Assembly (NCBI GenBank): GCA_024178355.1
Contig: JAMZNZ010000002.1
Coordinates: 539,501-603,500 of the forward strand
Source of the DNA: Maricaulaceae bacterium EIL42A08
Lineage (GTDB): Bacteria > Pseudomonadota > Alphaproteobacteria > Caulobacterales > Maricaulaceae
Length of the DNA: 64,000 nucleotides
Direction: 5' to 3'
The notes beneath the pieces were generated by a model. The model did not search any database, was not told the DNA's origin, and saw only the letters and a program-made list of their open reading frames with translations. The position numbers were made by a program, and so were the translations under genes. Below are positions 1-64,000 of the stretch, piece by piece; position 1 is the first letter of the stretch, and every line of letters starts with the position of its first letter.

Positions 1-1
1 T

Positions 2-553
2 TACGGTCTGCGTGGCGGCGGCATCGCTGAGCGTGATGGCCTGATGCATCGCTTCGACATCATCGAAGGCACGCTGGGAAAGGCCTATGGTCTCATGGGT
101 GGCTATATCGCCGCCGATAAAGAGATCGTGGACGCCATCCGGTCTTCGGCCCCGGGCTTTATCTTCACCACATCACTGGCCCCGACTTTGGCGGCTGGTG
201 CGCGGGCCAGCGTGGAGTTTTTAAAAAGCGGTCACCATCTGCGCGAAGAACACCAGGCGCGCGCCGCTGAACTGAAGCGGCGTTTGAAAGCCGCAGGTCT
301 GCCGGTGATGGATACCGAGACGCACATCGTTCCGATGCATGTGGGCGACCCGGTTCTGTGCAAGCGCATGACTGACGCGTTGCTTGAAGAGCACGGCATC
401 TACGTTCAGCCGATCAATTACCCCACAGTGCCCAAAGGCACCGAGCGGATGCGCCTTACGCCGACGCCGCTGCATGACGATTCCATGTTTGATGAACTGG
501 TTGAGGCCATGACAACGGTTTACCGCCAGCATGCGGCCACCAAGATCGCGTAA
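2..553 (+). CDS. hemA: 5-aminolevulinate synthase, C-terminal part (cut by window start)
   Basis: Pyridoxal-phosphate enzyme condensing glycine and succinyl-CoA to 5-aminolevulinate, the first step of haem synthesis by the alphaproteobacterial C4 route. The visible 183 residues begin inside the family motif [13 protein letters not shown] and continue with [11 protein letters not shown], which carries the PLP-binding lysine. The C-terminal half then runs to a normal end ([11 protein letters not shown], then a final helix). The reading frame is open at the left edge, so the N-terminal half lies outside the window. Its stop TAA shares one base with the ATG of the next small gene, so the two are probably translated together. 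The identification is secure for the family. Confidence 0.95.
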
Positions 554-798
554 TGACCGGGCGCGATCCCCTGGCGGAACGCGAAGTCATTTTTGAATTC
601 ATCGCTATTGGTGATTCGGTTCGAGTTGCGGCCGTTGATGTCCAGACGGGCGAGGAAATCTACGTCACCGGTCCTGCAAACACGCCCCAGCGCGATCTGG
701 AACGTCTGGCGGCGCGCAAACTCGCTCGCAAACTTGGCCTTTCTGACACGGTTGAAAAGAAAACGCCCCGGCGCGGGGGCCGGGGCGTCATTGTCTAG
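553..798 (+). CDS. small conserved alphaproteobacterial protein (DUF6898-like)
   Basis: An 81-residue soluble protein, no signal peptide or membrane segment. The core (EVIFEFIAIGDSVRVAAVD, then TGEEIYVTGP and a helix LERLAARKLARKLG) resembles the short family I know as DUF6898, whose members sit beside hemA or mucR in alphaproteobacteria; its function is unknown. Start ATG overlaps the hemA stop (TAATG), indicating coupled translation. Odd: the last coding region, giving the basic tail KKTPRRGGRGVIV, is also the stem-loop of a probable transcription terminator, so the C-terminus may be dictated by RNA structure rather than protein function. The family name is from memory. Confidence 0.7.
   Translation: MTGRDPLAEREVIFEFIAIGDSVRVAAVDVQTGEEIYVTGPANTPQRDLERLAARKLARKLGLSDTVEKKTPRRGGRGVIV
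763..791 (+). terminator. stem-loop terminator embedded in the end of a coding region
   Basis: A perfect 9-bp stem (763-771 pairing with 780-788, ACGCCCCGG/CCGGGGCGT) with an 8-nt loop is followed by a weak T-rich stretch. It lies inside the last codons of the small gene at 553-798 and before the convergent mucR gene, so it probably ends the hemA transcript. Confidence 0.65.
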
Positions 799-816
799 AC
801 AGACTTGACCTGAGCG

Positions 817-1248
817 TTACTTGGCCTTGCGGCGACCGCCAGACTGACCAAGACCGATTTGCTTGGCGAAGTCAGAGCGACGCTTTGAATAGTTCGGCGC
901 AACCATCGGGTAATCGGCCGGCAGGCCCCACTTGCGACGATACTCATCTGGGGACATGTCGAACTGCGAGCGCAGGTATCGCTTCAGCATTTTCAACTTC
1001 TTGCCGTCCTCCAGACAGACGATGTAGTCGTCGGTCACCGACTTGGACACCGGAACAGCCGGCTTGGCTTTCGGTTCCGGCTTTGCTTCAACGCCGGAAA
1101 TTTCCTTCATCGTAGCATGCACTGACTTGATCATTTCCGGAACATTCTCAGCCGGAACAGAGTTGTGCGTCAGGAAAGATGCGACGATATCAGTCGTCAT
1201 ACGAAGGAGTTCTTCGTTATCGACCGGCGGGAACACTTCTTCAGACAT
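817..1248 (-). CDS. mucR: MucR/Ros family transcriptional regulator, zinc-site variant
   Basis: Global regulator of the Ros/MucR family (H-NS-like DNA binding to AT-rich promoters), 143 residues, the usual length. The N-terminal half is the oligomerisation region. The DNA-binding core runs from about residue 70: IVCLEDGKKLKMLKRYLRS, then the family hallmark KWGLPADYPMVAPNY near 107-120. In known members the finger is held by Cys (here C78) plus two histidines; here those positions are Tyr91 and Gln95, so the classical zinc site cannot form as usual. The basic C-terminus (GGRRKAK) is typical. It is transcribed divergently from glyA across an AT-richer 247-bp gap, where MucR autoregulation is plausible but not shown. 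Confidence 0.9.
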   Translation of the reverse strand: MSEEVFPPVDNEELLRMTTDIVASFLTHNSVPAENVPEMIKSVHATMKEISGVEAKPEPKAKPAVPVSKSVTDDYIVCLEDGKKLKMLKRYLRSQFDMSPDEYRRKWGLPADYPMVAPNYSKRRSDFAKQIGLGQSGGRRKAK

Positions 1249-1495
1249 GAAAATTTCCTGTTTTCTTTTTGAGGGGGCGAAAAGCCGCCTGTGTCACTTG
1301 AATAGTGCAGGGCTTTAGTACACGCAAGTATTGTTTATCATATACGTGAGGACTGAAGTGCATAACTTTAAAAGACATTCGTTTTGCGTTCCACCGGCAG
1401 CGGTAATTCGAGGACAGGCATAGCTGTTGCTGCGCTTGTCCCGACCGGTCATGCCTCGTATGTAGAAGGCTTGGCTTTGCGCACGAGGGAAAACC

Positions 1496-2803
1496 ATGGC
1501 AGACGCGCCCAACACCAGCTTCGAAAACACCTTTTTCAGCCAGTCGCTTGGAGCGGCGGACCCTGAACTTGCGAGCGCGGTCTCGAAAGAGATTCGCCGC
1601 CAGCAGACCCAGATCGAGTTGATCGCGTCGGAGAATATCGTATCGCGTGCTGTGCTTGAGGCGCAGGGTTCACCCCTGACCAACAAATATGCCGAAGGTT
1701 ATCCTGGTCGTCGTTATTATGGCGGGTGCGAGTTTGTCGACATCGCCGAAGAACTGGCCATTGAGCGTGCAAAACAGCTTTTTGGTGCAGCATATGCAAA
1801 CGTCCAGCCCAATTCAGGTAGCCAAGCTAATCAGGCGGTTTTCCTGGCGCTGCTGAAGCCCGGCGACAAGATCCTCGGCCTTGATCTGGCGGCCGGCGGC
1901 CACCTGACCCACGGCGCGCGACCCAACCAGTCGGGCAAGTGGTTTGAAGCCCATCACTATGGGGTGCGCGAGGACACGGCTCTGATTGACTATGACGCCC
2001 TTCGTGAGCAGGCTCGTGAGGTCCGTCCCCAACTGCTGATCGCCGGTGGTTCGGCCTATCCACGCACGATCGACTTCAAGGCTTTCCGTGAAATCGCCGA
2101 TGAGGTTGGTGCCTATCTGCTGGTGGATATGGCTCACTTTGCAGGTCTCGTGGCGGGTGGCGTGTATCCGAGCCCAATCGAATATGCCGATGTGTGCACC
2201 ACGACGACCCACAAGACACTGCGTGGGCCACGCGGCGGCATGATCCTGTCTCGCGACGCTGATCTGGGTAAGAAGTTCAACTCGGCCATCTTCCCGGGTA
2301 TCCAGGGCGGACCGCTGATGCATGTCATCGCGGCCAAGGCGGTTGCGTTTGGTGAGGCGCTGCGGCCGGAGTTCAAAGCCTATACCCAGGCCGTGATCGA
2401 CAACTGCAAGGCCATGGCTGGCGCGCTTGATGAGGCGGGTCTCGACCTTGTGTCGGGTGGTACTGACAGCCATGTGGCGCTGGTCGACCTGCGTCCCAAG
2501 GGCCTGAAGGGTAATACGTCTGAGGTTGCGTTGGAGCGCGCGCACATCACCTGCAACAAAAACGGTGTGCCGTTTGACCCTGAAAAGCCAATGGTGACGT
2601 CCGGTCTGCGGATCGGCTCACCAGCAGGCACGACGCGCGGCTTTGGCACCGCTGAATTCCGCCGCATTGGTGAGATGATGGCAGAAGTGCTTGATGCCAT
2701 GTCGCCAGAAGGTGAGGGCGATGCAGCTGTAGAAGCGCGCATTCGTGACGAAGTCATCGCGCTGTGCGAGCGTTTCCCGATCTACCCAGATCTCAACGGA
2801 TAA
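1496..2803 (+). CDS. glyA: serine hydroxymethyltransferase
   Basis: Interconverts serine and glycine with tetrahydrofolate, feeding one-carbon units to nucleotide and methionine synthesis; cytosolic PLP enzyme. The 435 residues match the family length. Visible landmarks are [20 protein letters not shown] near the N-terminus, [27 protein letters not shown], and the PLP-lysine motif [14 protein letters not shown] with Lys240. The ATG at 1496 follows GAGGGA with suitable spacing. Twelve bases separate it from nrdR, so glyA probably heads the nrdR-rib-nusB-thiL transcript. No glycine-riboswitch-like leader was recognised upstream. Confidence 0.98.
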
Positions 2804-2815
2804 GGACGAAAGCCC

Positions 2816-3295
2816 GTGCGCTGTCCCTTCTGCAGCAATCCTGACACCCAGGTGAAAGATTCTCGGCCCGCCGAGGACCATCAGGCCATCCGCCGTCGCA
2901 GACTGTGCCCGGCCTGCGGAGCACGCTTTACGACTTTCGAGCGAGTGCAGCTGCGCGACCTTCAGGTCATCAAGACCGATGGCAAGCGCGAGCCCTTCGA
3001 TCGCGACAAGTTGATGAAGTCGGTTCTCCTGGCCTCGCAGAAACGAGAGATCGACCGGGAACGCATGGAGCAGATGGTCTCAGGTCTCGTGCGACGTCTG
3101 GAATCTGGCGGCGATCCAGAGATTACCTCACAGATGATCGGCCAGCTTGTCATGGATGGCCTTCGCAGCCTCGATACGGTGGCCTATGTGCGCTATGCGT
3201 CGGTCTACCGGGACTTCAAGGAAGTCGAGGACTTCTCTGACTTCATCAAGGAGCACGGCCTGTCTGGCGATGAAGAGGACGAGGATCTGCCGTGA
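2816..3295 (+). CDS. nrdR: transcriptional repressor NrdR
   Basis: Zinc-finger/ATP-cone repressor of ribonucleotide reductase genes, which senses ATP/dATP. The N-terminal zinc ribbon is clear: CPFC at the start and CPACG about 30 residues later, followed by RFTTFE and an ATP-cone domain ([16 protein letters not shown] onward). Length 159, near the usual 150-160, with an acidic tail. The start is GTG, required because the first zinc cysteine is residue 3. The last four bases overlap the start of the ribD-like gene. Its position at the head of riboflavin genes is a recurrent alphaproteobacterial arrangement. Confidence 0.97.
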
Positions 3296-3948
3296 CCGGC
3301 ACCCGGCCGCGCGTCACCTTAAAGCTCGCGACCAGTCTTGATGGCCGCATTGCGCTTGCAAACGGCGTGTCCCAGTGGATTACCAGCCCGAATTCAAGAG
3401 CGGAGGTCCATCAGCTAAGAGCGCGCCACGACGTTGTGCTGACCGGCATCGGAACCGTCCTCGCCGACAACCCCAGAATGACGGTTCGCGATAACGGCGT
3501 AGAGCGCCCCGAACAGCCCATGAGAGCCGTTCTGGATACCAACGCCCGAACACCGGCCGAGGGCCAATATGTACAAGCTGGACCGGTTACCATCTTCCAT
3601 TCGACGGACAGCGTCCCGAATGCTCTTGCTGCGAGCCATGCGGAGCTTGTTCGCATTGATCGCAATTCAGAAGGGCATGCCTCAATTGCCCACGCGATTT
3701 TATGGCTTGGAAACGCCGGCCACCGTTCAATCATGATTGAAGCGGGCGGCACGCTTGCGGCCTCGGCCATAAAGGCCGGACTTGTCGACCGGATCGAATG
3801 GTTCCGCGCGCCGGTGCTGTTGGGAGGCGATGGTCATCCGGCTATCGCAGCTCTGGGCCTTGAGAACCTCGAGGCACCGCCCACCTTCACCCGCAAAGAG
3901 GTTCGCGTATGCGGGCCGGATATCTGGGAAAGCTGGGAGCGCAGCTGA
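3292..3948 (+). CDS. RibD-type reductase domain protein lacking the deaminase domain
   Basis: Corresponds only to the C-terminal half of RibD, the NADPH-dependent 5-amino-6-ribosylamino-uracil phosphate reductase (RibD_C, dihydrofolate-reductase fold). Family features: [13 protein letters not shown] at residue ~10, [32 protein letters not shown], and a late [14 protein letters not shown]. Full RibD is about 360 residues with an N-terminal zinc deaminase (HAE and PCxxxxxxPPC motifs). Here there are only 218 residues and no deaminase motif; the space upstream is filled by intact nrdR, with GTG overlapping its stop by four bases. A separate deaminase must be encoded elsewhere if the pathway is complete. 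Stop overlaps the ribE start (TGATG). Confidence 0.88.
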
Positions 3949-4568
3949 TGTTTACCGGGATCGTGACCGCCGTGGGTCGCATCGAAAGTGTTGAGGCGGG
4001 GCCCGTTCACCGCTTCTGGGTGTCCAGCCCCTACAGCGCTGACAGCTTTGAGATCGGATGCTCGGTGGCCCATGCCGGTGCTTGCCTGACGGTTGTTGAG
4101 GTCAAGACTGACGGTGAGGGTTCCCGGCATCTTGTGGAGCTGTCGCCTGAAACCCTGGACCGCACCACGCTTGGTCAGTGGGCCAAAGGCTCGCCGGTCA
4201 ATCTGGAGCGCTCGCTAAAAGTGGGTGACGAGCTAGGCGGTCACATCGTTCAGGGCCACGTGGACGGTGTTGGCGAGATCGTTGACCGCATTGATACGGA
4301 TGGCTGGATCACCTTCCGCGTGAAAGCGCCGGAAAACTTGTCGGCCTTCATTGCTGAAAAGGGCTCCATCGCGGTTGACGGGGTCTCGCTGACTACCAAC
4401 GCTGTTTCTGGTGATGTCTTTGATCTGATGATCATTCCGCATACCGCCGAAGTTACCACGCTTGGCAGTCTGAAGACGGGTGACAGCGTCAATCTGGAAG
4501 TCGACGTGATGGCGCGGTATGCAGCGCGCCTGATGGCGTCACCCATCGCGCCCCAAGCCAAAGGATAA
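3948..4568 (+). CDS. ribE: riboflavin synthase, alpha subunit
   Basis: Dismutates two 6,7-dimethyl-8-ribityllumazine molecules to riboflavin and the pyrimidine precursor. The 206 residues form two lumazine-binding repeats: the first starts with the diagnostic MFTGIV and holds VAHAGACLTV, the second holds GGHIVQGHVDGVG and IAVDGVSLTTN. The start is fixed by the universal MFTGIV; an upstream in-frame ATG at 3909 would add 13 residues that are only the ribD gene read in another frame. Overlaps the ribD-like gene by one base and is followed after five bases by ribBA. Confidence 0.96.
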   Translation: MFTGIVTAVGRIESVEAGPVHRFWVSSPYSADSFEIGCSVAHAGACLTVVEVKTDGEGSRHLVELSPETLDRTTLGQWAKGSPVNLERSLKVGDELGGHIVQGHVDGVGEIVDRIDTDGWITFRVKAPENLSAFIAEKGSIAVDGVSLTTNAVSGDVFDLMIIPHTAEVTTLGSLKTGDSVNLEVDVMARYAARLMASPIAPQAKG

Positions 4569-4573
4569 AAGCT

Positions 4574-5707
4574 TTGAGCGATTACTCAGGCGACAGCCCG
4601 CTTTCCCCGATCGAGGACATCATAGAGGATGCCCGCAACGGGCGCATGTTCATTCTCGTTGATGCTGAAGATCGCGAAAATGAAGGCGATCTGATCGTTC
4701 CGGCGCAGTTTGCGACGCCCGATGCGGTAAATTTCATGGCCAAGTACGGGCGCGGGCTGATTTGCCTGTCCATGAGCCGCGAGCGCGCTGAAACGCTGAA
4801 GCTGCCGCTGATGGCGCAGCATAATGAGTCGCGGCACACGACGAATTTCACGGTGTCGATCGAGGCCAAGGAAGGCATTTCCACTGGCATCTCGGCCCAT
4901 GACCGGGCGCGCACCATCGCAACGGCGATCGATCCATCCAAGGATCATGAGGACATCGTGTCACCAGGCCATGTTTTCCCGCTCGTTGCCCGTGATGGCG
5001 GCGTACTGGTTCGGGCTGGCCACACGGAAGCCGCAGCAGACATTGCTCGCATGGCCGGGTGCACACCCGCGGGCGTGATCTGCGAGATCATGAATGAAGA
5101 CGGGTCCATGGCCCGGCTTCCGGACCTTGTCTCCTTTGCCCAGCATCACGGCCTTAAGATCGGGACTATTGCTGATCTGATTGCCTATCGCCGTCAGCAT
5201 GATCGCTTTGTTGAGCGCCGGCTGGATTCTGAGGTGGAAACGCGTTGGGGGGGGGCCTTCAAGCTGGTCGTGTTCCGCTCGCTGGTGGATGCTGTTGAGC
5301 ACGTGGCCATCGTTAAAGGCGATGTCCGCCCCCACGAGCCCGCCCTGGTACGCATGCACAAGGTCAGCTTCGCTGATGACGTGCTGGGTGCCATCGGTGG
5401 GCGCACGAGCCTTGTGGAGCATGGCGTTGAAACGCTGGCTGCCCACGACGGACCGGGCGTCATGGTCTTCATCCGAGAAACCAATCCCAACGCCATTTTC
5501 GAACGTTTTGGAGCGGCTCCTGCGGATGCTCCGGACGACCGGGAAGCACGACGTCTGCGTGAATATGGTGTGGGTGCGCAGATCCTTCTTGATCTTGGCG
5601 TTCGCAAGATGATTCTGCTGTCCACTGCGCCGCAACAGATCGTGGGTCTTGACGGATATGGTCTGGAAGTGGTGGAGCAACGCGAGATTGAAGGAAGCCT
5701 GCCATGA
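4574..5707 (+). CDS. ribBA: 3,4-dihydroxy-2-butanone-4-phosphate synthase fused to a degenerate GTP cyclohydrolase II domain
   Basis: The first ~200 residues are an intact RibB: DIIEDARNGRMFILVDAEDRENEGD (acidic metal ligands), HTTNFTVSIEAKEGISTGISAHDRA, and RAGHTEAAADIARMAG. The second half aligns with RibA in outline but lacks the GTP cyclohydrolase zinc site: the expected three-cysteine motif is replaced by VSFADDVLGAIGGRTSLVEHG, with no cysteines. The late region YGVGAQILLDLGVRKMILLS is RibA-like. So this enzyme likely makes dihydroxybutanone phosphate from ribulose 5-phosphate, and GTP cyclohydrolase II must come from elsewhere. Start is TTG with AAGGA upstream. The stop overlaps ribH by four bases. 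Confidence 0.93.
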   Translation: MSDYSGDSPLSPIEDIIEDARNGRMFILVDAEDRENEGDLIVPAQFATPDAVNFMAKYGRGLICLSMSRERAETLKLPLMAQHNESRHTTNFTVSIEAKEGISTGISAHDRARTIATAIDPSKDHEDIVSPGHVFPLVARDGGVLVRAGHTEAAADIARMAGCTPAGVICEIMNEDGSMARLPDLVSFAQHHGLKIGTIADLIAYRRQHDRFVERRLDSEVETRWGGAFKLVVFRSLVDAVEHVAIVKGDVRPHEPALVRMHKVSFADDVLGAIGGRTSLVEHGVETLAAHDGPGVMVFIRETNPNAIFERFGAAPADAPDDREARRLREYGVGAQILLDLGVRKMILLSTAPQQIVGLDGYGLEVVEQREIEGSLP

Positions 5708-6141
5708 CCGACACCACACGCGCGCTGATTATCGCTGCGCCCTTTTACGAAGACATCACCGAACAGCTCGTTGAAGGCGCGAAAGCCTATCTTGAAGAGC
5801 AGGGCGCGAGCGTTGAGGTGATCGAGGTGCCTGGCGCGTTTGAGATCCCTGGCGTGATTGCGATGGCCGAGAAGGGGGCAAAGCCCTACGACGCTTATGT
5901 GGGGCTGGGCTGTGTGATTCGCGGTGAGACCAGCCACTACGACTATGTGTGTGGCGAGAGCGCCCGCGGTCTGATGGACCTGTCATTGAAGGGTGTGTGC
6001 CTTGGCTACGGCATTCTGACGGTGGAGAATATTCGCCAGGCTCGTGTTCGCGCCCATGTCGACCAGAAGAACAAGGGCAAGGATGCCGCTGAAGCCGCCC
6101 TCGCTATGCTCACGCTCAAGCGTAAATTCGGTGCGGCCTGA
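5704..6141 (+). CDS. ribH: 6,7-dimethyl-8-ribityllumazine synthase
   Basis: Condenses the ribitylamino-pyrimidine with 3,4-dihydroxybutanone phosphate to form lumazine, the substrate of RibE. The 145 residues match the family: ALIIAAPFYEDITEQLVEGA, VPGAFEIPGVI, GCVIRGETSHYDYVC (with the catalytic histidine) and GILTVEN. It starts on an ATGA overlap with ribBA and ends on a TGATG overlap with nusB, the conserved ribH-nusB arrangement of alphaproteobacteria. Confidence 0.97.
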   Translation: MTDTTRALIIAAPFYEDITEQLVEGAKAYLEEQGASVEVIEVPGAFEIPGVIAMAEKGAKPYDAYVGLGCVIRGETSHYDYVCGESARGLMDLSLKGVCLGYGILTVENIRQARVRAHVDQKNKGKDAAEAALAMLTLKRKFGAA

Positions 6142-6644
6142 TGTCTGAACCCAGTGCGGATACGCCATCGGTTTCAGACGAAAGCAAAAGCGATCGCCGC
6201 GCGCGCCTGCGCCGGTCTGCACGTCTGAGTGCTGTGCAGGCACTCTACCAGATGGAATTGACAGGGCAGGGTGCTACTAAGGTCGTCAAGCAGTTCCGCG
6301 ATCACCATTTCGGCTATGACGACGAGCCGGGAGAATATGTCGAAGCCGACGAAGACTTCTTTGAAGACCTTCTGACCGGAATTGTCGCGCGTCAGGATGA
6401 AGTTGACGGCCACATCGCCGGTGTCCTTCGCGAAGGTTGGAAACTATCGCGGCTCGACGCGACGGTTCGCGCCATCCTGCGGGCAGGCGGGTATGAGCTT
6501 CTGGCCCGCGAAGACGTGCCAGCCGCTGCGGCGATCAATGAATATGTTGATGTCGCAAATGCCTTCTTCGAAGGCTCCGAGCCTGGCTTTGTGAACGCAA
6601 CGCTCGACACGCTTTCGAAAAAACTTCGGACGAAATCGGACTAA
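6141..6644 (+). CDS. nusB: transcription antitermination factor NusB
   Basis: RNA-binding, NusE-partnered factor for rRNA antitermination. The 167-residue protein has an N-terminal basic tract (KSDRRARLRRSARLSAVQALYQME) and the family end region ILRAGGYELL with AAAINEYVDVANAF and FVNATLDTLSKK. The extension before the RLSAVQALYQ helix is somewhat long and rich in Ser/Asp, which is common in alphaproteobacteria. Overlaps ribH by one base; thiL begins six bases after its stop. Confidence 0.96.
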   Translation: MSEPSADTPSVSDESKSDRRARLRRSARLSAVQALYQMELTGQGATKVVKQFRDHHFGYDDEPGEYVEADEDFFEDLLTGIVARQDEVDGHIAGVLREGWKLSRLDATVRAILRAGGYELLAREDVPAAAAINEYVDVANAFFEGSEPGFVNATLDTLSKKLRTKSD

Positions 6645-6650
6645 GGCGAG

Positions 6651-7646
6651 ATGAGCGGGCTTGGCGAATTTGAATATATTCGCTCGAAGCTCGCGCCTCT
6701 GACCGATGGCGCTCCGGGCGCTGCGGGACTACGCGATGATGGCGCAATCGTGGAGCTGGGCCCGGGCGAACAGCTCGCGGTGACCGCCGATACCCTGATT
6801 GAGGGGCGTCATTTCCTCAAAGGCGAGGACCCTGCGATTGCCACGAGGCGCGCGCTTCGAACCAATCTGTCAGACCTTGCTGCGATGGGTGCCAAGCCCT
6901 TTGGATACACCGCAAGCATTGTCTGGCCAAAGGACGATTACGAGGCGCGCGCCACAGGCTTTGTGGAAGGTCTCAAAGCCGATCAGGACATATTTGGTAT
7001 CCGGCTGATTGGCGGGGATACAACCTCGGCCAATGCGCCATGGACCCTCTCCATCGCGGCTTTTGGGCGCATTCCAACAGGCCAGAGCCTGCGGCGTGGT
7101 CGCGCGCAAGCCGGAGACCTGCTCGCTGTGACGGGTACGCTTGGCGATGCTGGGCTCGGCCTTGATCACCTGACCGGTGATTGGCCCACTCAAAATCAGG
7201 CCTATATCGAATTCGTGCTACAGCGTTTCCGCCTGCCGCAGCCTCGTATAGCTGTTGGCCTTGCCGCCCGTGGCGGGGCGAATGCCGCAATCGACATCAG
7301 CGACGGGCTTTTGTCTGAAGCCCATCACTTGGCGCGCGAAAGCGGGCTGCAGGCTCAGATCGACCTTGAAGCTATGCCTTTGTCTGCAGCTGCCTCAGGA
7401 TGGCTGGCAGAGCAAGCAGATCCCACCGCAGCCCGTCTGGATCTGGCGACACGCGGAGATGATTACGAGCTACTGTTTGCGGTTCCAGAGGACACGAGCG
7501 ACTTGCTTGTCACACGCTGCAAACGCTTCGGCGTTCCGCTCACATTCATTGGTCGATTGACCGATAATGGTCTTAGCGGCGCGCTTCAGGTTTTGTCGGA
7601 GGGTAAGAGATTGAAGCCATCTCGCCTCGGGTTTACTCAATTTTGA
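6651..7646 (+). CDS. thiL: thiamine-monophosphate kinase
   Basis: Phosphorylates thiamine monophosphate to the active cofactor thiamine diphosphate. A PurM/ThiL-fold protein of 331 residues: GEFEYIRSKLAPL at the start, LRDDGAIVEL, AVTADTLIEGRHF, RTNLSDLAAMGAKPFGY, IGGDTTSA, ATIDISDGL-type motif (AIDISDGLLSEAHHLA) and RGDDYELLF. All expected metal-binding aspartates appear present. It closes the nrdR-rib-nusB block. A thiaminase-like gene lies 40 kb away in the same window, so the cell both completes TPP and may secrete a thiamine-cleaving enzyme. Confidence 0.96.
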   Translation: MSGLGEFEYIRSKLAPLTDGAPGAAGLRDDGAIVELGPGEQLAVTADTLIEGRHFLKGEDPAIATRRALRTNLSDLAAMGAKPFGYTASIVWPKDDYEARATGFVEGLKADQDIFGIRLIGGDTTSANAPWTLSIAAFGRIPTGQSLRRGRAQAGDLLAVTGTLGDAGLGLDHLTGDWPTQNQAYIEFVLQRFRLPQPRIAVGLAARGGANAAIDISDGLLSEAHHLARESGLQAQIDLEAMPLSAAASGWLAEQADPTAARLDLATRGDDYELLFAVPEDTSDLLVTRCKRFGVPLTFIGRLTDNGLSGALQVLSEGKRLKPSRLGFTQF

Positions 7647-7670
7647 GGACCCTCTGATATCAAAGCGGTC

Positions 7671-8165
7671 ATGAAAGCCGTAATTTCAATCCTCGCCGTT
7701 TTCGCCCTGACTACATTTATTGGTCCGGCAAACGCTTTTGCCCCACCACCATCGAATGATGACGAGCCGGAGGTGATCGAGCTTTACAATGTGATTGATG
7801 AGCGAGCAGACCGGCTGGCCGAAGAATTCGCACTTGATGACCAAAACTGCCCCAATGAACTTCGCTCGGCACCCATCGTCCTGCCGGTAACCGATGGGGA
7901 CCGGCTTGTGGGTTACGCTTTCGCGACACCGCGATTCTGTTTGGCTCGCGGGTATAACCGCTTTCAAATGGATGAGAGTATGCATTTCATCGTGGACCGA
8001 ATGATCCGCGAAGCTCATCGCACGCCCTATGCCTTCTTAGGGAATAATACCATCGACAAGACGGCTGCGAACGAAGCGCTCCTGCGTGTCGCGCGCGAAA
8101 TCATCGGTGAGGAGCGCATCGAGCGGCTCGATCTTCTGGGGTCCGACGTGCGTTACCTGCGCTAG
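7671..8165 (+). CDS. secreted protein of unknown function
   Basis: A 164-residue protein with a convincing signal peptide (MKAVISILAVFALTTFIGPANA, cleavage after ANA). The mature part is acidic, with two cysteines (DQNCPNEL and RFCLARG) that could form one disulfide in the periplasm, and a helical stretch FQMDESMHFIVDRMIREAHR. No family is recognised. It lies 24 bases after thiL on the same strand and may be the last gene of that transcript; no strong ribosome site precedes the ATG. After it come 177 bases without a gene, presumably holding the hppA promoter. Confidence 0.75.
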   Translation: MKAVISILAVFALTTFIGPANAFAPPPSNDDEPEVIELYNVIDERADRLAEEFALDDQNCPNELRSAPIVLPVTDGDRLVGYAFATPRFCLARGYNRFQMDESMHFIVDRMIREAHRTPYAFLGNNTIDKTAANEALLRVAREIIGEERIERLDLLGSDVRYLR

Positions 8166-8342
8166 AACAGCGCACTTTCCTCGTTCTGGAGCCATTCCAA
8201 GCGCTTGTGATTGCGTGCCACTTCCCGGCTATGCATAGTCCATGCACCGGGGAGGGCTTTGCTGCATCGAATCAAAAATAACTCCTCAATGCGTGCAGCG
8301 TTGACCTCAATCATAAGAACACTTGAATGAGGACATATTGAT

Positions 8343-10490
8343 ATGGCCATGGAAGAGCTTTGGCTCTGGCTTGCAATCGCCGCAGGCCTGCTATCCATCA
8401 TTTACGGAGCGGTCCAGATCCGCTCGATCCTGTCTGCCAGTGCGGGCAACGAACGCATGCAGGAAATCGCCAAGGCGATCCAGGAAGGCGCAGACGCCTA
8501 TCTGAAGCGCCAGTACACCACGATCGGTATTGTGGGTGTTGTGATCCTGGTCATCGTTGGTGTGCTGCTGGGCCCGATCGTGGCCGTTGGTTTCCTGATT
8601 GGCGCGGCACTGTCAGGCGCTGCGGGCTTTATCGGCATGCTGGTTTCGGTGCGTGCCAATGTACGCACAACGCAAGCGGCCATGAACTCGCTGCAGGACG
8701 GCCTCTCGATGGCGTTTCGCGCCGGTGCCGTTACCGGCATGCTGGTCGCCGGCCTCGCGCTCCTGGCAATCGCTGTCTATTACGGCGCGCTGACCGGCTT
8801 TACCGCTGTCGGCGATGATGGCGTGAACCGTACGGTTATCGACGGTCTCGTGGCGCTCGGCTTTGGCGCGTCCCTGATCTCCATCTTTGCCCGTCTGGGC
8901 GGCGGCATCTTCACCAAAGGTGCTGACGTTGGTGGTGACATGGTGGGCAAGGTCGAGGCAGGCATCCCGGAGGATGACCCCCGCAACGCTGCCACCATCG
9001 CTGATAATGTCGGTGACAACGTCGGCGACTGCGCCGGCATGGCCGCTGACCTGTTCGAGACCTATGCCGTGACGGTTGTGGCGACCATGGTCTTGGCGTC
9101 GATCTTCTTTACCGGCTCCACCGGTGTCAGCCTTGGTGCGATGATGATTTACCCGCTCGCCATTGGCGCGGTGTGTATCGTCGCGTCGATTGTCGGGGCT
9201 TTCTTCGTAAAGCTCGGCAAGGGCAGCACGAATGTGATGGGTGCCCTGTACAAGGGCTTCATCGCGTCAGCGGTGCTGTCGCTGGGCGGTCTCGCCATCG
9301 CAACCCACTTTGTGATCGGATTTGGCGGTGTGGCTACGACCACGAGCGGGCTGGAAGTCACGGGGATGGACCTGTTCCTGTGCGGCTTTATCGGCCTCAT
9401 CGTGACGGGCCTTATCGTGTGGATCACCGAATATTACACCGGCGTTGAATACGGACCGGTCAAATCGGTGGCCAAAGCCTCTGAATCCGGCCACGGCACC
9501 AACGTTATCCAGGGCCTGGCTGTCTCCATGGAGGCCACTGCGCTTCCAGCACTGGTCATCATCGCGGCCATCATCGGCACCTATATGCTGGCGGGCCTGT
9601 TTGGTATCGCCATCGCAGTCAGCACCATGCTGGCGCTTGCCGGTATGGTTGTGGCGCTCGACGCCTTTGGACCGGTGACCGACAACGCTGGTGGGATCGC
9701 TGAGATGGCTGAGCTGGAGGGCTCGGTTCGCGACACCACAGACACGCTGGACGCGGTTGGTAATACCACCAAGGCTGTGACCAAGGGCTATGCCATCGGC
9801 TCAGCGGGTCTGGGTGCTCTGGTGCTGTTTGCCGCCTATACCGAGGATCTGGCCTATTTCGCGTCAAAGCCGGACGTCTATCCCTTCTTTGCCGGGATTG
9901 AGGTCGATTTCGCATTGTCGAACCCATACGTCGTGGTGGGCCTGTTATTTGGCGGTCTATTGCCCTTCCTGTTTGCGGGCATGTCGATGACCGCTGTGGG
10001 CCGTGCGGCTCAGGCTGTGGTGGAAGAAGTCCGCCGCCAGTTCAAGGAAAAGCCAGGCATCATGACCTATGAGGAGAAGCCTGATTACGGTCGGGCTGTG
10101 GACATCCTGACCACAGCGGCCATTCGGGAGATGATTATCCCGTCCCTGCTGCCGGTTCTGGCTCCGATCGTCCTGTTCACCGTGCTCTACTTCATCGCCG
10201 ATCTGAACCAGGCGCTCGCCGCGGTGGGTGCGATGCTGCTCGGTGTAATCGTGACCGGTCTCTTCGTGGCTATCTCCATGACCGCCGGTGGCGGTGCGTG
10301 GGATAACGCGAAAAAATACATCGAAGACGGCCATCATGGCGGCAAGGGCTCTGAAGCCCACAAGGCTGCCGTGACAGGCGACACTGTCGGTGACCCCTAT
10401 AAGGACACCGCAGGTCCGGCCGTGAACCCGATGATCAAGATCACCAATATTGTGGCCCTGCTGATGCTTGCGGTGCTGGCTGGGTTCTAG
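8343..10490 (+). CDS. hppA: K+-independent membrane pyrophosphatase, proton-pumping
   Basis: Couples pyrophosphate hydrolysis to proton export across the inner membrane. The 715 residues contain about 15-16 membrane helices. Catalytic loops are present: [53 protein letters not shown] and, near the end, [10 protein letters not shown] with [20 protein letters not shown]. The subtype marker is [10 protein letters not shown], with Lys477 where K+-dependent enzymes have Ala. This lysine is the known signature of the K+-insensitive H+-pumping class. GAGGAC lies about nine bases before the ATG. The gene is monocistronic and ends in a strong terminator. Confidence 0.97.
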
Positions 10491-10513
10491 GACCTGATCT
10501 GATCACCAAAGAG

Positions 10514-10544
10514 AAAGCCCCGGTCGTTTGACCGGGGCTTTTTT
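10514..10544 (+). terminator. intrinsic terminator after hppA
   Basis: A perfect 12-bp stem (10514-10525 with 10530-10541, AAAGCCCCGGTC/GACCGGGGCTTT), GTTT loop and a T run. It is 24 bases past the hppA stop; its A/T flanks could also serve the convergent bamE transcript. Confidence 0.92.
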
Positions 10545-10570
10545 CTTGCCGCGCGAAGGACGTCGTTAAA

Positions 10571-11071
10571 TCAGCCGCCATCCGGACGCGGACCACCGGC
10601 ACCGCCGGGCAGGTTCTGTTCGCCGCCGAATTGCTCAGAGGGCAGGCGACCCACATTGCCCAGCAGCTGCTCGATCAGGCTGAGCTCACGGCCACGGGTC
10701 GGCGTCTCGCGTTCGACCAGGGCGACCACACGACCGTCTTCAAGCCCATACTCATCAACAGCTGCGACCGAGCCGTTCTCGTCAAAACGCACGGCGATAA
10801 CGCGGCGATCACGCGTGTCCGGGCGCAGATAGGCCAGGTATTCGCGCGTGGCTGAGATGTAATACCAGGTATCATCGTCGAACATGCCGCGCGTGGACGG
10901 ATTGCCAAGCGTTGCAATCACACTGGCGCGCGTGTCTTCACCCGGCGTGATGGTTGGAACCTCACCGTCGGGATAGCGGAAGCCGTGGCTGCGCAGTGTG
11001 GGATTACAGGCTGATACGACGGTAGCTCCGGCGAGGACAGCGGCGAGAATGGCAGTGCGACGAAGGCCCAT
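10571..11071 (-). CDS. bamE: outer-membrane assembly lipoprotein BamE (SmpA/OmlA family)
   Basis: Lipoprotein subunit of the BAM complex that inserts beta-barrels into the outer membrane. From the chosen ATG the protein is 166 residues with a lipoprotein signal: MGLRRTAILAAVLAGATV then the lipobox VSAC. The mature part shows the SmpA/OmlA core: GEDTRASVIATLGNPSTRG, then DDTWYYIS and VIAVRFDENGSV. A Gly/Pro-rich tail follows. I chose 11071 because AAGGAG lies just upstream and it places the signal peptide at the N-terminus; an upstream in-frame start at 11152 adds 27 residues that do not fit. It faces the bc1 chaperone gene divergently, as in related genomes. Confidence 0.9.
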   Translation of the reverse strand: MGLRRTAILAAVLAGATVVSACNPTLRSHGFRYPDGEVPTITPGEDTRASVIATLGNPSTRGMFDDDTWYYISATREYLAYLRPDTRDRRVIAVRFDENGSVAAVDEYGLEDGRVVALVERETPTRGRELSLIEQLLGNVGRLPSEQFGGEQNLPGGAGGPRPDGG

Positions 11072-11187
11072 GGGGGCTCCTTGACAAATAAGCGTGTGCA
11101 GTAAACCGCGCTTGCGCACGGCCAATGCGTTGACGTAACGAATTGTGACCATAGCTTCAAGCGCCTCGCTTAGGGAGATGCAAGCGC

Positions 11188-11766
11188 ATGTTTGGCCGAC
11201 TGTTTCGCACAGACCCCATGAAAAAGGTCGCTCTTGCGGCCTATGACACCATTCTTGCGGCTTCGCGTCAGCCTTTCCTGTATCAGGCTCCCGGCGCTCC
11301 TGACACGGTTGATGGCCGCTTTGATGTGCTGGTCATGCATGCGGTGATTTTCTTTCGCCATGTGCGCACCGCTGGTGAGGCCGGGGCCCATCTCAACCAG
11401 CTGGTTTTTGACCGTATGTTTGATGACATGGATGCGGCGCTGCGTGAAATGGGGACGGGTGACCCCAGCGTTGGCAAGAAAATCAAGGATATGGGCCAGG
11501 CCTTCTACGGTCGCGCCGAGGCTTATGAGGCGGCTCTTCATGACAAAGACAAGGCTGCACTATCTGCCATCGTGACCCGCAATCTGTTTGCCACTGATGG
11601 CACAGTCACAGATGAAGCCCCTGATCAGACTGTGTCCGATGCGGCCCAGCGCGAAGCCTCCGACCGGCTTGCGACCTATCTGCTCGCCGCTGATTCTCAC
11701 ATGGCCTCGCAGGATGTTTCAGCGATTCTTGAGGGGCAACGCCCCAGCTTCCCCACAAGCATCTGA
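11188..11766 (+). CDS. ubiquinol-cytochrome c chaperone family protein (CBP3-like)
   Basis: Matches the CBP3/ubiquinol-cytochrome c chaperone family, which helps assemble cytochrome bc1. The 192 residues contain AAYDTILAASRQPFLYQ, then the family core VDGRFDVLVMHAVIFFRHV and LVFDRMFDDMDAALREMGTGDPSVGKKIKDMGQAFYGR. The protein is soluble with no signal peptide. In related alphaproteobacteria this gene is usually followed by a DUF177 (YceD-like) gene and then plsX; here plsX follows after about 100 bases and the DUF177 gene is missing. Confidence 0.92.
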   Translation: MFGRLFRTDPMKKVALAAYDTILAASRQPFLYQAPGAPDTVDGRFDVLVMHAVIFFRHVRTAGEAGAHLNQLVFDRMFDDMDAALREMGTGDPSVGKKIKDMGQAFYGRAEAYEAALHDKDKAALSAIVTRNLFATDGTVTDEAPDQTVSDAAQREASDRLATYLLAADSHMASQDVSAILEGQRPSFPTSI

Positions 11767-11864
11767 AGTCGCCAGCGTTTAGCCAGCTTGCATAAGGCTT
11801 CCTGATCGCTAATGTGCGCCTCGCTCGGCTTGAGGGGTCGAGAGCCTTTTGCGAGACAGCCTGT

Positions 11865-12917
11865 ATGACCGCTCCGCTGGTGCTTTCCATCGATGCCATG
11901 GGGGGAGATGACGCTCCCCGCGCCGTTATTGATGGTGCCGCTCATTTCCTCAAAGGCCGCAAGCGCGCCGTAAAATACCTGTTTCATGGTGATGAAGCCC
12001 AGCTCAAGCCGCTGATTGCGAACCATGCTGGTCTGTCTGACGTGAGTGAAATCCGCCATACCGAGAGCGAAGTGGACATGTCCGCGAAGCCCTCTGAAGC
12101 TGTGCGCCGCTCTCGCGGGTCGTCCATGTGGAATGCGGTGCATGCTGTCAAAGACGGCGAAGCCCATGTGGCCGTTTCAGCGGGCAATACCGGCGCGTTG
12201 ATGGCGATTTCCAAGGTCATCCTCCGCATGAAAAAGGGCGTTCACCGCCCGGCGATTGTGGCAAGCTGGCCAGCCCCTAATGGCTATTCAACGGTGTTGG
12301 ATGTGGGCGCGAATGTGGAAGTCACGCCGTCACAGCTGGTGGAGTTCGCCGTGCTTGGGGAAGCCTTCCACCGCGCCGTGCACGGCGAGGCAAAGCCGAC
12401 CGTTGGCATCCTGAATGTGGGTCAGGAAGAACTCAAAGGCAGCCAGACCATCCGTGATGCTGACGCGCTGATGCGCGAAGCGGGTCTGGATATGGACTAT
12501 CGCGGCTTTGTTGAAGGCAATGATATTTCCATGGCGACGACCCATGTGGTTGTGACCGATGGCTTCACCGGTAATGTTGCGCTGAAGACGGCTGAAGGTA
12601 CGGCACGCCTGGTTGGCGGCTGGGTGAAGGAGGCGATGACCTCGTCCATCCTGGGCAAGCTGGCTGGCGCGCTGCTGACACTCGGCCCGCTCAACACGCT
12701 GAAAGACAAAATGGATCCGCGCAGCGTCAATGGCGGCGTGTTTCTCGGTCTCAACGGTGTTGTGGTAAAAAGTCATGGTGGGACCGATGCGGTGGGCTTT
12801 GCCACATCGTTGCGGATCGCGCTTGAGCTGGCGGACAGTCGCTTTCTTTCAGAGATTGAAAGCAATCTTGAGCGACTGTCTGAGCTAAACGCCAAAACTG
12901 AAGACGCTGCGTCTTAA
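11865..12917 (+). CDS. plsX: phosphate acyltransferase PlsX
   Basis: Makes acyl-phosphate from acyl-ACP for the first step of phospholipid synthesis; peripheral inner-membrane protein. The 350 residues begin with [20 protein letters not shown] and continue with [55 protein letters not shown] and GFVEGNDI. The start at 11865 is placed just before the conserved IDAMGGD; an in-frame GTG at 11814 would add 17 residues outside the family core and has no better ribosome site. Followed by fabH after 26 bases, a classical pairing. Confidence 0.95.
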
Positions 12918-12943
12918 GCAGCTGTGATCAAAGGACCAGACGC

Positions 12944-13918
12944 GTGAGTGATCTCTACGCCCGCATTGCCGGTATCGGGGCTTACCTGCCGGAGAAAATC
13001 CTGACCAATGCGGGGATGGAGGCGATCGTTGAGACCAGTGACGAATGGATCAAGGAACGCACTGGCATTGAACAGCGTCATATCGCGGCTGACGGTGAAC
13101 TGACCTCGGACCTTGGCACGGCCGCGGCCCGTGAAGCGCTGAAAAACGCTGGCATTGATGCAGATCAGGTCGACCTGATTGTCGTCGCCACGGCAACGCC
13201 GGATCTGACTTTCCCGGCCACTGCAACGATCATTCAGGAAAAACTTGGCGTGACGCAGGGCGCAGCCTTCGACGTTCACGCGGTGTGCTCCGGCTTTCTC
13301 TACGCGATGGCGACGGCGGATAACTTCATCCGCTGCGGCCAGGCCAAAACGGCTTTGGTTATCGGGGCTGAGACTTTCTCGCGTATCCTCGACTGGACCG
13401 ACCGAACCACCTGCGTCCTGTTTGGTGACGGGGCAGGGGCTGCAGTGCTGACCGCAGAACCCGGCAAGCCTGAAGAGGCCAAGGGGATTTTAAAGACTCA
13501 CCTGCGTTCTGACGGGCGCTTCCGCGATCTGCTTTATGTGGATGGTGGTCCCTCTGCGACGAAAACCGTTGGGCATCTGCGCATGCAGGGCAATCAGGTC
13601 TTCCGCCATGCGGTCAACAAGATTGCCGGATCCATGCAGGAGCTGGCCGATCAGGCCGGTGTTGATATCGCTGACATTGACTGGTTCGTACCGCACCAGG
13701 CCAATCAGCGCATCCTGATGGGTGTTTCAAAGAAGCTCGGCATTCCCGAAGATAAAGTGATCTCAACGGTGGCCAAGCACGGCAATACGTCAGCGGCCTC
13801 GATCCCGCTCGCCTTTGATGCGGCTATCAAGGACGGCCGGATCAAAAAAGGCGACATGGTTTTGATGGAAGCTTTGGGTGGCGGCTTCACCTGGGGCGCG
13901 GCCTTGGCACGTTATTAA
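12944..13918 (+). CDS. fabH: 3-oxoacyl-ACP synthase III
   Basis: Starts fatty-acid synthesis by condensing acetyl-CoA with malonyl-ACP. The 324 residues show the thiolase-fold landmarks: [35 protein letters not shown], catalytic Cys115 in [13 protein letters not shown], catalytic His in [11 protein letters not shown] and Asn in [11 protein letters not shown]. The end [13 protein letters not shown] is canonical. Start is GTG. It forms the plsX-fabH-ihfA-merR series conserved in many proteobacteria. Confidence 0.97.
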
Positions 13919-14003
13919 GCTTTTTCGCGTGGTTAACATTGACCGCCATGGTATTGGCGACGTAACCTCAAATTCTATTGGATGAATCCATTTGGGGACG
14001 GCT

Positions 14004-14306
14004 ATGACAAATACCGTGACACGCGTCGACCTTGCCGATGCAGTCAATCGTGAAATCGGACTTCCACGCCAGGAGAGCGGTCAGCTCGTCGAGGCGGTTC
14101 TGGACATGATCTCCGACACGCTGGTTGCGGGTGACTCGGTCAAGCTCTCATCATTCGGGTCCTTTGTGCTCCGCGACAAGAACGGTCGCGTCGGGCGCAA
14201 TCCCAAAACTGGCGAAGAGGTTCCGATCGACCCGCGTCGTGTCCTCGTGTTCAAGCCGAGCCAGGTGCTCAAGGAACGCATCGATACGGCTCTGTCCAAG
14301 GACTAA
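14004..14306 (+). CDS. ihfA: integration host factor subunit alpha
   Basis: DNA-bending HU-family protein acting as a heterodimer with IhfB. 100 residues; the family signature [24 protein letters not shown] with the DNA-intercalating proline is present, ending with [14 protein letters not shown]. The ATG at 14004 follows GGGGAC; an in-frame TTG at 13992 would add four residues and is less likely. The location next to fabH and a MerR-family regulator supports ihfA rather than another HU. Confidence 0.95.
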
Positions 14307-14315
14307 GTAACCGGC

Positions 14316-14813
14316 ATGGCCGACAAGGCAGCCAGCGCTTACCGAACCATTTCCGAGGCGGGCAAGGAAACCGGCCTGCCTGCTCATGTGCTGCGCTTCT
14401 GGGAGAGCAAATTCTCCCAGCTTCGGCCTGTGAAGCGGGCTGGCGGGCGCAGACTCTATCGCCCTCAGGACATCTCACTCGTTCTTGCGCTCAAGCACCT
14501 GCTCTATGAGGAGGGCTTTACCATCAAGGGGGCGCAGAAATACCTCAAGGATCATGGCGTCACGGCCCTGATTGACCAGGTCGAGCAGGGGGCCGGTCCG
14601 CAGCTCGCAGCGCCGGTATCGGGCGCAGATGCCTCTCAATCCCAGCCATTAGCCAGGGACGAAACGGGTGCGGACGCGTCAGATGAGGCCCCTTTGTTTG
14701 CATCTGCCAACTTGACAGATGGCGACAAGCCGCACGCTGACGCACAGAAGCAGCGCCTGCTGGAACAGCTCTCCCAGGCTAAGGCTGCGCTTGATGCGGT
14801 TCGCCGCGCATAG
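14316..14813 (+). CDS. MerR-family transcriptional regulator
   Basis: A 165-residue DNA-binding protein. The N-terminal winged-helix is clear: [45 protein letters not shown], then [24 protein letters not shown] at ~60-85. The C-terminal half is low-complexity, Ala/Asp/Gln-rich, ending in a short coiled region [17 protein letters not shown]; it has no metal-binding cysteines, so the effector is unknown. It begins nine bases after ihfA, the position held by a MerR-type gene in many alphaproteobacteria. Confidence 0.92.
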
Positions 14814-14930
14814 TTCACACTCAAGGCTGCATCAAAGGCGTTTGCGGGATTGCGAACTCAAGCGAGCGCGCCTATAACCCGCGTCCCGCCTGGCAGGTGG
14901 GCTGGCGTGACCCGCGCCAGTATTTGGTGT

Positions 14931-15008
14931 CGGAGCGTGGCGCAGCCCGGTTAGCGCACCGGTCTGGGGGACCGGGGGTCGTAGGTTCAAATCCTATCGC
15001 TCCGACCA
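14931..15008 (+). tRNA. tRNA-Pro (anticodon GGG)
   Basis: Complete cloverleaf with encoded CCA. The acceptor stem pairs 14931-14937 with 14998-15004 (CGGAGCG/CGCTCCG); the anticodon stem CCGGT/ACCGG encloses loop CTGGGGG with anticodon GGG at 14966-14968. The T arm holds GGTTCAAATCC. A degraded copy of its 3' end lies at 15624-15652. Confidence 0.97.
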
Positions 15009-15011
15009 TTT

Positions 15012-15479
15012 TCACCGCTGGGCTGCCAGCGGACTTTCCTCCAAAAGCGCTCCGTAAAAGGCTTCTGAGCTGAGCGTGTTCAGGTAGGCTGGAGTTCCAC
15101 GTCCAAGCTTTTTGTAGGCGTCTTCCAGACTATCAGCTTGCAGAATCTCGAGCTTTGCATCGCTGCCCTGAAAGAATGTGCTCCAGATCTCAGAGGAGAC
15201 CGGCCAGTCATCCGGCATGTTGACCATTACCGACCGCACTTTGTGCCCGGACTTTTCACGCTGCAACCGTTCGCGGTCCATGGCGTGCCGTACCACCTCA
15301 TCAAGGGAGGCGACAAAACTGGCGTCCTTCGAGAAACAGGTCACAATGTCATAATCAGTGGGGAATTCGGGATGGCCCAGAACAGCCAGAGACAGCGCCA
15401 GATAATCCTTCGAGATATCAAAGCGCTCCAAGAAGATAGCGATCTTCGCGGCATGGTCGAGGAAAAGCCCCGTCGTCAC
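15012..15479 (-). CDS. hypothetical protein next to tRNA-Pro
   Basis: A 155-residue soluble protein with no family I recognise. It has no signal peptide or membrane segment; the composition is ordinary (ISKDYLALSLAVLGHPEFPTDYDIVTC, and later SVMVNMPDDWPVSSEIW). The start is GTG, overlapping by four bases (GTGA) the stop of the truncated PqiA-like reading frame upstream, so it was once the second gene of a two-gene operon with a PqiA-family membrane protein. The stop lies three bases after the tRNA-Pro CCA on the opposite strand. It may be a passenger of whatever duplicated or inserted here. I judge it moderately likely to be a real gene. Confidence 0.6.
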   Translation of the reverse strand: MTTGLFLDHAAKIAIFLERFDISKDYLALSLAVLGHPEFPTDYDIVTCFSKDASFVASLDEVVRHAMDRERLQREKSGHKVRSVMVNMPDDWPVSSEIWSTFFQGSDAKLEILQADSLEDAYKKLGRGTPAYLNTLSSEAFYGALLEESPLAAQR

Positions 15480-15595
15480 GCGGCTTCTCGTCTTGAAGGT
15501 CTAATGGCGCGCTTAGTCATCAAAACATAACCCCGATGCAGGAGCACAAATAATGCACTCACCGCAAAGTACCAGAGGCCGGACTGCGTTGTGAG
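15476..15595 (-). pseudogene. 3' fragment of a PqiA-like membrane-protein gene
   Basis: The stretch encoding LTTQSGLWYFAVSALFVLL matches the C-terminal helix LTTQPGLWFFALSAILLML of the complete PqiA-like protein at 16176-16706, and the DNA is visibly similar too. Everything upstream of it is gone, replaced by the tRNA-Pro remnant at 15624-15652. A reading frame continues through the remnant to 15685, but that part is only the antisense of the tRNA copy. I read this as the tail of a deleted paralogue. Confidence 0.65.
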
Positions 15596-15623
15596 TGGAG
15601 CGCGCCGACCTGAGGAAGCTGGA

Positions 15624-15652
15624 GTCGCAGGATCAAATCCTATCGCTCTGAC
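15624..15652 (+). repeat. degraded copy of the tRNA-Pro 3' end
   Basis: 29 bases match 14977-15006 of the tRNA-Pro 3' half (T arm and acceptor strand) at 26 positions, but the rest of the tRNA is absent and CCA is changed. Such a copy is what integration into, or recombination at, a tRNA 3' end leaves behind. The 0.65-kb interval between the copies holds no integrase. Confidence 0.75.
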
Positions 15653-15730
15653 GGTTTTCCTTTGTAAACTCATGTCATCGTGCACACCCTAAAGGGCGCT
15701 CACCAAGCGTTAATATCTTGAGGTCTGGTG

Positions 15731-16149
15731 ATGCTAAAGATCGTTGCGACTCTCGTGCTCGTCATGGCGGCAAATGCGCCTGGTTTTGCGCAGATGAGCG
15801 GGACGGATCCGCTTCTCACTGCTGGGGATAATGAGTACTTGCAGGAAAGCGTACGTTTGGCACAAAGCGAACTTGGGCGGGTCGGGATCAATCGCACCGA
15901 CTGGCATGCGCTTTATGAGCTGGAGGCCGGCCAATCGCGAACTTTACCCTCCCGGTCGAGGGTCCCGGCTTTCTGGTGGTCGCCGGTGACCGGGATACAG
16001 GCTTCATTTGTATTGCGCCATACTACGGAATTTTGCTCGACCAGGTTAACCGCCAGCGCGGGACGCGCGCAGCGCGCTTGTATCTGGATGAGCGGCCGTC
16101 CCATCGTTTTGAGATCACGATTTACGACTGTGCTGAAGAGCCCTGTTAA
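15731..16149 (+). pseudogene. frameshifted gene for a small secreted protein of unknown function
   Basis: The first part (frame from ATG 15731) encodes a signal peptide ending GFAQ and then DNEYLQESVRLAQSELGRVG up to HALYELEAG. Near 15919-15950 the sensible protein continues in the -1 frame: IANFTLPVEGPGFLVVAGD, GFICIAPYYGILLDQV, then FEITIYDCAEEPC and a stop at 16147. The original frame instead yields an Arg/Ser/Trp-rich nonsense tail. Joined, the two parts give a coherent ~139-residue secreted protein. One missing base explains this, either a true mutation or a sequence error. No family is recognised. Confidence 0.75.
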
Positions 16150-16175
16150 TTCGCGTTGCTGGCTGGTGCGAGCGA

Positions 16176-16706
16176 CTAGGAAGCAGAGTTGCCGCCTTTC
16201 CCAACAAGACCTGACGCCAGCATGAGCAGGATGGCACTTAGCGCAAAGAACCAGAGCCCGGGCTGCGTTGTGAGTTGAAGGCCGGTCCTTGACCAGACAA
16301 CGATAAGGACCGCAATCACCAGCACGTCGGTCAGCGACCATTTGCCAAGCCGCTCAACCCAGCGCGCAAGGCCTGTGTTGCCTCTGGGGTTGCTGAGGTG
16401 CAGCCAAGTCACCAGAACCAGCTTCAATGTCGGGGTGAAGATGGAAAAAGTGCCGATAAGCAGCGCGAGGGCGATCTCGCCGCTATCGATCAGGCCTCTG
16501 ACTGTTTCGATCAGCGAATAGCTGTCCTTGAAAACCCAGAGCCGGGTGGTCTCCAGAACGGGAAGCATCAATCCAAGTGGCAGAAAAACCGCAGCAAGGA
16601 TTATCAGCGCGCGGGCAAGGCCGCCGCCTGCTGCTCGACGGGATCTGGGACTGGAAAGATCAGCGGAGGGGGAGGGCAGATCTGTCATACGCAGATCATG
16701 ACCCAT
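16176..16706 (-). CDS. PqiA-like inner-membrane protein
   Basis: A 176-residue protein with about four membrane helices (ALIILAAVFLPLGLMLPVL; LLIGTFSIFTPTLKLVLVTW; LTDVLVIAVLIVVW; LWFFALSAILLML). The motif LGKWSLTDVLVIAVL after an amphipathic stretch matches the paraquat-inducible protein A family, single-domain form. PqiA proteins accompany MCE lipid-transport systems, but no MCE gene is seen here. GGAGCGGGA precedes the ATG at 16706; a second ATG at 16688 is possible. A deleted paralogue lies at 15476-15595. Confidence 0.75.
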   Translation of the reverse strand: MGHDLRMTDLPSPSADLSSPRSRRAAGGGLARALIILAAVFLPLGLMLPVLETTRLWVFKDSYSLIETVRGLIDSGEIALALLIGTFSIFTPTLKLVLVTWLHLSNPRGNTGLARWVERLGKWSLTDVLVIAVLIVVWSRTGLQLTTQPGLWFFALSAILLMLASGLVGKGGNSAS

Positions 16707-16731
16707 TCCCGCTCCGCTGTCTTTTAAAAGC

Positions 16732-17856
16732 TTAGTAGCCGCTCAAGCGGGCCACTTCACCGGCAGCAAACGCATCATCACCGAGGAATTCCCCGGCAGC
16801 CTGAGCACGCTTGTAGTAAAGGCCGATGTCGTATTCGTCAGTCATGCCGACCCCGCCATGCATCTGGATGCCTTCAGCGGTGGACAGGCGCGATACGGCG
16901 GTGGCCTTGGCCTTGGCGGCGGCGCACCACAGCGGCGACTGGCTCGGCTGAGTATCCAGCGTCGTCAGCGCCCGTCGTACCAGTGACTGGGACAGCTCAA
17001 GTTCGCCATAAAGATGGGCGGCGCGATGCTGCAAGCCCTGAAAGGTCGCGATGGAGACGCCGAATTGCTCGCGGCCTTTGAGGTATTCCAGCGTTGTTTC
17101 AAACGCCTGAACTGCAACCCCATGGCTCTCAGCAGCCTGGGCTGCGCGCCCGGCATCAAGAAGCTGGCGATAGGCCTGTTCGCTGTCGTCAGCGCCAGAA
17201 AGCAGGGCGTCACCATCAAGCTTCACATCGTCAAACTGGAAGTCGGCCGGAACGTGGCTATCAAGCGTACGGCGATCTGTCCGCGTGACGCCATTAGCCC
17301 TGGGATCAACCAGGAAGAGGTTGATCTTGTCGTCTTCAGTTCGCGCCGCAACGATCAGAAGATCCGCACCAGCACCGCAGCCCACAAAACGCTTGGCCCC
17401 GGTCAGGCGGAAACCATTACCGTCCTTGACTGCACGGGTATCGATCTTCTCCGGCTTGTGGCGAGCCTTCTCATCAATGGCCAGACCAATGACGATCTCA
17501 CCGCCGGCAATCTTCGGCAAGTACTCGCTCTTTTGAGCGTCCGTCCCAGAGAGATTGAAGGCTGTTGCGCCCAGCACTGCGGTGGACAGGAAGGGTGAGC
17601 TCGTCAGGTGACGGCCCATCTCCTCGAGGATCACGCCCGCAGCCGCAAAGCCCATTTCCACGCCGCCATGTTCTTCAGGGACCAGCACACCGCACCACCC
17701 CATTTCAGCCATTGAGGCCCACAGATCCCTTGAGAAACCGATAGGGTCTTTGCTGTCGCGCAAGGACCGCAGGGCAGACACGGAGGCGGATTCAGCCAGA
17801 TATCCGCGTGCTGCGTCGCGGAGCATCTGTTCGTCTTCGCTTAGGATAAAGCTCAT
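16732..17856 (-). CDS. acyl-CoA dehydrogenase family protein, probable non-catalytic partner subunit
   Basis: A 374-residue FAD-dependent acyl-CoA dehydrogenase fold: FILSEDEQMLRDAARGYLAES, LVPEEHGGVEMGFAAAGVILEEMGR, and at the end IQMHGGVGMTDEYDIGLYYKRA. Family enzymes usually carry a catalytic glutamate late in the chain or in helix G; the usual EGT(S/A) motif is absent here. Together with the second dehydrogenase gene just upstream, this suggests an alpha2-beta2 complex of the kind known for sterol and bile-acid side chains. The start at 17856 has GGGAG upstream; a longer form from 17889 would read back into the neighbouring gene. Confidence 0.85.
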   Translation of the reverse strand: MSFILSEDEQMLRDAARGYLAESASVSALRSLRDSKDPIGFSRDLWASMAEMGWCGVLVPEEHGGVEMGFAAAGVILEEMGRHLTSSPFLSTAVLGATAFNLSGTDAQKSEYLPKIAGGEIVIGLAIDEKARHKPEKIDTRAVKDGNGFRLTGAKRFVGCGAGADLLIVAARTEDDKINLFLVDPRANGVTRTDRRTLDSHVPADFQFDDVKLDGDALLSGADDSEQAYRQLLDAGRAAQAAESHGVAVQAFETTLEYLKGREQFGVSIATFQGLQHRAAHLYGELELSQSLVRRALTTLDTQPSQSPLWCAAAKAKATAVSRLSTAEGIQMHGGVGMTDEYDIGLYYKRAQAAGEFLGDDAFAAGEVARLSGY

Positions 17857-17869
17857 CTGATCGGCTCCC

Positions 17870-19048
17870 TTACGCGCTCGGCATGCCAAGCACGCGCTTG
17901 GCCACGATATTCAGCTGAACCTCGCTGGTCCCGCCTTCAATGGAATTGGCGCGTGAACGCAGCCACGAGCGGGCCGGATCACCATCGGTCTCGTTCTCGC
18001 CCTCCCACAGGAGGCCATCAGAGCCCAGTGCGGACATGTTCAGCTCGTTCTTGCGCTTGTTCAGCTCGGTGCCGACATATTTCAGCATCGAAGCGCGCGC
18101 GCCGACGCCTTCACCATGGTCAGCCTCTTCCTTGACCCGGCGCATGGTCGCGTCAAAGGCCAGACCATCAATGGTCAGGCGGGCAACATCGCCGCGCAGG
18201 ATCGGGTCTTCCAGCTTGCCGTTTTCATCGACTTCACCGGACTGGTGCGCTGCGGTGACCGGGTTCAGCCCCCCGAAGGAGGCTTCTGAGACGATTCCCG
18301 CGCGCTCGTGAGACAGCAGATATTTGGCGATCGTCCAGCCCTGGCCTGGCTCACCCAGCAGGTTCTTCACATAGCCCTTGGCATCATCGAAGAAGGTCTC
18401 GCAGAAGGGCGACTTGCCACTGATCAGCTTGATCGGCTTGGTCGATACGCCTGGCTGGTCCATGTCCACCAGGATGAAGGAAATGCCTTCATGCTTGGAC
18501 TTGTCAGCTTCGGTGCGAACGAGCGCAAAAATCCAGTCCGACTGGTCAGCATAGCTGGTCCAGACCTTTTGGCCGTTGATGACATAGTGATCGCCTTCAA
18601 GCACGCCCTTGGTGCGTAGCGAGGCCAGGTCAGAGCCAGCCCCGGGCTCTGAATAGCCCTGACACCAGCGGATCTCACCGCGGGCGATCTTCGGCAGGTG
18701 CTCTAGCTTTTGCTCGTGGGTTCCGAATTTCAACAGGGCCGGGCCAAGCATCCAGATCCCGAAGCTGTCCAGCGGCGAGCGTGCATTGATGGCCTTCATC
18801 TCTTCTTTCAAAACAAAGGCTTCGTCCTTTGACAGGCCGCCGCCACCGTATTCGGTCGGCCAGGTGGGAACGGTCCAGCCCTTTTCCACCATGCGCTCCA
18901 TCCAGATACGCTGGTCGTCGCTGGCAAAGGTCCAGTTCTTGCCGCCCCAGCAGATATCAGCTTCTGAGCGGATTGGTTTGCGCATGCTTTCCGGGCAGTT
19001 CTGCTCCAGCCATGCACGGGTTTCGGCGCGGAATGTCTCTAAGGACAT
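17870..19048 (-). CDS. acyl-CoA dehydrogenase, probable catalytic subunit of a heteromeric enzyme
   Basis: A 392-residue acyl-CoA dehydrogenase with the flavin-site motif WCQGYSEPGAGSDLASL, the strand NGQKVWTSYADQSDWIFALVRT, and a late SIEGGTSEVQLNIVAKRVLGM. LLSHERAG around residue 245 has a glutamate at a position used as catalytic base in some branches. It is transcribed first, with the smaller partner following after 13 bases. The substrate class cannot be fixed; acyl-CoA or steroid side-chain oxidation is an inference from the paired arrangement. An earlier gene start is unlikely because the first residues MSLETFRAETRAWLEQN are the family N-terminus. Confidence 0.9.
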   Translation of the reverse strand: MSLETFRAETRAWLEQNCPESMRKPIRSEADICWGGKNWTFASDDQRIWMERMVEKGWTVPTWPTEYGGGGLSKDEAFVLKEEMKAINARSPLDSFGIWMLGPALLKFGTHEQKLEHLPKIARGEIRWCQGYSEPGAGSDLASLRTKGVLEGDHYVINGQKVWTSYADQSDWIFALVRTEADKSKHEGISFILVDMDQPGVSTKPIKLISGKSPFCETFFDDAKGYVKNLLGEPGQGWTIAKYLLSHERAGIVSEASFGGLNPVTAAHQSGEVDENGKLEDPILRGDVARLTIDGLAFDATMRRVKEEADHGEGVGARASMLKYVGTELNKRKNELNMSALGSDGLLWEGENETDGDPARSWLRSRANSIEGGTSEVQLNIVAKRVLGMPSA

Positions 19049-19220
19049 GGTCGAATTCCTCCCTGACGTTTACGTAAAGGGTAAGCTGAGGGGCTGTCGC
19101 TGACCAGCCCGCAATCGGTTGCGAACTGCAGCCACTTTGCGACAGAACGGCGCGCTTGGCTTGCGAATATGGTCCGGGCGGATAAGTACGTGCGCAGACA
19201 CAACGATTGCTGGAAGCCCG

Positions 19221-20360
19221 ATGTCCACGACCACACTCCCCAAGCCGTTTACCGCCGCTGAAACAAGCCGGGCCATGTTCTGGTGGCTGGTGTTTGTGGC
19301 GGCCTTTGTCTGCTCGATGATCCTGGTGGGCGGGGCGACTCGCCTGACCGATTCAGGCCTGTCGATTGTTGAGTGGCGTCCGGTAACCGGTGCAATCCCG
19401 CCGCTAACCGAGCAGGGCTGGGAGCAGGAGCTGGAGAAGTATCGCCAGATCCCCGAGTACCAGCTCCAAAACCGCGGCATGTCCATGGCCGAGTTCCAGT
19501 TCATCTATTGGTGGGAGTGGGGCCATCGCCAGCTTGGACGCGTACTCGGTCTGGTATTTGCCGTCCCGTTCTTTTTCTTCCTCGTCACCGGGCGCATGCC
19601 GAAGCGCCTTCAGCCGCGTCTGTGGGTCCTGTTTGCGCTTGGCGGCCTGCAGGGGGCGATCGGCTGGTGGATGGTCTCGTCCGGTCTGACCGAGCGACTG
19701 GATGTGAGCCAGTACCGCCTCGCCACCCACCTCTCCATGGCCTTCATTATTCTGGGCCTGACGCTCTGGACCGCGCTCGAGCTACGGTACGGTCAGCTGA
19801 AAAGCGCGGTGAAGTCCTCGCTGTCGCCCTGGGTGGCATTTTTCTGGGGCGGTGTATTCGTACAGATCGCGCTTGGTGCCTTTGTTGCCGGTCTTGATGC
19901 CGGTCGCATCTACACGACCTGGCCGGGCTTTAATGGCCAGCTTTTCCCGCCTGATTATCTGCAAGGTATGCCGTTCTGGCAGGCGATCTTTGAAAGCCGC
20001 CCGGCGGTTCAGTTCCAGCACCGCTGGTTTGCCTACGCCCTTGTGGTGGCCGGTGCCGTGCTCGCCTGGAAAATCTGGCAGAGCCCGGATGCATGCTTCA
20101 AGCGCTTTGCCATCGCCATCCCGGCCGCGCTAACGGTTCAGGTCATTCTCGGCATCGCAACGCTGATGGCGGTCGCGCCGCTATGGCTATCCCTGCTTCA
20201 CCAGGGCGGAGCCATCGTGCTGTTCATGACTGTGGGTATGGCGACCTGGGCGGCGCGCCGGCTTGGCGCTGCTCAGCCGGTTCCGTCACCAGATACGAAG
20301 ACCGCTCTGGATACCACCTCGCGCGCGAGCAGCTTGACTGAGCCGTCATCGCGGTCATAG
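19221..20360 (+). CDS. ctaA: haem A synthase (COX15/CtaA)
   Basis: Oxidises haem O to haem A for aa3-type cytochrome oxidase. The 379 residues hold eight membrane helices; family motifs include VGGATRLTDSGLSIVEWRPVTGAIPPL, IYWWEWGHRQLGRVLGLVF, GAFVAGLDAGRIYTTWPGF, FQHRWFAYALVV and LSLLHQGGAIVLF with conserved His residues. The ATG at 19221 follows GGAAG; upstream in-frame ATG at 19119 would add 34 atypical residues. Odd: the C-terminal ~28 residues are a polar tail encoded in the last 88 bases, which overlap the 3' end of the convergent lipoprotein gene. Confidence 0.95.
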   Translation: MSTTTLPKPFTAAETSRAMFWWLVFVAAFVCSMILVGGATRLTDSGLSIVEWRPVTGAIPPLTEQGWEQELEKYRQIPEYQLQNRGMSMAEFQFIYWWEWGHRQLGRVLGLVFAVPFFFFLVTGRMPKRLQPRLWVLFALGGLQGAIGWWMVSSGLTERLDVSQYRLATHLSMAFIILGLTLWTALELRYGQLKSAVKSSLSPWVAFFWGGVFVQIALGAFVAGLDAGRIYTTWPGFNGQLFPPDYLQGMPFWQAIFESRPAVQFQHRWFAYALVVAGAVLAWKIWQSPDACFKRFAIAIPAALTVQVILGIATLMAVAPLWLSLLHQGGAIVLFMTVGMATWAARRLGAAQPVPSPDTKTALDTTSRASSLTEPSSRS

Positions 20361-21358
20361 CCAGCCACAAGCCCGGTTGAGAAGGACATGCCGCCATAAC
20401 CGGCAAGCGATGAATCCAGCAAGGTGGGGCGGGAAAAGCCCTGGGTGCTCAATCCATCGGTGGTGTCGACCATTGCGATTGCATCAAGCGTGTTAGCCTC
20501 ATAGACGGCCAGCGCACTCGTACCAGGCTCGCTGGCGAGCACCACGCCCTGACCGTAGAGTTCAGAATAGGTGATATCGAAAACTGAAAGCGCGCCGGTC
20601 TCGGCCTGTACCACTCCGGTTTCCGATACGCGAAGGATGCCAGCAGTCGGCGCAGCGACGATGAGATCCCCATTGGCAGCCGTGCAATCGCGCGCCGGGT
20701 AGGGCAGGGTAAATTCCTGCACCGGGCTTACGGTCAGCCCGTCAGAGCCCGTATCGCGCACGCGCACGATTGCCGCCTCGCGGTCGGTGCCAAGAAGGGC
20801 GATATCCACGTAGCCAATACCGGTCTCATAAAGACAGGTCGCCGCCCATTCACCCTCAAGCTCCAGTTCAAGCGGGATTTCGATAACGGTCTCGGCCTGT
20901 TCGGCGATGACAAAGCCGCGCAGATTGCTGTCTGAATCCACCCCGAAAAGGATCGGAAAGGATTCTCCGCGCAGGGCAAAGTTCGACGCGCCTGAAACGC
21001 CATCAAGCCGAGGACCGCTCGCTGTCAGAATCCGCTCACCTTCCACGTTGAAGATATCAAAACCACCCGCAGTCAGGGTTGTCGCGATGCGCCCTGTCCA
21101 GGGTGTCTCGGTGTTTGGCAGGAAGGCCAGACCGGAAAGCGGGGCACCAACTTCAAAGCTGCTGGTAATGACCGCCTCGCGGCTATCCTGATTGGCGCTG
21201 GAGGACTGTCCGCCCGTGTCCTCGCCCATCATGTCACAGGCTGAGAGGATCAGACTGGCGCTGGCGACCGCTGTGCCCAGGGCCCACTTACGGCGAAGGT
21301 TCGCCCCGGTCCGTTCTGGACGTTGAAAAACAAAAGACTTCCGTCGGGTGAAAAGCAT
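20273..21358 (-). CDS. lipoprotein, probable beta-propeller (phytase-like)
   Basis: A 361-residue protein. Basic n-region NLRRK, hydrophobic WALGTAVASASLIL and lipobox LSAC give a lipoprotein signal ending near Cys41. The mature part shows repeats of the shape hydrophobic strand-Gly-acidic (FDIFNVEGERILTASGPRLDG, YVDIALLGTDREAAIVRV, GDLIVAAPTAGILRVSETG, LSVFDITYSELYGQGVVLAS), as in beta-propeller phytase-like proteins. Catalytic calcium residues are not certain. The only good start is ATG 21358, which overlaps the coding end of the PhoX-like gene by 109 bases; the 3' end also overlaps ctaA by 88 bases on the other strand. Probably co-transcribed with phoX for phosphate scavenging. Confidence 0.75.
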   Translation of the reverse strand: MLFTRRKSFVFQRPERTGANLRRKWALGTAVASASLILSACDMMGEDTGGQSSSANQDSREAVITSSFEVGAPLSGLAFLPNTETPWTGRIATTLTAGGFDIFNVEGERILTASGPRLDGVSGASNFALRGESFPILFGVDSDSNLRGFVIAEQAETVIEIPLELELEGEWAATCLYETGIGYVDIALLGTDREAAIVRVRDTGSDGLTVSPVQEFTLPYPARDCTAANGDLIVAAPTAGILRVSETGVVQAETGALSVFDITYSELYGQGVVLASEPGTSALAVYEANTLDAIAMVDTTDGLSTQGFSRPTLLDSSLAGYGGMSFSTGLVAGYDRDDGSVKLLAREVVSRAVFVSGDGTG

Positions 21359-22671
21359 GGTCCGGTTATCTCACTATATTCGCCCGAAGCATCCGGGCTC
21401 GCATTTCGACCGATGGTGTAGACCTCACCGGCAGGCGTCACACCTCGTATGTATTGCTCTGCATCTCCGTCTTCCACCACAATCAGATCACCCCATGGAG
21501 CAACCGTGATATTGTCACACTTTTCAAGGATTTGCCTGGAGGTGGATTCAACAAGCAATGTCAGCTCACCCGGTGAACTGGCCTCGCCAGGGCGTCCTTC
21601 CTGTGTAGACGGGCGGTAGCGCCAGATCTGACCAATCCGTTCCGCTCCACCGTCGGTGCAACAGAAGAAAACTTCACCCTCACCAAACCACATCCCTTCG
21701 CCGCGCGTAAAGGAGGCGGCCCCGGCTGCAATCGTATGTTCCGCCATGCGGTTATCCGGGTTTGCAGGATCCGCGACATCAATCCAGGCGACCGACATCG
21801 GCTGGCCTACCTCAATTCGCTCAGGATTGTCCGGCCAGTTATTGGTGTTCACGCCAGGCCTATCGAGGACCGCCAGGGCCTGAAGCCGACCAGGCTGAGT
21901 GAGGTCGCCTGGTACATCCGGAATAAAGCGGGTAATCAGGCTCGGGCGATCATCCTCCGTCTGGTAGACGATGGAGGTCTCTGGGTCGACAGCCACGGCC
22001 TCGCGATTAAAGCGCCCCATCTGGATCAAAGGAACTGGCGTAACAAGGCCTTGCGCATCAGCCGGGACTTCAAAGGCATAGCCGTGATCCTTTGCGCCCC
22101 CTTGGCCGGCGCGGGCGCGGGTTTCTTCACAGGTGATCCAGCTACCCCATGGCGTTGGGCCCCCGGCACAATTGTCCTCGGTACCAGCCAGCGACAGGAA
22201 CTGACGCACAACAGCGCGACGTCGGGGGTCAAAATGCACCGTCGTCGTTCCACCCAGATGCGGCTTGCCATCGGGACGGGTGTCATAACACTTCGCAGGG
22301 TCAATCTGGCCAAAACGCTCCGCATCAGCCCCAAACGGGGAGAGGCGCGTTTCATCCGGTCCTAGTTCATGATTGCGGACCAGCGTTATCAGGTCTCCCG
22401 GGCCAGCAAAGCACGCCATGCCATCATGGTCGCCGGGCACCAGAAGCCCGTCATCCATTTCTTCGCCAGTATCGGAGAAGGTCACATACTCAAATCCGGC
22501 AGGAAGATCGAAGAGCCGTGACGGATCGGGCACCAACGGTCCGTAGCCTTGCACCTGATTGATATAGCCGTCGCTTTGAGCACTTGCGCAGGCAGACAAC
22601 AGCGGCAGCCCCGAGAAGGCTGCGCTGACAGCGACGGACTGGCGAAGAAAGGTGCGGCGGGACGGTTGCAT
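21250..22671 (-). CDS. PhoX-family alkaline phosphatase (DUF839), Tat-exported
   Basis: A 473-residue protein with a twin-arginine signal: MQPSRRTFLRQSVAVSAAFS then LLSAC, so it is Tat-exported and possibly lipid-anchored. The mature sequence matches the PhoX (DUF839) family: DGLLVPGDHDGMACFAG, VRNHELGPDE, HLGGTTTVHFD, SWITCEE, GRFNREAVAVDP, and the end GPCFSPDGSLLFFNVQ. PhoX enzymes use calcium and iron to cut phosphomonoesters in the periplasm. The start at 22671 has GGAGC upstream and places the RR motif at residues 5-6. I looked for a Pho box in the promoter region and did not find one. Confidence 0.9.
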   Translation of the reverse strand: MQPSRRTFLRQSVAVSAAFSGLPLLSACASAQSDGYINQVQGYGPLVPDPSRLFDLPAGFEYVTFSDTGEEMDDGLLVPGDHDGMACFAGPGDLITLVRNHELGPDETRLSPFGADAERFGQIDPAKCYDTRPDGKPHLGGTTTVHFDPRRRAVVRQFLSLAGTEDNCAGGPTPWGSWITCEETRARAGQGGAKDHGYAFEVPADAQGLVTPVPLIQMGRFNREAVAVDPETSIVYQTEDDRPSLITRFIPDVPGDLTQPGRLQALAVLDRPGVNTNNWPDNPERIEVGQPMSVAWIDVADPANPDNRMAEHTIAAGAASFTRGEGMWFGEGEVFFCCTDGGAERIGQIWRYRPSTQEGRPGEASSPGELTLLVESTSRQILEKCDNITVAPWGDLIVVEDGDAEQYIRGVTPAGEVYTIGRNASPDASGEYSEITGPCFSPDGSLLFFNVQNGPGRTFAVSGPWAQRSPAPV

Positions 22672-22749
22672 GACAGCTCCTGAAACATCGACGACCACAG
22701 TGCTAGATCAAACAAATCCAACGCGATATCAAGGTTCCGTGACAAATGC

Positions 22750-22775
22750 GGTATCTTGATACCTTATCGATAAGG
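22750..22775. promoter_or_regulatory. two overlapping perfect palindromes between phoX and rplM
   Basis: GGTATCTTGATACC at 22750-22763 is a 6-bp inverted repeat with TT spacer, and CCTTATCGATAAGG at 22762-22775 is a perfect palindrome sharing its first two bases. They lie in the divergent 222-bp gap, 79 bases upstream of the phoX start and 119 upstream of rplM. I infer an operator for one of the two; no known regulator is assigned. Confidence 0.5.
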
Positions 22776-22805
22776 CGCTGATACTGCTTATTTTTCAGAC
22801 AACTG

Positions 22806-22834
22806 TTGACCGGATGCGCACGCACGCGTAAGAC
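22806..22834 (+). promoter_or_regulatory. candidate rplM promoter
   Basis: TTGACC at 22806-22811, a 17-base spacer and TAAGAC at 22829-22834 fit a housekeeping promoter, about 60 bases upstream of the rplM ATG. Suggested by position and spacing only. Confidence 0.4.
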
Positions 22835-22893
22835 CCGCGCGATCCTGACGGGGATGGGCCCTGTCAGCACGGAACAAACCCAAGGCTTAAGCG

Positions 22894-23358
22894 ATGAAGA
22901 CCTTTACCGCAAAGCCCGCGGAAGTAGAGCACAAGTGGGTTGTGATTGATGCAGAAGGTGCCGTTGTTGGCCGCCTGGCTGCATACATTGCCACGCGTCT
23001 CCGCGGCAAGCACCGGGCCGATTTCACCCCGCACGTGGACACCGGCGACCATGTCGTCGTGATCAATGCGGACAAGGTGGTATTCACCGGACGCAAGTAT
23101 AACGACAAGCGCTACTACCGTCACACCGGTCACCCGGGTGGCATCAAGGAAACCTCGCCGCGCAAGGTACTGGAAGGCCAGTTCCCCGAGCGTGTCGTGG
23201 AAGCCGCTGTAAAGCGCATGCTGCCGAAAGAAAGCCCGCTGGCCCGCAAGCAGTTCTCCAAGCTGCGCGTCTATGCAGGTGCTGAACATCCCCACGAGGC
23301 CCAACAGCCAGAAGTGGTGGATTTCAAATCCATGAACTCCAAGAACGCGCGGAGCTAA
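22894..23358 (+). CDS. rplM: 50S ribosomal protein L13
   Basis: 154 residues, family length. Recognised from [65 protein letters not shown], and [25 protein letters not shown]. Three bases separate its stop from rpsI, the universal L13-S9 pair. Confidence 0.99.
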
Positions 23359-23361
23359 ACG

Positions 23362-23868
23362 ATGGCTGAAGAAGCACGTTCCCTCGAAGACCTGAAATCC
23401 GCTCTGAAGGATGCCGGGTCTGACGTCGCCACTCCCGAGGCTCCTGAAGAGGAAGTTCTCGCGGAACCGAAAATTGATGAACATGGCCGCGCCTACGCGA
23501 CGGGCAAGCGTAAGAACGCTATTGCCCGTGTGTGGATCAAGCCGGGTTCTGGCAAGATCACCGTCAACGGCCGTGACCAGGAAGTGTACTTCGCACGTCC
23601 GGTGCTGCGCATGGTCGTGGCCCAGCCGTTCGAAGCGGCTGAGCGCGTTGACCAGTATGACGTGATCTGCACCGTCAAAGGCGGTGGCCTGTCTGGCCAG
23701 GCTGGTGCTGTGCGCCACGGTATCTCCCGCGCCCTGACCTATTACGAGCCCGCCCTGCGCGGTGTTCTGAAGGCTGGCGGCTTCCTGACCCGCGACTCGC
23801 GCGTCGTGGAACGCAAGAAGTACGGCCGCAAGAAGGCCCGCCGCAGCTTCCAGTTCTCGAAGCGCTAA
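23362..23868 (+). CDS. rpsI: 30S ribosomal protein S9 with alphaproteobacterial N-terminal extension
   Basis: 168 residues. The core from about residue 43 is standard S9: [50 protein letters not shown], and the basic end [16 protein letters not shown] that reaches into the ribosome P site. The first ~40 residues are an acidic extension ([20 protein letters not shown] and a Pro/Glu stretch), known in many alphaproteobacteria. A strong terminator follows. Confidence 0.99.
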
Positions 23869-23901
23869 GCTTCAGGACGGAGCTCTGGCTCAAAAGATCA
23901 G

Positions 23902-23930
23902 CGGGCGGCCCCATCGGGTCGCCCGTTTTT
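23902..23930 (+). terminator. intrinsic terminator after rpsI
   Basis: A 10-bp stem with one G-T pair (23902-23911 with 23916-23925, CGGGCGGCCC/GGGTCGCCCG), loop CATC and five T residues; 33 bases past the rpsI stop and just before the convergent pncC stop. Confidence 0.93.
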
Positions 23931-23937
23931 CTTTGTG

Positions 23938-24420
23938 CTACAGATTCTCGAGGATCAGGGTGAGGGCAGTCTTGATCGTTGCCGCGCGTACGCGATCACG
24001 CCCGATATCGCCAAAGCGCTTTTCAAGCGTCAGCACGTCTGCCCCTGATTTGGCGAGGCCAAACCAGACCAGGCCGACAGGCTTGTCCGCACTCCCACCG
24101 CCGGGGCCCGCAACGCCAGTGACAGATACAGCGATGCCAGCTCTGCTGCGCGCCAACGCGCCTGCGGCCATTTCCCGTGCGGTCTGCTCTGCCACGGCAC
24201 CCACTGACTTGAGCGTTTCAGCGCGCACGCCCAGCATTTCCATTTTGGCGGCGTTGGTGTAGGTGACAAAGCCGCGATCTACGACGTCGGACGATCCTGC
24301 AATTTCAGTCAGTTGCCCGGCAATCAGTCCGCCTGTGCAGCTCTCTGCAGTTGCCACCATGACGCCAGCCTTGCGCGCGGCATCCAGCACTTCAACGGCA
24401 AGAGAATCAAATTCAGCCAC
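23938..24420 (-). CDS. pncC: nicotinamide-nucleotide amidase (stand-alone CinA C-terminal domain)
   Basis: Deamidates nicotinamide mononucleotide to nicotinate mononucleotide in the NAD salvage cycle. 160 residues with the CinA-C signature: MVATAESCTGGLIAGQLTEIAGSS, FVTYTNAAKMEMLGV, SVTGVAGPGGG and PVGLVWFGLA. The N-terminal MoCF-like domain of full CinA is absent, as in PncC. It begins three bases after the ispDF stop, probably the second gene of that transcript. Confidence 0.95.
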   Translation of the reverse strand: MAEFDSLAVEVLDAARKAGVMVATAESCTGGLIAGQLTEIAGSSDVVDRGFVTYTNAAKMEMLGVRAETLKSVGAVAEQTAREMAAGALARSRAGIAVSVTGVAGPGGGSADKPVGLVWFGLAKSGADVLTLEKRFGDIGRDRVRAATIKTALTLILENL

Positions 24421-24422
24421 GC

Positions 24423-25592
24423 TCAGTCGCTCCCGATCCGACAGGTGACAACGGCTTCAGCCGCCAGTCCTTCGCCTCGGCCCGTAAAGCCGAGCTTTTC
24501 GGTCGTGGTCGCCTTGATATTCACCCGCCGCAAGGGAAGGCCAAGAATATCTGCGACCTTCGCTTTCATGGCGGCCTTGTGAGGACCAATTTTTGGGCGC
24601 TCACAGATCAGGGTGACATCACAATGGACCGGCGTTGCCCCAGCTTCCTTCGAGATTTGCAAGGCGTGTTCCAGGAACATGACGCTGTCAGCACCGCGCC
24701 ACCGCTCATCGGTTGGCGGGAAATGCTCGCCGATATCGCCTAAACCTGCCGCGCCAAGAAGCGCATCCGTTATTGCATGCAAGCCAGCATCGGCATCGGA
24801 GTGACCGATCAGGCGAAGCGGACACTCGATAAACACCCCGCATAAATGCACGCCATCGCCAGCATCAAGCCGGTGAACGTCATAGCCCATCCCAGTAACT
24901 TGAAGAGCTGGATGAGGTGTTGGGCTTAGAAGGCTTTCAGCACGCTCAAAATCCTCAGGCCAGGTCAGCTTGAAATTTCGCTCTTCGCCATCAACAAGCC
25001 CAATTGCCAGCCCCTGCGAGCGGGCCAGAGACACTTCATCGGGGAAGTCCTTGCCCTCGCAGGCACTGAAGGCCGCCAGCAGTTTTCCAGTGGCGAAGGC
25101 CTGGGGTGTCTGGATACGGTGCAGGGGTGTGCGATCAACCGGTTCAATCTCTGCCCCGTCATCACGCACCAGGGCATCAACAACGGCTAGCGAGGGCGCG
25201 GCTCCATCATGGCTGGCCAGGGCAGTAACAAGCCGCTCAATCACTGGCTGGCTCAAAAGCGGACGGGCGGCATCATGGATCAGAACATGATCCTGCTCCG
25301 CGGCTTCTACACAGCGTCGAACCGATGCGGTGCGCGTAGCGCCACCCTCGATAAACAGGCATCGCCCGGCATGCTTTCCAGCCTGACGCCGCGTCTCGTC
25401 GATGTCTCCAGGCGGGGCGGCAATGATGATCTGCGTACAGACGGGATCTGAGGCAAAGACATCAACGCTCCAGGCCAGAACGCTTTGCCCGGCCAGGGGA
25501 CGGAATTGTTTTGGAACGCCGCCGCCAGCGCGGGTTCCGCGGCCAGCAGCCACAATGCAGGCGGTGTAGGTAATCTTCTTCATCTCCCCCAT
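24423..25592 (-). CDS. ispDF: bifunctional IspD/IspF isoprenoid enzyme
   Basis: Two steps of the methylerythritol-phosphate pathway in one protein of 389 residues: cytidylyltransferase (IspD) at ~1-225 and 2-C-methyl-D-erythritol 2,4-cyclodiphosphate synthase (IspF) at ~230-389. IspD shows CIVAAGRGTRAGGGVPKQF, LIHDAARPLLS and RIQTPQAF; IspF shows GYDVHRLDAG, LIGHSDADAGLHAITDALLGA, GDIGEHFPPTD and NIKATTTEKLGFTGRGEGLAAEAV. Such fusions are common in alphaproteobacteria. The start is ambiguous: ATG 25592 and ATG 25583 lie in ATGGGGGAGATG, so the ribosome site overlaps the first codon choice. IspE, which acts between the two, is not here. Confidence 0.95.
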   Translation of the reverse strand: MGEMKKITYTACIVAAGRGTRAGGGVPKQFRPLAGQSVLAWSVDVFASDPVCTQIIIAAPPGDIDETRRQAGKHAGRCLFIEGGATRTASVRRCVEAAEQDHVLIHDAARPLLSQPVIERLVTALASHDGAAPSLAVVDALVRDDGAEIEPVDRTPLHRIQTPQAFATGKLLAAFSACEGKDFPDEVSLARSQGLAIGLVDGEERNFKLTWPEDFERAESLLSPTPHPALQVTGMGYDVHRLDAGDGVHLCGVFIECPLRLIGHSDADAGLHAITDALLGAAGLGDIGEHFPPTDERWRGADSVMFLEHALQISKEAGATPVHCDVTLICERPKIGPHKAAMKAKVADILGLPLRRVNIKATTTEKLGFTGRGEGLAAEAVVTCRIGSD

Positions 25593-25673
25593 AGCGTTAG
25601 GGAGAGTTGGGCATAAGGTCCAGAGGCCGATTCAACACCACGGCGTCGAACCGGCCAAATCAGGATTGTCGTC

Positions 25674-25883
25674 CTACGGATCGAGCGGGCAGGAATCATT
25701 GAGGACGTCGAAAACTTCGCCCTCATAAAAAATCGTCACCGAGTAGAAGCCCGGCACGACTTCAGTGCAGGACAGGACGACCGCGCCCTCTGGAATATTG
25801 GCATGGGCAGCCGGGGTTAGAGCCAGCGCCGACAATCCCAGAAGGACTGAACCAATAGCGGTGCGAAGTGTGAGTTTGGTCAT
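25674..25883 (-). CDS. small secreted protein of unknown function
   Basis: A 69-residue protein with a clear signal peptide (TAIGSVLLGLSALALTPAAHA, cut after AHA). The ~40-residue mature part is acidic and has two cysteines (VLSCTEV and NDSCPLDP) that may form one disulfide. GGAGCG lies eight bases before the ATG. No family is recognised; it stands alone between ispDF and dusB. Confidence 0.7.
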   Translation of the reverse strand: MTKLTLRTAIGSVLLGLSALALTPAAHANIPEGAVVLSCTEVVPGFYSVTIFYEGEVFDVLNDSCPLDP

Positions 25884-25997
25884 GTAACGCTCCTTGATTG
25901 ATTTTTGACGCAGTGCGCAACCATTGCGAGCCCTTAGGCGACCGTCAACCGATGCTCCATCTGGTCGTTATCAACAAGAGGCGCTATCTGTCGTGAC

Positions 25998-27017
25998 ATG
26001 ACTAAAGAACTGCCCCATGCCCCAACCTTCTTGATTGGAACTGTGCCGGCGCGCGCGCCTGTGTTGCTGGCACCGATGTCCGGCGTGACGGACTGGCCTA
26101 TCCGTCGCCAGGCTTTTGCATGGGGTGCCGGTCTTGTCGTGTCTGAAATGGTGGCGTGTGAAACGCTGGCGCAGGGGCGCGAAGATGTCATTCGACGCAT
26201 GAAGGCTGATGAACGCTGCGGCCCCCATGTGATCCAGCTGGCTGGCCGGGAGACTCGTTGGATGTCCGAGGGCGCAAGGCTTGCGGTCGACGCGGGCGCG
26301 GATGTGATTGATATCAACATGGGCTGCCCGGCGCGCCAGGTGACACGCGGTTTATCGGGTTCGGCTTTGATGCGTGACCTTGATCACGCACTTGAACTCA
26401 TTGAAGCCACGGTTTCCGCCTCAAGCGTTCCTGTGACACTGAAAATGCGTCTTGGTTGGGACCATGACAGCATCAATGCGCCCGAACTCGCGCGGCGGGC
26501 TGAAAACGCGGGCGTTCAGATGATCACGGTCCACGGACGCACCCGCCAGCAATTCTATACTGGCCGTGCCGACTGGCGCGCGGTCGCCGCTGTGAAATCT
26601 GCGGTCTCTGTGCCGCTCGTTGTGAATGGAGATATCGCAACACCAGAGCATGCGCGTAACGCGCTCGCCGCCTCAGGGGCGGATGCGGTCATGGTCGGAC
26701 GGGCCAGTCAGGGGCGCCCATGGCTTCCCGGTGCTATCGCGCGCGCGCTGCAGACCGATACAGGCTTGGTCGAGCCTTCTCTGATGGAGGGAGCCGCAAG
26801 CCTGGAAGAGGCGCTCGAGGATTCCGTCACCCTGTACGGCGAGGAGCTCGGCGTGCGTTGCATGCGCAAGCATTTTGCCAGCTTCGTTGATTGGGCCGTT
26901 AGCGATCCGCATGAAGCGAAATCCTGGCGGGGCACGCTCTGTCGCGCCAAAGATGCTCATTCGGTCAAGGACTCGCTTCATCGCTTTGTCGCCCGCCATG
27001 CCCGTGATGCCGCATGA
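25998..27017 (+). CDS. dusB: tRNA dihydrouridine synthase B (NifR3)
   Basis: FMN enzyme reducing uridines in the tRNA D loop. 339 residues: VLLAPMSGVTDWPIRRQAF, ELVVSEMVA-type motif, VIDINMGCPARQVTRGLSGSALM with the catalytic cysteine, VTLKMRLGWD, ITVHGRTRQQFYTG, VNGDIATPEHA and AVMVGRASQGRPWLPGAI. Its stop overlaps the ntrB start (ATGA), the classic nifR3-ntrBC layout of alphaproteobacteria. Confidence 0.97.
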   Translation: MTKELPHAPTFLIGTVPARAPVLLAPMSGVTDWPIRRQAFAWGAGLVVSEMVACETLAQGREDVIRRMKADERCGPHVIQLAGRETRWMSEGARLAVDAGADVIDINMGCPARQVTRGLSGSALMRDLDHALELIEATVSASSVPVTLKMRLGWDHDSINAPELARRAENAGVQMITVHGRTRQQFYTGRADWRAVAAVKSAVSVPLVVNGDIATPEHARNALAASGADAVMVGRASQGRPWLPGAIARALQTDTGLVEPSLMEGAASLEEALEDSVTLYGEELGVRCMRKHFASFVDWAVSDPHEAKSWRGTLCRAKDAHSVKDSLHRFVARHARDAA

Positions 27018-28036
27018 CGAGTGCTCGCGCCGCTGAAGCCGCCAGCGTCGGCTTGATCCTGGTAACGGCAGAGGGCCAGATTGAGTACGTCAACGATAGC
27101 GCCGAGCGTTTGATGCAACGGTCGCGCAAGCGCCTGTTAAAAGCCTCTTTGAGTGAACTGGGGGCCATTGGTGGGGCGATAATGCCTTTGGTGGCCAAGG
27201 CTCTTGATGAGCAGCGTGACGTGTTCGCTCATGATCTGCCAGTGAACACCGAAACCGGGCTCGTGCGCCTGTCTGTCGATGCGGCACCAGAAGGCGACGG
27301 GGTCTGTCTGTGTTTGCGGCCGTGGCCGGAAGCGGGTGCCAGCCCCTCCGGTGGTATTGCGGCCAGCGCCGCAGCCGGTTTCGGGCGTATGCTGTCTCAC
27401 GAGCTCAAAAACCCGATCGCCGGGGCGAGGGGCGCTGCCCAGCTTATTGCAAGTTCTGATCCGGCAGAAATACGCGAGCTTTCTGAACTCATAATTTGCG
27501 AACTTGATCGCGCGCGCCGCATTGCAGACCACTGGAGCCAGGTGGGTGATATCGCGCTTGGGCCGCTGGAGCCGATCAATATGCACGCCCTTGTTCGCAA
27601 GGCGGTTTGTTCGGCTCGGGCAGGTGGCAGCGGTCTTATCGCCTGGGAAGAACATTTTGACCCTTCCCTGCCTGAAGCGCTTGCAGATGAAGATCTTGCA
27701 TTACAGGCAATATTGAATCTTCTGATCAACGCCGCTGAAGCACAGGGTGAGGAAGAAGGACGGGTCTCAGTCACGACGCGTTATCGCGCCGCTCGCCCTG
27801 GTGGACCTGCTCCTGATGCTCGAATTGAAGTGATGGTGGAAGACAACGGGGCCGGTATACCTGAGCTCATGCAAAGCGCCGTTTTTAATCCGTTTGTAAC
27901 GAGCAAGCCTGCCGGGGAGGGCCTTGGTCTCGCCCTGGTCGCGCGAATTGCCGAGCTGCACGGTGGCGGTGTCGAGTTTGAAAGCCGTCCCGGTCGGACA
28001 ACCTTCCACCTCTATTTCAAGGAATCGCGGTCATGA
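27014..28036 (+). CDS. ntrB: nitrogen-regulation sensor histidine kinase NtrB
   Basis: Soluble two-component kinase responding, through PII, to nitrogen status. 340 residues: PAS domain at ~10-100 (GLILVTAEGQIEYVNDSAERLMQ), phospho-acceptor helix GRMLSHELKNPIAGARGAAQLI with His129, N box EDLALQAILNLLINAAEAQ and G box VEDNGAGIPE, then GEGLGLALVARIAELHGG. No membrane segment. It overlaps dusB by four bases and ntrC by four. Its partner NtrC has a degenerate ATPase domain, so the output is probably not classical sigma-54 activation. Confidence 0.95.
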   Translation: MTSARAAEAASVGLILVTAEGQIEYVNDSAERLMQRSRKRLLKASLSELGAIGGAIMPLVAKALDEQRDVFAHDLPVNTETGLVRLSVDAAPEGDGVCLCLRPWPEAGASPSGGIAASAAAGFGRMLSHELKNPIAGARGAAQLIASSDPAEIRELSELIICELDRARRIADHWSQVGDIALGPLEPINMHALVRKAVCSARAGGSGLIAWEEHFDPSLPEALADEDLALQAILNLLINAAEAQGEEEGRVSVTTRYRAARPGGPAPDARIEVMVEDNGAGIPELMQSAVFNPFVTSKPAGEGLGLALVARIAELHGGGVEFESRPGRTTFHLYFKESRS

Positions 28037-29301
28037 CACGGCGTGTGATTGTTCTGGAAGACGATGAATCGCTTCGCCTCGTAATCACCAAGGCCCTGTC
28101 TCGTGCCGGCTTTGAGGTGCGCGCAACGGCCAGTCCGGAAACTGCAATTGAACGGATGGCGCGTCATGAGGCTGATGCTCTGGTCGCGGATGTGCTTCTG
28201 GGGCGAGACAATTTTCTTGATAGGATTGGGGAGGTGCGGCAGCTGCGTCCCGATGCACCGATACTTGTCATGAGCGCTCAGACAACAGCAGGAACAGCGC
28301 TCAAAGCTGATAGCGCCGGTGCCTTTGAATACCTCCCAAAGCCATTTGATATCAATGATCTGGTTGATACACTTAACCGATCACTCGAACGAAAGCCGCC
28401 CCAGCGTTCCTCTGGTGAAGTGACTGCAGAGCCAGAATTGCTGGGTCGGTCATCGGTGATGCAGACGGCATTCAAGGCAATTGCCAGGCTGACCCGGTCG
28501 CATGTTCCCGTGCTGATAACGGGGCCAGATGGCAGTGGGCGGGCGAGTGCGGCGCGCGTTATCCACAAACGAGGGATGATCGATGGGCCTCTTGTCGAAG
28601 CGGGCCCGCGCCAGCTGGATTCAGAGCCTGCAAAGCTGTGGGCCGCCGCCGAGGGTGGAAGCCTGTTGCTGCGGCGCGCGGATGACTGGAGCGCGGATAG
28701 TCAAAAATTTATAAGAGAGATGCTTGAAAGTAAGGGTGGCAATAATGTGCGCCTTCTGACCACGGGCTCAGAGCAGGTTGCTGATGTTTTGCCGCGCGGG
28801 CTATTGGATTTGATGTCCGTTGGGCATATCGAAATTCCGCCTGTGTTTCAGCGCAGTGGTGATCGCGCCCTGTTGTTCGACAGCTTTTTACAGGCAGCGG
28901 GGGCTGGCTTCAGCTTAAGCCAGGACGCGATTGATTTCGTCAATTCCCAGGTTTGGCCAGGCGAGGTACTTCAGCTTAAACGCACCGCACAGCACATTGC
29001 CGCGCAAGGCCAGCCAGGCAAGGTCGAGGCAAGCACAGTTGCAGCCGCAATGGTTGGGCCCATGCACCATGATCCGGCCGAGGAGCTTGAGTTGGCGGGT
29101 ATCCGCTATTTTGCAGCCTCCGACGCGCAGGACGCTAGCGATCTGGCAACGGCTGCGATCATGCATCTTGAATGTGGGATGATCAAAGCCGCGCTTGAGG
29201 CCTCCGGTGGCGTACGCCAGGAGGCTGCAAAGCGCCTGGGCATGAACCGCAACACCTTCTCGCGAAAAATAGATCAATATGATCTTGATGTTGGGGATTG
29301 A
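28033..29301 (+). CDS. ntrC: NtrC-type response regulator with degenerate AAA+ domain
   Basis: 422 residues. Receiver domain intact: acidic pocket LEDDESLR, phospho-acceptor Asp53 in VADVLL, and K103 in YLPKPFD. The AAA+ part is present in outline but stripped: Walker A reads GPDGSGRAS (Lys replaced by Arg170), the Walker B region reads GGSLLLRRADD with no Asp-Glu pair, and the GAFTGA sigma-54 loop is absent. The C-terminal Fis-type helix-turn-helix (QEAAKRLGMNRNTFSRKID) is intact. It can probably be phosphorylated and bind DNA but not remodel sigma-54 polymerase; related alphaproteobacterial NtrC without GAFTGA act differently, so repression or sigma-70 control is inferred. Confidence 0.93.
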   Translation: MTRRVIVLEDDESLRLVITKALSRAGFEVRATASPETAIERMARHEADALVADVLLGRDNFLDRIGEVRQLRPDAPILVMSAQTTAGTALKADSAGAFEYLPKPFDINDLVDTLNRSLERKPPQRSSGEVTAEPELLGRSSVMQTAFKAIARLTRSHVPVLITGPDGSGRASAARVIHKRGMIDGPLVEAGPRQLDSEPAKLWAAAEGGSLLLRRADDWSADSQKFIREMLESKGGNNVRLLTTGSEQVADVLPRGLLDLMSVGHIEIPPVFQRSGDRALLFDSFLQAAGAGFSLSQDAIDFVNSQVWPGEVLQLKRTAQHIAAQGQPGKVEASTVAAAMVGPMHHDPAEELELAGIRYFAASDAQDASDLATAAIMHLECGMIKAALEASGGVRQEAAKRLGMNRNTFSRKIDQYDLDVGD

Positions 29302-29373
29302 TGAACACAGTGCGTTGATTTTATGCAACAGCTAGGCCATGGTCCGGCTGGGGCGTAAGGAAACAAGCCACTC

Positions 29374-31599
29374 GTGCCAAGACCGCATTCGAAAATCCCG
29401 GTTCAAGCCGCAGCTCAGTCTGCGTTTGCTGTCGCCTTTGCGTTTGCAGGTGTCGGGGTGGTCGCGCTTGCATTGATGGCGGTGAGCGATAACAGCGCCT
29501 TTAGTCCGGGCAGCGCGCTGTTCACCAGTCTTCTGGCTTTGGTTGCGGTCGTCACGTTCGGACTAATCGTCTGGACGGGTTTGAGAATTGCGCGCCGGGC
29601 GAGGGGCAGACAGTCCGGAGCGCCGGCTCCACAGCTTCAAACGCGCTTCATGACGCTGTTTGCGGTCGCCGCAGTGGTGCCAGCCGTGCTAATGGCCGGT
29701 TTCCATGTACTGGTTTTGAACCGTGGCATTGAATTCTGGTTTGGCGAGCGTGTGTCTTCGCTTGTTGAATCGTCCGAGGAGATGCGGCGAGAGTGGGCTA
29801 TCCAGGCGCTTCAGATCGCCAATGTTCAGTTTCAGTCTACAGCCGAAAATCTAAATTATCTCGATACCGTCCGAGGCTTTCAGGAATCCCGGATTCGCTA
29901 CAATGAGTATCTGAGCCAACAGGCCTTTTTACGTAATATTCCTGCGCTTTACGTCATCGATAGCCGTGCAACGGTGCTCGCCCGAAGCGAAGCAGCGGTC
30001 GGTGCGCCCGCTTACTCACCGCCTAATGCAGAGCTATTCGAGATCGCCAACGAAGGCGACCTGGCCGCGAGCGCCGTTGTTACGCGCGCAGACGCTCAGG
30101 ACTATGTTCATCTGCTGATCCGGCTTTCAAATTATCAGGACGCCTATCTTTATGGGGTCTGGTATGTGGATTTTTCTGCCCTCGACGAGCCTCGACAGGC
30201 GACAGCGTCCTATCAGGAGGCGATCGCACGGGAGGCGCGCATGCGCGAGGGCTTTTTCCTCGTGTACGCGCTCGCCGCGTTTCTGATTTTTGTTGGTGCG
30301 GTCTGGCTTGCGTTGTCTGCCGCAGCAACAGTGGTCAATCCGGTCTCCCGGCTGGTGTCGGCGGCTGAAAGGATCCGCCACGGCGACCTTGAGGTCAGGG
30401 TTGAAACTGCCAATAAAGACGATGAGATCGGCGCGCTCGGTCTGGCATTTAACAGAATGACCGAGCAGCTTGAGTCTCAGCGAGGTGCGCTACTTGAGGC
30501 CAATGTTGAGTCAGAGCGCCGCCGTGGCTTTATAGAAGCCGTGCTCTCGGGTGTAACAGCGGGCGTTATCGGCATTAATTCAGAGCAGCGGATTACATTG
30601 GTAAATCCCTCCGCCGCAGCTCTTCTGGGGGCAGATCCGGGTGATCTGGTGGATCAACCCCTGTCTGTAGCTGCACCGGTTTTTGCTGACGTCATTGCTC
30701 AGTCAGAGCGCAGTCGTGACGGTCTGACTGAACAGCAGATTGATATGATCACACCGGATGGCAATGCTCTGCACCTCAATGTCCGTGTAGGTCGGGACGC
30801 TGACAACGGCGTGGTCATTACATTTGACGATGTTACACGCCTTGTTGCCGCCCAGCGCAACGCAGCCTGGCGCGATGTGGCCCGCAGGATTGCCCACGAG
30901 ATCAAAAATCCGCTCACGCCGATCCAGCTGTCAGCTGAGCGTCTGCGGCGCAAATACCGAAGCGGGCTTGAGGAGAGCGAGACCTCTACCTTCGACCGCT
31001 GCGTAGACACGATTGTGCGTCAGGTCAGCGATATTGGTCGGATGGTTGACGAGTTTTCTTCCTTCGCCCGGATGCCGGCCCCAAAAATGGAGCTGTCCGA
31101 CCTTAATGAGATAGCCCGTGGAGCGGTTTTTGCTCAGCGGGTTGCCTCGCCCAGCATTCGCATGCCCTACAGTGAAACGGCCGACAGCGTTGACGTGGAA
31201 TGCGACAGCCGGCTGGCGGGCCAGGCGCTGGCCAATATTCTCAAGAATGCCGCAGAGAGTGTATCAGCACGTGTCGATGCCGATGGGGGCAAGGCGACCG
31301 GGGAAATCGGCGTGAAGGTGTTCCGGCACGACGGCTTTGGAATAATCGAGGTCGCTGACAATGGGCTGGGTTGGCCGACCGCTGATCGCTCGCGTCTGAC
31401 CGAACCCTATATGACAACACGGGAAAAGGGCACAGGCCTGGGGCTGGCGATCGTGCGTCGGGTGATGGAAGACCATGGCGGTCGACTTGAACTTGATGAT
31501 CCCGGTCCCGAACAGCGTGGGGCGATCGTCCGGTTGGCCTTTCCCTTGCTAGACACAAGACGTGACGCACAGAAAGCGTCAGAACAAGCAGAGGCGTAA
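29374..31599 (+). CDS. ntrY: membrane sensor histidine kinase NtrY
   Basis: 741 residues with the NtrY plan: three hydrophobic segments near the N-terminus (FAVAFAFAGVGVVALALMAV; LFTSLLALVAVVTFGLIVWTG; FMTLFAVAAVVPAVLMAGFHV), a periplasmic sensing region to ~residue 288, another helix VYALAAFLIFVGAVWLAL, HAMP domain (VSRLVSAAERIRHGDLEV), PAS (GVTAGVIGINSEQRITLVN), His508 in RIAHEIKNPLTPIQLSAERL, then N, G1 and G2 boxes ending GLGLAIVRRVMEDHGG. Start is GTG with GTAAGGA upstream. The pair with NtrX controls nitrogen and redox responses in relatives. The 72 bases before it may hold a promoter. Confidence 0.95.
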   Translation: MPRPHSKIPVQAAAQSAFAVAFAFAGVGVVALALMAVSDNSAFSPGSALFTSLLALVAVVTFGLIVWTGLRIARRARGRQSGAPAPQLQTRFMTLFAVAAVVPAVLMAGFHVLVLNRGIEFWFGERVSSLVESSEEMRREWAIQALQIANVQFQSTAENLNYLDTVRGFQESRIRYNEYLSQQAFLRNIPALYVIDSRATVLARSEAAVGAPAYSPPNAELFEIANEGDLAASAVVTRADAQDYVHLLIRLSNYQDAYLYGVWYVDFSALDEPRQATASYQEAIAREARMREGFFLVYALAAFLIFVGAVWLALSAAATVVNPVSRLVSAAERIRHGDLEVRVETANKDDEIGALGLAFNRMTEQLESQRGALLEANVESERRRGFIEAVLSGVTAGVIGINSEQRITLVNPSAAALLGADPGDLVDQPLSVAAPVFADVIAQSERSRDGLTEQQIDMITPDGNALHLNVRVGRDADNGVVITFDDVTRLVAAQRNAAWRDVARRIAHEIKNPLTPIQLSAERLRRKYRSGLEESETSTFDRCVDTIVRQVSDIGRMVDEFSSFARMPAPKMELSDLNEIARGAVFAQRVASPSIRMPYSETADSVDVECDSRLAGQALANILKNAAESVSARVDADGGKATGEIGVKVFRHDGFGIIEVADNGLGWPTADRSRLTEPYMTTREKGTGLGLAIVRRVMEDHGGRLELDDPGPEQRGAIVRLAFPLLDTRRDAQKASEQAEA

Positions 31600-31607
31600 G
31601 ACGAGAC

Positions 31608-33023
31608 ATGGCCCAGGATATTCTCATCGTCGATGATGAAACCGACATCCGGGAACTCATCGGTGGACTGCTGGAAGATGAGGGCTATCAGGCCCGCTAT
31701 GCCGGTAATGCTGATAGCGCCCTTGCAGAGGTTCGTGCACGCACACCGGCCCTGGCGATCCTTGATGTCTGGCTTCAGGGCAGCCGACTGGATGGCATCG
31801 AGCTGCTGGATGAAATCAAGCAGGGCGACCCGGATCTGCCAATCATCGTGATCTCCGGTCATGGGACGATTGAGACGGCCGTGGCTGCGATCCGCAAAGG
31901 GGCTTATGACTTCATTGAAAAGCCCTTCAAATCCGACAAGCTTCTGGTCACGGTTGAACGTGCGTTAGAGACAAGCAGGCTACGCCGCGAAAACGCTGAG
32001 CTACGCTCGAAAAGCGATGCGCACTCTGAGCTTGTTGGTGAAAGCGCGGCGGCTATTGCTTTACGCAACATGATTGAAAAGGTCGCCCCGACCAATTCGC
32101 GCGTCCTTATTTCCGGGGCACCCGGGTCCGGCAAAGAGCTGGTTGCGCGCATGATTCATGCCCAGTCGTTACGCGCTGATGGGCCGTTCGTACCAGTCAG
32201 TGCGGCGATGATGGACCCTGAACGGGTGGAAGCCGAGCTCTTTGGTTCAGAAAGCGAGGGCGGCGTCGAGCGCGTGGGGCTGTTGGAGCAGGCCCACGGA
32301 GGCACGCTTTTCCTTGATGAAGTCGGCGACATGCCGATCGCCACGCAAGGCAAGCTCTTACGCATGCTGGTTGAGCAACGTTTCAAGCGCCTTGGCGGCA
32401 ACTCTGATGTTGAGGTGAATGTCAGGGTCCTGTCATCGAGTGCCCGTGATCTGCGTAGCCTGATCGTCCAGGGCCGCTTCCGCGAGGACCTTTTCCACCG
32501 GCTCGCTGTGGTTCCGATCGAAGCGCCCTCGCTGGCCGAGCGTCGCGATGATATTCCGCTTCTGGTCAATCATTTCATTGAGCGCCTGGTTGCCATGTCT
32601 GGCCTGCCGCCGCGTAAGATTGGCGATGATGCCATGGCGGCGCTTCAAGCCCACGACTGGCCCGGCAATGTCCGTCAGCTTCGCAATAACGTGGAACGCC
32701 TGCTGATCCTTGCTGTGGGTGACTCGTCTCAGCCGGTCACGCTCGACAGCTTGCCCTCTGAAGTGACCGGTCGTTCAGCAAGCAATGACGCCGGATTTGA
32801 CGCAGAACGCATGATTGGCTTGCCGCTACGTGATGCGCGTGAGAAGTTCGAGCGAGAATACCTCAAGGTCCAGATCAACCGATTTGGTGGAAATATCTCG
32901 CGCACGGCGACCTTTATTGGCATGGAGCGGTCGGCCTTGCATCGCAAGTTGAAGACGCTTGGTGTCGGAAACGGGGCCAAGACTGATGCCGAGACCGACC
33001 CCGATGCAGAAAAAGCGTCCTAA
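31608..33023 (+). CDS. ntrX: response regulator NtrX
   Basis: 471 residues: receiver with phospho-acceptor Asp53 (ILDVWL), AAA+ domain and Fis-type helix-turn-helix (GGNISRTATFIGMERSALHRKLK). Walker A GAPGSGKE (170-177) and Walker B GGTLFLDE (231-238) are intact, as is the late DWPGNVRQLRNNVERL. The GAFTGA loop is not present: after EAELFGSESEGG the sequence runs straight to VERVGLLEQAHGG, so ATPase activity may be kept without sigma-54 contact. It follows ntrY after eight bases and precedes trkA by 19. Confidence 0.95.
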   Translation: MAQDILIVDDETDIRELIGGLLEDEGYQARYAGNADSALAEVRARTPALAILDVWLQGSRLDGIELLDEIKQGDPDLPIIVISGHGTIETAVAAIRKGAYDFIEKPFKSDKLLVTVERALETSRLRRENAELRSKSDAHSELVGESAAAIALRNMIEKVAPTNSRVLISGAPGSGKELVARMIHAQSLRADGPFVPVSAAMMDPERVEAELFGSESEGGVERVGLLEQAHGGTLFLDEVGDMPIATQGKLLRMLVEQRFKRLGGNSDVEVNVRVLSSSARDLRSLIVQGRFREDLFHRLAVVPIEAPSLAERRDDIPLLVNHFIERLVAMSGLPPRKIGDDAMAALQAHDWPGNVRQLRNNVERLLILAVGDSSQPVTLDSLPSEVTGRSASNDAGFDAERMIGLPLRDAREKFEREYLKVQINRFGGNISRTATFIGMERSALHRKLKTLGVGNGAKTDAETDPDAEKAS

Positions 33024-33042
33024 CCCCTCATAGAGTACTCCC

Positions 33043-34416
33043 ATGAAGGCAGTCGTCTGCGGCGCAGGCCGTGTTGGATATGGCATTGCACGCGAGCTTG
33101 CCGCTGAAGGTAACTCGGTGACTGTTGTCGACTGGTCACGAGAGCTCGTAGACAAAGTCACGACAGACTTGGATGTGCGTGGAGTAGTGGGGCACGGCTC
33201 CCACCCTGATGTTCTCGACAAGGCTGGCGTCGGTGATGCCGATCTTCTGGTGGCCGTGACCTATTCTGATGAGGTCAACATGGTCGCTGCCCAGGTGGCC
33301 CATTCCATCTTCGAAACGCCAATGAAGATCGCACGCGTGCGCTCCCAGACCTATCTGGACAAGCGATGGGGCGCGCTGTTTGCCGACGGTGCGATGCCGG
33401 TGGACGTTACGATCTCGCCAGAGCTTGAGGTGAGCCGGTCCATATTGCAGCGGATGGAGACGCCAGGGGCGTTTGCCACCGCGCCGTTTGCGAACTCCAG
33501 GGTTCAGGTGCTGGGGCTGTCGGTGGATGAAAATTCGCCCGTGGTCACAAGCACACGTGATCAGCTGCTGGAGTTGTTTCCTGATCTGGGCTTCGACCTT
33601 GTTGGCATTCAGCGCGATAAGACGCTCTTCATTCCTGATGGTAGCGATCCGATCATGCCTGGTGATGAGGTCTATCTCAGCCTGGCCGCGGGTCAGGTCA
33701 AACGCGCCCTTGATGTCTTTGGTCAGGACGCCCAGCGTGCGCGCAAGGTTGTTATCGTCGGTGCGGGCAATATCGGGCTTTATGTCGCCAAGGCCCTGGA
33801 GCGGGTGAGCGGGGTTCGCGTGCGTCTGATTGAACGCGACAAGCCGCAGGCGGAGAAGGCTGCTGATGTCCTGCGAAAGACGGTGGTCCTTCACGGTGAC
33901 GGTCTGGACCGCGAGGTCTTGCGCGAAGCCGGGGTCGAGGATGCTGAGCTTACGCTGTGCCTGACAAATGACGACAAGGTAAACCTGCTAAGCGCCGTTA
34001 TGGCCAAGCGGGAAGGGGCCTCGCGCTCGCTTTGCCTTGTCAATGACCAGGCCTTTGAGCCGGTTAAATCTGCGCTCGATATTGATGTTCTGATCGATCC
34101 ACGCGGTGTGACGGTGTCGACGATCCTCCAGCATATTCGCCGTGGCCGGATTACGGGGCTGCAATCGCTGGCGGGCGGTCAGGCCGAGGCGCTGGAAGGT
34201 GTCGCGCTTGCCACCTCTCCGCTTATCGGCAAGACGCTGAATACGCTGGAGCTGGATGAAGGCATTTCTGTTTGCGCCCTTGTACGCGGTGATAAAGTCT
34301 TTTTTGCACGCGACGATGTGAAGGTAGAAGAAAATGACCGCGTCGTTTTCTTTGCCCTTAAAGGATCTGTGTCGAAGGTTGAGCAAATGTTCCGCGTCAG
34401 CCTGGAATACTTCTAG
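33043..34416 (+). CDS. trkA: Trk potassium-uptake regulatory protein TrkA
   Basis: Cytoplasmic NAD(H)-binding regulator of the Trk K+ channel. 457 residues with two RCK units: AVVCGAGRVGYGIARELAAEGN and VVIVGAGNIGLYVAKALERV, each a Rossmann GxGxxG, with RCK-C regions between and after (TSPLIGKTLNTLELDEGISV). Followed within five bases by trkH, the channel subunit, so the whole uptake system is encoded here, in the usual spot between ntrX and hfq. Confidence 0.96.
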   Translation: MKAVVCGAGRVGYGIARELAAEGNSVTVVDWSRELVDKVTTDLDVRGVVGHGSHPDVLDKAGVGDADLLVAVTYSDEVNMVAAQVAHSIFETPMKIARVRSQTYLDKRWGALFADGAMPVDVTISPELEVSRSILQRMETPGAFATAPFANSRVQVLGLSVDENSPVVTSTRDQLLELFPDLGFDLVGIQRDKTLFIPDGSDPIMPGDEVYLSLAAGQVKRALDVFGQDAQRARKVVIVGAGNIGLYVAKALERVSGVRVRLIERDKPQAEKAADVLRKTVVLHGDGLDREVLREAGVEDAELTLCLTNDDKVNLLSAVMAKREGASRSLCLVNDQAFEPVKSALDIDVLIDPRGVTVSTILQHIRRGRITGLQSLAGGQAEALEGVALATSPLIGKTLNTLELDEGISVCALVRGDKVFFARDDVKVEENDRVVFFALKGSVSKVEQMFRVSLEYF

Positions 34417-34421
34417 GGACA

Positions 34422-35816
34422 ATGACCCTCTCCCCTCGCATGTTCCGCGCCATGGCCTGGTGCGCTTTGCTGATCGCTGGCGCAGCGCTGCCCTTCATCG
34501 GCCTGGCCTTTCTGGAAGGCGCTGAAGCAGAGGCGAGGGGCTTCTTCTTTACCTTTGTGGCTGGCGGCTTTGTCGGCGGTGTTGTTCTGGCCGCAACTCA
34601 AGGCTCCACCCGGCCGGCCAGAGCCTCAGCAGCACTACGGCTTGCTTTCCTGGGGTGGCTGATCATGCCTGTACTGGCGGCAGCGCCGCTTATTCTGGCA
34701 ACAGGATCGGTCTCTCTTGGTGTTTTTGAAGCCTATTCTTCACTAACCACGACCGGAGCCATCACCCTCGCACCCGAAGATGCGGCCCGTTCTATTATTT
34801 TGTGGCGTTGCCTTCTGGCCTGGATGGGCGGGCTGGCGAGCCTTGTTTTCGCCGCAACGGTGTTTGCCGCTCTGGACCGGCGTGGCGTTGGCCTTCGCCG
34901 GACCACACTTTTGACCGTAGAACGGGCAGATCTGTTTACCAATTTCGGCCGAGCCGTGCGCCGGCTTGGCAGTGTTTATACCGCCCTGACCCTCTTGGGG
35001 GCCTTTTTCCTGATGGTGACGGGCAGCCCGCTGTTTGAGGCGCTCTGCCTTGCACTGTCCGGGATCGCGACGGCGGGACTGGCACCCTTTAGTGGGCCAT
35101 TGTCCAGCCAGCTTGGAATTGCAGGGACTCTTGTTCTGGTCGGGATCTGCGTGGTCGGTGCGTGGAACTTTGCCGTGATCTACGAGCTTGCCACACGCCG
35201 GCGGTATGGCCGGGGCACCGGTGAATTGCGCGCCATTGTGGGCGTATCGCTCGCGGTTGCAATCGGGGCAGGGATCGTTATTGGGCTTCCGGCCATTCTC
35301 CCGACCCTGTTTGATGCGCTGTTCGCGATCACGACGGCGGGATATCAGACAGCAGGCATTGCCTATGGCGGACCGGTTGTCTGGCTGATGCTGGCACTAA
35401 TCGGGGGATCAACGATCTCCACCACAGGCGGCATCAAGATGCCGCGTGTCCTTCTACTCATGCGCCGTGCGGGTGGGGAGCTTGAGGTGTTATCTCACCC
35501 CTCCGCTGCCATCCGAACTCGCTTTTCTGGTCGCGCTGTCAGCGATGAAGCGCTTGCAGGTGTTTGGGTGTATGCGCTCGCCTTTCCCGCTGTTATGGGC
35601 CTCGGGGCAATTATCATCGGGGCGGGGGGTGCCGGGTTTGATGAAGCCTGGCGCATGTCTGCTGCGGCGCTGACAAATGCCGGGCCACTTGCCGGGATCG
35701 ACTGGGCCAGTCAAAGCCCCGCATCGTTATTCGCGGCGTCTTTCCTGATGGTCCTCGGTCGGCTTGAGATTCTGGCCGCTGCCGCCGCGATTTATGTGAT
35801 TTTTGCCCGCGATTGA
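34422..35816 (+). CDS. trkH: Trk potassium-uptake channel TrkH
   Basis: Inner-membrane K+ channel of the SKT superfamily. 464 residues with about ten membrane helices and four pore-loop repeats; the filter-like stretches include EAYSSLTTTGAITL, LSGIATAGLAPFSG, ITTAGYQTAG and SAAALTNAGPLAG, plus GGSTISTTGGIKMPRVLLLMRR before the third pair. It follows trkA directly. A 113-base gap with a promoter for hfq follows. Confidence 0.95.
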   Translation: MTLSPRMFRAMAWCALLIAGAALPFIGLAFLEGAEAEARGFFFTFVAGGFVGGVVLAATQGSTRPARASAALRLAFLGWLIMPVLAAAPLILATGSVSLGVFEAYSSLTTTGAITLAPEDAARSIILWRCLLAWMGGLASLVFAATVFAALDRRGVGLRRTTLLTVERADLFTNFGRAVRRLGSVYTALTLLGAFFLMVTGSPLFEALCLALSGIATAGLAPFSGPLSSQLGIAGTLVLVGICVVGAWNFAVIYELATRRRYGRGTGELRAIVGVSLAVAIGAGIVIGLPAILPTLFDALFAITTAGYQTAGIAYGGPVVWLMLALIGGSTISTTGGIKMPRVLLLMRRAGGELEVLSHPSAAIRTRFSGRAVSDEALAGVWVYALAFPAVMGLGAIIIGAGGAGFDEAWRMSAAALTNAGPLAGIDWASQSPASLFAASFLMVLGRLEILAAAAAIYVIFARD

Positions 35817-35929
35817 GCCAATTTGTGGCGAAGACCGGCTCACAAGGTTGCAGTGCAGCGTAACCGTGTTTACCTAACGCATCCAAGTGCCCCGAAAGGC
35901 GGGCCGCTGAGTCACGAGAAGTCGAGCTT

Positions 35930-36187
35930 ATGTCCAACGATAAAAAACAAAACCTTCAGGACGTTTTTCTGAACACGGTCCGCAAAAGCAAAACCCCGCT
36001 GACCATTTTTCTGGTCAATGGCGTGAAGCTCCAGGGCGTGGTCACATGGTTTGATAATTTCTGCGTGCTGCTACGCCGTGAAGGACAGATTCAGCTCGTT
36101 TACAAGCATGCGATCTCGACGATCATGCCGGGCCAGCCGGTCCAGCTGTTCGACAAGGACGAGATCGACGAGGAAGACGCCGATTGA
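35930..36187 (+). CDS. hfq: RNA chaperone Hfq
   Basis: 85-residue Sm-like hexamer that pairs small RNAs with mRNAs. Sm1 and Sm2 are plain: [31 protein letters not shown] with [10 protein letters not shown], then [12 protein letters not shown]. The short tail is acidic ([11 protein letters not shown]), typical of alphaproteobacteria. The stop overlaps the hflX start by four bases. Confidence 0.99.
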
Positions 36188-37527
36188 TTGAGCGTTCTGC
36201 AGCCGCACAAACGGCGCTCGTTCTCCACCCGGATACTGGCGTTCTCGATGAGATGCGTGTTAGCGCGCGTCTTGAAGAAGCCGCTGGTCTTGCCGAAGCG
36301 CTTGACCTTGAAACCGCCGAGGCGCGGGTTGAACCTCTGCGCAAGGTGGAGCCATCCACCTATTTCGGCTCCGGCAAGGTGGAAACGCTGGCGGCTGACC
36401 TCGCTTCACTTGATGCCAATGTGCTGGTCCTGGACACGGCTCTGACACCGGTCCAGCAGCGCAATCTGGAAAAAGCCCTGAAGGTGAAGGTGATCGACCG
36501 GACTGGTCTGATCTTGGAGATCTTCGGCCGACGCGCCCAAACCCGGGAAGGGCGCTTGCAGGTGGAGCTGGCCCGCCTGACCTATGAGCGTTCGCGTCTG
36601 GTGCGCACCTGGACCCACCTGGAACGCCAGCGTGGTGGTGCCGGCTTTATGGGCGGTCCCGGTGAAACCCAGATTGAGACCGACCGCCGGATCATCGCTG
36701 ACAAGATGGCCAGGCTGCGCCGCGAGCTGGATCAGGTTCGTCGCACCCGCACGCTGCACCGTAGTCGTCGGCGCGCTGCACCCTGGCCAACGGTGGCGCT
36801 TGTTGGATACACGAACGCTGGTAAATCGAGCCTCTTTAATGTCCTGTCTGAGGCGAAAGTGCTGGCTAAGGATATGCCGTTCGCGACGCTGGATCCGACA
36901 ACGCGCGCGGTTCGCACGCTGACGGGGCGGCGCATCTTGTTGTCAGACACTGTGGGCTTCATCACCGATCTGCCGACTGAGCTGATTGCAGCCTTCCGGG
37001 CCACGCTGGAAGAGGTGGCCGAAGCTGACATCCTGATCCATGTGCGCGACATGGCCGATCCCGACCATGAGGGGCGCAAGGCCGATGTGGAAGCGGTGCT
37101 GGAGGCGCTCGGCTGCGGCGTTGATGACGACAGCGATCAGATCCGCATTGAGGCCTGGAACAAAGTCGACCAGCTCGATGAAGAAGCGCGCGACGATCTT
37201 GTGTGGCGTGCAAGGCTCCAGACCGGGCCGGACAAGCTGCAAGTCATTGCCACGTCAGCGATAACCGGGCAGGGGCTGTCAGCCCTGATGCGCGCCATCG
37301 ATGAAGCATTGTCGCTGGGCGATGAGCGCCTTCATGTCAGATTTGCGCCCTCTGATGCGGCCGCACGGGCCTGGGTCCATGAGAATGGATCCATCATGGA
37401 AGAGCGCATCGATCCTGAGACGGGGGTCGCCGATGCAATCCTGCGCCTGTCTGGTCCGGACGCGGGACGTTTCCGCCAGCGTTTCCCAGGGCTTGAACAG
37501 GTCTTTGAGGTCGATGCCGTAGACTAG
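36184..37527 (+). CDS. hflX: ribosome-associated GTPase HflX
   Basis: 447-residue GTPase that splits or rescues stalled ribosomes. HflX N-terminal domain with [25 protein letters not shown] and [19 protein letters not shown], then coiled linker [20 protein letters not shown] domain with [14 protein letters not shown], switch region [17 protein letters not shown] and NKVD. The start is TTG, overlapping the hfq stop, with AGGAAG upstream. It converges on mazG with only 15 bases between stops. Confidence 0.96.
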
Positions 37528-37542
37528 ACGAGACACTTTGGG

Positions 37543-38400
37543 CTAAGCTTGCCGCTCGACAGCCTTGGCCTCCAGCCAGAGTTCTTCCATTTGATCAAGG
37601 TTGGCTTCTTGAATTGAAGCGGCTTTCTTTTCAATATTTTGTTCAATATACCTGAAGCGACGCTCAAACTTGGCATTGGCATCACGAAGCGCCTGCTCTG
37701 GCTCCACCGAAAGCTTGCGGGCCAAATTTGCGAGCACGAAAAGAAGGTCGCCCATTTCCTCGGTTATATGGGACTGGTCACCTGATTTCATGGCGTCTTT
37801 CAGCTCTGCGAGCTCTTCGTCCAACTTGTCAAAGACCTGATCGACATCCGGCCAGTCAAAGCCGACGCGCGCAGCCCGCTTGGTGAGCTTTCCGGCGCGC
37901 TTCAGAGCGGGCAGGGCGACCGGAAGATCTGCGAGCACTGACGTATCGATATCGCCCTTGGCCGCGCGTTCCGCGGCTTTCTGAGCCTCCCAGGCTTTGG
38001 TCTGCTCCTCGGCATCGCGCTCATCTGCATCGCCGAATACATGGGGGTGGCGGCGGATCATCTTGTCGGAGATCGCGTCAATCACGTCCTCAAAGGAAAA
38101 ATCGCCTGTTTCCGACGCCATCTGGCTATGGAAAACGACCTGGAACATCAGGTCGCCCAGCTCATCCTTCAGGTCATCGAGGTCGCCGCGATCGATTGCA
38201 TCAGCAACTTCGTAGGCTTCCTCAATCGTGTATGGCGCGATGGTGGCGTAGGTCTGCTGAACATCCCACGGGCAGCCGCTTTGCTTGTCGCGAAGCCGGG
38301 ACATGATCGCGAGAAGGCGCTGCATACCTGTGAGGTCGCGCTTTGGCGCACCGTCCAATTGCTCAAGAGCTTGATCATAAAAGGGAACGGGCTGTGTCAC
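37543..38400 (-). CDS. mazG: nucleoside triphosphate pyrophosphohydrolase MazG
   Basis: Hydrolyses non-standard or excess nucleoside triphosphates. 285 residues with two MazG folds: MQRLLAIMSRLRDKQSGCPWDVQQTYATI with EEAYEVADAI, DLKDELGDLMFQVVFHS, and later EELAELKDAM with EEMGDLLFVLANLARK. Acidic metal-binding residues are present. It is placed after hflX as in many relatives. Upstream lies an inverted repeat CATAAT-N4-ATTATG at 38427-38442 in its likely promoter. Confidence 0.96.
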   Translation of the reverse strand: MTQPVPFYDQALEQLDGAPKRDLTGMQRLLAIMSRLRDKQSGCPWDVQQTYATIAPYTIEEAYEVADAIDRGDLDDLKDELGDLMFQVVFHSQMASETGDFSFEDVIDAISDKMIRRHPHVFGDADERDAEEQTKAWEAQKAAERAAKGDIDTSVLADLPVALPALKRAGKLTKRAARVGFDWPDVDQVFDKLDEELAELKDAMKSGDQSHITEEMGDLLFVLANLARKLSVEPEQALRDANAKFERRFRYIEQNIEKKAASIQEANLDQMEELWLEAKAVERQA

Positions 38401-38492
38401 TTGGTGCTACCTGCCTCTGTTTTGCGCATAATCAATATTATGAGAAATGCGATATGGCGTTATTAGGGCTCTCGTGTTGTTTCAAACACGCG

Positions 38493-39359
38493 CTAAGGCG
38501 CGCTTACGTCGAGTATTTCGCCTGAGTCCCACCCCGCCGTCACGGCAAAGCCGTCATAGGCTGGGCGAATGCCGTGTGGCAGACGCTTCAGCAGGCTGCG
38601 ATAATCCAGATCGATGTGGAGATTGGTCAACACGCCCAGCTTGGGCGCAACAGCGCCCAGCCACTCCAGACTCTGATCCAGGTGCGCATGCGTCGGATGC
38701 GGCTTTTCACGCAGCGCATCGACAATCCAGACACTGGTTCTCGACAGCGCGTCAAACGCCGCATCGCCGAGCCCATTCACATCCGGCGTGTAACTCATCG
38801 GCCCACAGCGCACACCACTGCATGGTGCACCGCCATGCTCCACATCAAACAGGCTGAGCGTCAGGACGCCGCCTGGCCCGTCAATATGGACGGATGCGCC
38901 AGGCTCTACTGCTGACATGGTCATCAGTGGCGGATAGCCTGAGCCTGGCGGGGTTTCGAAGATATAGCTGAACCGCGAGACAATTTCGCTTGCGACCGCT
39001 GGATTGGCAAAGGATGGAAGCTTGGCCCGGCGGCGATAAACCAGCGCACGTAAGTCATCAATGCCATGGAGCTGGTCGGCGTGCGCGTGGGTGTATATCA
39101 CGCCATCCAGCGACGAAGAGCCTGCCTCAAGCCACTGATGTCTAGGGTCTGGCGATGTGTCGATCAGCGCGCGCGTGGCAACGCCTTCATGTAAGGCTTC
39201 ATGGGTTTCAGCCCGCTCTAGCAGCAGGCTGCACCGCTGACGGCGGTTCTTCGGCTCATTGGGGTCGCAATCACCCCAATCCCCGTCAAGACGCGGCACG
39301 CCGCCGGACGATCCGCAGCCCAGAATGCGCGCGCGCAGCACTGGCTCGCTGGACGCCAT
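38493..39359 (-). CDS. metallo-beta-lactamase-fold hydrolase (PhnP-like)
   Basis: 288 residues. The N-terminal LGCGSSGGVPRL and RCSLLLE are typical of PhnP-like phosphodiesterases; the metal site is THAHADQLHGIDDLRAL, followed by DVEHGG and a late THAHLDQSLEWL and LTNLHIDLDYRSL. Substrate unknown; PhnP hydrolyses cyclic phosphate esters. It overlaps tatD by one base and closes the dac-tmk-holB-tatD operon, a position it often holds in alphaproteobacteria. Confidence 0.9.
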   Translation of the reverse strand: MASSEPVLRARILGCGSSGGVPRLDGDWGDCDPNEPKNRRQRCSLLLERAETHEALHEGVATRALIDTSPDPRHQWLEAGSSSLDGVIYTHAHADQLHGIDDLRALVYRRRAKLPSFANPAVASEIVSRFSYIFETPPGSGYPPLMTMSAVEPGASVHIDGPGGVLTLSLFDVEHGGAPCSGVRCGPMSYTPDVNGLGDAAFDALSRTSVWIVDALREKPHPTHAHLDQSLEWLGAVAPKLGVLTNLHIDLDYRSLLKRLPHGIRPAYDGFAVTAGWDSGEILDVSAP

Positions 39360-40138
39360 CAGGCCGGCAACCGGTCAAACAGCGTACGGGCAGCGCGCGT
39401 CGTACGCTCTGCCGTTTCCTCCAGGGTCCAGCCCTTCACATTCGCCAGCGCTTCAGCAACATGGGGCAAGAAGCTGGGTTCATTGCGTTTTCCGCGATTG
39501 GGAACGGGAGCCAGATACGGGCAATCCGTTTCAATAATCACCCGGTCATCGGGAACGATATCGCGGAAAACCTCGCGGACATCCTCCGCCTTTTTAAAAC
39601 TGATAATCCCGGAGGCCGAGAAATAGGCCCCAAGAGCCGCTGCGCGGGATGCCAATTGCTTGCCGCCGGTGTAGCAATGCAGGAGCGGGCGGAACGCCCC
39701 CTTCCCCATTTCCTCCTCCAGCAGATCGGCCATTTGCTCATCAGCCTCACGAGAGTGCAGGATGATGGGAAGACCGGTCTGGCGTGCCGCCTCAATATGG
39801 GCGCGCAGACTTGGAAACTGAGCCTCTGGGGGACTGTAATTATAGTGGAAATCCAGCCCCGTCTCTCCAATCGCAACGACCTTGGGATGGCTGGCGATCT
39901 CGATAAGCTCTTCAGCGGTTATGTCCGGCCGGTCCTTGGCGTGATGGGGATGCGCGCCGATGGTGCACACCACGTCATCATGGGCTTCGGCAATCTTGCG
40001 TACCGCATCAAATTCCTGGAGGCGGCAGCAGATTGCAATCATCGGTGACACGCCCGCCGCGCGCGCGCGATCGAGAACCGCGTCGAGATCCTCCTCATAG
40101 GCTTCGCCGTGGATGTTGATGTGGGTGTCGATGAACAT
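39359..40138 (-). CDS. tatD: TatD-family metal-dependent deoxyribonuclease
   Basis: 259 residues: MFIDTHINIHGEAY (metal-binding HxN in place of the usual HxH), IGAHPHHAKD, VAIGETGLDFHYNYSP, IILHSREADEQMADLL, LHCYTGG, SASGIISFKKAEDV and IIETDCPYLAPVP. Start at 40138 matches the family N-terminus; an in-frame start at 40255 would add 39 residues overlapping holB. In many alphaproteobacteria metG lies between holB and tatD, but here they are seven bases apart. Confidence 0.94.
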   Translation of the reverse strand: MFIDTHINIHGEAYEEDLDAVLDRARAAGVSPMIAICCRLQEFDAVRKIAEAHDDVVCTIGAHPHHAKDRPDITAEELIEIASHPKVVAIGETGLDFHYNYSPPEAQFPSLRAHIEAARQTGLPIILHSREADEQMADLLEEEMGKGAFRPLLHCYTGGKQLASRAAALGAYFSASGIISFKKAEDVREVFRDIVPDDRVIIETDCPYLAPVPNRGKRNEPSFLPHVAEALANVKGWTLEETAERTTRAARTLFDRLPA

Positions 40139-40145
40139 GGGTGCT

Positions 40146-41183
40146 TCAGGATTGGCTGGCTGCAGCCTCGACCAGCGAGATTGCAGCATGGACGGTTTGT
40201 TTCGGATCGAGATAGATCGCATCGGCATCGCGTGCCAGCCGGCGCAGCTCATCACTCGCCTTCACCCAGGCGGCTGCTTTTGAAAGGCCTGCTTCAGCGA
40301 CGGCCAGCTCCCGCGCGCGGTCTTGAGCATAGGCTTGCAGAAACCGCATGATGGCCCGCTTTGTCGCCTCGCCATCCTTACGTGAGGCCTTGTCAGCAAG
40401 CCGAATGGCTGCGCTGCGATCAATCCTCGGCAATCCGGTCAGCATCTGATCGAGGTCGTCTTTCACTCCGATCTCCCCAGAGACCGCATGGGCGAGCGCC
40501 CTGCCCGGTGCACCTGTGGCCAGGTCAGCGGCCCGATCTGCGACGCTGCGCTCAATATCGTGGCGCTCCACAAGCCAGTCAGCGGTCGCTGAAACGTCCG
40601 GCGCGCGCAGCGACAGGCGGCGGCAGCGCGAACGGATCGTAGGCAGCAAGCGGCCGGGCGTTTCGACCAGCAAGATCAGCAAACCCTTCTTCGGCGGTTC
40701 TTCAAGAGTCTTCAGCAAGGCATTGGATGCGTTGATGTTTAACTCGTCAGCTGTGTCGACAATCACGACGCGCCAATGGTCGCCGCTGGCACTCTTGGAA
40801 AAAAAGTCTGCCGCCTTGCGGGCCTCATCAACGGTAATCTCGCCCTTCAGCTTTTTGGTCTTGTCATTATAGGGCCGCCGGATCAGCAGAAAATCTGGAT
40901 GCGCCAGCCCCTCAAGCTGGCGACAGACCGGATCACCAGGGCTGGACGCCAAAGCCCCCTCACCGCTGGCTTGTGCCCCCAGAGCCCGCCGCGCCAGCCG
41001 ATAGGCGAGCGTGGCTTTGCCAACGCCCTTTGCCCCCGTGACCATCCAGGCATGGTGCATATGGCCGGTGGAGAGCGCCTCTTCCATGGCCCGCGCCTCA
41101 CGCTCATGGCCGAACAGGTCATAGACCTCGCGCGGGTGAGCCAGTTCGCCTTCGCGGTCGGCTTCGGGGATGTCCGAGCTCAT
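40146..41183 (-). CDS. holB: DNA polymerase III subunit delta-prime
   Basis: Clamp-loader subunit. 345 residues with the AAA+ plan: EVYDLFGHEREARAMEEAL, Walker-A-like GAKGVGKATLAYRLA, ITVDEARKAADFFSKSA, VVIVDTADELNINASNALLKTLEEPP, then LPTIRSRCRRLSL with the SRC motif. It overlaps tmk by four bases and precedes tatD by seven, a compact replication/quality-control operon. Confidence 0.94.
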   Translation of the reverse strand: MSSDIPEADREGELAHPREVYDLFGHEREARAMEEALSTGHMHHAWMVTGAKGVGKATLAYRLARRALGAQASGEGALASSPGDPVCRQLEGLAHPDFLLIRRPYNDKTKKLKGEITVDEARKAADFFSKSASGDHWRVVIVDTADELNINASNALLKTLEEPPKKGLLILLVETPGRLLPTIRSRCRRLSLRAPDVSATADWLVERHDIERSVADRAADLATGAPGRALAHAVSGEIGVKDDLDQMLTGLPRIDRSAAIRLADKASRKDGEATKRAIMRFLQAYAQDRARELAVAEAGLSKAAAWVKASDELRRLARDADAIYLDPKQTVHAAISLVEAAASQS

Positions 41184-41812
41184 ATCGCTTTCACCAGACG
41201 CTCCGACACGAGTTTCAGTGCCTCGGAGCGCAGACTGTCCGCATCCAGGCTACCATCCAGGACCGCACAGCGTTCTGGTTCGCGGTTCGCAATCGCCACG
41301 AACTCTGCGCGCAGAGCATTGTGGAACTCAGACGGTTGCAGCTCAAAGCGTGTCGCGCCCTCACCGCGCGCAATTGTGCGATCCAGGCCGACTTTGGGAT
41401 CAAGATCGACCACAAGCGTCAGGTCCGGCTGGTAGCCATCAAGCGCCAGCTGGTGCAGGGCCTCGACCGTCTCGCGCTTCAAGCCACCCGCAGCCGACTG
41501 ATAGGCCAGAGTGGAATCTGCAAAGCGATCCGAGATGACCCATTTGCCCGCCTCAAGCGCCGGCTCGATCAGGGTGCGGACATGGTCTTCACGCGCCGCA
41601 TAAAGCAATAGCGCCTCACCGATGGGCGACCAGCGATTGACCTCCCCGCCCACCAGAAGCTCGCGAATGGCCTCGGCATTGCTGGTGCCGCCCGGCTCCC
41701 GGGTCACAACGACCTCTAGCCCCTGCCCGCGCAGATGCTCGGCCAGCCCGCGCGCGAGGGTGGATTTGCCAGCGCCCTCGCCGCCTTCAAGTGTGATGAA
41801 CTTGCCGCGCAC
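41180..41812 (-). CDS. tmk: thymidylate kinase
   Basis: Phosphorylates dTMP to dTDP. 210 residues with P-loop ITLEGGEGAGKSTLARGLAEHL, VVTREPGGTSNAE, LLLYAAREDHV, VISDRFADSTLAYQ and VVDLDPKVGLDR. The position between a D-alanyl-D-alanine carboxypeptidase and holB is conserved in alphaproteobacteria. Confidence 0.97.
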   Translation of the reverse strand: MRGKFITLEGGEGAGKSTLARGLAEHLRGQGLEVVVTREPGGTSNAEAIRELLVGGEVNRWSPIGEALLLYAAREDHVRTLIEPALEAGKWVISDRFADSTLAYQSAAGGLKRETVEALHQLALDGYQPDLTLVVDLDPKVGLDRTIARGEGATRFELQPSEFHNALRAEFVAIANREPERCAVLDGSLDADSLRSEALKLVSERLVKAI

Positions 41813-41814
41813 GC

Positions 41815-42966
41815 CTAGCCACCGCGGATGAGGCGCGCCAGCGCGGCACCGGCCCGGCCAAGCGCGCCCTTGCGCTCCACCGTCTCAGCCGCCGCCAGCG
41901 GTACCGACTGGCTGCGCCCATCTGGCAGGCTCACCTCAAGGCGGCCCACAATCGTCCCGGCAGCCACCGGCGCGTTGAGCGGGCCGTCATACACGACCTC
42001 TGCGGTGAACGCGTCGAGATCCCGGCGATGGCCACCGATATCAAGTGTCTCGGTGACCTGAAGCGGCACGATGGCGCTTTGGCCCAGATAGACCTCCGCG
42101 TCGCCTACAAGGGTACCAGCCTCGACAATCGTATCTACGCGGAACTCCGTCAGAGCCGCGCGCATCAGGCGCTCAGCCTCGCTGGCGCGGTCACGCTCGC
42201 TGTCCATGCCGTTAAACACCACGATGCGGCGCACGCCATCACGTTCCGCCGTGGCGGTCAGGCCATAGCCGGCGTCGTCCGTACGCCCTGTTTTCATGCC
42301 ATCGGCCCCGACAAACAGGCCCAAAAGCGGGTTCCGGTTGAATTGGCGGATACCGTTATAGGTGAACTCCTCCTCGCCATAGAGCGAGAAATATTGTGGG
42401 TGTTCAGCAATGATGTGCCGGGTCAGGCGCGCCAGATCGATTGCGGAGATGCGGTGTTCAGGGTCCGGCCAGCCGGTGGAGTTCGCAAAGTTTGCGCTCT
42501 CTAGACCAAGCTCTTGCGCCCGCTCCGTCATCATCATGGCGAAGTTCTGTTCACTCCCGCCCAGCGCTTCAGCGACCACGATGCAGGCATCATTGCCTGA
42601 TTGAACAATGATACCCCGCAAAAGGTCGGCAACACTGGCGCGTGAATTGACTTCCAGAAACATGGTCGAGGAGCCCGAAGCCGCCCCGCCGCGGCGCCAG
42701 GCCTCTTCGCTGACCGGCAGGGTCGTCTCCATGGTCAGCTCGCCGCGCTCCAGCGCTTCAAACACCATCAGCGCGGTCATCAGCTTGGACATGGACGACG
42801 GAGCCATCGCCACATCGCCATCCTTCGAATAGAGAAGCTCGCCCGTTTCATGATCAAGGATCGCAGCGTAAATCGCCCGGATCTCAAAATTCGACTGGGC
42901 GTAGGTGGGCGCGACAAGCGCTCCCAGCATGGCAATCAGAACAACGAAACGGGCGATCATGGGCAA
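41815..42966 (-). CDS. D-alanyl-D-alanine carboxypeptidase (DacC/DD-peptidase family)
   Basis: Low-molecular-weight penicillin-binding protein that trims peptidoglycan side chains. 383 residues with signal peptide FVVLIAMLGALVAPTYAQ. Active-site triad: SxxK in MAPSSMSKLMTALM, SxN in VQSGNDACIVVAEAL, KTG in GMKTGRTDDAGYGL. The C-terminal domain (VPLQVTETLDIGGHRRDL) and a last amphipathic helix fit membrane attachment. First gene of the operon; an rlpA-like gene, often upstream in relatives, is not seen. Confidence 0.94.
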   Translation of the reverse strand: MPMIARFVVLIAMLGALVAPTYAQSNFEIRAIYAAILDHETGELLYSKDGDVAMAPSSMSKLMTALMVFEALERGELTMETTLPVSEEAWRRGGAASGSSTMFLEVNSRASVADLLRGIIVQSGNDACIVVAEALGGSEQNFAMMMTERAQELGLESANFANSTGWPDPEHRISAIDLARLTRHIIAEHPQYFSLYGEEEFTYNGIRQFNRNPLLGLFVGADGMKTGRTDDAGYGLTATAERDGVRRIVVFNGMDSERDRASEAERLMRAALTEFRVDTIVEAGTLVGDAEVYLGQSAIVPLQVTETLDIGGHRRDLDAFTAEVVYDGPLNAPVAAGTIVGRLEVSLPDGRSQSVPLAAAETVERKGALGRAGAALARLIRGG

Positions 42967-43151
42967 GGCCTCCTGCGGATTCGGAAAAGCGTAGGCAAGC
43001 TATCGTGAACACTGCCATGGCGAAAGCGTGGCGAGTGTGATCGTTGCGATCAGGCGCAGGCGCATGTGGGACGTGCGCTCTGTGCCGATCTACCGCGACA
43101 GAGTCTTGCCAGCGCGCACCCGTCAGGGCTAGACACTTCCGCTCTCAGTGC

Positions 43152-43241
<90 letters not shown>

Positions 43242-43411
43242 TTTTGTTCTCCTGTGTTTTTAGCATTCGGTCAGTCGCTTGCTCGATGCTGACGGACGGA
43301 TACCTCGCGTCTGGTGAGTGTCCCTGCCACCGACTTGCTGCTACACCGGCGGTGAAGGCGGGTGAACACATACGCCACTCGATCAGCTTACGCCTCGCGA
43401 AAAGTCAAATA

Positions 43412-45271
43412 TTGCAGATCTTTACCCATATCTTCTCAGCGTTTGAGCGACAGGTTCCCAGCTTTCCGGAGACCCGGCGCAGTGCGCCTTCGGGCAAGCT
43501 GTTCGGGTTTATCTGGCACTATGTGGCGGACGCGCGGTCCTGGCTGATTGGGCTTGTGGCGCTTGCGGTTTTGCTGGGCATCGCCGAGGTGGTCCTGTTT
43601 GGTTTTATAGGCCAGCTGGTCGACCTGCTGGCACAGGCCAATCCGGACACGGTCTTTGCTGACAATGCCCCTCGCCTCGCGGTGATGGTGGCGGTGATCC
43701 TGTTTGCCATGCCGCTGGGTAATTTCCTGCTGGGCCTGATCATTCACCAGGTGCTTTACGGGACCCTCGCGGTGAGCGCGGCCTGGCGGATGCATTCCCA
43801 CCTTCTGGGCCAATCGCTGAGCTTCTTTTCAGATCAATATGCGGGTCGAGTGGGGGCGAAGGTCTTGCAGACCGCCAACGCCATCCGCGATGTGACTTTG
43901 AAGTCGATGCACGTCTTCGTCTTCGTCAGTATCTATTTTGTGTCCACACTCTTCATGGTTTCCAGTGCCGATCCGCGCCTGGTGGTGCCCTTTGTGGTCT
44001 GGCTTGTGGTTTATCTCAGCCTGATCCGCTGGTTTGTTCCGCGCCTGACCATTGTGGCTCAGCGCCAGGCGGATGCGCGCTCTGACATGACCGGCCGCGT
44101 CATCGACAGCTATTCCAACATCGCCACGGTGAAGCTATTCGGGCAGGCCAATGATGAGGAGATTTACACCCGCGCCAGCATGGCGGGCTTTCTGGGCACG
44201 GTGAATGGCCAGTTCCGGCTGATCACCAGCTTTTACACGCTCATCCACCTCAATAACGCCGTCAATCTGCTGGCCATCGCGGCCCTGGGCATTCTGTTCT
44301 GGAGCGACGGGCTTATCAGTGCGGGCTCAATTGCGGTCGCGCTGGGGCTGGCGCTTCGTATTTCCGGCATGTCCCAGTGGATCATGTGGGAAGTGTCGGC
44401 GCTGTTTGAAAATATCGGCATTGTCCACGATGGCATGTCGATCCTGTCAAAGCGCCAGGAGATCAAGGATGCTGAGAACGCGCCTGAGCTTGTCGTGTCC
44501 AAAGGCCAGATATCATTCAGCTATATTGCCTTTCACTACGGCAAAAAAAGCGGGGTCATCGAAGGTCTGAACCTTGATATTAAAGGCGGTGAGAAGATTG
44601 GCCTGATTGGCTCCTCGGGCGCGGGCAAATCCACGCTGGTCAATCTGCTTTTACGTTTTTACGACGTGGAGTCCGGCGACATCTCAATCGATGGCCAGTC
44701 GGTCCGGTCGGTCACACAGGAGTCGTTGCGCAAGCAGATCGCGATGGTGACGCAGGACACTTCCTTGCTCCATCGCTCCATTCGCGAGAACATCGCCTAC
44801 GGCGCGCCTGATGCCACGGATGAACAGATCTGGGCTGCGATTGAGCGCGCCGATGCCGCAGACTTCGTGGCCCGCGTTCAGGATACGCAAGGACGCACTG
44901 GACTTGATGCGCTGGTTGGAGAACGCGGGGTCAAGCTGTCTGGCGGTCAGCGCCAGCGTATCGCCATCGCGCGCGTTTTCTTAAAGGACGCGCCCATTCT
45001 GATCCTGGACGAAGCCACGTCGGCCCTTGATTCAGAGGTTGAGGCGGCCATCCAGCAGAGCCTGTTCTCGCTGATGGAGGGCAAGACGGTTATCGCCATC
45101 GCCCACCGCCTGTCGACGATTGCGCAGATGGACCGCCTGGTCGTGCTGGACCAGGGCGAGATCATCGAGACCGGAACCCATGACGCCCTTCTGGCCCAGG
45201 GTGGTCGCTATGCCAGCCTGTGGGCGCGCCAGTCTGGCGGCTTTCTTGTGGACGCTCCGGCCGCGCAATAG
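43412..45271 (+). CDS. ABC exporter, fused membrane and ATPase domains
   Basis: 619 residues from the chosen start. Six membrane helices at ~30-320 (SWLIGLVALAVLLGIAEVVLFG, LAVMVAVILFAMPLGNFLLGL, VFVFVSIYFVSTLFMV, VVPFVVWLVVYLSL and others), then the ATPase: Walker A GSSGAGKSTLVNLL, Q-loop MVTQDTSLLHRS, signature KLSGGQRQRIAIARVFL, Walker B ILILDEATSALD and H-loop IAHRLSTI. This is the multidrug/lipid exporter type; substrate unknown. The start is uncertain: TTG at 43412 fits relatives, while an ATG at 43244, three bases after the tRNA, would add 56 odd residues. Confidence 0.85.
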   Translation: MQIFTHIFSAFERQVPSFPETRRSAPSGKLFGFIWHYVADARSWLIGLVALAVLLGIAEVVLFGFIGQLVDLLAQANPDTVFADNAPRLAVMVAVILFAMPLGNFLLGLIIHQVLYGTLAVSAAWRMHSHLLGQSLSFFSDQYAGRVGAKVLQTANAIRDVTLKSMHVFVFVSIYFVSTLFMVSSADPRLVVPFVVWLVVYLSLIRWFVPRLTIVAQRQADARSDMTGRVIDSYSNIATVKLFGQANDEEIYTRASMAGFLGTVNGQFRLITSFYTLIHLNNAVNLLAIAALGILFWSDGLISAGSIAVALGLALRISGMSQWIMWEVSALFENIGIVHDGMSILSKRQEIKDAENAPELVVSKGQISFSYIAFHYGKKSGVIEGLNLDIKGGEKIGLIGSSGAGKSTLVNLLLRFYDVESGDISIDGQSVRSVTQESLRKQIAMVTQDTSLLHRSIRENIAYGAPDATDEQIWAAIERADAADFVARVQDTQGRTGLDALVGERGVKLSGGQRQRIAIARVFLKDAPILILDEATSALDSEVEAAIQQSLFSLMEGKTVIAIAHRLSTIAQMDRLVVLDQGEIIETGTHDALLAQGGRYASLWARQSGGFLVDAPAAQ

Positions 45272-45369
45272 TCCGGCCAAAGCCTGTTCGCTCTGGCCCT
45301 GCGGCCAATTGGTCGATGCGCCTGCCCCTGATCCGTGCCAAGCTTCAGACACAGTCACGGGGGACGGAC

Positions 45370-46962
45370 ATGAAGCATTACCTTTTGCTTTCAGCATCCT
45401 TGCTGCTTTTCGCGACACCGGCCTTTGCCCAGTCAGACGAAGGCGGCCATAGCGAGCGCGGCGTCACCGCCAACCCTTCCAGTCAAGCTGAAGCGATGGT
45501 CGAACACGACGGCCACGACGGGTCCGCAACACAGATCCTCGAAAATTACGGCAATGGCGGCTTTCCCATCGCCATCTCGGTGCCCCGGGCCCAGGCCTTC
45601 TTTGATAACGGCATCGAGCTGGCCTTCGCCTTTGCCCACCAGCAAGCGATTGATGCCATGGCCGAAGCCGTTCGCCTCGATCCGACCTGTGCCATGTGTC
45701 ATGCGGGCCATGCCTACACGCTTGGGCCAACCTTGAACTACGGCAAGTCCATGGAGGATCGCGAAGAGGCGTATGAGGCCGCCCGCCGCGCCTTGGAGCT
45801 GGCTCGCCAGACCGATTCAGAGTTTGAGCGCGGCTTTGCTGAAGCCCTGGTGGAGCGCTACCGCCCCCGCGGCACGCCCGACGATCGCGATCTGGCCTAT
45901 GCCGAAGCGATGGAGGCGCTCGCAGTGCGCTTCCCGGGGCATGATTCGGTGCAGGTTCTGGCCGCCGACGCGCGCATGATTGTCGACTTTCAAGCCGAGA
46001 CCCACCGCCAAGCCATGGCCCTTCTGGAGCCGGTGCTGGAGCGCAGTCCTGATCACACCGGGGCCATCCACTTTTATATCCACGCAACGGAAATATCGGG
46101 CGATCCAGGCCTGGCCGAAGCGGCAGCCGACCGTCTCGCCGCCATGGATCTAAGCGCCAGTCACCTCGTTCACATGCCATCGCACACCTATTACTGGGTG
46201 GGGCGCTACGCTGATGCTGCGCGGGCCAATCTGGATGCGGTGCGTGTTGATCGCGGGCACGCAATGGCGATGGACCCTGACGATCCCATGGTAGTCTGGG
46301 GCATCCCCTACCACACCCACAATGTCATCTTTGGGCTGGGCGGAGCGCTCATGAGCGATGACTCGCGCACCGCCCTGATGATGGCCCGGCCGCTGGTGGA
46401 GCGTGCCCAGGCTCGAGAGAGCGGTAGCTTCTTTGGACAACTGCTTCTGTCATCGGCCTATTTCGGTATGGCCCGCTTTGAAGACCCCCACGTCGTGCTG
46501 GAACTTGAAGAGCCTCACCTGCCCTATCTGAAAGCCGCCTGGCGCTATGCCCGCGGCGAGGCCCATGCCTTCCTGGGCGATCGTGAGGGCCTGATGACCG
46601 AGCGTGACGCCATCCCCACTCAGATCGAGCTGAGTGAGGAGGATGAAGAGAACCGCCTCGCGGCCGCCGACCAGATGCTCATCATTACGCGTGCGGTCCT
46701 GTCTGGCAGGCTTGCCATGATGGATGGCGACTACGAGGCGGCAGCCGCCTTCTTTGAAGAAGCTGCAGAAACTGAAGAAACCGAAGACTTCAGCCGCTTC
46801 AGCGACCCGCCCGCCTTCTGGTATCCGGTCCGGCGCGATCTTGCACGCGCGCTCCTGGCAGCCGGCGATGAAGACGGCGCACTACGCGAAGCCTACGCGA
46901 CGCTGGAGGTTCGCCCCAGAGACCCGGGCGCAGAAGCCATCATCGCTGAACTGGCAGGGTAG
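45370..46962 (+). CDS. secreted tetratricopeptide-repeat protein
   Basis: 530 residues, signal peptide MKHYLLLSASLLLFATPAFA, then TPR-like helical pairs: FDNGIELAFAFAHQQAIDAMAEAVRLDP, ARRALELARQTDSEFERGFAEAL, MALLEPVLERSPDHTGAIHFYIHA, VRRDLARALLAAGDEDGALREAYATLEVRP. The family block ending in LGPTLNYGKSM is usually preceded by CAMCYWG; here it reads CAMCHAG, which makes a CxxCH haem-attachment pattern, most likely by chance. GGGACGG precedes the ATG at 45370; an in-frame start at 45220 lies in the ABC gene. Function unknown, probably periplasmic. Confidence 0.8.
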   Translation: MKHYLLLSASLLLFATPAFAQSDEGGHSERGVTANPSSQAEAMVEHDGHDGSATQILENYGNGGFPIAISVPRAQAFFDNGIELAFAFAHQQAIDAMAEAVRLDPTCAMCHAGHAYTLGPTLNYGKSMEDREEAYEAARRALELARQTDSEFERGFAEALVERYRPRGTPDDRDLAYAEAMEALAVRFPGHDSVQVLAADARMIVDFQAETHRQAMALLEPVLERSPDHTGAIHFYIHATEISGDPGLAEAAADRLAAMDLSASHLVHMPSHTYYWVGRYADAARANLDAVRVDRGHAMAMDPDDPMVVWGIPYHTHNVIFGLGGALMSDDSRTALMMARPLVERAQARESGSFFGQLLLSSAYFGMARFEDPHVVLELEEPHLPYLKAAWRYARGEAHAFLGDREGLMTERDAIPTQIELSEEDEENRLAAADQMLIITRAVLSGRLAMMDGDYEAAAAFFEEAAETEETEDFSRFSDPPAFWYPVRRDLARALLAAGDEDGALREAYATLEVRPRDPGAEAIIAELAG

Positions 46963-47097
46963 CCTCGACGAGACAGACAGCGTCGGCACTATACTCGGCA
47001 GAAGAATTTTTCTTCATCCTAAAATAGAGTCGCACTGAACCATTAGTTTTCTTACGGTCCTGCAGAGCTCGTTTAAATTGCCTCAAGGGAGGCGCAT

Positions 47098-48606
47098 TTG
47101 CGGGCCAAATGGCTGGGAGCCCGTATCATGACACGCTTCATTCTTCTTCCCCTCGCCGTATTTGCCCTTTTCAGCTTCTTTACCGGCAAGGCGGCCGCCG
47201 ACTGCGACGTTATTTGCACGGATGGTGAAACCTGCATCGCGGCGGGGCTTTACCCCTATGTTCCGGATACGGACGCTTTCGCGGACGCAATCTGCAATGC
47301 CTGGACCAGTGCCGGTCACACCGAAAAGCTTTATCTTATCGCGGATGAGTCAGTGTGGGATGGCGGGTACGGATCTGATCCTGCCTACATCAACGGAAGT
47401 GGCACTCAGGTTCCGATTGATGTTTTCGTCTACGACGCGATGTATCTGAATTATTGGGAGCCGCTTACCACACCCATTCCGGCGAGCCAGATATCGGACC
47501 CGAGCGATTTTGTGTCTTACGCGTTAAACGCATTGGCGCAGCCAAGTGGAGACATGCTGGCTTTGCCCATGCTGGGTTGCACCAACATCATGTTCTATAT
47601 CAATGGTGATAAACCGATGGATGGCGTCGCGACCCTTCCAGACTTCCTGTCGGTCAATCCGGCGGGCGTATATATCAGTCCCGTTCCCTTTGGGCGCTCA
47701 GGTGCCATGATAAACATGGCTGGAAAGACCACGATCGGCGTCAACTACATGGTCAAAGGCTATCTCGATAGCGGAAGCTGGCCCTCAATGACGTCGCTTG
47801 ACCCGACGATTATTGCCTCAATGGCAGATCTTTCTGAAACAGCAAGTTATTACAACGCATTGACGGGCGCGATCCCGCCCCTGCCTGACGTTGAAGACCA
47901 ATATATTCGCGCCGGATATTTCAGCCAGGGATACGGACGTACATCGATCGGATTTTCCGAGAGCATGTCTCAGATGTCCGATACCACTCGAAGCCGCCTG
48001 ACGCTCCGGGCCTTCCCATGGTCAAACAGAACCGGCGTCGCGAACATGTTCTATGCCGATGTTGTCGGTGTAAATTCCAACTCGAGCTACTTGAGTGGAG
48101 GCGGAACGCTACCCTTCGCGCTCGCCAACCTGATGACCGAAGCCGCGGTGGTTCAAGCAGCGATCGCACCGTTGCCGAACGAGCTTTCCTATCTGTTTCC
48201 GGCGCGCGAAAGCGTCTTGGGAAACCTTGCTGGCATGGATCCGCTTTACGCGCAGATGCAGACAATCCTGAACGGAACGACTTCGGAACTGGTCGCGATG
48301 CCTACGACTGATCGTACCAGCTTCCACAGCTTCGGCGGGCAGGTGCAACAAGCGGTCATGAGCGGTTTCAGCGGACACTGTGATCTGGAAAGCCCGACCT
48401 TTATTGGCTCAGACACACAAGCCGCGACGGTCTGCCCTAGCGTTTGTTCAACCAGCGGCGGCTGGGTTGGATCATGGACGAATGTGGCACCTCCGGCCTG
48501 GCCGGGATATTCGGCTTGTGGGTGCAATCAATGCACTCAAAGTTCGCCTTTGGGCAGCACCGTTGCTCCAGCCGCGATTTCAACGCCGGTCGCACAACGC
48601 AACTAG
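47098..48606 (+). CDS. secreted thiaminase I-like protein with Cys-rich C-terminal module
   Basis: Thiaminase I (thiamine pyridinylase) splits thiamine by exchanging its thiazole for another base. This 502-residue protein carries an export signal (LPLAVFALFSFFTGKAAA) and the thiaminase I outline: LYPYVPD at 51-57, IDVFVYDAMYLNYW, LPMLGCTNIMFY with nucleophile Cys161, MINMAGKTTIG, YIRAGYFSQGYGRTSIGFSESM with Glu288, and FYADVVGVNS with Asp321. The Cys-to-Glu spacing (127) agrees with the Cys113/Glu241 pair of the Bacillus-type enzyme. An extra tail has seven cysteines, including CPSVC at ~446 and CGCNQC at 474-479, resembling a mannan-binding (MVN) module. The TTG start has AAGGGAGG upstream; ATG 47128 is possible. 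Confidence 0.8.
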   Translation: MRAKWLGARIMTRFILLPLAVFALFSFFTGKAAADCDVICTDGETCIAAGLYPYVPDTDAFADAICNAWTSAGHTEKLYLIADESVWDGGYGSDPAYINGSGTQVPIDVFVYDAMYLNYWEPLTTPIPASQISDPSDFVSYALNALAQPSGDMLALPMLGCTNIMFYINGDKPMDGVATLPDFLSVNPAGVYISPVPFGRSGAMINMAGKTTIGVNYMVKGYLDSGSWPSMTSLDPTIIASMADLSETASYYNALTGAIPPLPDVEDQYIRAGYFSQGYGRTSIGFSESMSQMSDTTRSRLTLRAFPWSNRTGVANMFYADVVGVNSNSSYLSGGGTLPFALANLMTEAAVVQAAIAPLPNELSYLFPARESVLGNLAGMDPLYAQMQTILNGTTSELVAMPTTDRTSFHSFGGQVQQAVMSGFSGHCDLESPTFIGSDTQAATVCPSVCSTSGGWVGSWTNVAPPAWPGYSACGCNQCTQSSPLGSTVAPAAISTPVAQRN

Positions 48607-48627
48607 AGCTATCAATCGCAAGGCTTT

Positions 48628-48650
48628 GCCGGGCCTGCTCAAGGCCCGGC
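48628..48650 (+). terminator. hairpin after the thiaminase-like gene
   Basis: A perfect 8-bp stem (48628-48635 with 48643-48650, GCCGGGCC/GGCCCGGC) with a 7-base loop, 22 bases past the stop. There is no T run, so termination is suggested by position only. The 158-base gap to the next gene otherwise shows only a possible nfeD promoter. Confidence 0.5.
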
Positions 48651-48764
48651 ACTGTTGCCTGAACGTCCAGGCCATAAAGACAACTCCGTTTTTTGTGGCC
48701 TCTTGGCCCGGCGCACACTAACTTTAAGTCTCAGACTTCTTTCGCGGTTGGAGTGTAAAGACCC

Positions 48765-50183
48765 ATGTCCCGGAGCGTGTTGCGGTTGGCGGCCCTGATC
48801 TACCTTAGTGCCGAGCTTCTTCTGTCAACGACCGGTATCGCCCAGCAGAACAATGACGGGCGGGTCGTTCACGTCATGCCCATGACTGGAGCGATTGGCC
48901 CGGTCACCACCAGCTTTACTGAACGCGCCATCAGCGAGGCCGAAGACGCCCGCGCGGCCGCTCTGGTCATCGAGATGGATACGCCGGGCGGGCTCGTCAC
49001 TTCCACCCGCGATATCAATCAGGCCATTCTGGCCGCCGACATCCCTGTCATCGTTTATGTCTCACCGCCCGGCGCGCGCGCCGCCAGCGCCGGTGCTTTC
49101 ATCACTTATGCCAGCCACTACGCGGCCATGGCACCCGGCACCAGCATTGGTGCGGCGACGCCGGTCGACATGGGCGGTGGCGGTGGCGAGGCCCCTGCCC
49201 CAAGCGCTCCGAACGCCCCAGAAGGCACTGACCCCGCGCTTGAAGATGCCGCAGACTCAGCCGCTGAGCAGGACACACCCGCCGCTCCCAGCAGCTCTCA
49301 AGCCATGCGCAACAAGGTGGTCAATGACAGCGTCGCTTATATTCGCTCTCTGGCTGAGCTGCGCGGTCGCAATGCGGACTGGGCTGAAGACGCGGTGCGT
49401 AATGGCGTCAGCGTGGCAGCCAGAGAAGCGGTCGAGCTGGGCGTGGTCGAAAGCTATGCCGAAACGCTGGACGTCTTGCTGCGTTCCATCGATGGCGAGG
49501 AGATCACCTTGCAGTCAGGCGCGGTGATCACCCTCCAAACGGCTGATGCGCGCATCGAGTATGTCGGTCGCAGCTTTGCTGAAGACGTGCTGGCGGTCAT
49601 TACCGATCCCAATGTCGCATTTTTGTTGATGAATCTGGGTTTCATCGGCCTTCTGGCGTCCATCTATAACGGGCTGGAGCCGATTACCGGCGTGGCCGGC
49701 ATCATCTGCATGATTGTCGGGCTCTATGCGCTCAACACCCTGCCGGTAAATTATGCCGGGGCGGCGCTGATCCTGCTCGGGCTCGGGCTTTTGGTGGCGG
49801 AAGCCTTCATCGTCTCCGGCGGTTTGCTGGCCTTTGGCGGCCTCATCGCCTTTGCAATCGGGGCGCTGATGCTGGTTGATACCGATGTGGCCGCCTTCCG
49901 ACTCGACTGGCGACTGGTCGCCGGGGCAACAGCCGTGCTCGGCCTGACCAGCTTCCTGCTTATTAGCTACGGCCTCGCCGCACAGGGCCGAAAAGTGACC
50001 ACCGGCGCGCAAGGCCTGATCGGCATGAAGGGCCGCGTGCTCGACTGGGCTGATGGCGAAGGCCATGTCCAGGTCGATGGCGAGCGCTGGCACGCGACCT
50101 CAAGCGACAATCTGAACGAAGGCGACACCATCAAGGTCAAAGCCGTTGAAGGCCTGACCCTTGTCGTGAAGGCCGCGCGATGA
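48765..50183 (+). CDS. NfeD-family membrane serine protease (ClpP-class)
   Basis: 472 residues: signal peptide, a ClpP-like protease domain with catalytic Ser in [18 protein letters not shown] and a likely Lys in [17 protein letters not shown], then five to six membrane helices ([41 protein letters not shown], and others) and a C-terminal OB-fold NfeD domain ([15 protein letters not shown]). NfeD1b proteases cut the hydrophobic end of partner stomatins. Odd: a ~50-residue low-complexity Ala/Pro/Glu insert sits between the two catalytic elements. It overlaps the slipin gene by four bases. Confidence 0.93.
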
Positions 50184-51037
50184 AACCGACCTCACCTCCC
50201 GCCTCCTCCCCCGAACCCCTCATCAATGAAGGAGTGTCTACCTTGGCACAGCTTGGATTAGATCTCGGGCTCTGGCTCGCAATTGCGGTCATTGCCCTCA
50301 CCATTGCCTCATCAGCGGTCAAGGTGTTGCGCGAGTATGAGCGCGCCGTGATCTTCACCCTCGGCCGCTACACCGCGACCTCAGGTCCCGGCCTGATCCT
50401 GCTGATCCCCTTCCTGCAGCAGATGGTCAAAGTCGACATCCGCACCGTGGCCGAAGACGTACCGAGCCAGGACGTGATCAGCCAGGACAATGTCTCGGTG
50501 AAGGTCAACGCGGTGCTCTATTACCGTATCATTGATCCCAACAAGGCGATTAACCAGGTTGAAGACTTCCGCATGGCCACCAGCCAGCTTGCGCAAACCA
50601 CCCTGCGCAGCGTGCTCGGCAAGCATGATCTCGATGAAATGCTGGCTGAACGCGACAAGCTGAATGTCGATGTTCAGAAAATCCTCGACGAGCAGACCGA
50701 GGCCTGGGGCATCAAGGTTGCCAATGTCGAGATCAAGCATGTGGACCTCGACCCGTCGATGATCCGCGCCATTGCCCGCCAGGCTGAAGCCGAACGCGAA
50801 CGCCGCGCCAAGATCATCTCCGCTGAAGGTGAACAGCAAGCCGCCCAGAAACTCGCCGAAGCCGCTCAGGTTCTCGGTGAGCAGGAAGGCGCGATGCAGC
50901 TGCGCTATCTCGGCACCCTGACCGAGCTTGGCAATGAAGGCACCTCCACCATCGTCTTCCCCATGCCCATCGACCTCCTCCACCGCTTTTCCGGCCTGAT
51001 GGCCGATGCAGAAAAGGGCAAGGACGGTAAGGGGTAG
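50180..51037 (+). CDS. slipin/stomatin-like SPFH membrane protein
   Basis: 285 residues: one N-terminal membrane helix ([19 protein letters not shown]), then the SPFH domain ([67 protein letters not shown]) and a coiled-coil with [24 protein letters not shown]. Coupled by ATGA overlap to the NfeD protease, its natural partner. A stem-loop terminator follows, so nfeD-slipin is a complete two-gene unit. Likely role: membrane-domain scaffold. Confidence 0.95.
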
Positions 51038-51074
51038 CTGACACCAACCGTACCCCATAGCTGACTCGTTGCGC

Positions 51075-51110
51075 GGCGCAGGCTAACCCTCTTGGGTCCT
51101 GCGCCGTTCT
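51075..51110 (+). terminator. stem-loop terminator after the slipin gene
   Basis: Outer stem 51075-51082 with 51098-51105 (GGCGCAGG/CCTGCGCC) and inner stem ACCC/GGGT form one long hairpin, followed by GTTCTTGT. The weak T tract tempers confidence. Confidence 0.7.
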
Positions 51111-51128
51111 TGTATCTGGAGCTTTGCC

Positions 51129-51803
51129 ATGTCTGATTTCGTGATTGCGCCGCCGCCTGTAGTGACCGTTCCGGTTGTCGGGGGCGGTGAGTTTCCGGTT
51201 CGGCGCATCTACTGCGTGGGTCGCAACTATGCCGACCACGCCCGCGAGATGGGCCACAACCCGGACCGGGAACCGCCCTTCTTCTTCTCCAAACCCCGCG
51301 ATGCCCTGACACTTGAGCGCGAAGTGGCCTACCCGCCAGCGACGGACGATCTGCATCACGAGATCGAGCTGGTGCTGGCCATCGGCAAGGGCGGCGCGAG
51401 CCTGTCGCCCGATGAGGCGCTGGACCGGGTCTATGGGTCCGCGGTCGGTGTTGATCTGACCCGCCGCGATCTTCAGTCGGTCGCCAAGAAGGCCGGTCGC
51501 CCATGGGACATGGCCAAGGGCTTTGATGCCTCCGCCCCAATCGGGCCGATCACACCGGGGTCCGCACCCGACGCCGGCGAGATTTCACTGAAAGTAAATG
51601 GCGAGACGCGCCAGAGCGGCGACCTCAACCAGATGATCTGGTCGAACGCCGAAGTGATCAGCCACCTCTCCCACCTCGTCCGGCTTGAGCCTGGTGATCT
51701 GATTTTTACCGGTACGCCGGCCGGTGTCGGACCGGTCACGCGCGGTGACAAAGTCGACGGGTCAGCTTTCACCCTGTCTGCGATCAGCTTCACTCTGATC
51801 TAG
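51129..51803 (+). CDS. fumarylacetoacetate hydrolase family protein
   Basis: 224 residues, the short FAH class (acylpyruvase/oxaloacetate-decarboxylase-like). Metal-binding region HHEIELVLAIGKGG, then SAVGVDLTRRDLQ, WDMAKGFDASAPIGP and the late NAEVISHLSHLVRLEPGDLIFTGTPAGVGPV. The N-terminal IYCVGRNYADHAREMG is typical. The substrate cannot be fixed. It leads a run of amino-acid-catabolism genes (kynA, sdaA), which is context only. Confidence 0.9.
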   Translation: MSDFVIAPPPVVTVPVVGGGEFPVRRIYCVGRNYADHAREMGHNPDREPPFFFSKPRDALTLEREVAYPPATDDLHHEIELVLAIGKGGASLSPDEALDRVYGSAVGVDLTRRDLQSVAKKAGRPWDMAKGFDASAPIGPITPGSAPDAGEISLKVNGETRQSGDLNQMIWSNAEVISHLSHLVRLEPGDLIFTGTPAGVGPVTRGDKVDGSAFTLSAISFTLI

Positions 51804-51884
51804 TCGAAGCCGCTTGAAGCGCGCACGGGGATAGACTTGCCCCTGTCACAGCTGCGCGATAGACCCCGCTGCGGGAGGACCGCC

Positions 51885-52733
51885 ATGGCTGATACCATCA
51901 AGACATCCGTCGACTTAAGCGGGGAAGACATCCACTGGGATCCGGCTGACGGCCTGTCCTACGGCCGCTACCTACAGCTTGATGCCATCACTTCGGCCCA
52001 AAATCCGCTGACCGATGAGCATGACGAGATGATGTTCATTATCATCCACCAGGCCAGCGAGCTGTGGATGAAGCTGTGTTTACATGAGCTTAGCGCGGCA
52101 ATCGAACTCGTTCAGACTGACCAGCTGCGCCCCGCCATGAAGATGCTGGCCCGGGTCGCGCGCATCCAGGAACAGCTCACCCAGTCCTGGGCGGTGCTGG
52201 CCACCATGACGCCGTCTGACTATCTGCGCTTCCGCGACAAGCTGGGTCACAGCTCAGGCTTCCAGTCATGGCAATATCGCTGTCTGGAATACCGTTTAGG
52301 CAATAAAAACGCGAAGATGGCGCGGGTCTTTGAGAGCGAGCCTGAAGCAAAATCCCATGTCATGGACGCGCTGAACGCCCCCAGCCTCTATGACGAAACA
52401 CTGCGTTTTGCGGCGCGCCAGGGTCACGCCCTACCCGCCTCCATCACCGATCGAGACTGGGCGAGCCCCTATGTCCCGTCAGAGCCGGTCGAGGCGTTAT
52501 GGCGCGCGGTCTATCTTGATACCGAGACCCATTGGGAACTCTATGAGTTTGCCGAGAAACTCGTTGATCTTGAACAGAAATTCCAGCAATGGCGCTTCAA
52601 TCACATGAAGACGGTGGAGCGGATCATCGGCTTTCGCCGCGGCACCGGAGGTTCCGGCGGTGTGAGCTATCTGGTCAAGGCGTTGGAGCTTCGACTGTTT
52701 CCAGAGCTGTGGACTGTGCGCACGGCGTTGTAA
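51885..52733 (+). CDS. kynA: tryptophan 2,3-dioxygenase
   Basis: Haem enzyme opening the indole ring of tryptophan to N-formylkynurenine. 282 residues: LSYGRYLQLDAITSAQNPL, DEMMFIIIHQASELWMKLCLHEL, LRFRDKLGHSSGFQSWQYR, and the end QQWRFNHMKTVERIIGFR with GTGGSGGVSYL, all family hallmarks including the proximal histidine in FNHM. The start at 51885 has GGGAGG upstream; an in-frame start at 51837 adds 16 atypical residues. The kynurenine-pathway partners kynB and kynU are not in the window. Confidence 0.96.
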   Translation: MADTIKTSVDLSGEDIHWDPADGLSYGRYLQLDAITSAQNPLTDEHDEMMFIIIHQASELWMKLCLHELSAAIELVQTDQLRPAMKMLARVARIQEQLTQSWAVLATMTPSDYLRFRDKLGHSSGFQSWQYRCLEYRLGNKNAKMARVFESEPEAKSHVMDALNAPSLYDETLRFAARQGHALPASITDRDWASPYVPSEPVEALWRAVYLDTETHWELYEFAEKLVDLEQKFQQWRFNHMKTVERIIGFRRGTGGSGGVSYLVKALELRLFPELWTVRTAL

Positions 52734-52761
52734 CATCAACCAAACTTCGAGGAGTCGCGCG

Positions 52762-53028
52762 ATGCGTCAGTTCTATATTTTCATCAAATGCGAGTTGGGC
52801 CAGACCTATGAGGTCGCCTCCACCATCGTTGATGAGGTTGAAGAAACCCGCCAGGTCCACTCTGTGTCCGGAGCCTTTGATTTGCTGGCCCAGTTCTCGG
52901 TCGCCAGCGAAGACGATATCGGCCGCTTCGTGAACCAGAAAATCCAGACAATCAAAGGCGTTAAGGACACGCAGACTCTGATCTGCTTTAACGCCTTCAC
53001 CTCTGATCGCGGCCTGGGTGACGGCTAA
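52762..53028 (+). CDS. stand-alone Lrp/AsnC ligand-binding (RAM) domain protein
   Basis: 88 residues, corresponding only to the C-terminal effector-binding domain of Lrp/AsnC regulators: RQFYIFIKCELGQTYEVASTIVD, SVSGAFDLLAQFSVASEDDI and a last strand VKDTQTLICFNAF. No DNA-binding helix-turn-helix. It lies between kynA (28 bases upstream) and sdaA (one-base overlap), so an amino-acid sensing or oligomer-modulating role for these catabolic genes is plausible but unproven. Confidence 0.93.
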   Translation: MRQFYIFIKCELGQTYEVASTIVDEVEETRQVHSVSGAFDLLAQFSVASEDDIGRFVNQKIQTIKGVKDTQTLICFNAFTSDRGLGDG

Positions 53029-54410
53029 TGCATTTCGGGGTCTTTGACCTTTTCAAGCTGGGCGTCGGGCCTTCAAGCTCCCACACCGTGGGGCCGATGA
53101 AGGCTGCGCGCCTGTTTCTTGAGCAAGTTGAGGCCGATAGCGGCCTTCAAGCCGTGGCGCGAGTGCAGGCAGAAGCCTATGGTTCCCTAGCGCTAACTGG
53201 TCCCGGACATGCCACTGACAAAGCCATCCTGTGGGGCCTTGAAGGCATCGCGCCAGAGACCGCTAATCCCGACGCGCTTCCAGAACGCATTGCACGCATT
53301 TATTCAGACAAAGCCCTCACGCTTCTGGATCGCAAAACGATCAGATTTGATCCTGAAACCGACCTTGTTCTTGACGGCAAGACGCGACTTCCCTTTCACT
53401 CAAATGCCATGAAATTCATTGCGTTTGGTCAAGATGGTGAAGTACTGCGCGAGGAAATCTGGTATTCCATTGGCGGCGGCTTTGTCATCAACGAGGCTGA
53501 AGCCGGGCGCAACTCCGCCGCCGAGGCTCTTAAGGGCGAACCCTACCCCTTCAACTCCTGCGATGAGCTGTTGGCGATTGGTGAGCGAGAGGGCCTGTCG
53601 ATCCCTGAGATCATGTTCGCCAACGAAACCGCTTTCCGCTCCGAAGACGAGGTGCGTGACCGCGTGAAGCTGGTCGCAGACGCCATGGAAGCCTGTATCG
53701 AGCGCGGCACCCGAATCGATGGCGAATTGCCAGGCGGGCTTAACGTCAAGAGGCGCGCCCCGGCCTTGCGACGCAAGCTTATGGCGGAGGCAGCGCGGGC
53801 TGAGACCGACCCCCTCGCCTCCATGGAATGGGTCAACCTGTGGGCCATGGCCGTCAATGAAGAAAACGCTGCTGGCGGTGCGGTGGTGACCGCGCCAACC
53901 AACGGCGCAGCCGGAATTATTCCTGCGGTGGCCCGCTATTTTGATCGCCACCACCGGCGCTCAGACGACCGTGATGCCATGTGCCGATTCTTCCTGACCG
54001 CCGCGGCCATTGGCGCGCTCTACAAAAAGAACGCCTCCATCTCCGGTGCTGAGGCCGGGTGCCAGGGCGAGGTGGGCGTTGCCTGCTCCATGGCCGCAGG
54101 CGGGCTCGCCGCGGCGCTTAAAGGCACGAACAAACAAATTGAAAATGCTGCGGAAATCGCAATGGAGCATAATCTGGGTCTGACCTGTGACCCGGTCGGT
54201 GGGCTGGTGCAGATCCCCTGCATTGAGCGAAATGCCATCGGTGCGATCAAGGCGATCAACGCCGCGCGCCTGGCGTTGATGGCCGACAACCCCGCCAAGG
54301 TCAGCCTTGATCAGGTCATTGAAACCATGCGCCAAACCGCCATAGACATGAATGACAAATACAAGGAAACATCGACCGGAGGCTTGGCTGTGAATGTTCC
54401 GGTGTGTTGA
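53028..54410 (+). CDS. sdaA: L-serine ammonia-lyase (iron-sulfur)
   Basis: Deaminates serine to pyruvate; [4Fe-4S] enzyme. 460 residues in the single-chain form: VFDLFKLGVGPSSSHTVGPMKAARLF (substrate loop), YGSLALTGPGHATDKA, MEWVNLWAMAVNEENAAGGAVVTAPTNGAAGIIPAV, and the cluster cysteines in GCQGEVGVACSMA and LTCDPVGGLVQIPCIERNA. The end is canonical (KYKETSTGGLAVN). Its start overlaps the RAM-domain gene by one base; its stop lies three bases from the convergent neighbour. Confidence 0.97.
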   Translation: MHFGVFDLFKLGVGPSSSHTVGPMKAARLFLEQVEADSGLQAVARVQAEAYGSLALTGPGHATDKAILWGLEGIAPETANPDALPERIARIYSDKALTLLDRKTIRFDPETDLVLDGKTRLPFHSNAMKFIAFGQDGEVLREEIWYSIGGGFVINEAEAGRNSAAEALKGEPYPFNSCDELLAIGEREGLSIPEIMFANETAFRSEDEVRDRVKLVADAMEACIERGTRIDGELPGGLNVKRRAPALRRKLMAEAARAETDPLASMEWVNLWAMAVNEENAAGGAVVTAPTNGAAGIIPAVARYFDRHHRRSDDRDAMCRFFLTAAAIGALYKKNASISGAEAGCQGEVGVACSMAAGGLAAALKGTNKQIENAAEIAMEHNLGLTCDPVGGLVQIPCIERNAIGAIKAINAARLALMADNPAKVSLDQVIETMRQTAIDMNDKYKETSTGGLAVNVPVC

Positions 54411-54413
54411 AAA

Positions 54414-55187
54414 TCAAGCCAACCGCCTGATCGACCCCGCATCCATACGGAACTGAAACAGATCGTCGATCTGGATGATGCGTCCGACCGCGTCGATGGG
54501 TTCGGCTACGTATTCCAGGATGGGCTGGACGAGCGCTTCGCCATCTGGGCCGGTGATCATCAGAGCGCGCTCACGTCCCTGACTGTCGCGAACGCCGAGA
54601 TAGGGCGGTACACCGCTGGCGATACACAAGGTGGCGCAGGCCTTGTGGCTAAGGCCTTCATTGGGGCGCATGGCCCCGAACCAGCATTTGGTATCCAGGA
54701 TCTCACCGGTGAGCTGAGCCTCGCCATGATCTGTGATGACGGGGTCAGGTAACGCGTCGATCGCCTCTGGCTCGATCCAGTCTGCCCCTGACGCTGTCGC
54801 GATCATGCGATAGCTGTCCCGCTCCAGCATGGAGCCATGCACCGTCGCACCACCCGCTTCAAACGAGATCGCCTCCAGCCGCTCTCGCGCGCCACACTTG
54901 GTCTCACAGCCCAGCAGCACTGTGCTTACCCGTCCCGCTTCAAACACCCGCATATGGGCGTAGGGTGCAGTGCTGACCATCCCTGTCAGCGAGACCTGCG
55001 TTCCCATATCCCAGCTGCCGCGCCCGCCGGAAGGTTGAACCTTTGCAATCGCATAGGCCATGCCGGACGTGATCAGCGTAGTCACTCCGCCAAAGGCGAG
55101 CATGAAACGCCGGTCCACAGACGCCATCCTGGCGTAGCCGACGAAGGGCTCGTCGCTCACGCGTGGCTTTAATGGGGGCTTGCTCAT
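54414..55187 (-). CDS. membrane-anchored Cys-rich protein of a redox gene cluster, function unknown
   Basis: 257 residues. A single membrane segment near the N-terminus (FMLAFGGVTTLITSGMAYAI) after a basic cytoplasmic stretch predicts a periplasmic domain. Two cysteine clusters stand out: LLGCETKCGARERL, and LDTKCWFGAMRPNEGL followed by HKACATLCIASGVPPYL. The latter block resembles sequences I have seen beside ferric-reductase/Rieske genes, but no domain name is certain. It overlaps the reductase-like gene by four bases (ATGA), so coupled expression is expected. Metal or haem binding by the cysteines is inference. Confidence 0.75.
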   Translation of the reverse strand: MSKPPLKPRVSDEPFVGYARMASVDRRFMLAFGGVTTLITSGMAYAIAKVQPSGGRGSWDMGTQVSLTGMVSTAPYAHMRVFEAGRVSTVLLGCETKCGARERLEAISFEAGGATVHGSMLERDSYRMIATASGADWIEPEAIDALPDPVITDHGEAQLTGEILDTKCWFGAMRPNEGLSHKACATLCIASGVPPYLGVRDSQGRERALMITGPDGEALVQPILEYVAEPIDAVGRIIQIDDLFQFRMDAGSIRRLA

Positions 55188-56242
55188 GGGGCATCCTCAC
55201 TCAGCGTGATGGGTTCAGACCGTGTTCCAGGCGGCAGGCCTTCGGCGCGCACCTGAACCCGCCCGTCGACCAGGCGCACCGGGTAGGTCGCGATCTTCTC
55301 GGTGAAGGGAGCCGGTGCGCGGCCATCCTCAAGCCTGTATTCCCAGCCATGCCAGGGACATACGACGCAGCCATCGCGCACATGCCCCTCACCAAGCGGT
55401 CCGTTCTGGTGGCGGCACACACTCGACAGGGCGGCGATCTGATTGCCATCGCGAAAGACGGCAATGCGCTCACCACCCTCCGGCGCGACAATGACCGCGC
55501 GGCCATCTGGAATGTCGTCCGGGGCCCCAGCATCAAGCCAGCCATCTTCAGGCTTGCGATCGGCCTGCCTGTCAGCGCGGAGCTCTTTCCAGCCGACTGC
55601 CAGATGCAGACAGATCAGTGAAAACGCCGCCCCGGAGACAGCATAGGCACTTAAAAGAAGCGTCTCCTCCTGAAGCGCGCCCAGCGCCAGATGACCAACC
55701 AGCAACGCATACGCCGGGTAGACGAGCATATGGATGAATTTCCAGACCGGCGCGCTTAACAGATCCAGCCAGAAATCATGGCTTGTAGCCGCCATCACAA
55801 ACAGGATCAGGAAAGCCCCAAGCCCAAGCGCTTCAAACGGAAATCCGTAGATCCGGTCATAGTTTGGATTAGTCGAGAGAAGCGATACGAAAATATTGGT
55901 ATCTGAAAATCCGTGGTACCAGACGACCACCAGGCTCGCGTGAATGAGCGCCAGGAAAAACACCGTCACCCCCATATGGCGGCGATTATAGAGCAACGGC
56001 TTGAAGCGGTCTGACAGCCGAGCGAGCGGGCCGATCGACAGCGTAATGAACAACAGCACGATGGCGGTCAGGCCAAAGGCTCTCAGCACCAGTTGAACGG
56101 GATGGTAGCTTTCACCCTCAGGCTGGGTCATGGCTGTCACGCTGATGAAAACTGCGATCATCGCAGCCATGCCAAACCACAAGATCACGTCATAGATGAG
56201 CTTGAAGCGGTTCCACTGGACGGCCTGATACCCTACAGTCAT
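55184..56242 (-). CDS. ferric-reductase-like membrane domain fused to a Rieske domain
   Basis: 352 residues. The first ~215 hold six membrane helices of ferric-reductase/MsrQ type; histidines in the helices (H101 in LALIHASL, H171 and H184 in FIHMLVYPAYALLVGHLAL) could bind haem b. The C-terminal ~120 residues are a Rieske [2Fe-2S] domain with Cys276-His278 in VCRHQNGPLG and Cys295-His298 in VVCPWHGWEY. So haem and iron-sulfur centres sit in one chain, suited to moving electrons between membrane and soluble partners. It overlaps both neighbours by four bases and belongs with the Rieske/FMN protein upstream. Confidence 0.88.
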   Translation of the reverse strand: MTVGYQAVQWNRFKLIYDVILWFGMAAMIAVFISVTAMTQPEGESYHPVQLVLRAFGLTAIVLLFITLSIGPLARLSDRFKPLLYNRRHMGVTVFFLALIHASLVVVWYHGFSDTNIFVSLLSTNPNYDRIYGFPFEALGLGAFLILFVMAATSHDFWLDLLSAPVWKFIHMLVYPAYALLVGHLALGALQEETLLLSAYAVSGAAFSLICLHLAVGWKELRADRQADRKPEDGWLDAGAPDDIPDGRAVIVAPEGGERIAVFRDGNQIAALSSVCRHQNGPLGEGHVRDGCVVCPWHGWEYRLEDGRAPAPFTEKIATYPVRLVDGRVQVRAEGLPPGTRSEPITLSEDAP

Positions 56243-56397
56243 AAGCTTGCCCCTTCAGTCTCAAAGAGCGCGGCGGGCGCATCCGGGTCGGTGCGATCAA
56301 TGGGCGTACGGGTGAGCGCGTAGCCAATAAAGGCGAGAAAGATGGGCGTAATCACCAGCCATATCGCAAGATGAAGGCGTCTAAGCGGGCGTCTCAT
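56239..56397 (-). CDS. very small single-span membrane protein in the redox cluster
   Basis: 52 residues from ATG 56397 to TGA 56239: basic start MRRPLRRLHL, one membrane helix IWLVITPIFLAFIGYAL, then a short acidic tail ending FETEGASL. Its start lies inside the 3' end of the 81-residue gene upstream (17-base overlap) and its stop overlaps the reductase start in ATGA, which argues that it is translated. It is probably a subunit or assembly helper of the putative membrane redox complex; no family is recognised. Confidence 0.75.
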   Translation of the reverse strand: MRRPLRRLHLAIWLVITPIFLAFIGYALTRTPIDRTDPDAPAALFETEGASL

Positions 56398-56626
56398 CTG
56401 ACACCTCCGCTTTGGCTCCGCCGATCAGACCGCGCACGAGAACAATTGGCCAAAGCACGACACTGGCTGGGAAAATCAGAATACGGAACTGCAATGGTGC
56501 CGCGGTTCGAGCACCGGCGGAGCTGCGCTTGAGCAACAGGGTTATAAAAACCAACCCGACCATAAGGCCGATGGCGAGATAAAGCCCCGCCAAGGAGACG
56601 ATCAGATCGGCGGTTTCAGCTGCCAT
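56381..56626 (-). CDS. small two-span membrane protein in the redox cluster
   Basis: 81 residues with two hydrophobic segments: LIVSLAGLYLAIGLMVGLVFITLLL and ILIFPASVVLWPIVLVRGLI, and a polar acidic tail. It begins three bases after the end of the Rieske/FMN gene and overlaps the 52-residue gene. Membership of the complex is inferred from this spacing; no family is recognised. Confidence 0.75.
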   Translation of the reverse strand: MAAETADLIVSLAGLYLAIGLMVGLVFITLLLKRSSAGARTAAPLQFRILIFPASVVLWPIVLVRGLIGGAKAEVSDETPA

Positions 56627-56629
56627 TGA

Positions 56630-58247
56630 TTACGCCCGCCCGGCCATGCCGCCATAATCGATCGCGGTAAGATCAGCCATCTCGCGCTTCCAGGTGGTCA
56701 GGTCGTGGGCGTTGAAATCTGACAGGCTGAAATGCCCGCACGCGCGCGCCATCACCTGCATCAGCTCCACACTCGCCTCGAAGAAATTCTTCAACTGGTT
56801 TGCCGATTTTTCCACGACGAGCCGATTAACGAGTTCTGGTTTTTGGGTTGCGATGCCAACCGGACAGCTATTGGTGTGACAGGCCCGCATGGCGATACAG
56901 CCCACCGCCTGCATGGCGGCATTGGAAACAGCAATCGCATCTGCGCCAAGCGCTAAAGCCTTGATGAAGTCTGCCGGCTTGCGCAGCCCGCCCGTGATCA
57001 CCAGCGAGACATCCGCGCGCCCTGCCTTGTCCAGATGATGCCGCGCTCGTGCAAGCGCGGGAATGGTCGGCACCGAAATATTGTCCCTGAAGATCACCGG
57101 CGCAGCCCCTGTGCCACCGCCGCGACCATCCAGAATGATATAATCGACGCCCACCTCGAGCGCCGCATCGATATCGGCTTCAATATGTTGCGCCGAAAGC
57201 TTGTAGCCGATCGGGATACCGCCGGTGCGATCACGAACCTCGTCGGCGAAGGCCTTGATCTGTGATGGGCTCGTCCACTCAGGAAAGCGCGCAGGAGAGA
57301 TGGCATCCTGGCCCAGCTTCAGGCCGCGGACCTCGGCGATCTCGCCATCAACTTTGTGCCCAGGAAGGTGGCCGCCGGTTCCGGTCTTTGCCCCCTGCCC
57401 GCCCTTGAAGTGGAAAGCCTGAACCTTTTCAAGCTTGTCCCAGGAAAAGCCAAAGCGTGCCGATGCCAGCTCATAAAAGTAGCGCGAGTTTGCTTCCTGC
57501 TCTTCGGGCAGCATGCCGCCTTCGCCTGAACAGATCCCTGTTCCTGCCAATTCCGCTCCTCGGGCCAGCGCCAGCTTGGCAGGCTTGGAAAGAGAGCCAA
57601 AGCTCATGTCAGAGACGAATAGCGGGATCGCCAGCTTCAGAGGTTTCTGGGCGTTAGGACCAATTACCACTTCAGTCGCGACGGGATCATCATCCAGCAG
57701 CGGAGGGCGGGCGAGCTGAGCGGTCAAAATCTGAATGTCATCCCAGTCAGGTAGCTCGGTGCGTGGGACGCCCATGGCATCGACCTGACCGTGGTGACCG
57801 GTCTTTGACAGCCCATCCCGGGCGTAGCTTTGAATAAGGCCCGCATAGGGTTCTGCAGGTTCTGATCCGGTATCCTGATAGTCCCCAAGATAGGCGTCTC
57901 GATCAAAGGGTTGCGGATTGGCGTCGTGCCATTTTCCGATTTCGTCCGCATCCACGCAAACCTGCTCGTCTTCAATCCAGGCATTGAATTTATGGAGCGC
58001 TTCGGCGTTGTCATACTCAGACACGCCGGTGTCGTAACGATAGTCCCAGTTATGAAGACCACAAATCAGGTTATGGCCCTCAACACGCCCATCCGACATA
58101 AGCGCCCCGCGATGGCAGGCAGCGGCCATAAAGGACTGAAACCTTGTCGTCATACCGCACGATGACCAGATCAACATTGGCCACACGGGCATGGGTGGGA
58201 TCACGATCCTTCAAATCGGACCATTTGATCAGCTGTGTTGCCCTCAT
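56630..58247 (-). pseudogene. Rieske plus FMN-binding glutamate-synthase-like protein, frameshifted
   Basis: The main frame gives a glutamate-synthase central domain with FMN-barrel motifs (DMSFGSLSKPAKLALARGAELAG, GEGGMLPEEQ, GQGAKTGTGGHLPGHKV, IILDGRGGGTGAAP) and a [3Fe-4S] signature CIAMRACHTNSCPVGIATQ. In front is a Rieske domain: the second ligand pair is ICGLHNWDY, but the first is split. From ATG 58247 the frame reads VSVLYGRC and then leaves; removing one base at ~58114-58115 gives RCLHRGALMSDGRVEG, restoring Rieske. This is either a real one-base insertion or a sequence error. No glutaminase domain is present, so it does not make glutamate by itself. Confidence 0.8.
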
Positions 58248-58344
58248 GACCCTCGGCCTTCCCTGTAAATCACCGATGGGCAGAGTGGCATTCACCGCTG
58301 GCGACCAACAAGCAAAAATCGCTCATGAAGCAGAAACGTGATCA

Positions 58345-58370
58345 GCGCGTGCCGGCATGCCGACACGCGC
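58345..58370 (-). terminator. long perfect hairpin after the DUF2145 gene
   Basis: On the reverse strand 58370-58345 folds into an 11-12 bp hairpin (GCGCGTGTCGG/CCGGCACGCGC with one G-U pair), ten bases past the DUF2145 stop. It lacks a T run, so termination is a positional inference. Confidence 0.5.
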
Positions 58371-58379
58371 TCACCAGAT

Positions 58380-59207
58380 CTAGAACTCCAATGCATCCAC
58401 CGGGCGGTCTGGATCATAGACCAGCTCCGTCACGTCACGAGCATAGCCATTCTGCTCCATGAAGTGCGCCATGGAGCCGAAGGTCGTTGTTACCACCGAT
58501 CCGCTCTGATCGCCGAATTGGACACGGCGATCGAAGACCGGTCCGAACAGACGCTCAAACACATTGAGACGCACACGGGTTGGCTCGAAATAAGCAGCAA
58601 GATTGACCTTCAACTGCTCGCGATCAGTTGTCTGCCAAAGGCCCGCCGCCAGAACATCGAGCAGGAATTCGTTACTGTTCTGGAACTCCGGATCGTGTGG
58701 GTTGGAGAGCAGGGAATAGCTGGCGTGATGGATATCCTCATACCTTTCAGAGGACATCACCTCCAGAATTCGGCGCTGCACCTCGGGCGTCGGGATGATC
58801 ACCGCGGCGTCCATCGTATACATGGGCAGGGTGAAATCGACGGGGAAATCCTGCATCAGATAAGACGCACGTGGATTGCCCTCCCCCGTCTCATTGCCAG
58901 CGTACAGGTTATAGACCGCATAGCCCTCAAAAGCCTCGGTTCCATCGATGCTTTGAAGCGGTTGATAGACCCAGAAACTCCCGTGGGTGTAGCGAATTCC
59001 ATCCGGGAGGCGGTCCCGATCCCGCCCGTTGCGGAAGACGATCGCAACACGCGCACCGCGATCGCCCAGATATTGCTCAATCTGCTTTGAGAAGGCTGCT
59101 GCACGCAAGACAGCCTCGGTGTCCTCATCGGCGTTGGCCAACGCCGCAATGGGAATTGTAACCAGCATTATGCAGGCACACATCAGCCCACGAAGGATCG
59201 GTATCAT
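58380..59207 (-). CDS. DUF2145-family secreted protein
   Basis: 275 residues with signal peptide (ACIMLVTIPIAALANA). The mature part matches DUF2145: RVAIVFRNGRDRDRLPDGIRYTHGSFWVY, YAVYNLYAGNE, LPMYTMDAAVIIPTPEVQRRIL and NSNEFLLDVLAAGL. The periplasmic function of the family is unknown. A tail ending DPDRPVDALEF closes it. The small Ala-rich gene lies 46 bases upstream on the same strand, likely its partner. Confidence 0.85.
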   Translation of the reverse strand: MIPILRGLMCACIMLVTIPIAALANADEDTEAVLRAAAFSKQIEQYLGDRGARVAIVFRNGRDRDRLPDGIRYTHGSFWVYQPLQSIDGTEAFEGYAVYNLYAGNETGEGNPRASYLMQDFPVDFTLPMYTMDAAVIIPTPEVQRRILEVMSSERYEDIHHASYSLLSNPHDPEFQNSNEFLLDVLAAGLWQTTDREQLKVNLAAYFEPTRVRLNVFERLFGPVFDRRVQFGDQSGSVVTTTFGSMAHFMEQNGYARDVTELVYDPDRPVDALEF

Positions 59208-59253
59208 GACCCTGTCCCTTCTTTCTCACACTATGGATGAAAGTGCTCAGACC

Positions 59254-59592
59254 CTAGTTACCAAGGTCCGGCAGAGGATCAGGCTGTCGCACCGCAACAC
59301 GATTGGTGACGGCTAGCGGCTCGTTGGCAAAGCGCAAGCCTTCTTCACCAGCCGCCGCGGCACTGGCCCCAACCGCTTCGGTGGTCAGCCCCACCAATGT
59401 GAGCGGAACCACAACCACGCCCACCGAAACCTTGAATCCGGCTTCAGTCAGCGCCGCCACGGACTCAGCGGATGCCACAGAGGCTTCAGACACAGCTACG
59501 CTGGCCTGACCTGCAGGGGTGGATTGTGCGTTAGCAGACGAAGTCGCCGCGACGAGCGCCACAGCAACAAAACCAGAATGGATTACAGACAT
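59254..59592 (-). CDS. small secreted Ala/Val-rich protein upstream of DUF2145
   Basis: 112 residues with signal peptide SVIHSGFVAVALVAATSSANAQ. The mature part is rich in Ala, Val and Ser (VAVSEASVASAESVAALTEAGFKVSVGVVVVPLTLVG) with a hydrophobic middle segment, and ends in a Pro/Asp-containing stretch. GGAGAC lies six bases before ATG 59592; an in-frame start at 59646 is less likely. No certain family; its place directly before DUF2145 suggests a two-gene unit. Confidence 0.6.
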   Translation of the reverse strand: MSVIHSGFVAVALVAATSSANAQSTPAGQASVAVSEASVASAESVAALTEAGFKVSVGVVVVPLTLVGLTTEAVGASAAAAGEEGLRFANEPLAVTNRVAVRQPDPLPDLGN

Positions 59593-59681
59593 CTTTGTCT
59601 CCGTTTCCATCCCTTCCCACGCGCACGGTGCAATGATGCACCGCACACGTCAAGGCATAACGAAGACGTTTCAACCGGGCG

Positions 59682-60329
59682 TTATGCCGCGACTGCGTCA
59701 GAAACTTTGAATTTGGCTTCGGTCTTCTCGGTGATCTCGGCCACGGTCACATCCGGAGCCAGCTCAATGAGTTCAAGCCCGTCTTCAACCACATCAAACA
59801 CACCCAGTGTCGTGATTATGCGGTCAACACAGGCCTTGCCCGTCAGCGGCAGCGTGCACTCCTTCAGGAGCTTGGGATCGCCCGCCTTGTTGGTGTGATC
59901 CATGATCACCACAACGCGCTGAACACCGGCCACCAGGTCCATGGCCCCGCCCATGCCTTTGACCATTTTGCCCGGGATCATCCAGTTGGCGATATCGCCC
60001 TCTTCAGAGACTTCCATCGCGCCGAGGATCGACAGATCGATATGTCCACCCCGGATCATCGCAAAGCTGTCGGCCGAGCTGAAATAGCTGGTCCGCCGCA
60101 GCTCGGTAATGGTCTGCTTTCCTGCATTGATCAGGTCAGCATCCACCTCATCCTCGGTTGGGAACGGGCCCATGCCCAGCATGCCATTTTCCGACTGCAG
60201 CGTGACGTCCATATCATCAGGGATGTGATTGGCCACCAGCGTCGGGATGCCGATGCCGAGGTTCACATAGAAGCCATCCTGCAGCTCCTTGGCTGCGCGT
60301 TCAGCGAGTTGGTCGCGTGTCCAAGCCAT
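59682..60329 (-). CDS. scoB: 3-oxoacid CoA-transferase subunit B
   Basis: Moves CoA from succinyl-CoA to acetoacetate, allowing ketone-body or butyrate-related carbon use. 215 residues; the catalytic glutamate is in [12 protein letters not shown], and the chain shows [48 protein letters not shown] and [15 protein letters not shown]. The start at 60329 follows the family N-terminus ([13 protein letters not shown]); a start at 60383 overlaps subunit A. It lies 13 bases after the subunit A stop. Confidence 0.95.
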
Positions 60330-60342
60330 GTTCGCCTCCGTC

Positions 60343-61035
60343 CTATTGGGTCGTGCGCTGTTCGATGCGCTTCTCGTGCTCACCCTTGATCAGGCGCTGC
60401 ACGAAAATTCCAGGGGTTTGGATGCAGTCAGGATCAAGCTCACCGACCTCCACGATCTCTTCCACCTCAGCGATGGTCACCTTACCGGCCGTCGCCATCA
60501 TCGGGTTGAAATTCCGGGCTGTTTTGCGGAAGACCAGATTGCCCTGCGTATCTGCTTTCCAGGCCTTCACGATGGACACGTCGGCGACCAGACCGGTCTC
60601 CATGATATAGGTCTCACCGTCGAAGTCCTTGTGCTCCTTGCCTTCAGCCACGAGCGTGCCGACGCCGGTCTTGGTGTAGAAGCCCGGGATGCCTGCGCCC
60701 CCTGCGCGGATGCGCTCGGCCAGAGTGCCCTGCGGATTGAATTCCAGCTCAAGCTCACCGTTGAGATACTGGCTCTCAAACGTCTTGTTCTCACCGACAT
60801 AGGACGAAATCATCTTCTTGATCTGGCGCGTGTGGAGCAGCAGGCCGAGGCCAAAATCATCCACGCCGGCATTGTTCGAAATGACCGTGAGATCCTTCGC
60901 GCCAGAATCGCGCAGCGCCAGGATCAGGTTTTCGGGGATCCCGCACAGACCAAAGCCACCTGCCATGACGGTCATGCCATCAAAGGTCAGACCATCAAGC
61001 GCTGCCTTTGCATCTGAGTAAATCTTATCAGCCAC
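60343..61035 (-). CDS. scoA: 3-oxoacid CoA-transferase subunit A
   Basis: Alpha subunit of the same enzyme, 230 residues. It shows [15 protein letters not shown], the alpha-subunit motif with CoA contacts, then [46 protein letters not shown] and [21 protein letters not shown]. It is first in the pair; a 70-base gap with a short inverted repeat (GCCTG-N7-CAGGC near 61072-61088) separates it from the gene upstream. Confidence 0.96.
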
Positions 61036-61105
61036 CGCTTAGCTCTCCTTGAAAGCTGTAAAAGTTCAACGCCTGTTTAATTCAGGCCTGTCCTATCGGG
61101 TTTGA

Positions 61106-62035
61106 TTACGAATTGCCAGCCTCAAGCTGTTCGGGCAAGCGTTCTCTGTATCGATCGATCTCAACGGCGAGCGCTCCACCGAAGAACATGACATAGCTCG
61201 TCCAGTACACCCACAGCAGGAAGACAATCAACGCGCCCAGTGGCCCATAGATGTTTGGATCAATCACAGCCGACACGTAAAGCGTGAAGCCCTTTGAAGC
61301 GGCAAGCCAGATCGCGGTCGCGACTCCGGCCCCGATAAGGGAGGCCCGCCAGCTGGTCTCCCCGGCCCTTTGCATGATGAACCGATAAAGCAGGCTCAAC
61401 GCCATCGCCATCGCCAGGCCGCCCACCGTCCACTCATTGATCATGCCCGCGGCTGCATCAGCGGCTTCGCTGCCCAGCATACGCAGCGCAGGGCGAATAA
61501 GGTTGGGAACCGTCAGGATGATCAGGTTCGCAGTCAGCAACAAGCCGCCACCAACGAAAACCGCGCCCATCGCCAGCAGGTTAAAGTGGAGGATGTTGCG
61601 AAGATCGCCACGGCGAGCGATCTGGTTGAGGCCGGCGATCACCGCTTTTGCTCCCCTCGCCGAAGCGAACACCGCAATGGCAAAGGCTATCGCGCCCTGA
61701 AACGTGAGTGAAACGCGAGAAGCGTTGGCGAGACCTGAAAGCTGCGCATTGAGAAAATTGTTGGCTGACGGTGGCAAAACACCTGCCAACTCAAGCTGGG
61801 TCATCTGCGCAACCGCATTCTCCGGCGAGAATAAAAGGCCATAGATCGACACGCCGACAAGGACGGCTGGAAACAAGGCCAGAAGCCCAAAGAAACCCGC
61901 GCCACCGGCAAACAGCATCACCTCACGCGCCATCATGCGATCCACCGCACGCACAATGATGCGGAGCGCGGCAATACCAGCGAGCCAGGCCCACACGGCT
62001 TTTACTGCAGAGATCAGTCGCGCTGCGCTCATCAA
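61106..62035 (-). CDS. YihY/BrkB-family inner-membrane protein
   Basis: 309 residues with about six to seven membrane helices (MLFAGGAGFFGLLALFPAVLVGVSIYGLLF, FQGAIAFAIAVFASARGAKAVIAGLNQIA, MGAVFVGGGLLLTANLIILTVP). The family run SARGAKAVIAGLNQIARR and the end GALIVFLLWVYWTSYVMFFGGALAVEIDRY match YihY/BrkB. Its biochemical role is unknown. Nothing recognisable lies in the 199 bases between it and the CoA transferase. Confidence 0.93.
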   Translation of the reverse strand: MMSAARLISAVKAVWAWLAGIAALRIIVRAVDRMMAREVMLFAGGAGFFGLLALFPAVLVGVSIYGLLFSPENAVAQMTQLELAGVLPPSANNFLNAQLSGLANASRVSLTFQGAIAFAIAVFASARGAKAVIAGLNQIARRGDLRNILHFNLLAMGAVFVGGGLLLTANLIILTVPNLIRPALRMLGSEAADAAAGMINEWTVGGLAMAMALSLLYRFIMQRAGETSWRASLIGAGVATAIWLAASKGFTLYVSAVIDPNIYGPLGALIVFLLWVYWTSYVMFFGGALAVEIDRYRERLPEQLEAGNS

Positions 62036-62234
62036 GCCCTCTTGGCGTTGGTCAGCGCATGGCGCGCCGGCCGGATAAAAGCCAGCCGACGCGCACCCGG
62101 ATTGGACCGGAATGCAACAACCGATTGGCGGGGACTGACATACGCCGAACCTGTTGCCGCGAAAACCTTTAGATCACGTCCTGGCTGAACCAGACTTGAA
62201 CCAGAGTTTCAGGTAGCGGCCTCAAAGGCCGACT

Positions 62235-63383
62235 TCAGGAAATATTCCCGTCCGCTTTCAAGGCGTCGATCTCGGCCGCTTCAAAACCCCAATCGCTAAG
62301 AATTTCATCACTGTCAGCACCCGGTGCAGGCGCTGGCCCTTGAACCGCTGACGGGGTTCTCGAAAAGCGCGGTGCCGCGGCTGACTGGGTCACGCCATCA
62401 ACCTCAGTAAAGGCATTTCGCGCCTGCATGTGCGGGTGTTTTGCAGCCTCTTCGGTATTAAGCACCGGTGCGAAACACACATCGCTGCCCTCAAGCAGCT
62501 CACACCACTCAGTCTGGCTTCGGGACTTGAAGGTCTCTTCGAAAGTCTCACGCATCGCTGGCCAGGTGGATCCATCATACTGGGCCTGCATGGCGGGGTG
62601 GTCTTTCAGCCCAAGCTTATCGATCAGCAGAGAGAAGAACTCCCCTTCCAACGGCGCAATGGACACAAATTTGCCATCGGCACACTCGTAGCAGTCATAA
62701 AATGGCGCGCCTCCATCAAGGAGGTTTTGCCCGCGCGGCTGGTTCCACATTCCAATGGCTGAGAGCTGGTGTACAGCCGCCATCAGGTGAGTGGTGCCGT
62801 CGACAATCGCTGCATCAACAACCTGACCCTCACCCGTTGACCTGGCGTGGTTCAGGGCTGCGAGCACACCCACAGCGAGATAAAGCGATCCGCCCCCAAA
62901 ATCGCCGACGACATTGAGCGGCGGGACCGGACGTTCTTTGGGCCCAATCCCATCGAGCGCGCCGGTCAAAGCGATATAATTGAGATCATGGCCGGCGGCA
63001 TGGGCAAGCGGACCATGCTGACCCCAGCCGGTCATGCGTCCATAAACAAGGGCTGGGTTGGCCTTCAGGCAGACGTCCGGCCCGAGGCCCAGGCGCTCCA
63101 TAACACCGGGACGATAGCCCTCAAGCAAGATGTCAGCTGACTTCAGAAGTTTCAGGCAAGCCTCTACCGAACCTTGTTTTTTCAGATTCACACCAATGGA
63201 TCTTCGCCCCCGAGCGAGGACCTCTGCCGGCCCGCCACCGCCAGCACCAGGGCGGTCCACGCGGATCACGTCTGCGCCGAGATCACTCAAGAGCATGGCG
63301 CAAAAAGGTGCAGGCCCCAGGCCAACAAATTCCACCACTTTAACGCCGTGCAAAGGCCCTTGTGCTTTCTTGGAGTCGATCAT
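62235..63383 (-). CDS. CaiB/BaiF-type CoA transferase, Amacr (2-methylacyl-CoA racemase)-like
   Basis: 382 residues from the chosen ATG. HGVKVVEFVGLGPAPFCAMLLSDLGADVIRVDRP is the Amacr N-terminus, SIGVNLKKQGSVEACLKLLKSADILLEGYRPGVMERLGLGP follows, then GRMTGWGQHGPLAHAAGHDLNYIALTGAL with the racemase His (HDLNY) and VGDFGGGSLYLAVGVLAAL. These match alpha-methylacyl-CoA racemase, used in branched-chain fatty-acid or sterol side-chain breakdown. Start 63383 fits the family; an earlier in-frame start at 63440 adds 19 residues. Consistent with the acyl-CoA dehydrogenase pair at 17-19 kb. Confidence 0.92.
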   Translation of the reverse strand: MIDSKKAQGPLHGVKVVEFVGLGPAPFCAMLLSDLGADVIRVDRPGAGGGGPAEVLARGRRSIGVNLKKQGSVEACLKLLKSADILLEGYRPGVMERLGLGPDVCLKANPALVYGRMTGWGQHGPLAHAAGHDLNYIALTGALDGIGPKERPVPPLNVVGDFGGGSLYLAVGVLAALNHARSTGEGQVVDAAIVDGTTHLMAAVHQLSAIGMWNQPRGQNLLDGGAPFYDCYECADGKFVSIAPLEGEFFSLLIDKLGLKDHPAMQAQYDGSTWPAMRETFEETFKSRSQTEWCELLEGSDVCFAPVLNTEEAAKHPHMQARNAFTEVDGVTQSAAAPRFSRTPSAVQGPAPAPGADSDEILSDWGFEAAEIDALKADGNIS

Positions 63384-63478
63384 GTTTGAAATCCAGGCTG
63401 CTGGGGAATCGAAGGAAAAAGCTTGTGGCATTGAATACACGACTCCACAATGCGACCGGAATAGCCCGTGGGGGGAGT

Positions 63479-64000
63479 ATGGGGCGCACCTATTCGGTGA
63501 TGATTGTCGGGGGTGACGAGACTGGCGCGGCCGAAGCTGCAGCTGGGCTTGCTGGTCTTGGTTTTACCGTGCACCGCCATCAGGCTGACGGCGGCGTCGA
63601 TGCTGTTGTCGCGTTTGAGCCATCTGCTGAGCAGAGTATTCAAGACTGTCCTGTCTTGAACATTGGCAGCTTTGATCCCGACCGTCCTTCGCTCGCTCGG
63701 CCAGCCCACCCCATTCAAATTGCAGCGCGTCTTCGCAGCCTGATCCGTCTGCATGTGCTTGAGCGTGTCGCTCGCTTACGTGCTGAAGATGCCCATGACG
63801 CAGGGGCCCCGCCCCCGGCCAAAGATGTCTCAGGCGGTGATGCCAGCGTGCTATATGTCGGTGCTCCTGGCCCCGGTTATATGCGCCTTCAACACGCGTT
63901 ATCCGATGCATCGCTGAACACGATTGCGGCCTTCACGACCTTTACCGCCTTTGATTACATGCATGAGCAAGCCTTTGATGCGGTTGTGCTCAGCACCGAT
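63479..64000 (+). CDS. tandem receiver-like protein, start only (cut by window end)
   Basis: 174 residues of an open frame running off the right edge. Two similar modules are visible: residues ~6-100 (SVMIVGGDETGAAEAAAGLAG up to VAFEPSAEQSIQDCPVLNIG and a helical linker LRSLIRLHVLERVARLRAED) and a second starting ASVLYVGAPGPGYMRLQHALSD with FDAVVLSTD. They look like degenerate receiver domains without the acidic pocket, as in PopA or PleD, which end in a GGDEF domain; that end is outside the window. GGGGGAG lies one to two bases before the ATG, so ATG 63500 is also possible. Moderate confidence in the fold, low in the name. Confidence 0.55.
   Translation, partial: MGRTYSVMIVGGDETGAAEAAAGLAGLGFTVHRHQADGGVDAVVAFEPSAEQSIQDCPVLNIGSFDPDRPSLARPAHPIQIAARLRSLIRLHVLERVARLRAEDAHDAGAPPPAKDVSGGDASVLYVGAPGPGYMRLQHALSDASLNTIAAFTTFTAFDYMHEQAFDAVVLSTD

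Follow-up and report, generated by a model that had tools for sequence, protein, structure and literature searches.

It is an open question why bacteria release a vitamin-destroying enzyme, and thiaminase I is called enigmatic in PMC5627462. We met this question in a 64,000-nucleotide stretch of DNA from Maricaulaceae bacterium EIL42A08, which was analysed as a whole and is referred to below as the window. A single ORF occupies 47098-48606 of its plus strand, with two candidate start codons. A TTG start at 47098 would give 502 residues and is preceded by AAGGGAGG, and an ATG start at 47128 would give 492 residues and is preceded by GGGAG; both upstream stretches are Shine-Dalgarno-like as read by eye. 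Residues are numbered here from the ATG, and the numbering used in the preliminary description of this DNA, which followed the TTG, is ten higher. The features discussed below are as follows.

47098..48606 (TTG) or from 47128 (ATG), plus strand: thiaminase I-MVL fusion gene, whole ORF, with the choice of start made by eye
47128..47199, plus strand: putative N-terminal export signal, residues 1-24, a hydrophobic core followed by KAAA
47230..48300, plus strand: thiaminase I catalytic domain, approximately residues 35-391 (TIGR04541, PF22141, PDB 2thi/3thi/4thi/4kys)
47578..47580, plus strand: TGC codon of Cys151, equivalent by alignment to Cys113 of solved thiaminase I, invariant in 12/12 proteins
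47959..47961, plus strand: GAG codon of Glu278, equivalent by alignment to Glu241 of solved thiaminase I, invariant in 12/12
48058..48060, plus strand: GAT codon of Asp311, equivalent by alignment to Asp272 of solved thiaminase I, invariant in 12/12
48379..48534, plus strand: MVL-like C-terminal module, residues 418-469 (PF12151; tail profile against 1zhq; conserved in 12/12)
48535..48603, plus strand: variable linker, closing with the conserved C-terminal xRN, from sequence comparison

The preliminary description had proposed a thiaminase I-like enzyme, and profile searches bore this out. The NCBIfam equivalog TIGR04541 (thiaminase_BcmE) matched residues 14-391 of the window protein with 191.9 bits (cut-off 175), and the Pfam family PF22141 (Thiaminase-1_dom) matched with 62.7 bits (cut-off 27). 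The solved thiaminases 2thi, 4thi, 3thi and 4kys matched with E values from 3.1e-32 to 1.2e-29. In the alignment with 2thi (counted by hand, with the codons checked), Cys151, Glu278 and Asp311 fell on Cys113, Glu241 and Asp272, the catalytic set of solved thiaminase I. The set is the one that had been pointed out at 161, 288 and 321 in TTG numbering, and it was invariant, as were Tyr259, Asp98 and others, in all 12 proteins compared (the window protein and 11 relatives). The search with the window protein at E <= 10 did not list TenA (PF03070); in it, the HMMER filters discard most matches weaker than about 0.1. Because the curated equivalog cut-off was passed, solved thiaminases were matched and the catalytic residues were conserved, the assignment of the ORF to thiaminase I is supported, and the encoded enzyme very probably cuts vitamin B1.

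Thiaminase I shares the periplasmic-binding-protein fold, which favours the possibility that the product is a thiamine solute-binding protein or a relative in which catalysis has been lost. In the same direction, one relative of the window protein (L052) scored 23.2 bits with SBP_bac_1 (PF01547), below the cut-off of 26. However, the catalytic Cys, Glu and Asp are present in every one of the 12 proteins, no SBP family was listed for the window protein itself at E <= 10 (the HMMER filters drop most weak matches), and within 9 kb no ABC permease partner was conserved between genera. Structure prediction added little: AlphaFold2 models built from 5 and 12 sequences reached mean pLDDT values of 38.0 and 48.4 (pTM 0.49 for the latter), respectively, too poor for superposing the active site or judging the fold of the tail. 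Foldseek searches with the poor 12-sequence model returned three matches at E <= 0.001, all to thiaminase I (4kys_B, 3thi and 4kys_A; E about 1e-9 for the best ones, TM-scores 0.38-0.52). The remaining matches, at E >= 4.7e-3, were presumably for the most part maltose-binding-protein entries and fusions. Thus the top match, obtained with a model of pLDDT 48, was a thiaminase I and not an ordinary solute-binding protein, the latter being the outcome that the preliminary description had named as speaking against its proposal. Foldseek also weighs sequence, so these thiaminase matches lend weak independent support. We regard a binding protein or an enzyme that has lost catalysis as very improbable.

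The N-terminus agrees with the export signal claimed earlier, as it is hydrophobic (mean hydropathy 2.86 over residues 4-15) and ends in KAAA-D; inspection by eye of this signal-like stretch of the window protein found no lipobox. In a Gram-negative bacterium, such a signal assures delivery to the periplasm only.

Behind the catalytic domain, the window protein carries the Cys-rich tail that had been noticed before, although with six cysteines (418, 436, 440, 464, 466 and 469, within residues 418-469) and not seven. The motifs GGWxGxWTN and CGCxxC and all six tail cysteines were invariant in 12/12 proteins. The proposed resemblance to a mannan-binding lectin module was recovered at the borderline of significance: PF12151 (MVL), whose Pfam cut-off is 25 bits, matched residues 430-466 of the window protein with 23.6 bits in hmmscan and the window gene with 27.5 bits in a six-frame search of the genome. 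Nine relatives were scanned singly, of which two lay above the cut-off (L052, 27.3 bits; L054, 36.5 bits), three lay below it and four gave no match at E <= 1. In alignment A2, 6 of its 12 proteins gave an MVL match at E <= 0.1. A profile built from 11 tails found the MVL lectin 1zhq as its best solved match, at a weak E value of 0.085; its two aligned stretches scored 12.4 bits and, in the other MVL repeat, 2.2 bits. The window tail by itself found no structure match. The window protein and each matching relative contain one MVL stretch only, as against the two tandem 54-residue repeats of MVL itself. These comparisons point to a one-repeat, cysteine-rich relative of MVL, the case being borderline for the window protein alone. 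Among 15 genomes of the window's genus, MVL was found in two, the same two that carry the thiaminase.

The relatives came from one scan of a genome collection with two catalytic-domain patterns, which gave 146 pattern matches and 11 relatives. All 11 are alphaproteobacterial by record title: Alkalicaulis satelles, Oceaniradius stylonematis, Bradyrhizobium sp. BRP22, three MAGs and five of Labrenzia/Roseibium type, one of these five being a MAG nearly identical to another of them. The tail was present in all of them as in the window protein, and since the scan patterns did not contain the tail, its conservation was not built into the set. By sequence comparison, the thiaminase-MVL fusion is therefore conserved, which goes beyond the preliminary description. 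The thiaminase sampled from outside the Alphaproteobacteria, that of Rhodococcus fascians, has no such tail at its end. No account of a thiaminase-lectin fusion was found in the open literature (subscription journals fall mostly outside this coverage), and individual genes are quite possibly annotated automatically as thiamine pyridinylase in public records.

The 12 proteins fell into two groups. One unites the window protein with eight others, at 66-68% identity to it; the other, of more canonical type, has three members (33-35%). Cys26 and Cys30 (CDxxC in the window; 47203-47235), Cys36 and Cys56 occur in 9/9 proteins of the window's clade and are absent from the three others; counting those of the tail, as many as ten non-catalytic cysteines might form pairs. 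The C-terminal xRN (48595-48603 in the window), which follows the variable linker, is likewise found in 9/9 members of this clade and in 0/3 of the other, and may possibly be a sorting or secretion tag.

A further protein, which lies under the cut-off, has no MVL match and was left out of the 12-protein counts, was observed in another genome of the window's genus (L003, 1384-2901 in G087). This 506-residue, distantly thiaminase-like protein scored 53 bits with TIGR04541 against the cut-off of 175 and gave no Pfam thiaminase match. It retains HWMCTDYLF, VGFSEQ and LLYVDAF, which by eye resemble the Cys, Glu and Asp sites, and possibly represents a second thiaminase-like lineage.

We also asked how widespread the gene is, as this enzyme class had been described as rare in bacteria. 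Above the TIGR04541 cut-off, it was found in 2 of the 137 family genomes (each of the two among the 15 searched of the window's genus), in 4 of 385 sampled genomes of the class and in 1 of 398 sampled genomes of the phylum, the window's own; each of these samples includes the window genome. The four genes of the class sample are the window gene and three of the 11 relatives. At E <= 0.001, the numbers of genomes were 3, 16 and 24 for family, class and phylum, respectively. The extra matches lay below the cut-off, at 19-31 bits in 12 class and 23 phylum genomes, and the extra family match was L003. Control genomes gave a match in 3 of 14 cases, none above the cut-off. Scanned viral contigs yielded no relative; the pattern matches obtained there encoded none. 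Among scanned plasmids, the sole find was bcmE from Rhodococcus fascians D188, present in two records. In the samples searched, the gene is rare, as had been claimed.

Such a sparse gene may have been inherited or acquired, and we compared its similarity between hosts with that of thiamine biosynthesis proteins. NCBI taxonomy places Alkalicaulis satelles in Maricaulaceae; the genome G085, of the window's genus, and A. satelles give an identical thiaminase protein. Between the window host and Alkalicaulis (G085), the thiaminases were 69.5% identical (BLAST), with ThiC at 88.5%, ThiG at 88% and ThiE at 70%. For G232 (locus L050), which belongs to another family, the thiaminase stood at 69%, ThiC at 69% (73% when a shorter stretch was aligned), ThiG at 52% and ThiE at 54%. 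The five Labrenzia/Roseibium-type hosts gave 67-69% for the thiaminase, whereas ThiE identity was 35-38% for three of these hosts, the remaining two giving no ThiE match at E <= 1e-20. Within the window's clade, the thiaminase similarities thus do not track the similarities seen for ThiC, ThiG and ThiE, a discrepancy that suggests movement of the gene between orders. The canonical clade showed no such pattern (Bradyrhizobium host: thiaminase 33%, ThiC 76%, ThiG 43%). The tree neither recovered nor rejected the window and Alkalicaulis proteins as one clade (AU p 0.273) and so is by itself no proof of transfer. GC at third positions was 0.62 in the thiaminase gene and 0.66-0.73 in six window genes, a mild difference.

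The gene lies in the variable interval between dacD, a tRNA gene and nfeD, in which the tRNA is:

43152..43241, plus strand: tRNA-Ser(UGA) of the dacD-tRNA-Ser-nfeD interval holding the thiaminase gene

In both the window genome and Alkalicaulis, the thiaminase gene is close to dacD and tRNA-Ser(UGA), lying between the two in Alkalicaulis and beyond the tRNA in the window. Given these differing positions, inheritance of a single old insertion with rearrangement is possible for this pair. The interval (41815-50183 in the window) was observed to be a variable region of the genus, its cargo differing between the window, G095, G092 and G097; in the last three it holds other genes (symporter-like in G095; names by eye) and no thiaminase. 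We considered the tRNA-Ser as a phage-like attachment site. No stretch of 12 or more bases of the tRNA recurs elsewhere in the window, and the three 11-base matches lie at a great distance, which leaves tRNA-targeted integration unsupported.

Beside the thiaminase gene lie genes for an ABC exporter-like protein and for a TPR-like protein, together with nfeD; the TPR-like and nfeD assignments were made by eye. No toxin, immunity, antivitamin or bacimethrin gene and no thi operon was recognised beside it. Except for the window-Alkalicaulis synteny block, no adjacency within 9 kb was conserved between genera, although the Labrenzia/Roseibium loci share neighbours among themselves. Scattered weak matches between neighbours within 9 kb linked the window ABC protein to one in L050 (27%), a protein of 252-295 residues in L050, L053 and L054 (28-33%, at differing distances from the gene), and L047 to L053 (33% over 110 residues). 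The window contained no TPP riboswitch at the gathering score, hence none on the thiaminase gene; the sole one found in the window genome precedes thiC, on another contig.

Whether cleaving thiamine could benefit the producer depends on what else its genome encodes. We tabulated thiamine pathway genes in the 12 host genomes that carry the gene, claiming no enrichment; ThiM and TenA were each sought by one family search, the ThiC query was the protein of the window genome, G232 is 93% complete and the completeness of G880-G886 is unstated. ThiC was found in four hosts (G000, the window host; G085; G232; G886), TenA in eight, ThiM above the cut-off in six (G463 and G880-G884) and the ThiE family in all 12, with a single weaker match each in G383 and G885. 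ThiG exceeded the cut-off in five hosts and was credible in four, the match in G463 being discounted since it spans 71 positions, contains a stop and overlaps the ThiE match. All six ThiM hosts have TenA and the ThiE family and have neither ThiC nor a credible ThiG, so they could rebuild thiamine from pieces. The window host and Alkalicaulis (G085) have ThiC and ThiG, with no TenA or ThiM detected; G232 and G886 have ThiC, ThiG and TenA, with no ThiM above the cut-off; G383 and G885 have none of the four. The window host also encodes ThiE-family proteins and ThiL, the latter within the window at 6651-7646 (270.6 bits, cut-off 184.15); the thiazole kinase ThiM was among the proteins sought in it. 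Other enzymes could salvage cleavage products there. As a separate observation, the Labrenzia/Roseibium-type hosts G880-G884, together with G383 and G885, show neither ThiC nor ThiG yet carry the thiaminase (the completeness of G880-G885 is unstated); by gene content, these seven seem to lack de novo thiamine synthesis.

By the chemistry of the thiaminase I family, Cys151, activated by Glu278, would attack thiamine at its pyrimidine, displace the thiazole and hand the pyrimidine on to a second nucleophile. The enzyme would be exported, as its signal-like N-terminus suggests, and its MVL-like tail may tether it to glycans on the surface of a neighbour, in algal or cyanobacterial mucilage, or on the producer's own envelope; tethering would cause thiamine to be destroyed locally. 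The genome content of the window host suggests that thiamine-dependent neighbours would be deprived, or thiamine analogues broken. We consider it probable, on balance, that the ORF encodes an exported thiaminase I with a glycan-holding MVL-like tail that deprives thiamine-dependent neighbours or breaks analogues and does not feed its producer. The tail, if it does anchor the enzyme, would also offer a reason why vitamin B1 is destroyed locally and not in bulk.

Feeding is the main alternative. The enzyme would cleave external thiamine or inactive analogues, and the producer would import thiazole and pyrimidine and rejoin them, a role proposed for Paenibacillus thiaminolyticus in PMC5627462. 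The six ThiM hosts have the gene content that this requires, and in those of Roseibium/Labrenzia type, with genomes equipped for salvage, the enzyme may feed the producer. However, five of these six are Labrenzia/Roseibium-type relatives, so the six cases are not independent, and G383 and G885 carry the thiaminase with none of the four pathway genes. In the window host and in Alkalicaulis, where ThiC and ThiG are present and neither ThiM nor TenA was detected, little gain from salvage is expected, and for the window host denial or analogue destruction is favoured. The earlier suggestion that the enzyme frees pyrimidine or thiazole thus fits 6 of the 12 hosts and not the window host, for which the companion suggestion, that it starves neighbours, is the better fit. 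Salvage appears rather unlikely to us. We think it quite improbable that the enzyme serves as a defence, destroying antivitamins such as bacimethrin-derived thiamine analogues before or after uptake: thiaminase I does act on analogues (pyrithiamine is named in PMC5627462), and the loss of thiamine-like molecules outside the cell is affordable for a prototroph, but no bacimethrin genes were recognised beside the thiaminase gene.

Returning to the favoured reading, local denial of thiamine or destruction of its analogues, a broader picture can be sketched, which we offer tentatively and find somewhat doubtful. The gene could be a mobile, single-gene weapon of vitamin denial, a lectin-anchored thiaminase exchanged across orders by alphaproteobacteria on algal, coral and cyanobacterial surfaces, with which thiamine-making hosts would starve B1-dependent neighbours at glycan surfaces and auxotrophic hosts would feed on the fragments. 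A link to algae is suggested by habitat only; a cyanobacterial culture was the source of A. satelles, according to a title cited in PMC13029026. One enzyme with one architecture is found both in ThiC- and ThiG-containing hosts and in salvage-equipped ones. Since several of these hosts are named strains (Alkalicaulis, Roseibium, Oceaniradius), matched knock-outs could tell denial from salvage.

Among known systems, the window protein resembles thiaminase I, or thiamine pyridinylase (TIGR04541 BcmE; 2thi, 3thi, 4thi, 4kys), in its full-length catalytic domain, its Cys/Glu/Asp set and its putatively export-type N-terminus. TenA, or thiaminase II (PF03070), also cleaves thiamine, as stated in PMC5627462, and belongs to an unrelated family. 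Unlike in the window family, the tail profile found no solved thiaminase at E <= 10, and BcmE of Rhodococcus fascians, with 422 residues, ends without such a tail; no bacimethrin or thi operon was recognised beside the window gene. The closest functional precedent, described in PMC10499793, is a myxobacterial thiaminase I on outer-membrane vesicles that restrains Phytophthora by decomposing thiamine. Like this protein (CcThi1; MXAN_4523), the window protein is a thiaminase I of a Gram-negative bacterium, exported there and predicted to be exported here, and CcThi1 decomposes thiamine that a neighbour needs. Compared by description, CcThi1 has a lipoprotein signal and resides on vesicles according to the same paper, whereas the window protein shows no lipobox by eye and has a lectin-like tail; the main text of PMC10499793 uses neither the word lectin nor the word mannan. 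The tail itself resembles the MVL lectin of Microcystis viridis (PF12151; 1zhq) in its repeat with NxEAQ and GxWT-type features. The window-family tail contains cysteines, whereas the aligned MVL stretches have none. According to PMC11203576, MVL is a free-standing, mannose/galactose-binding lectin of two tandem 54-residue repeats, whereas the window protein appears to carry one such repeat fused to an enzyme.
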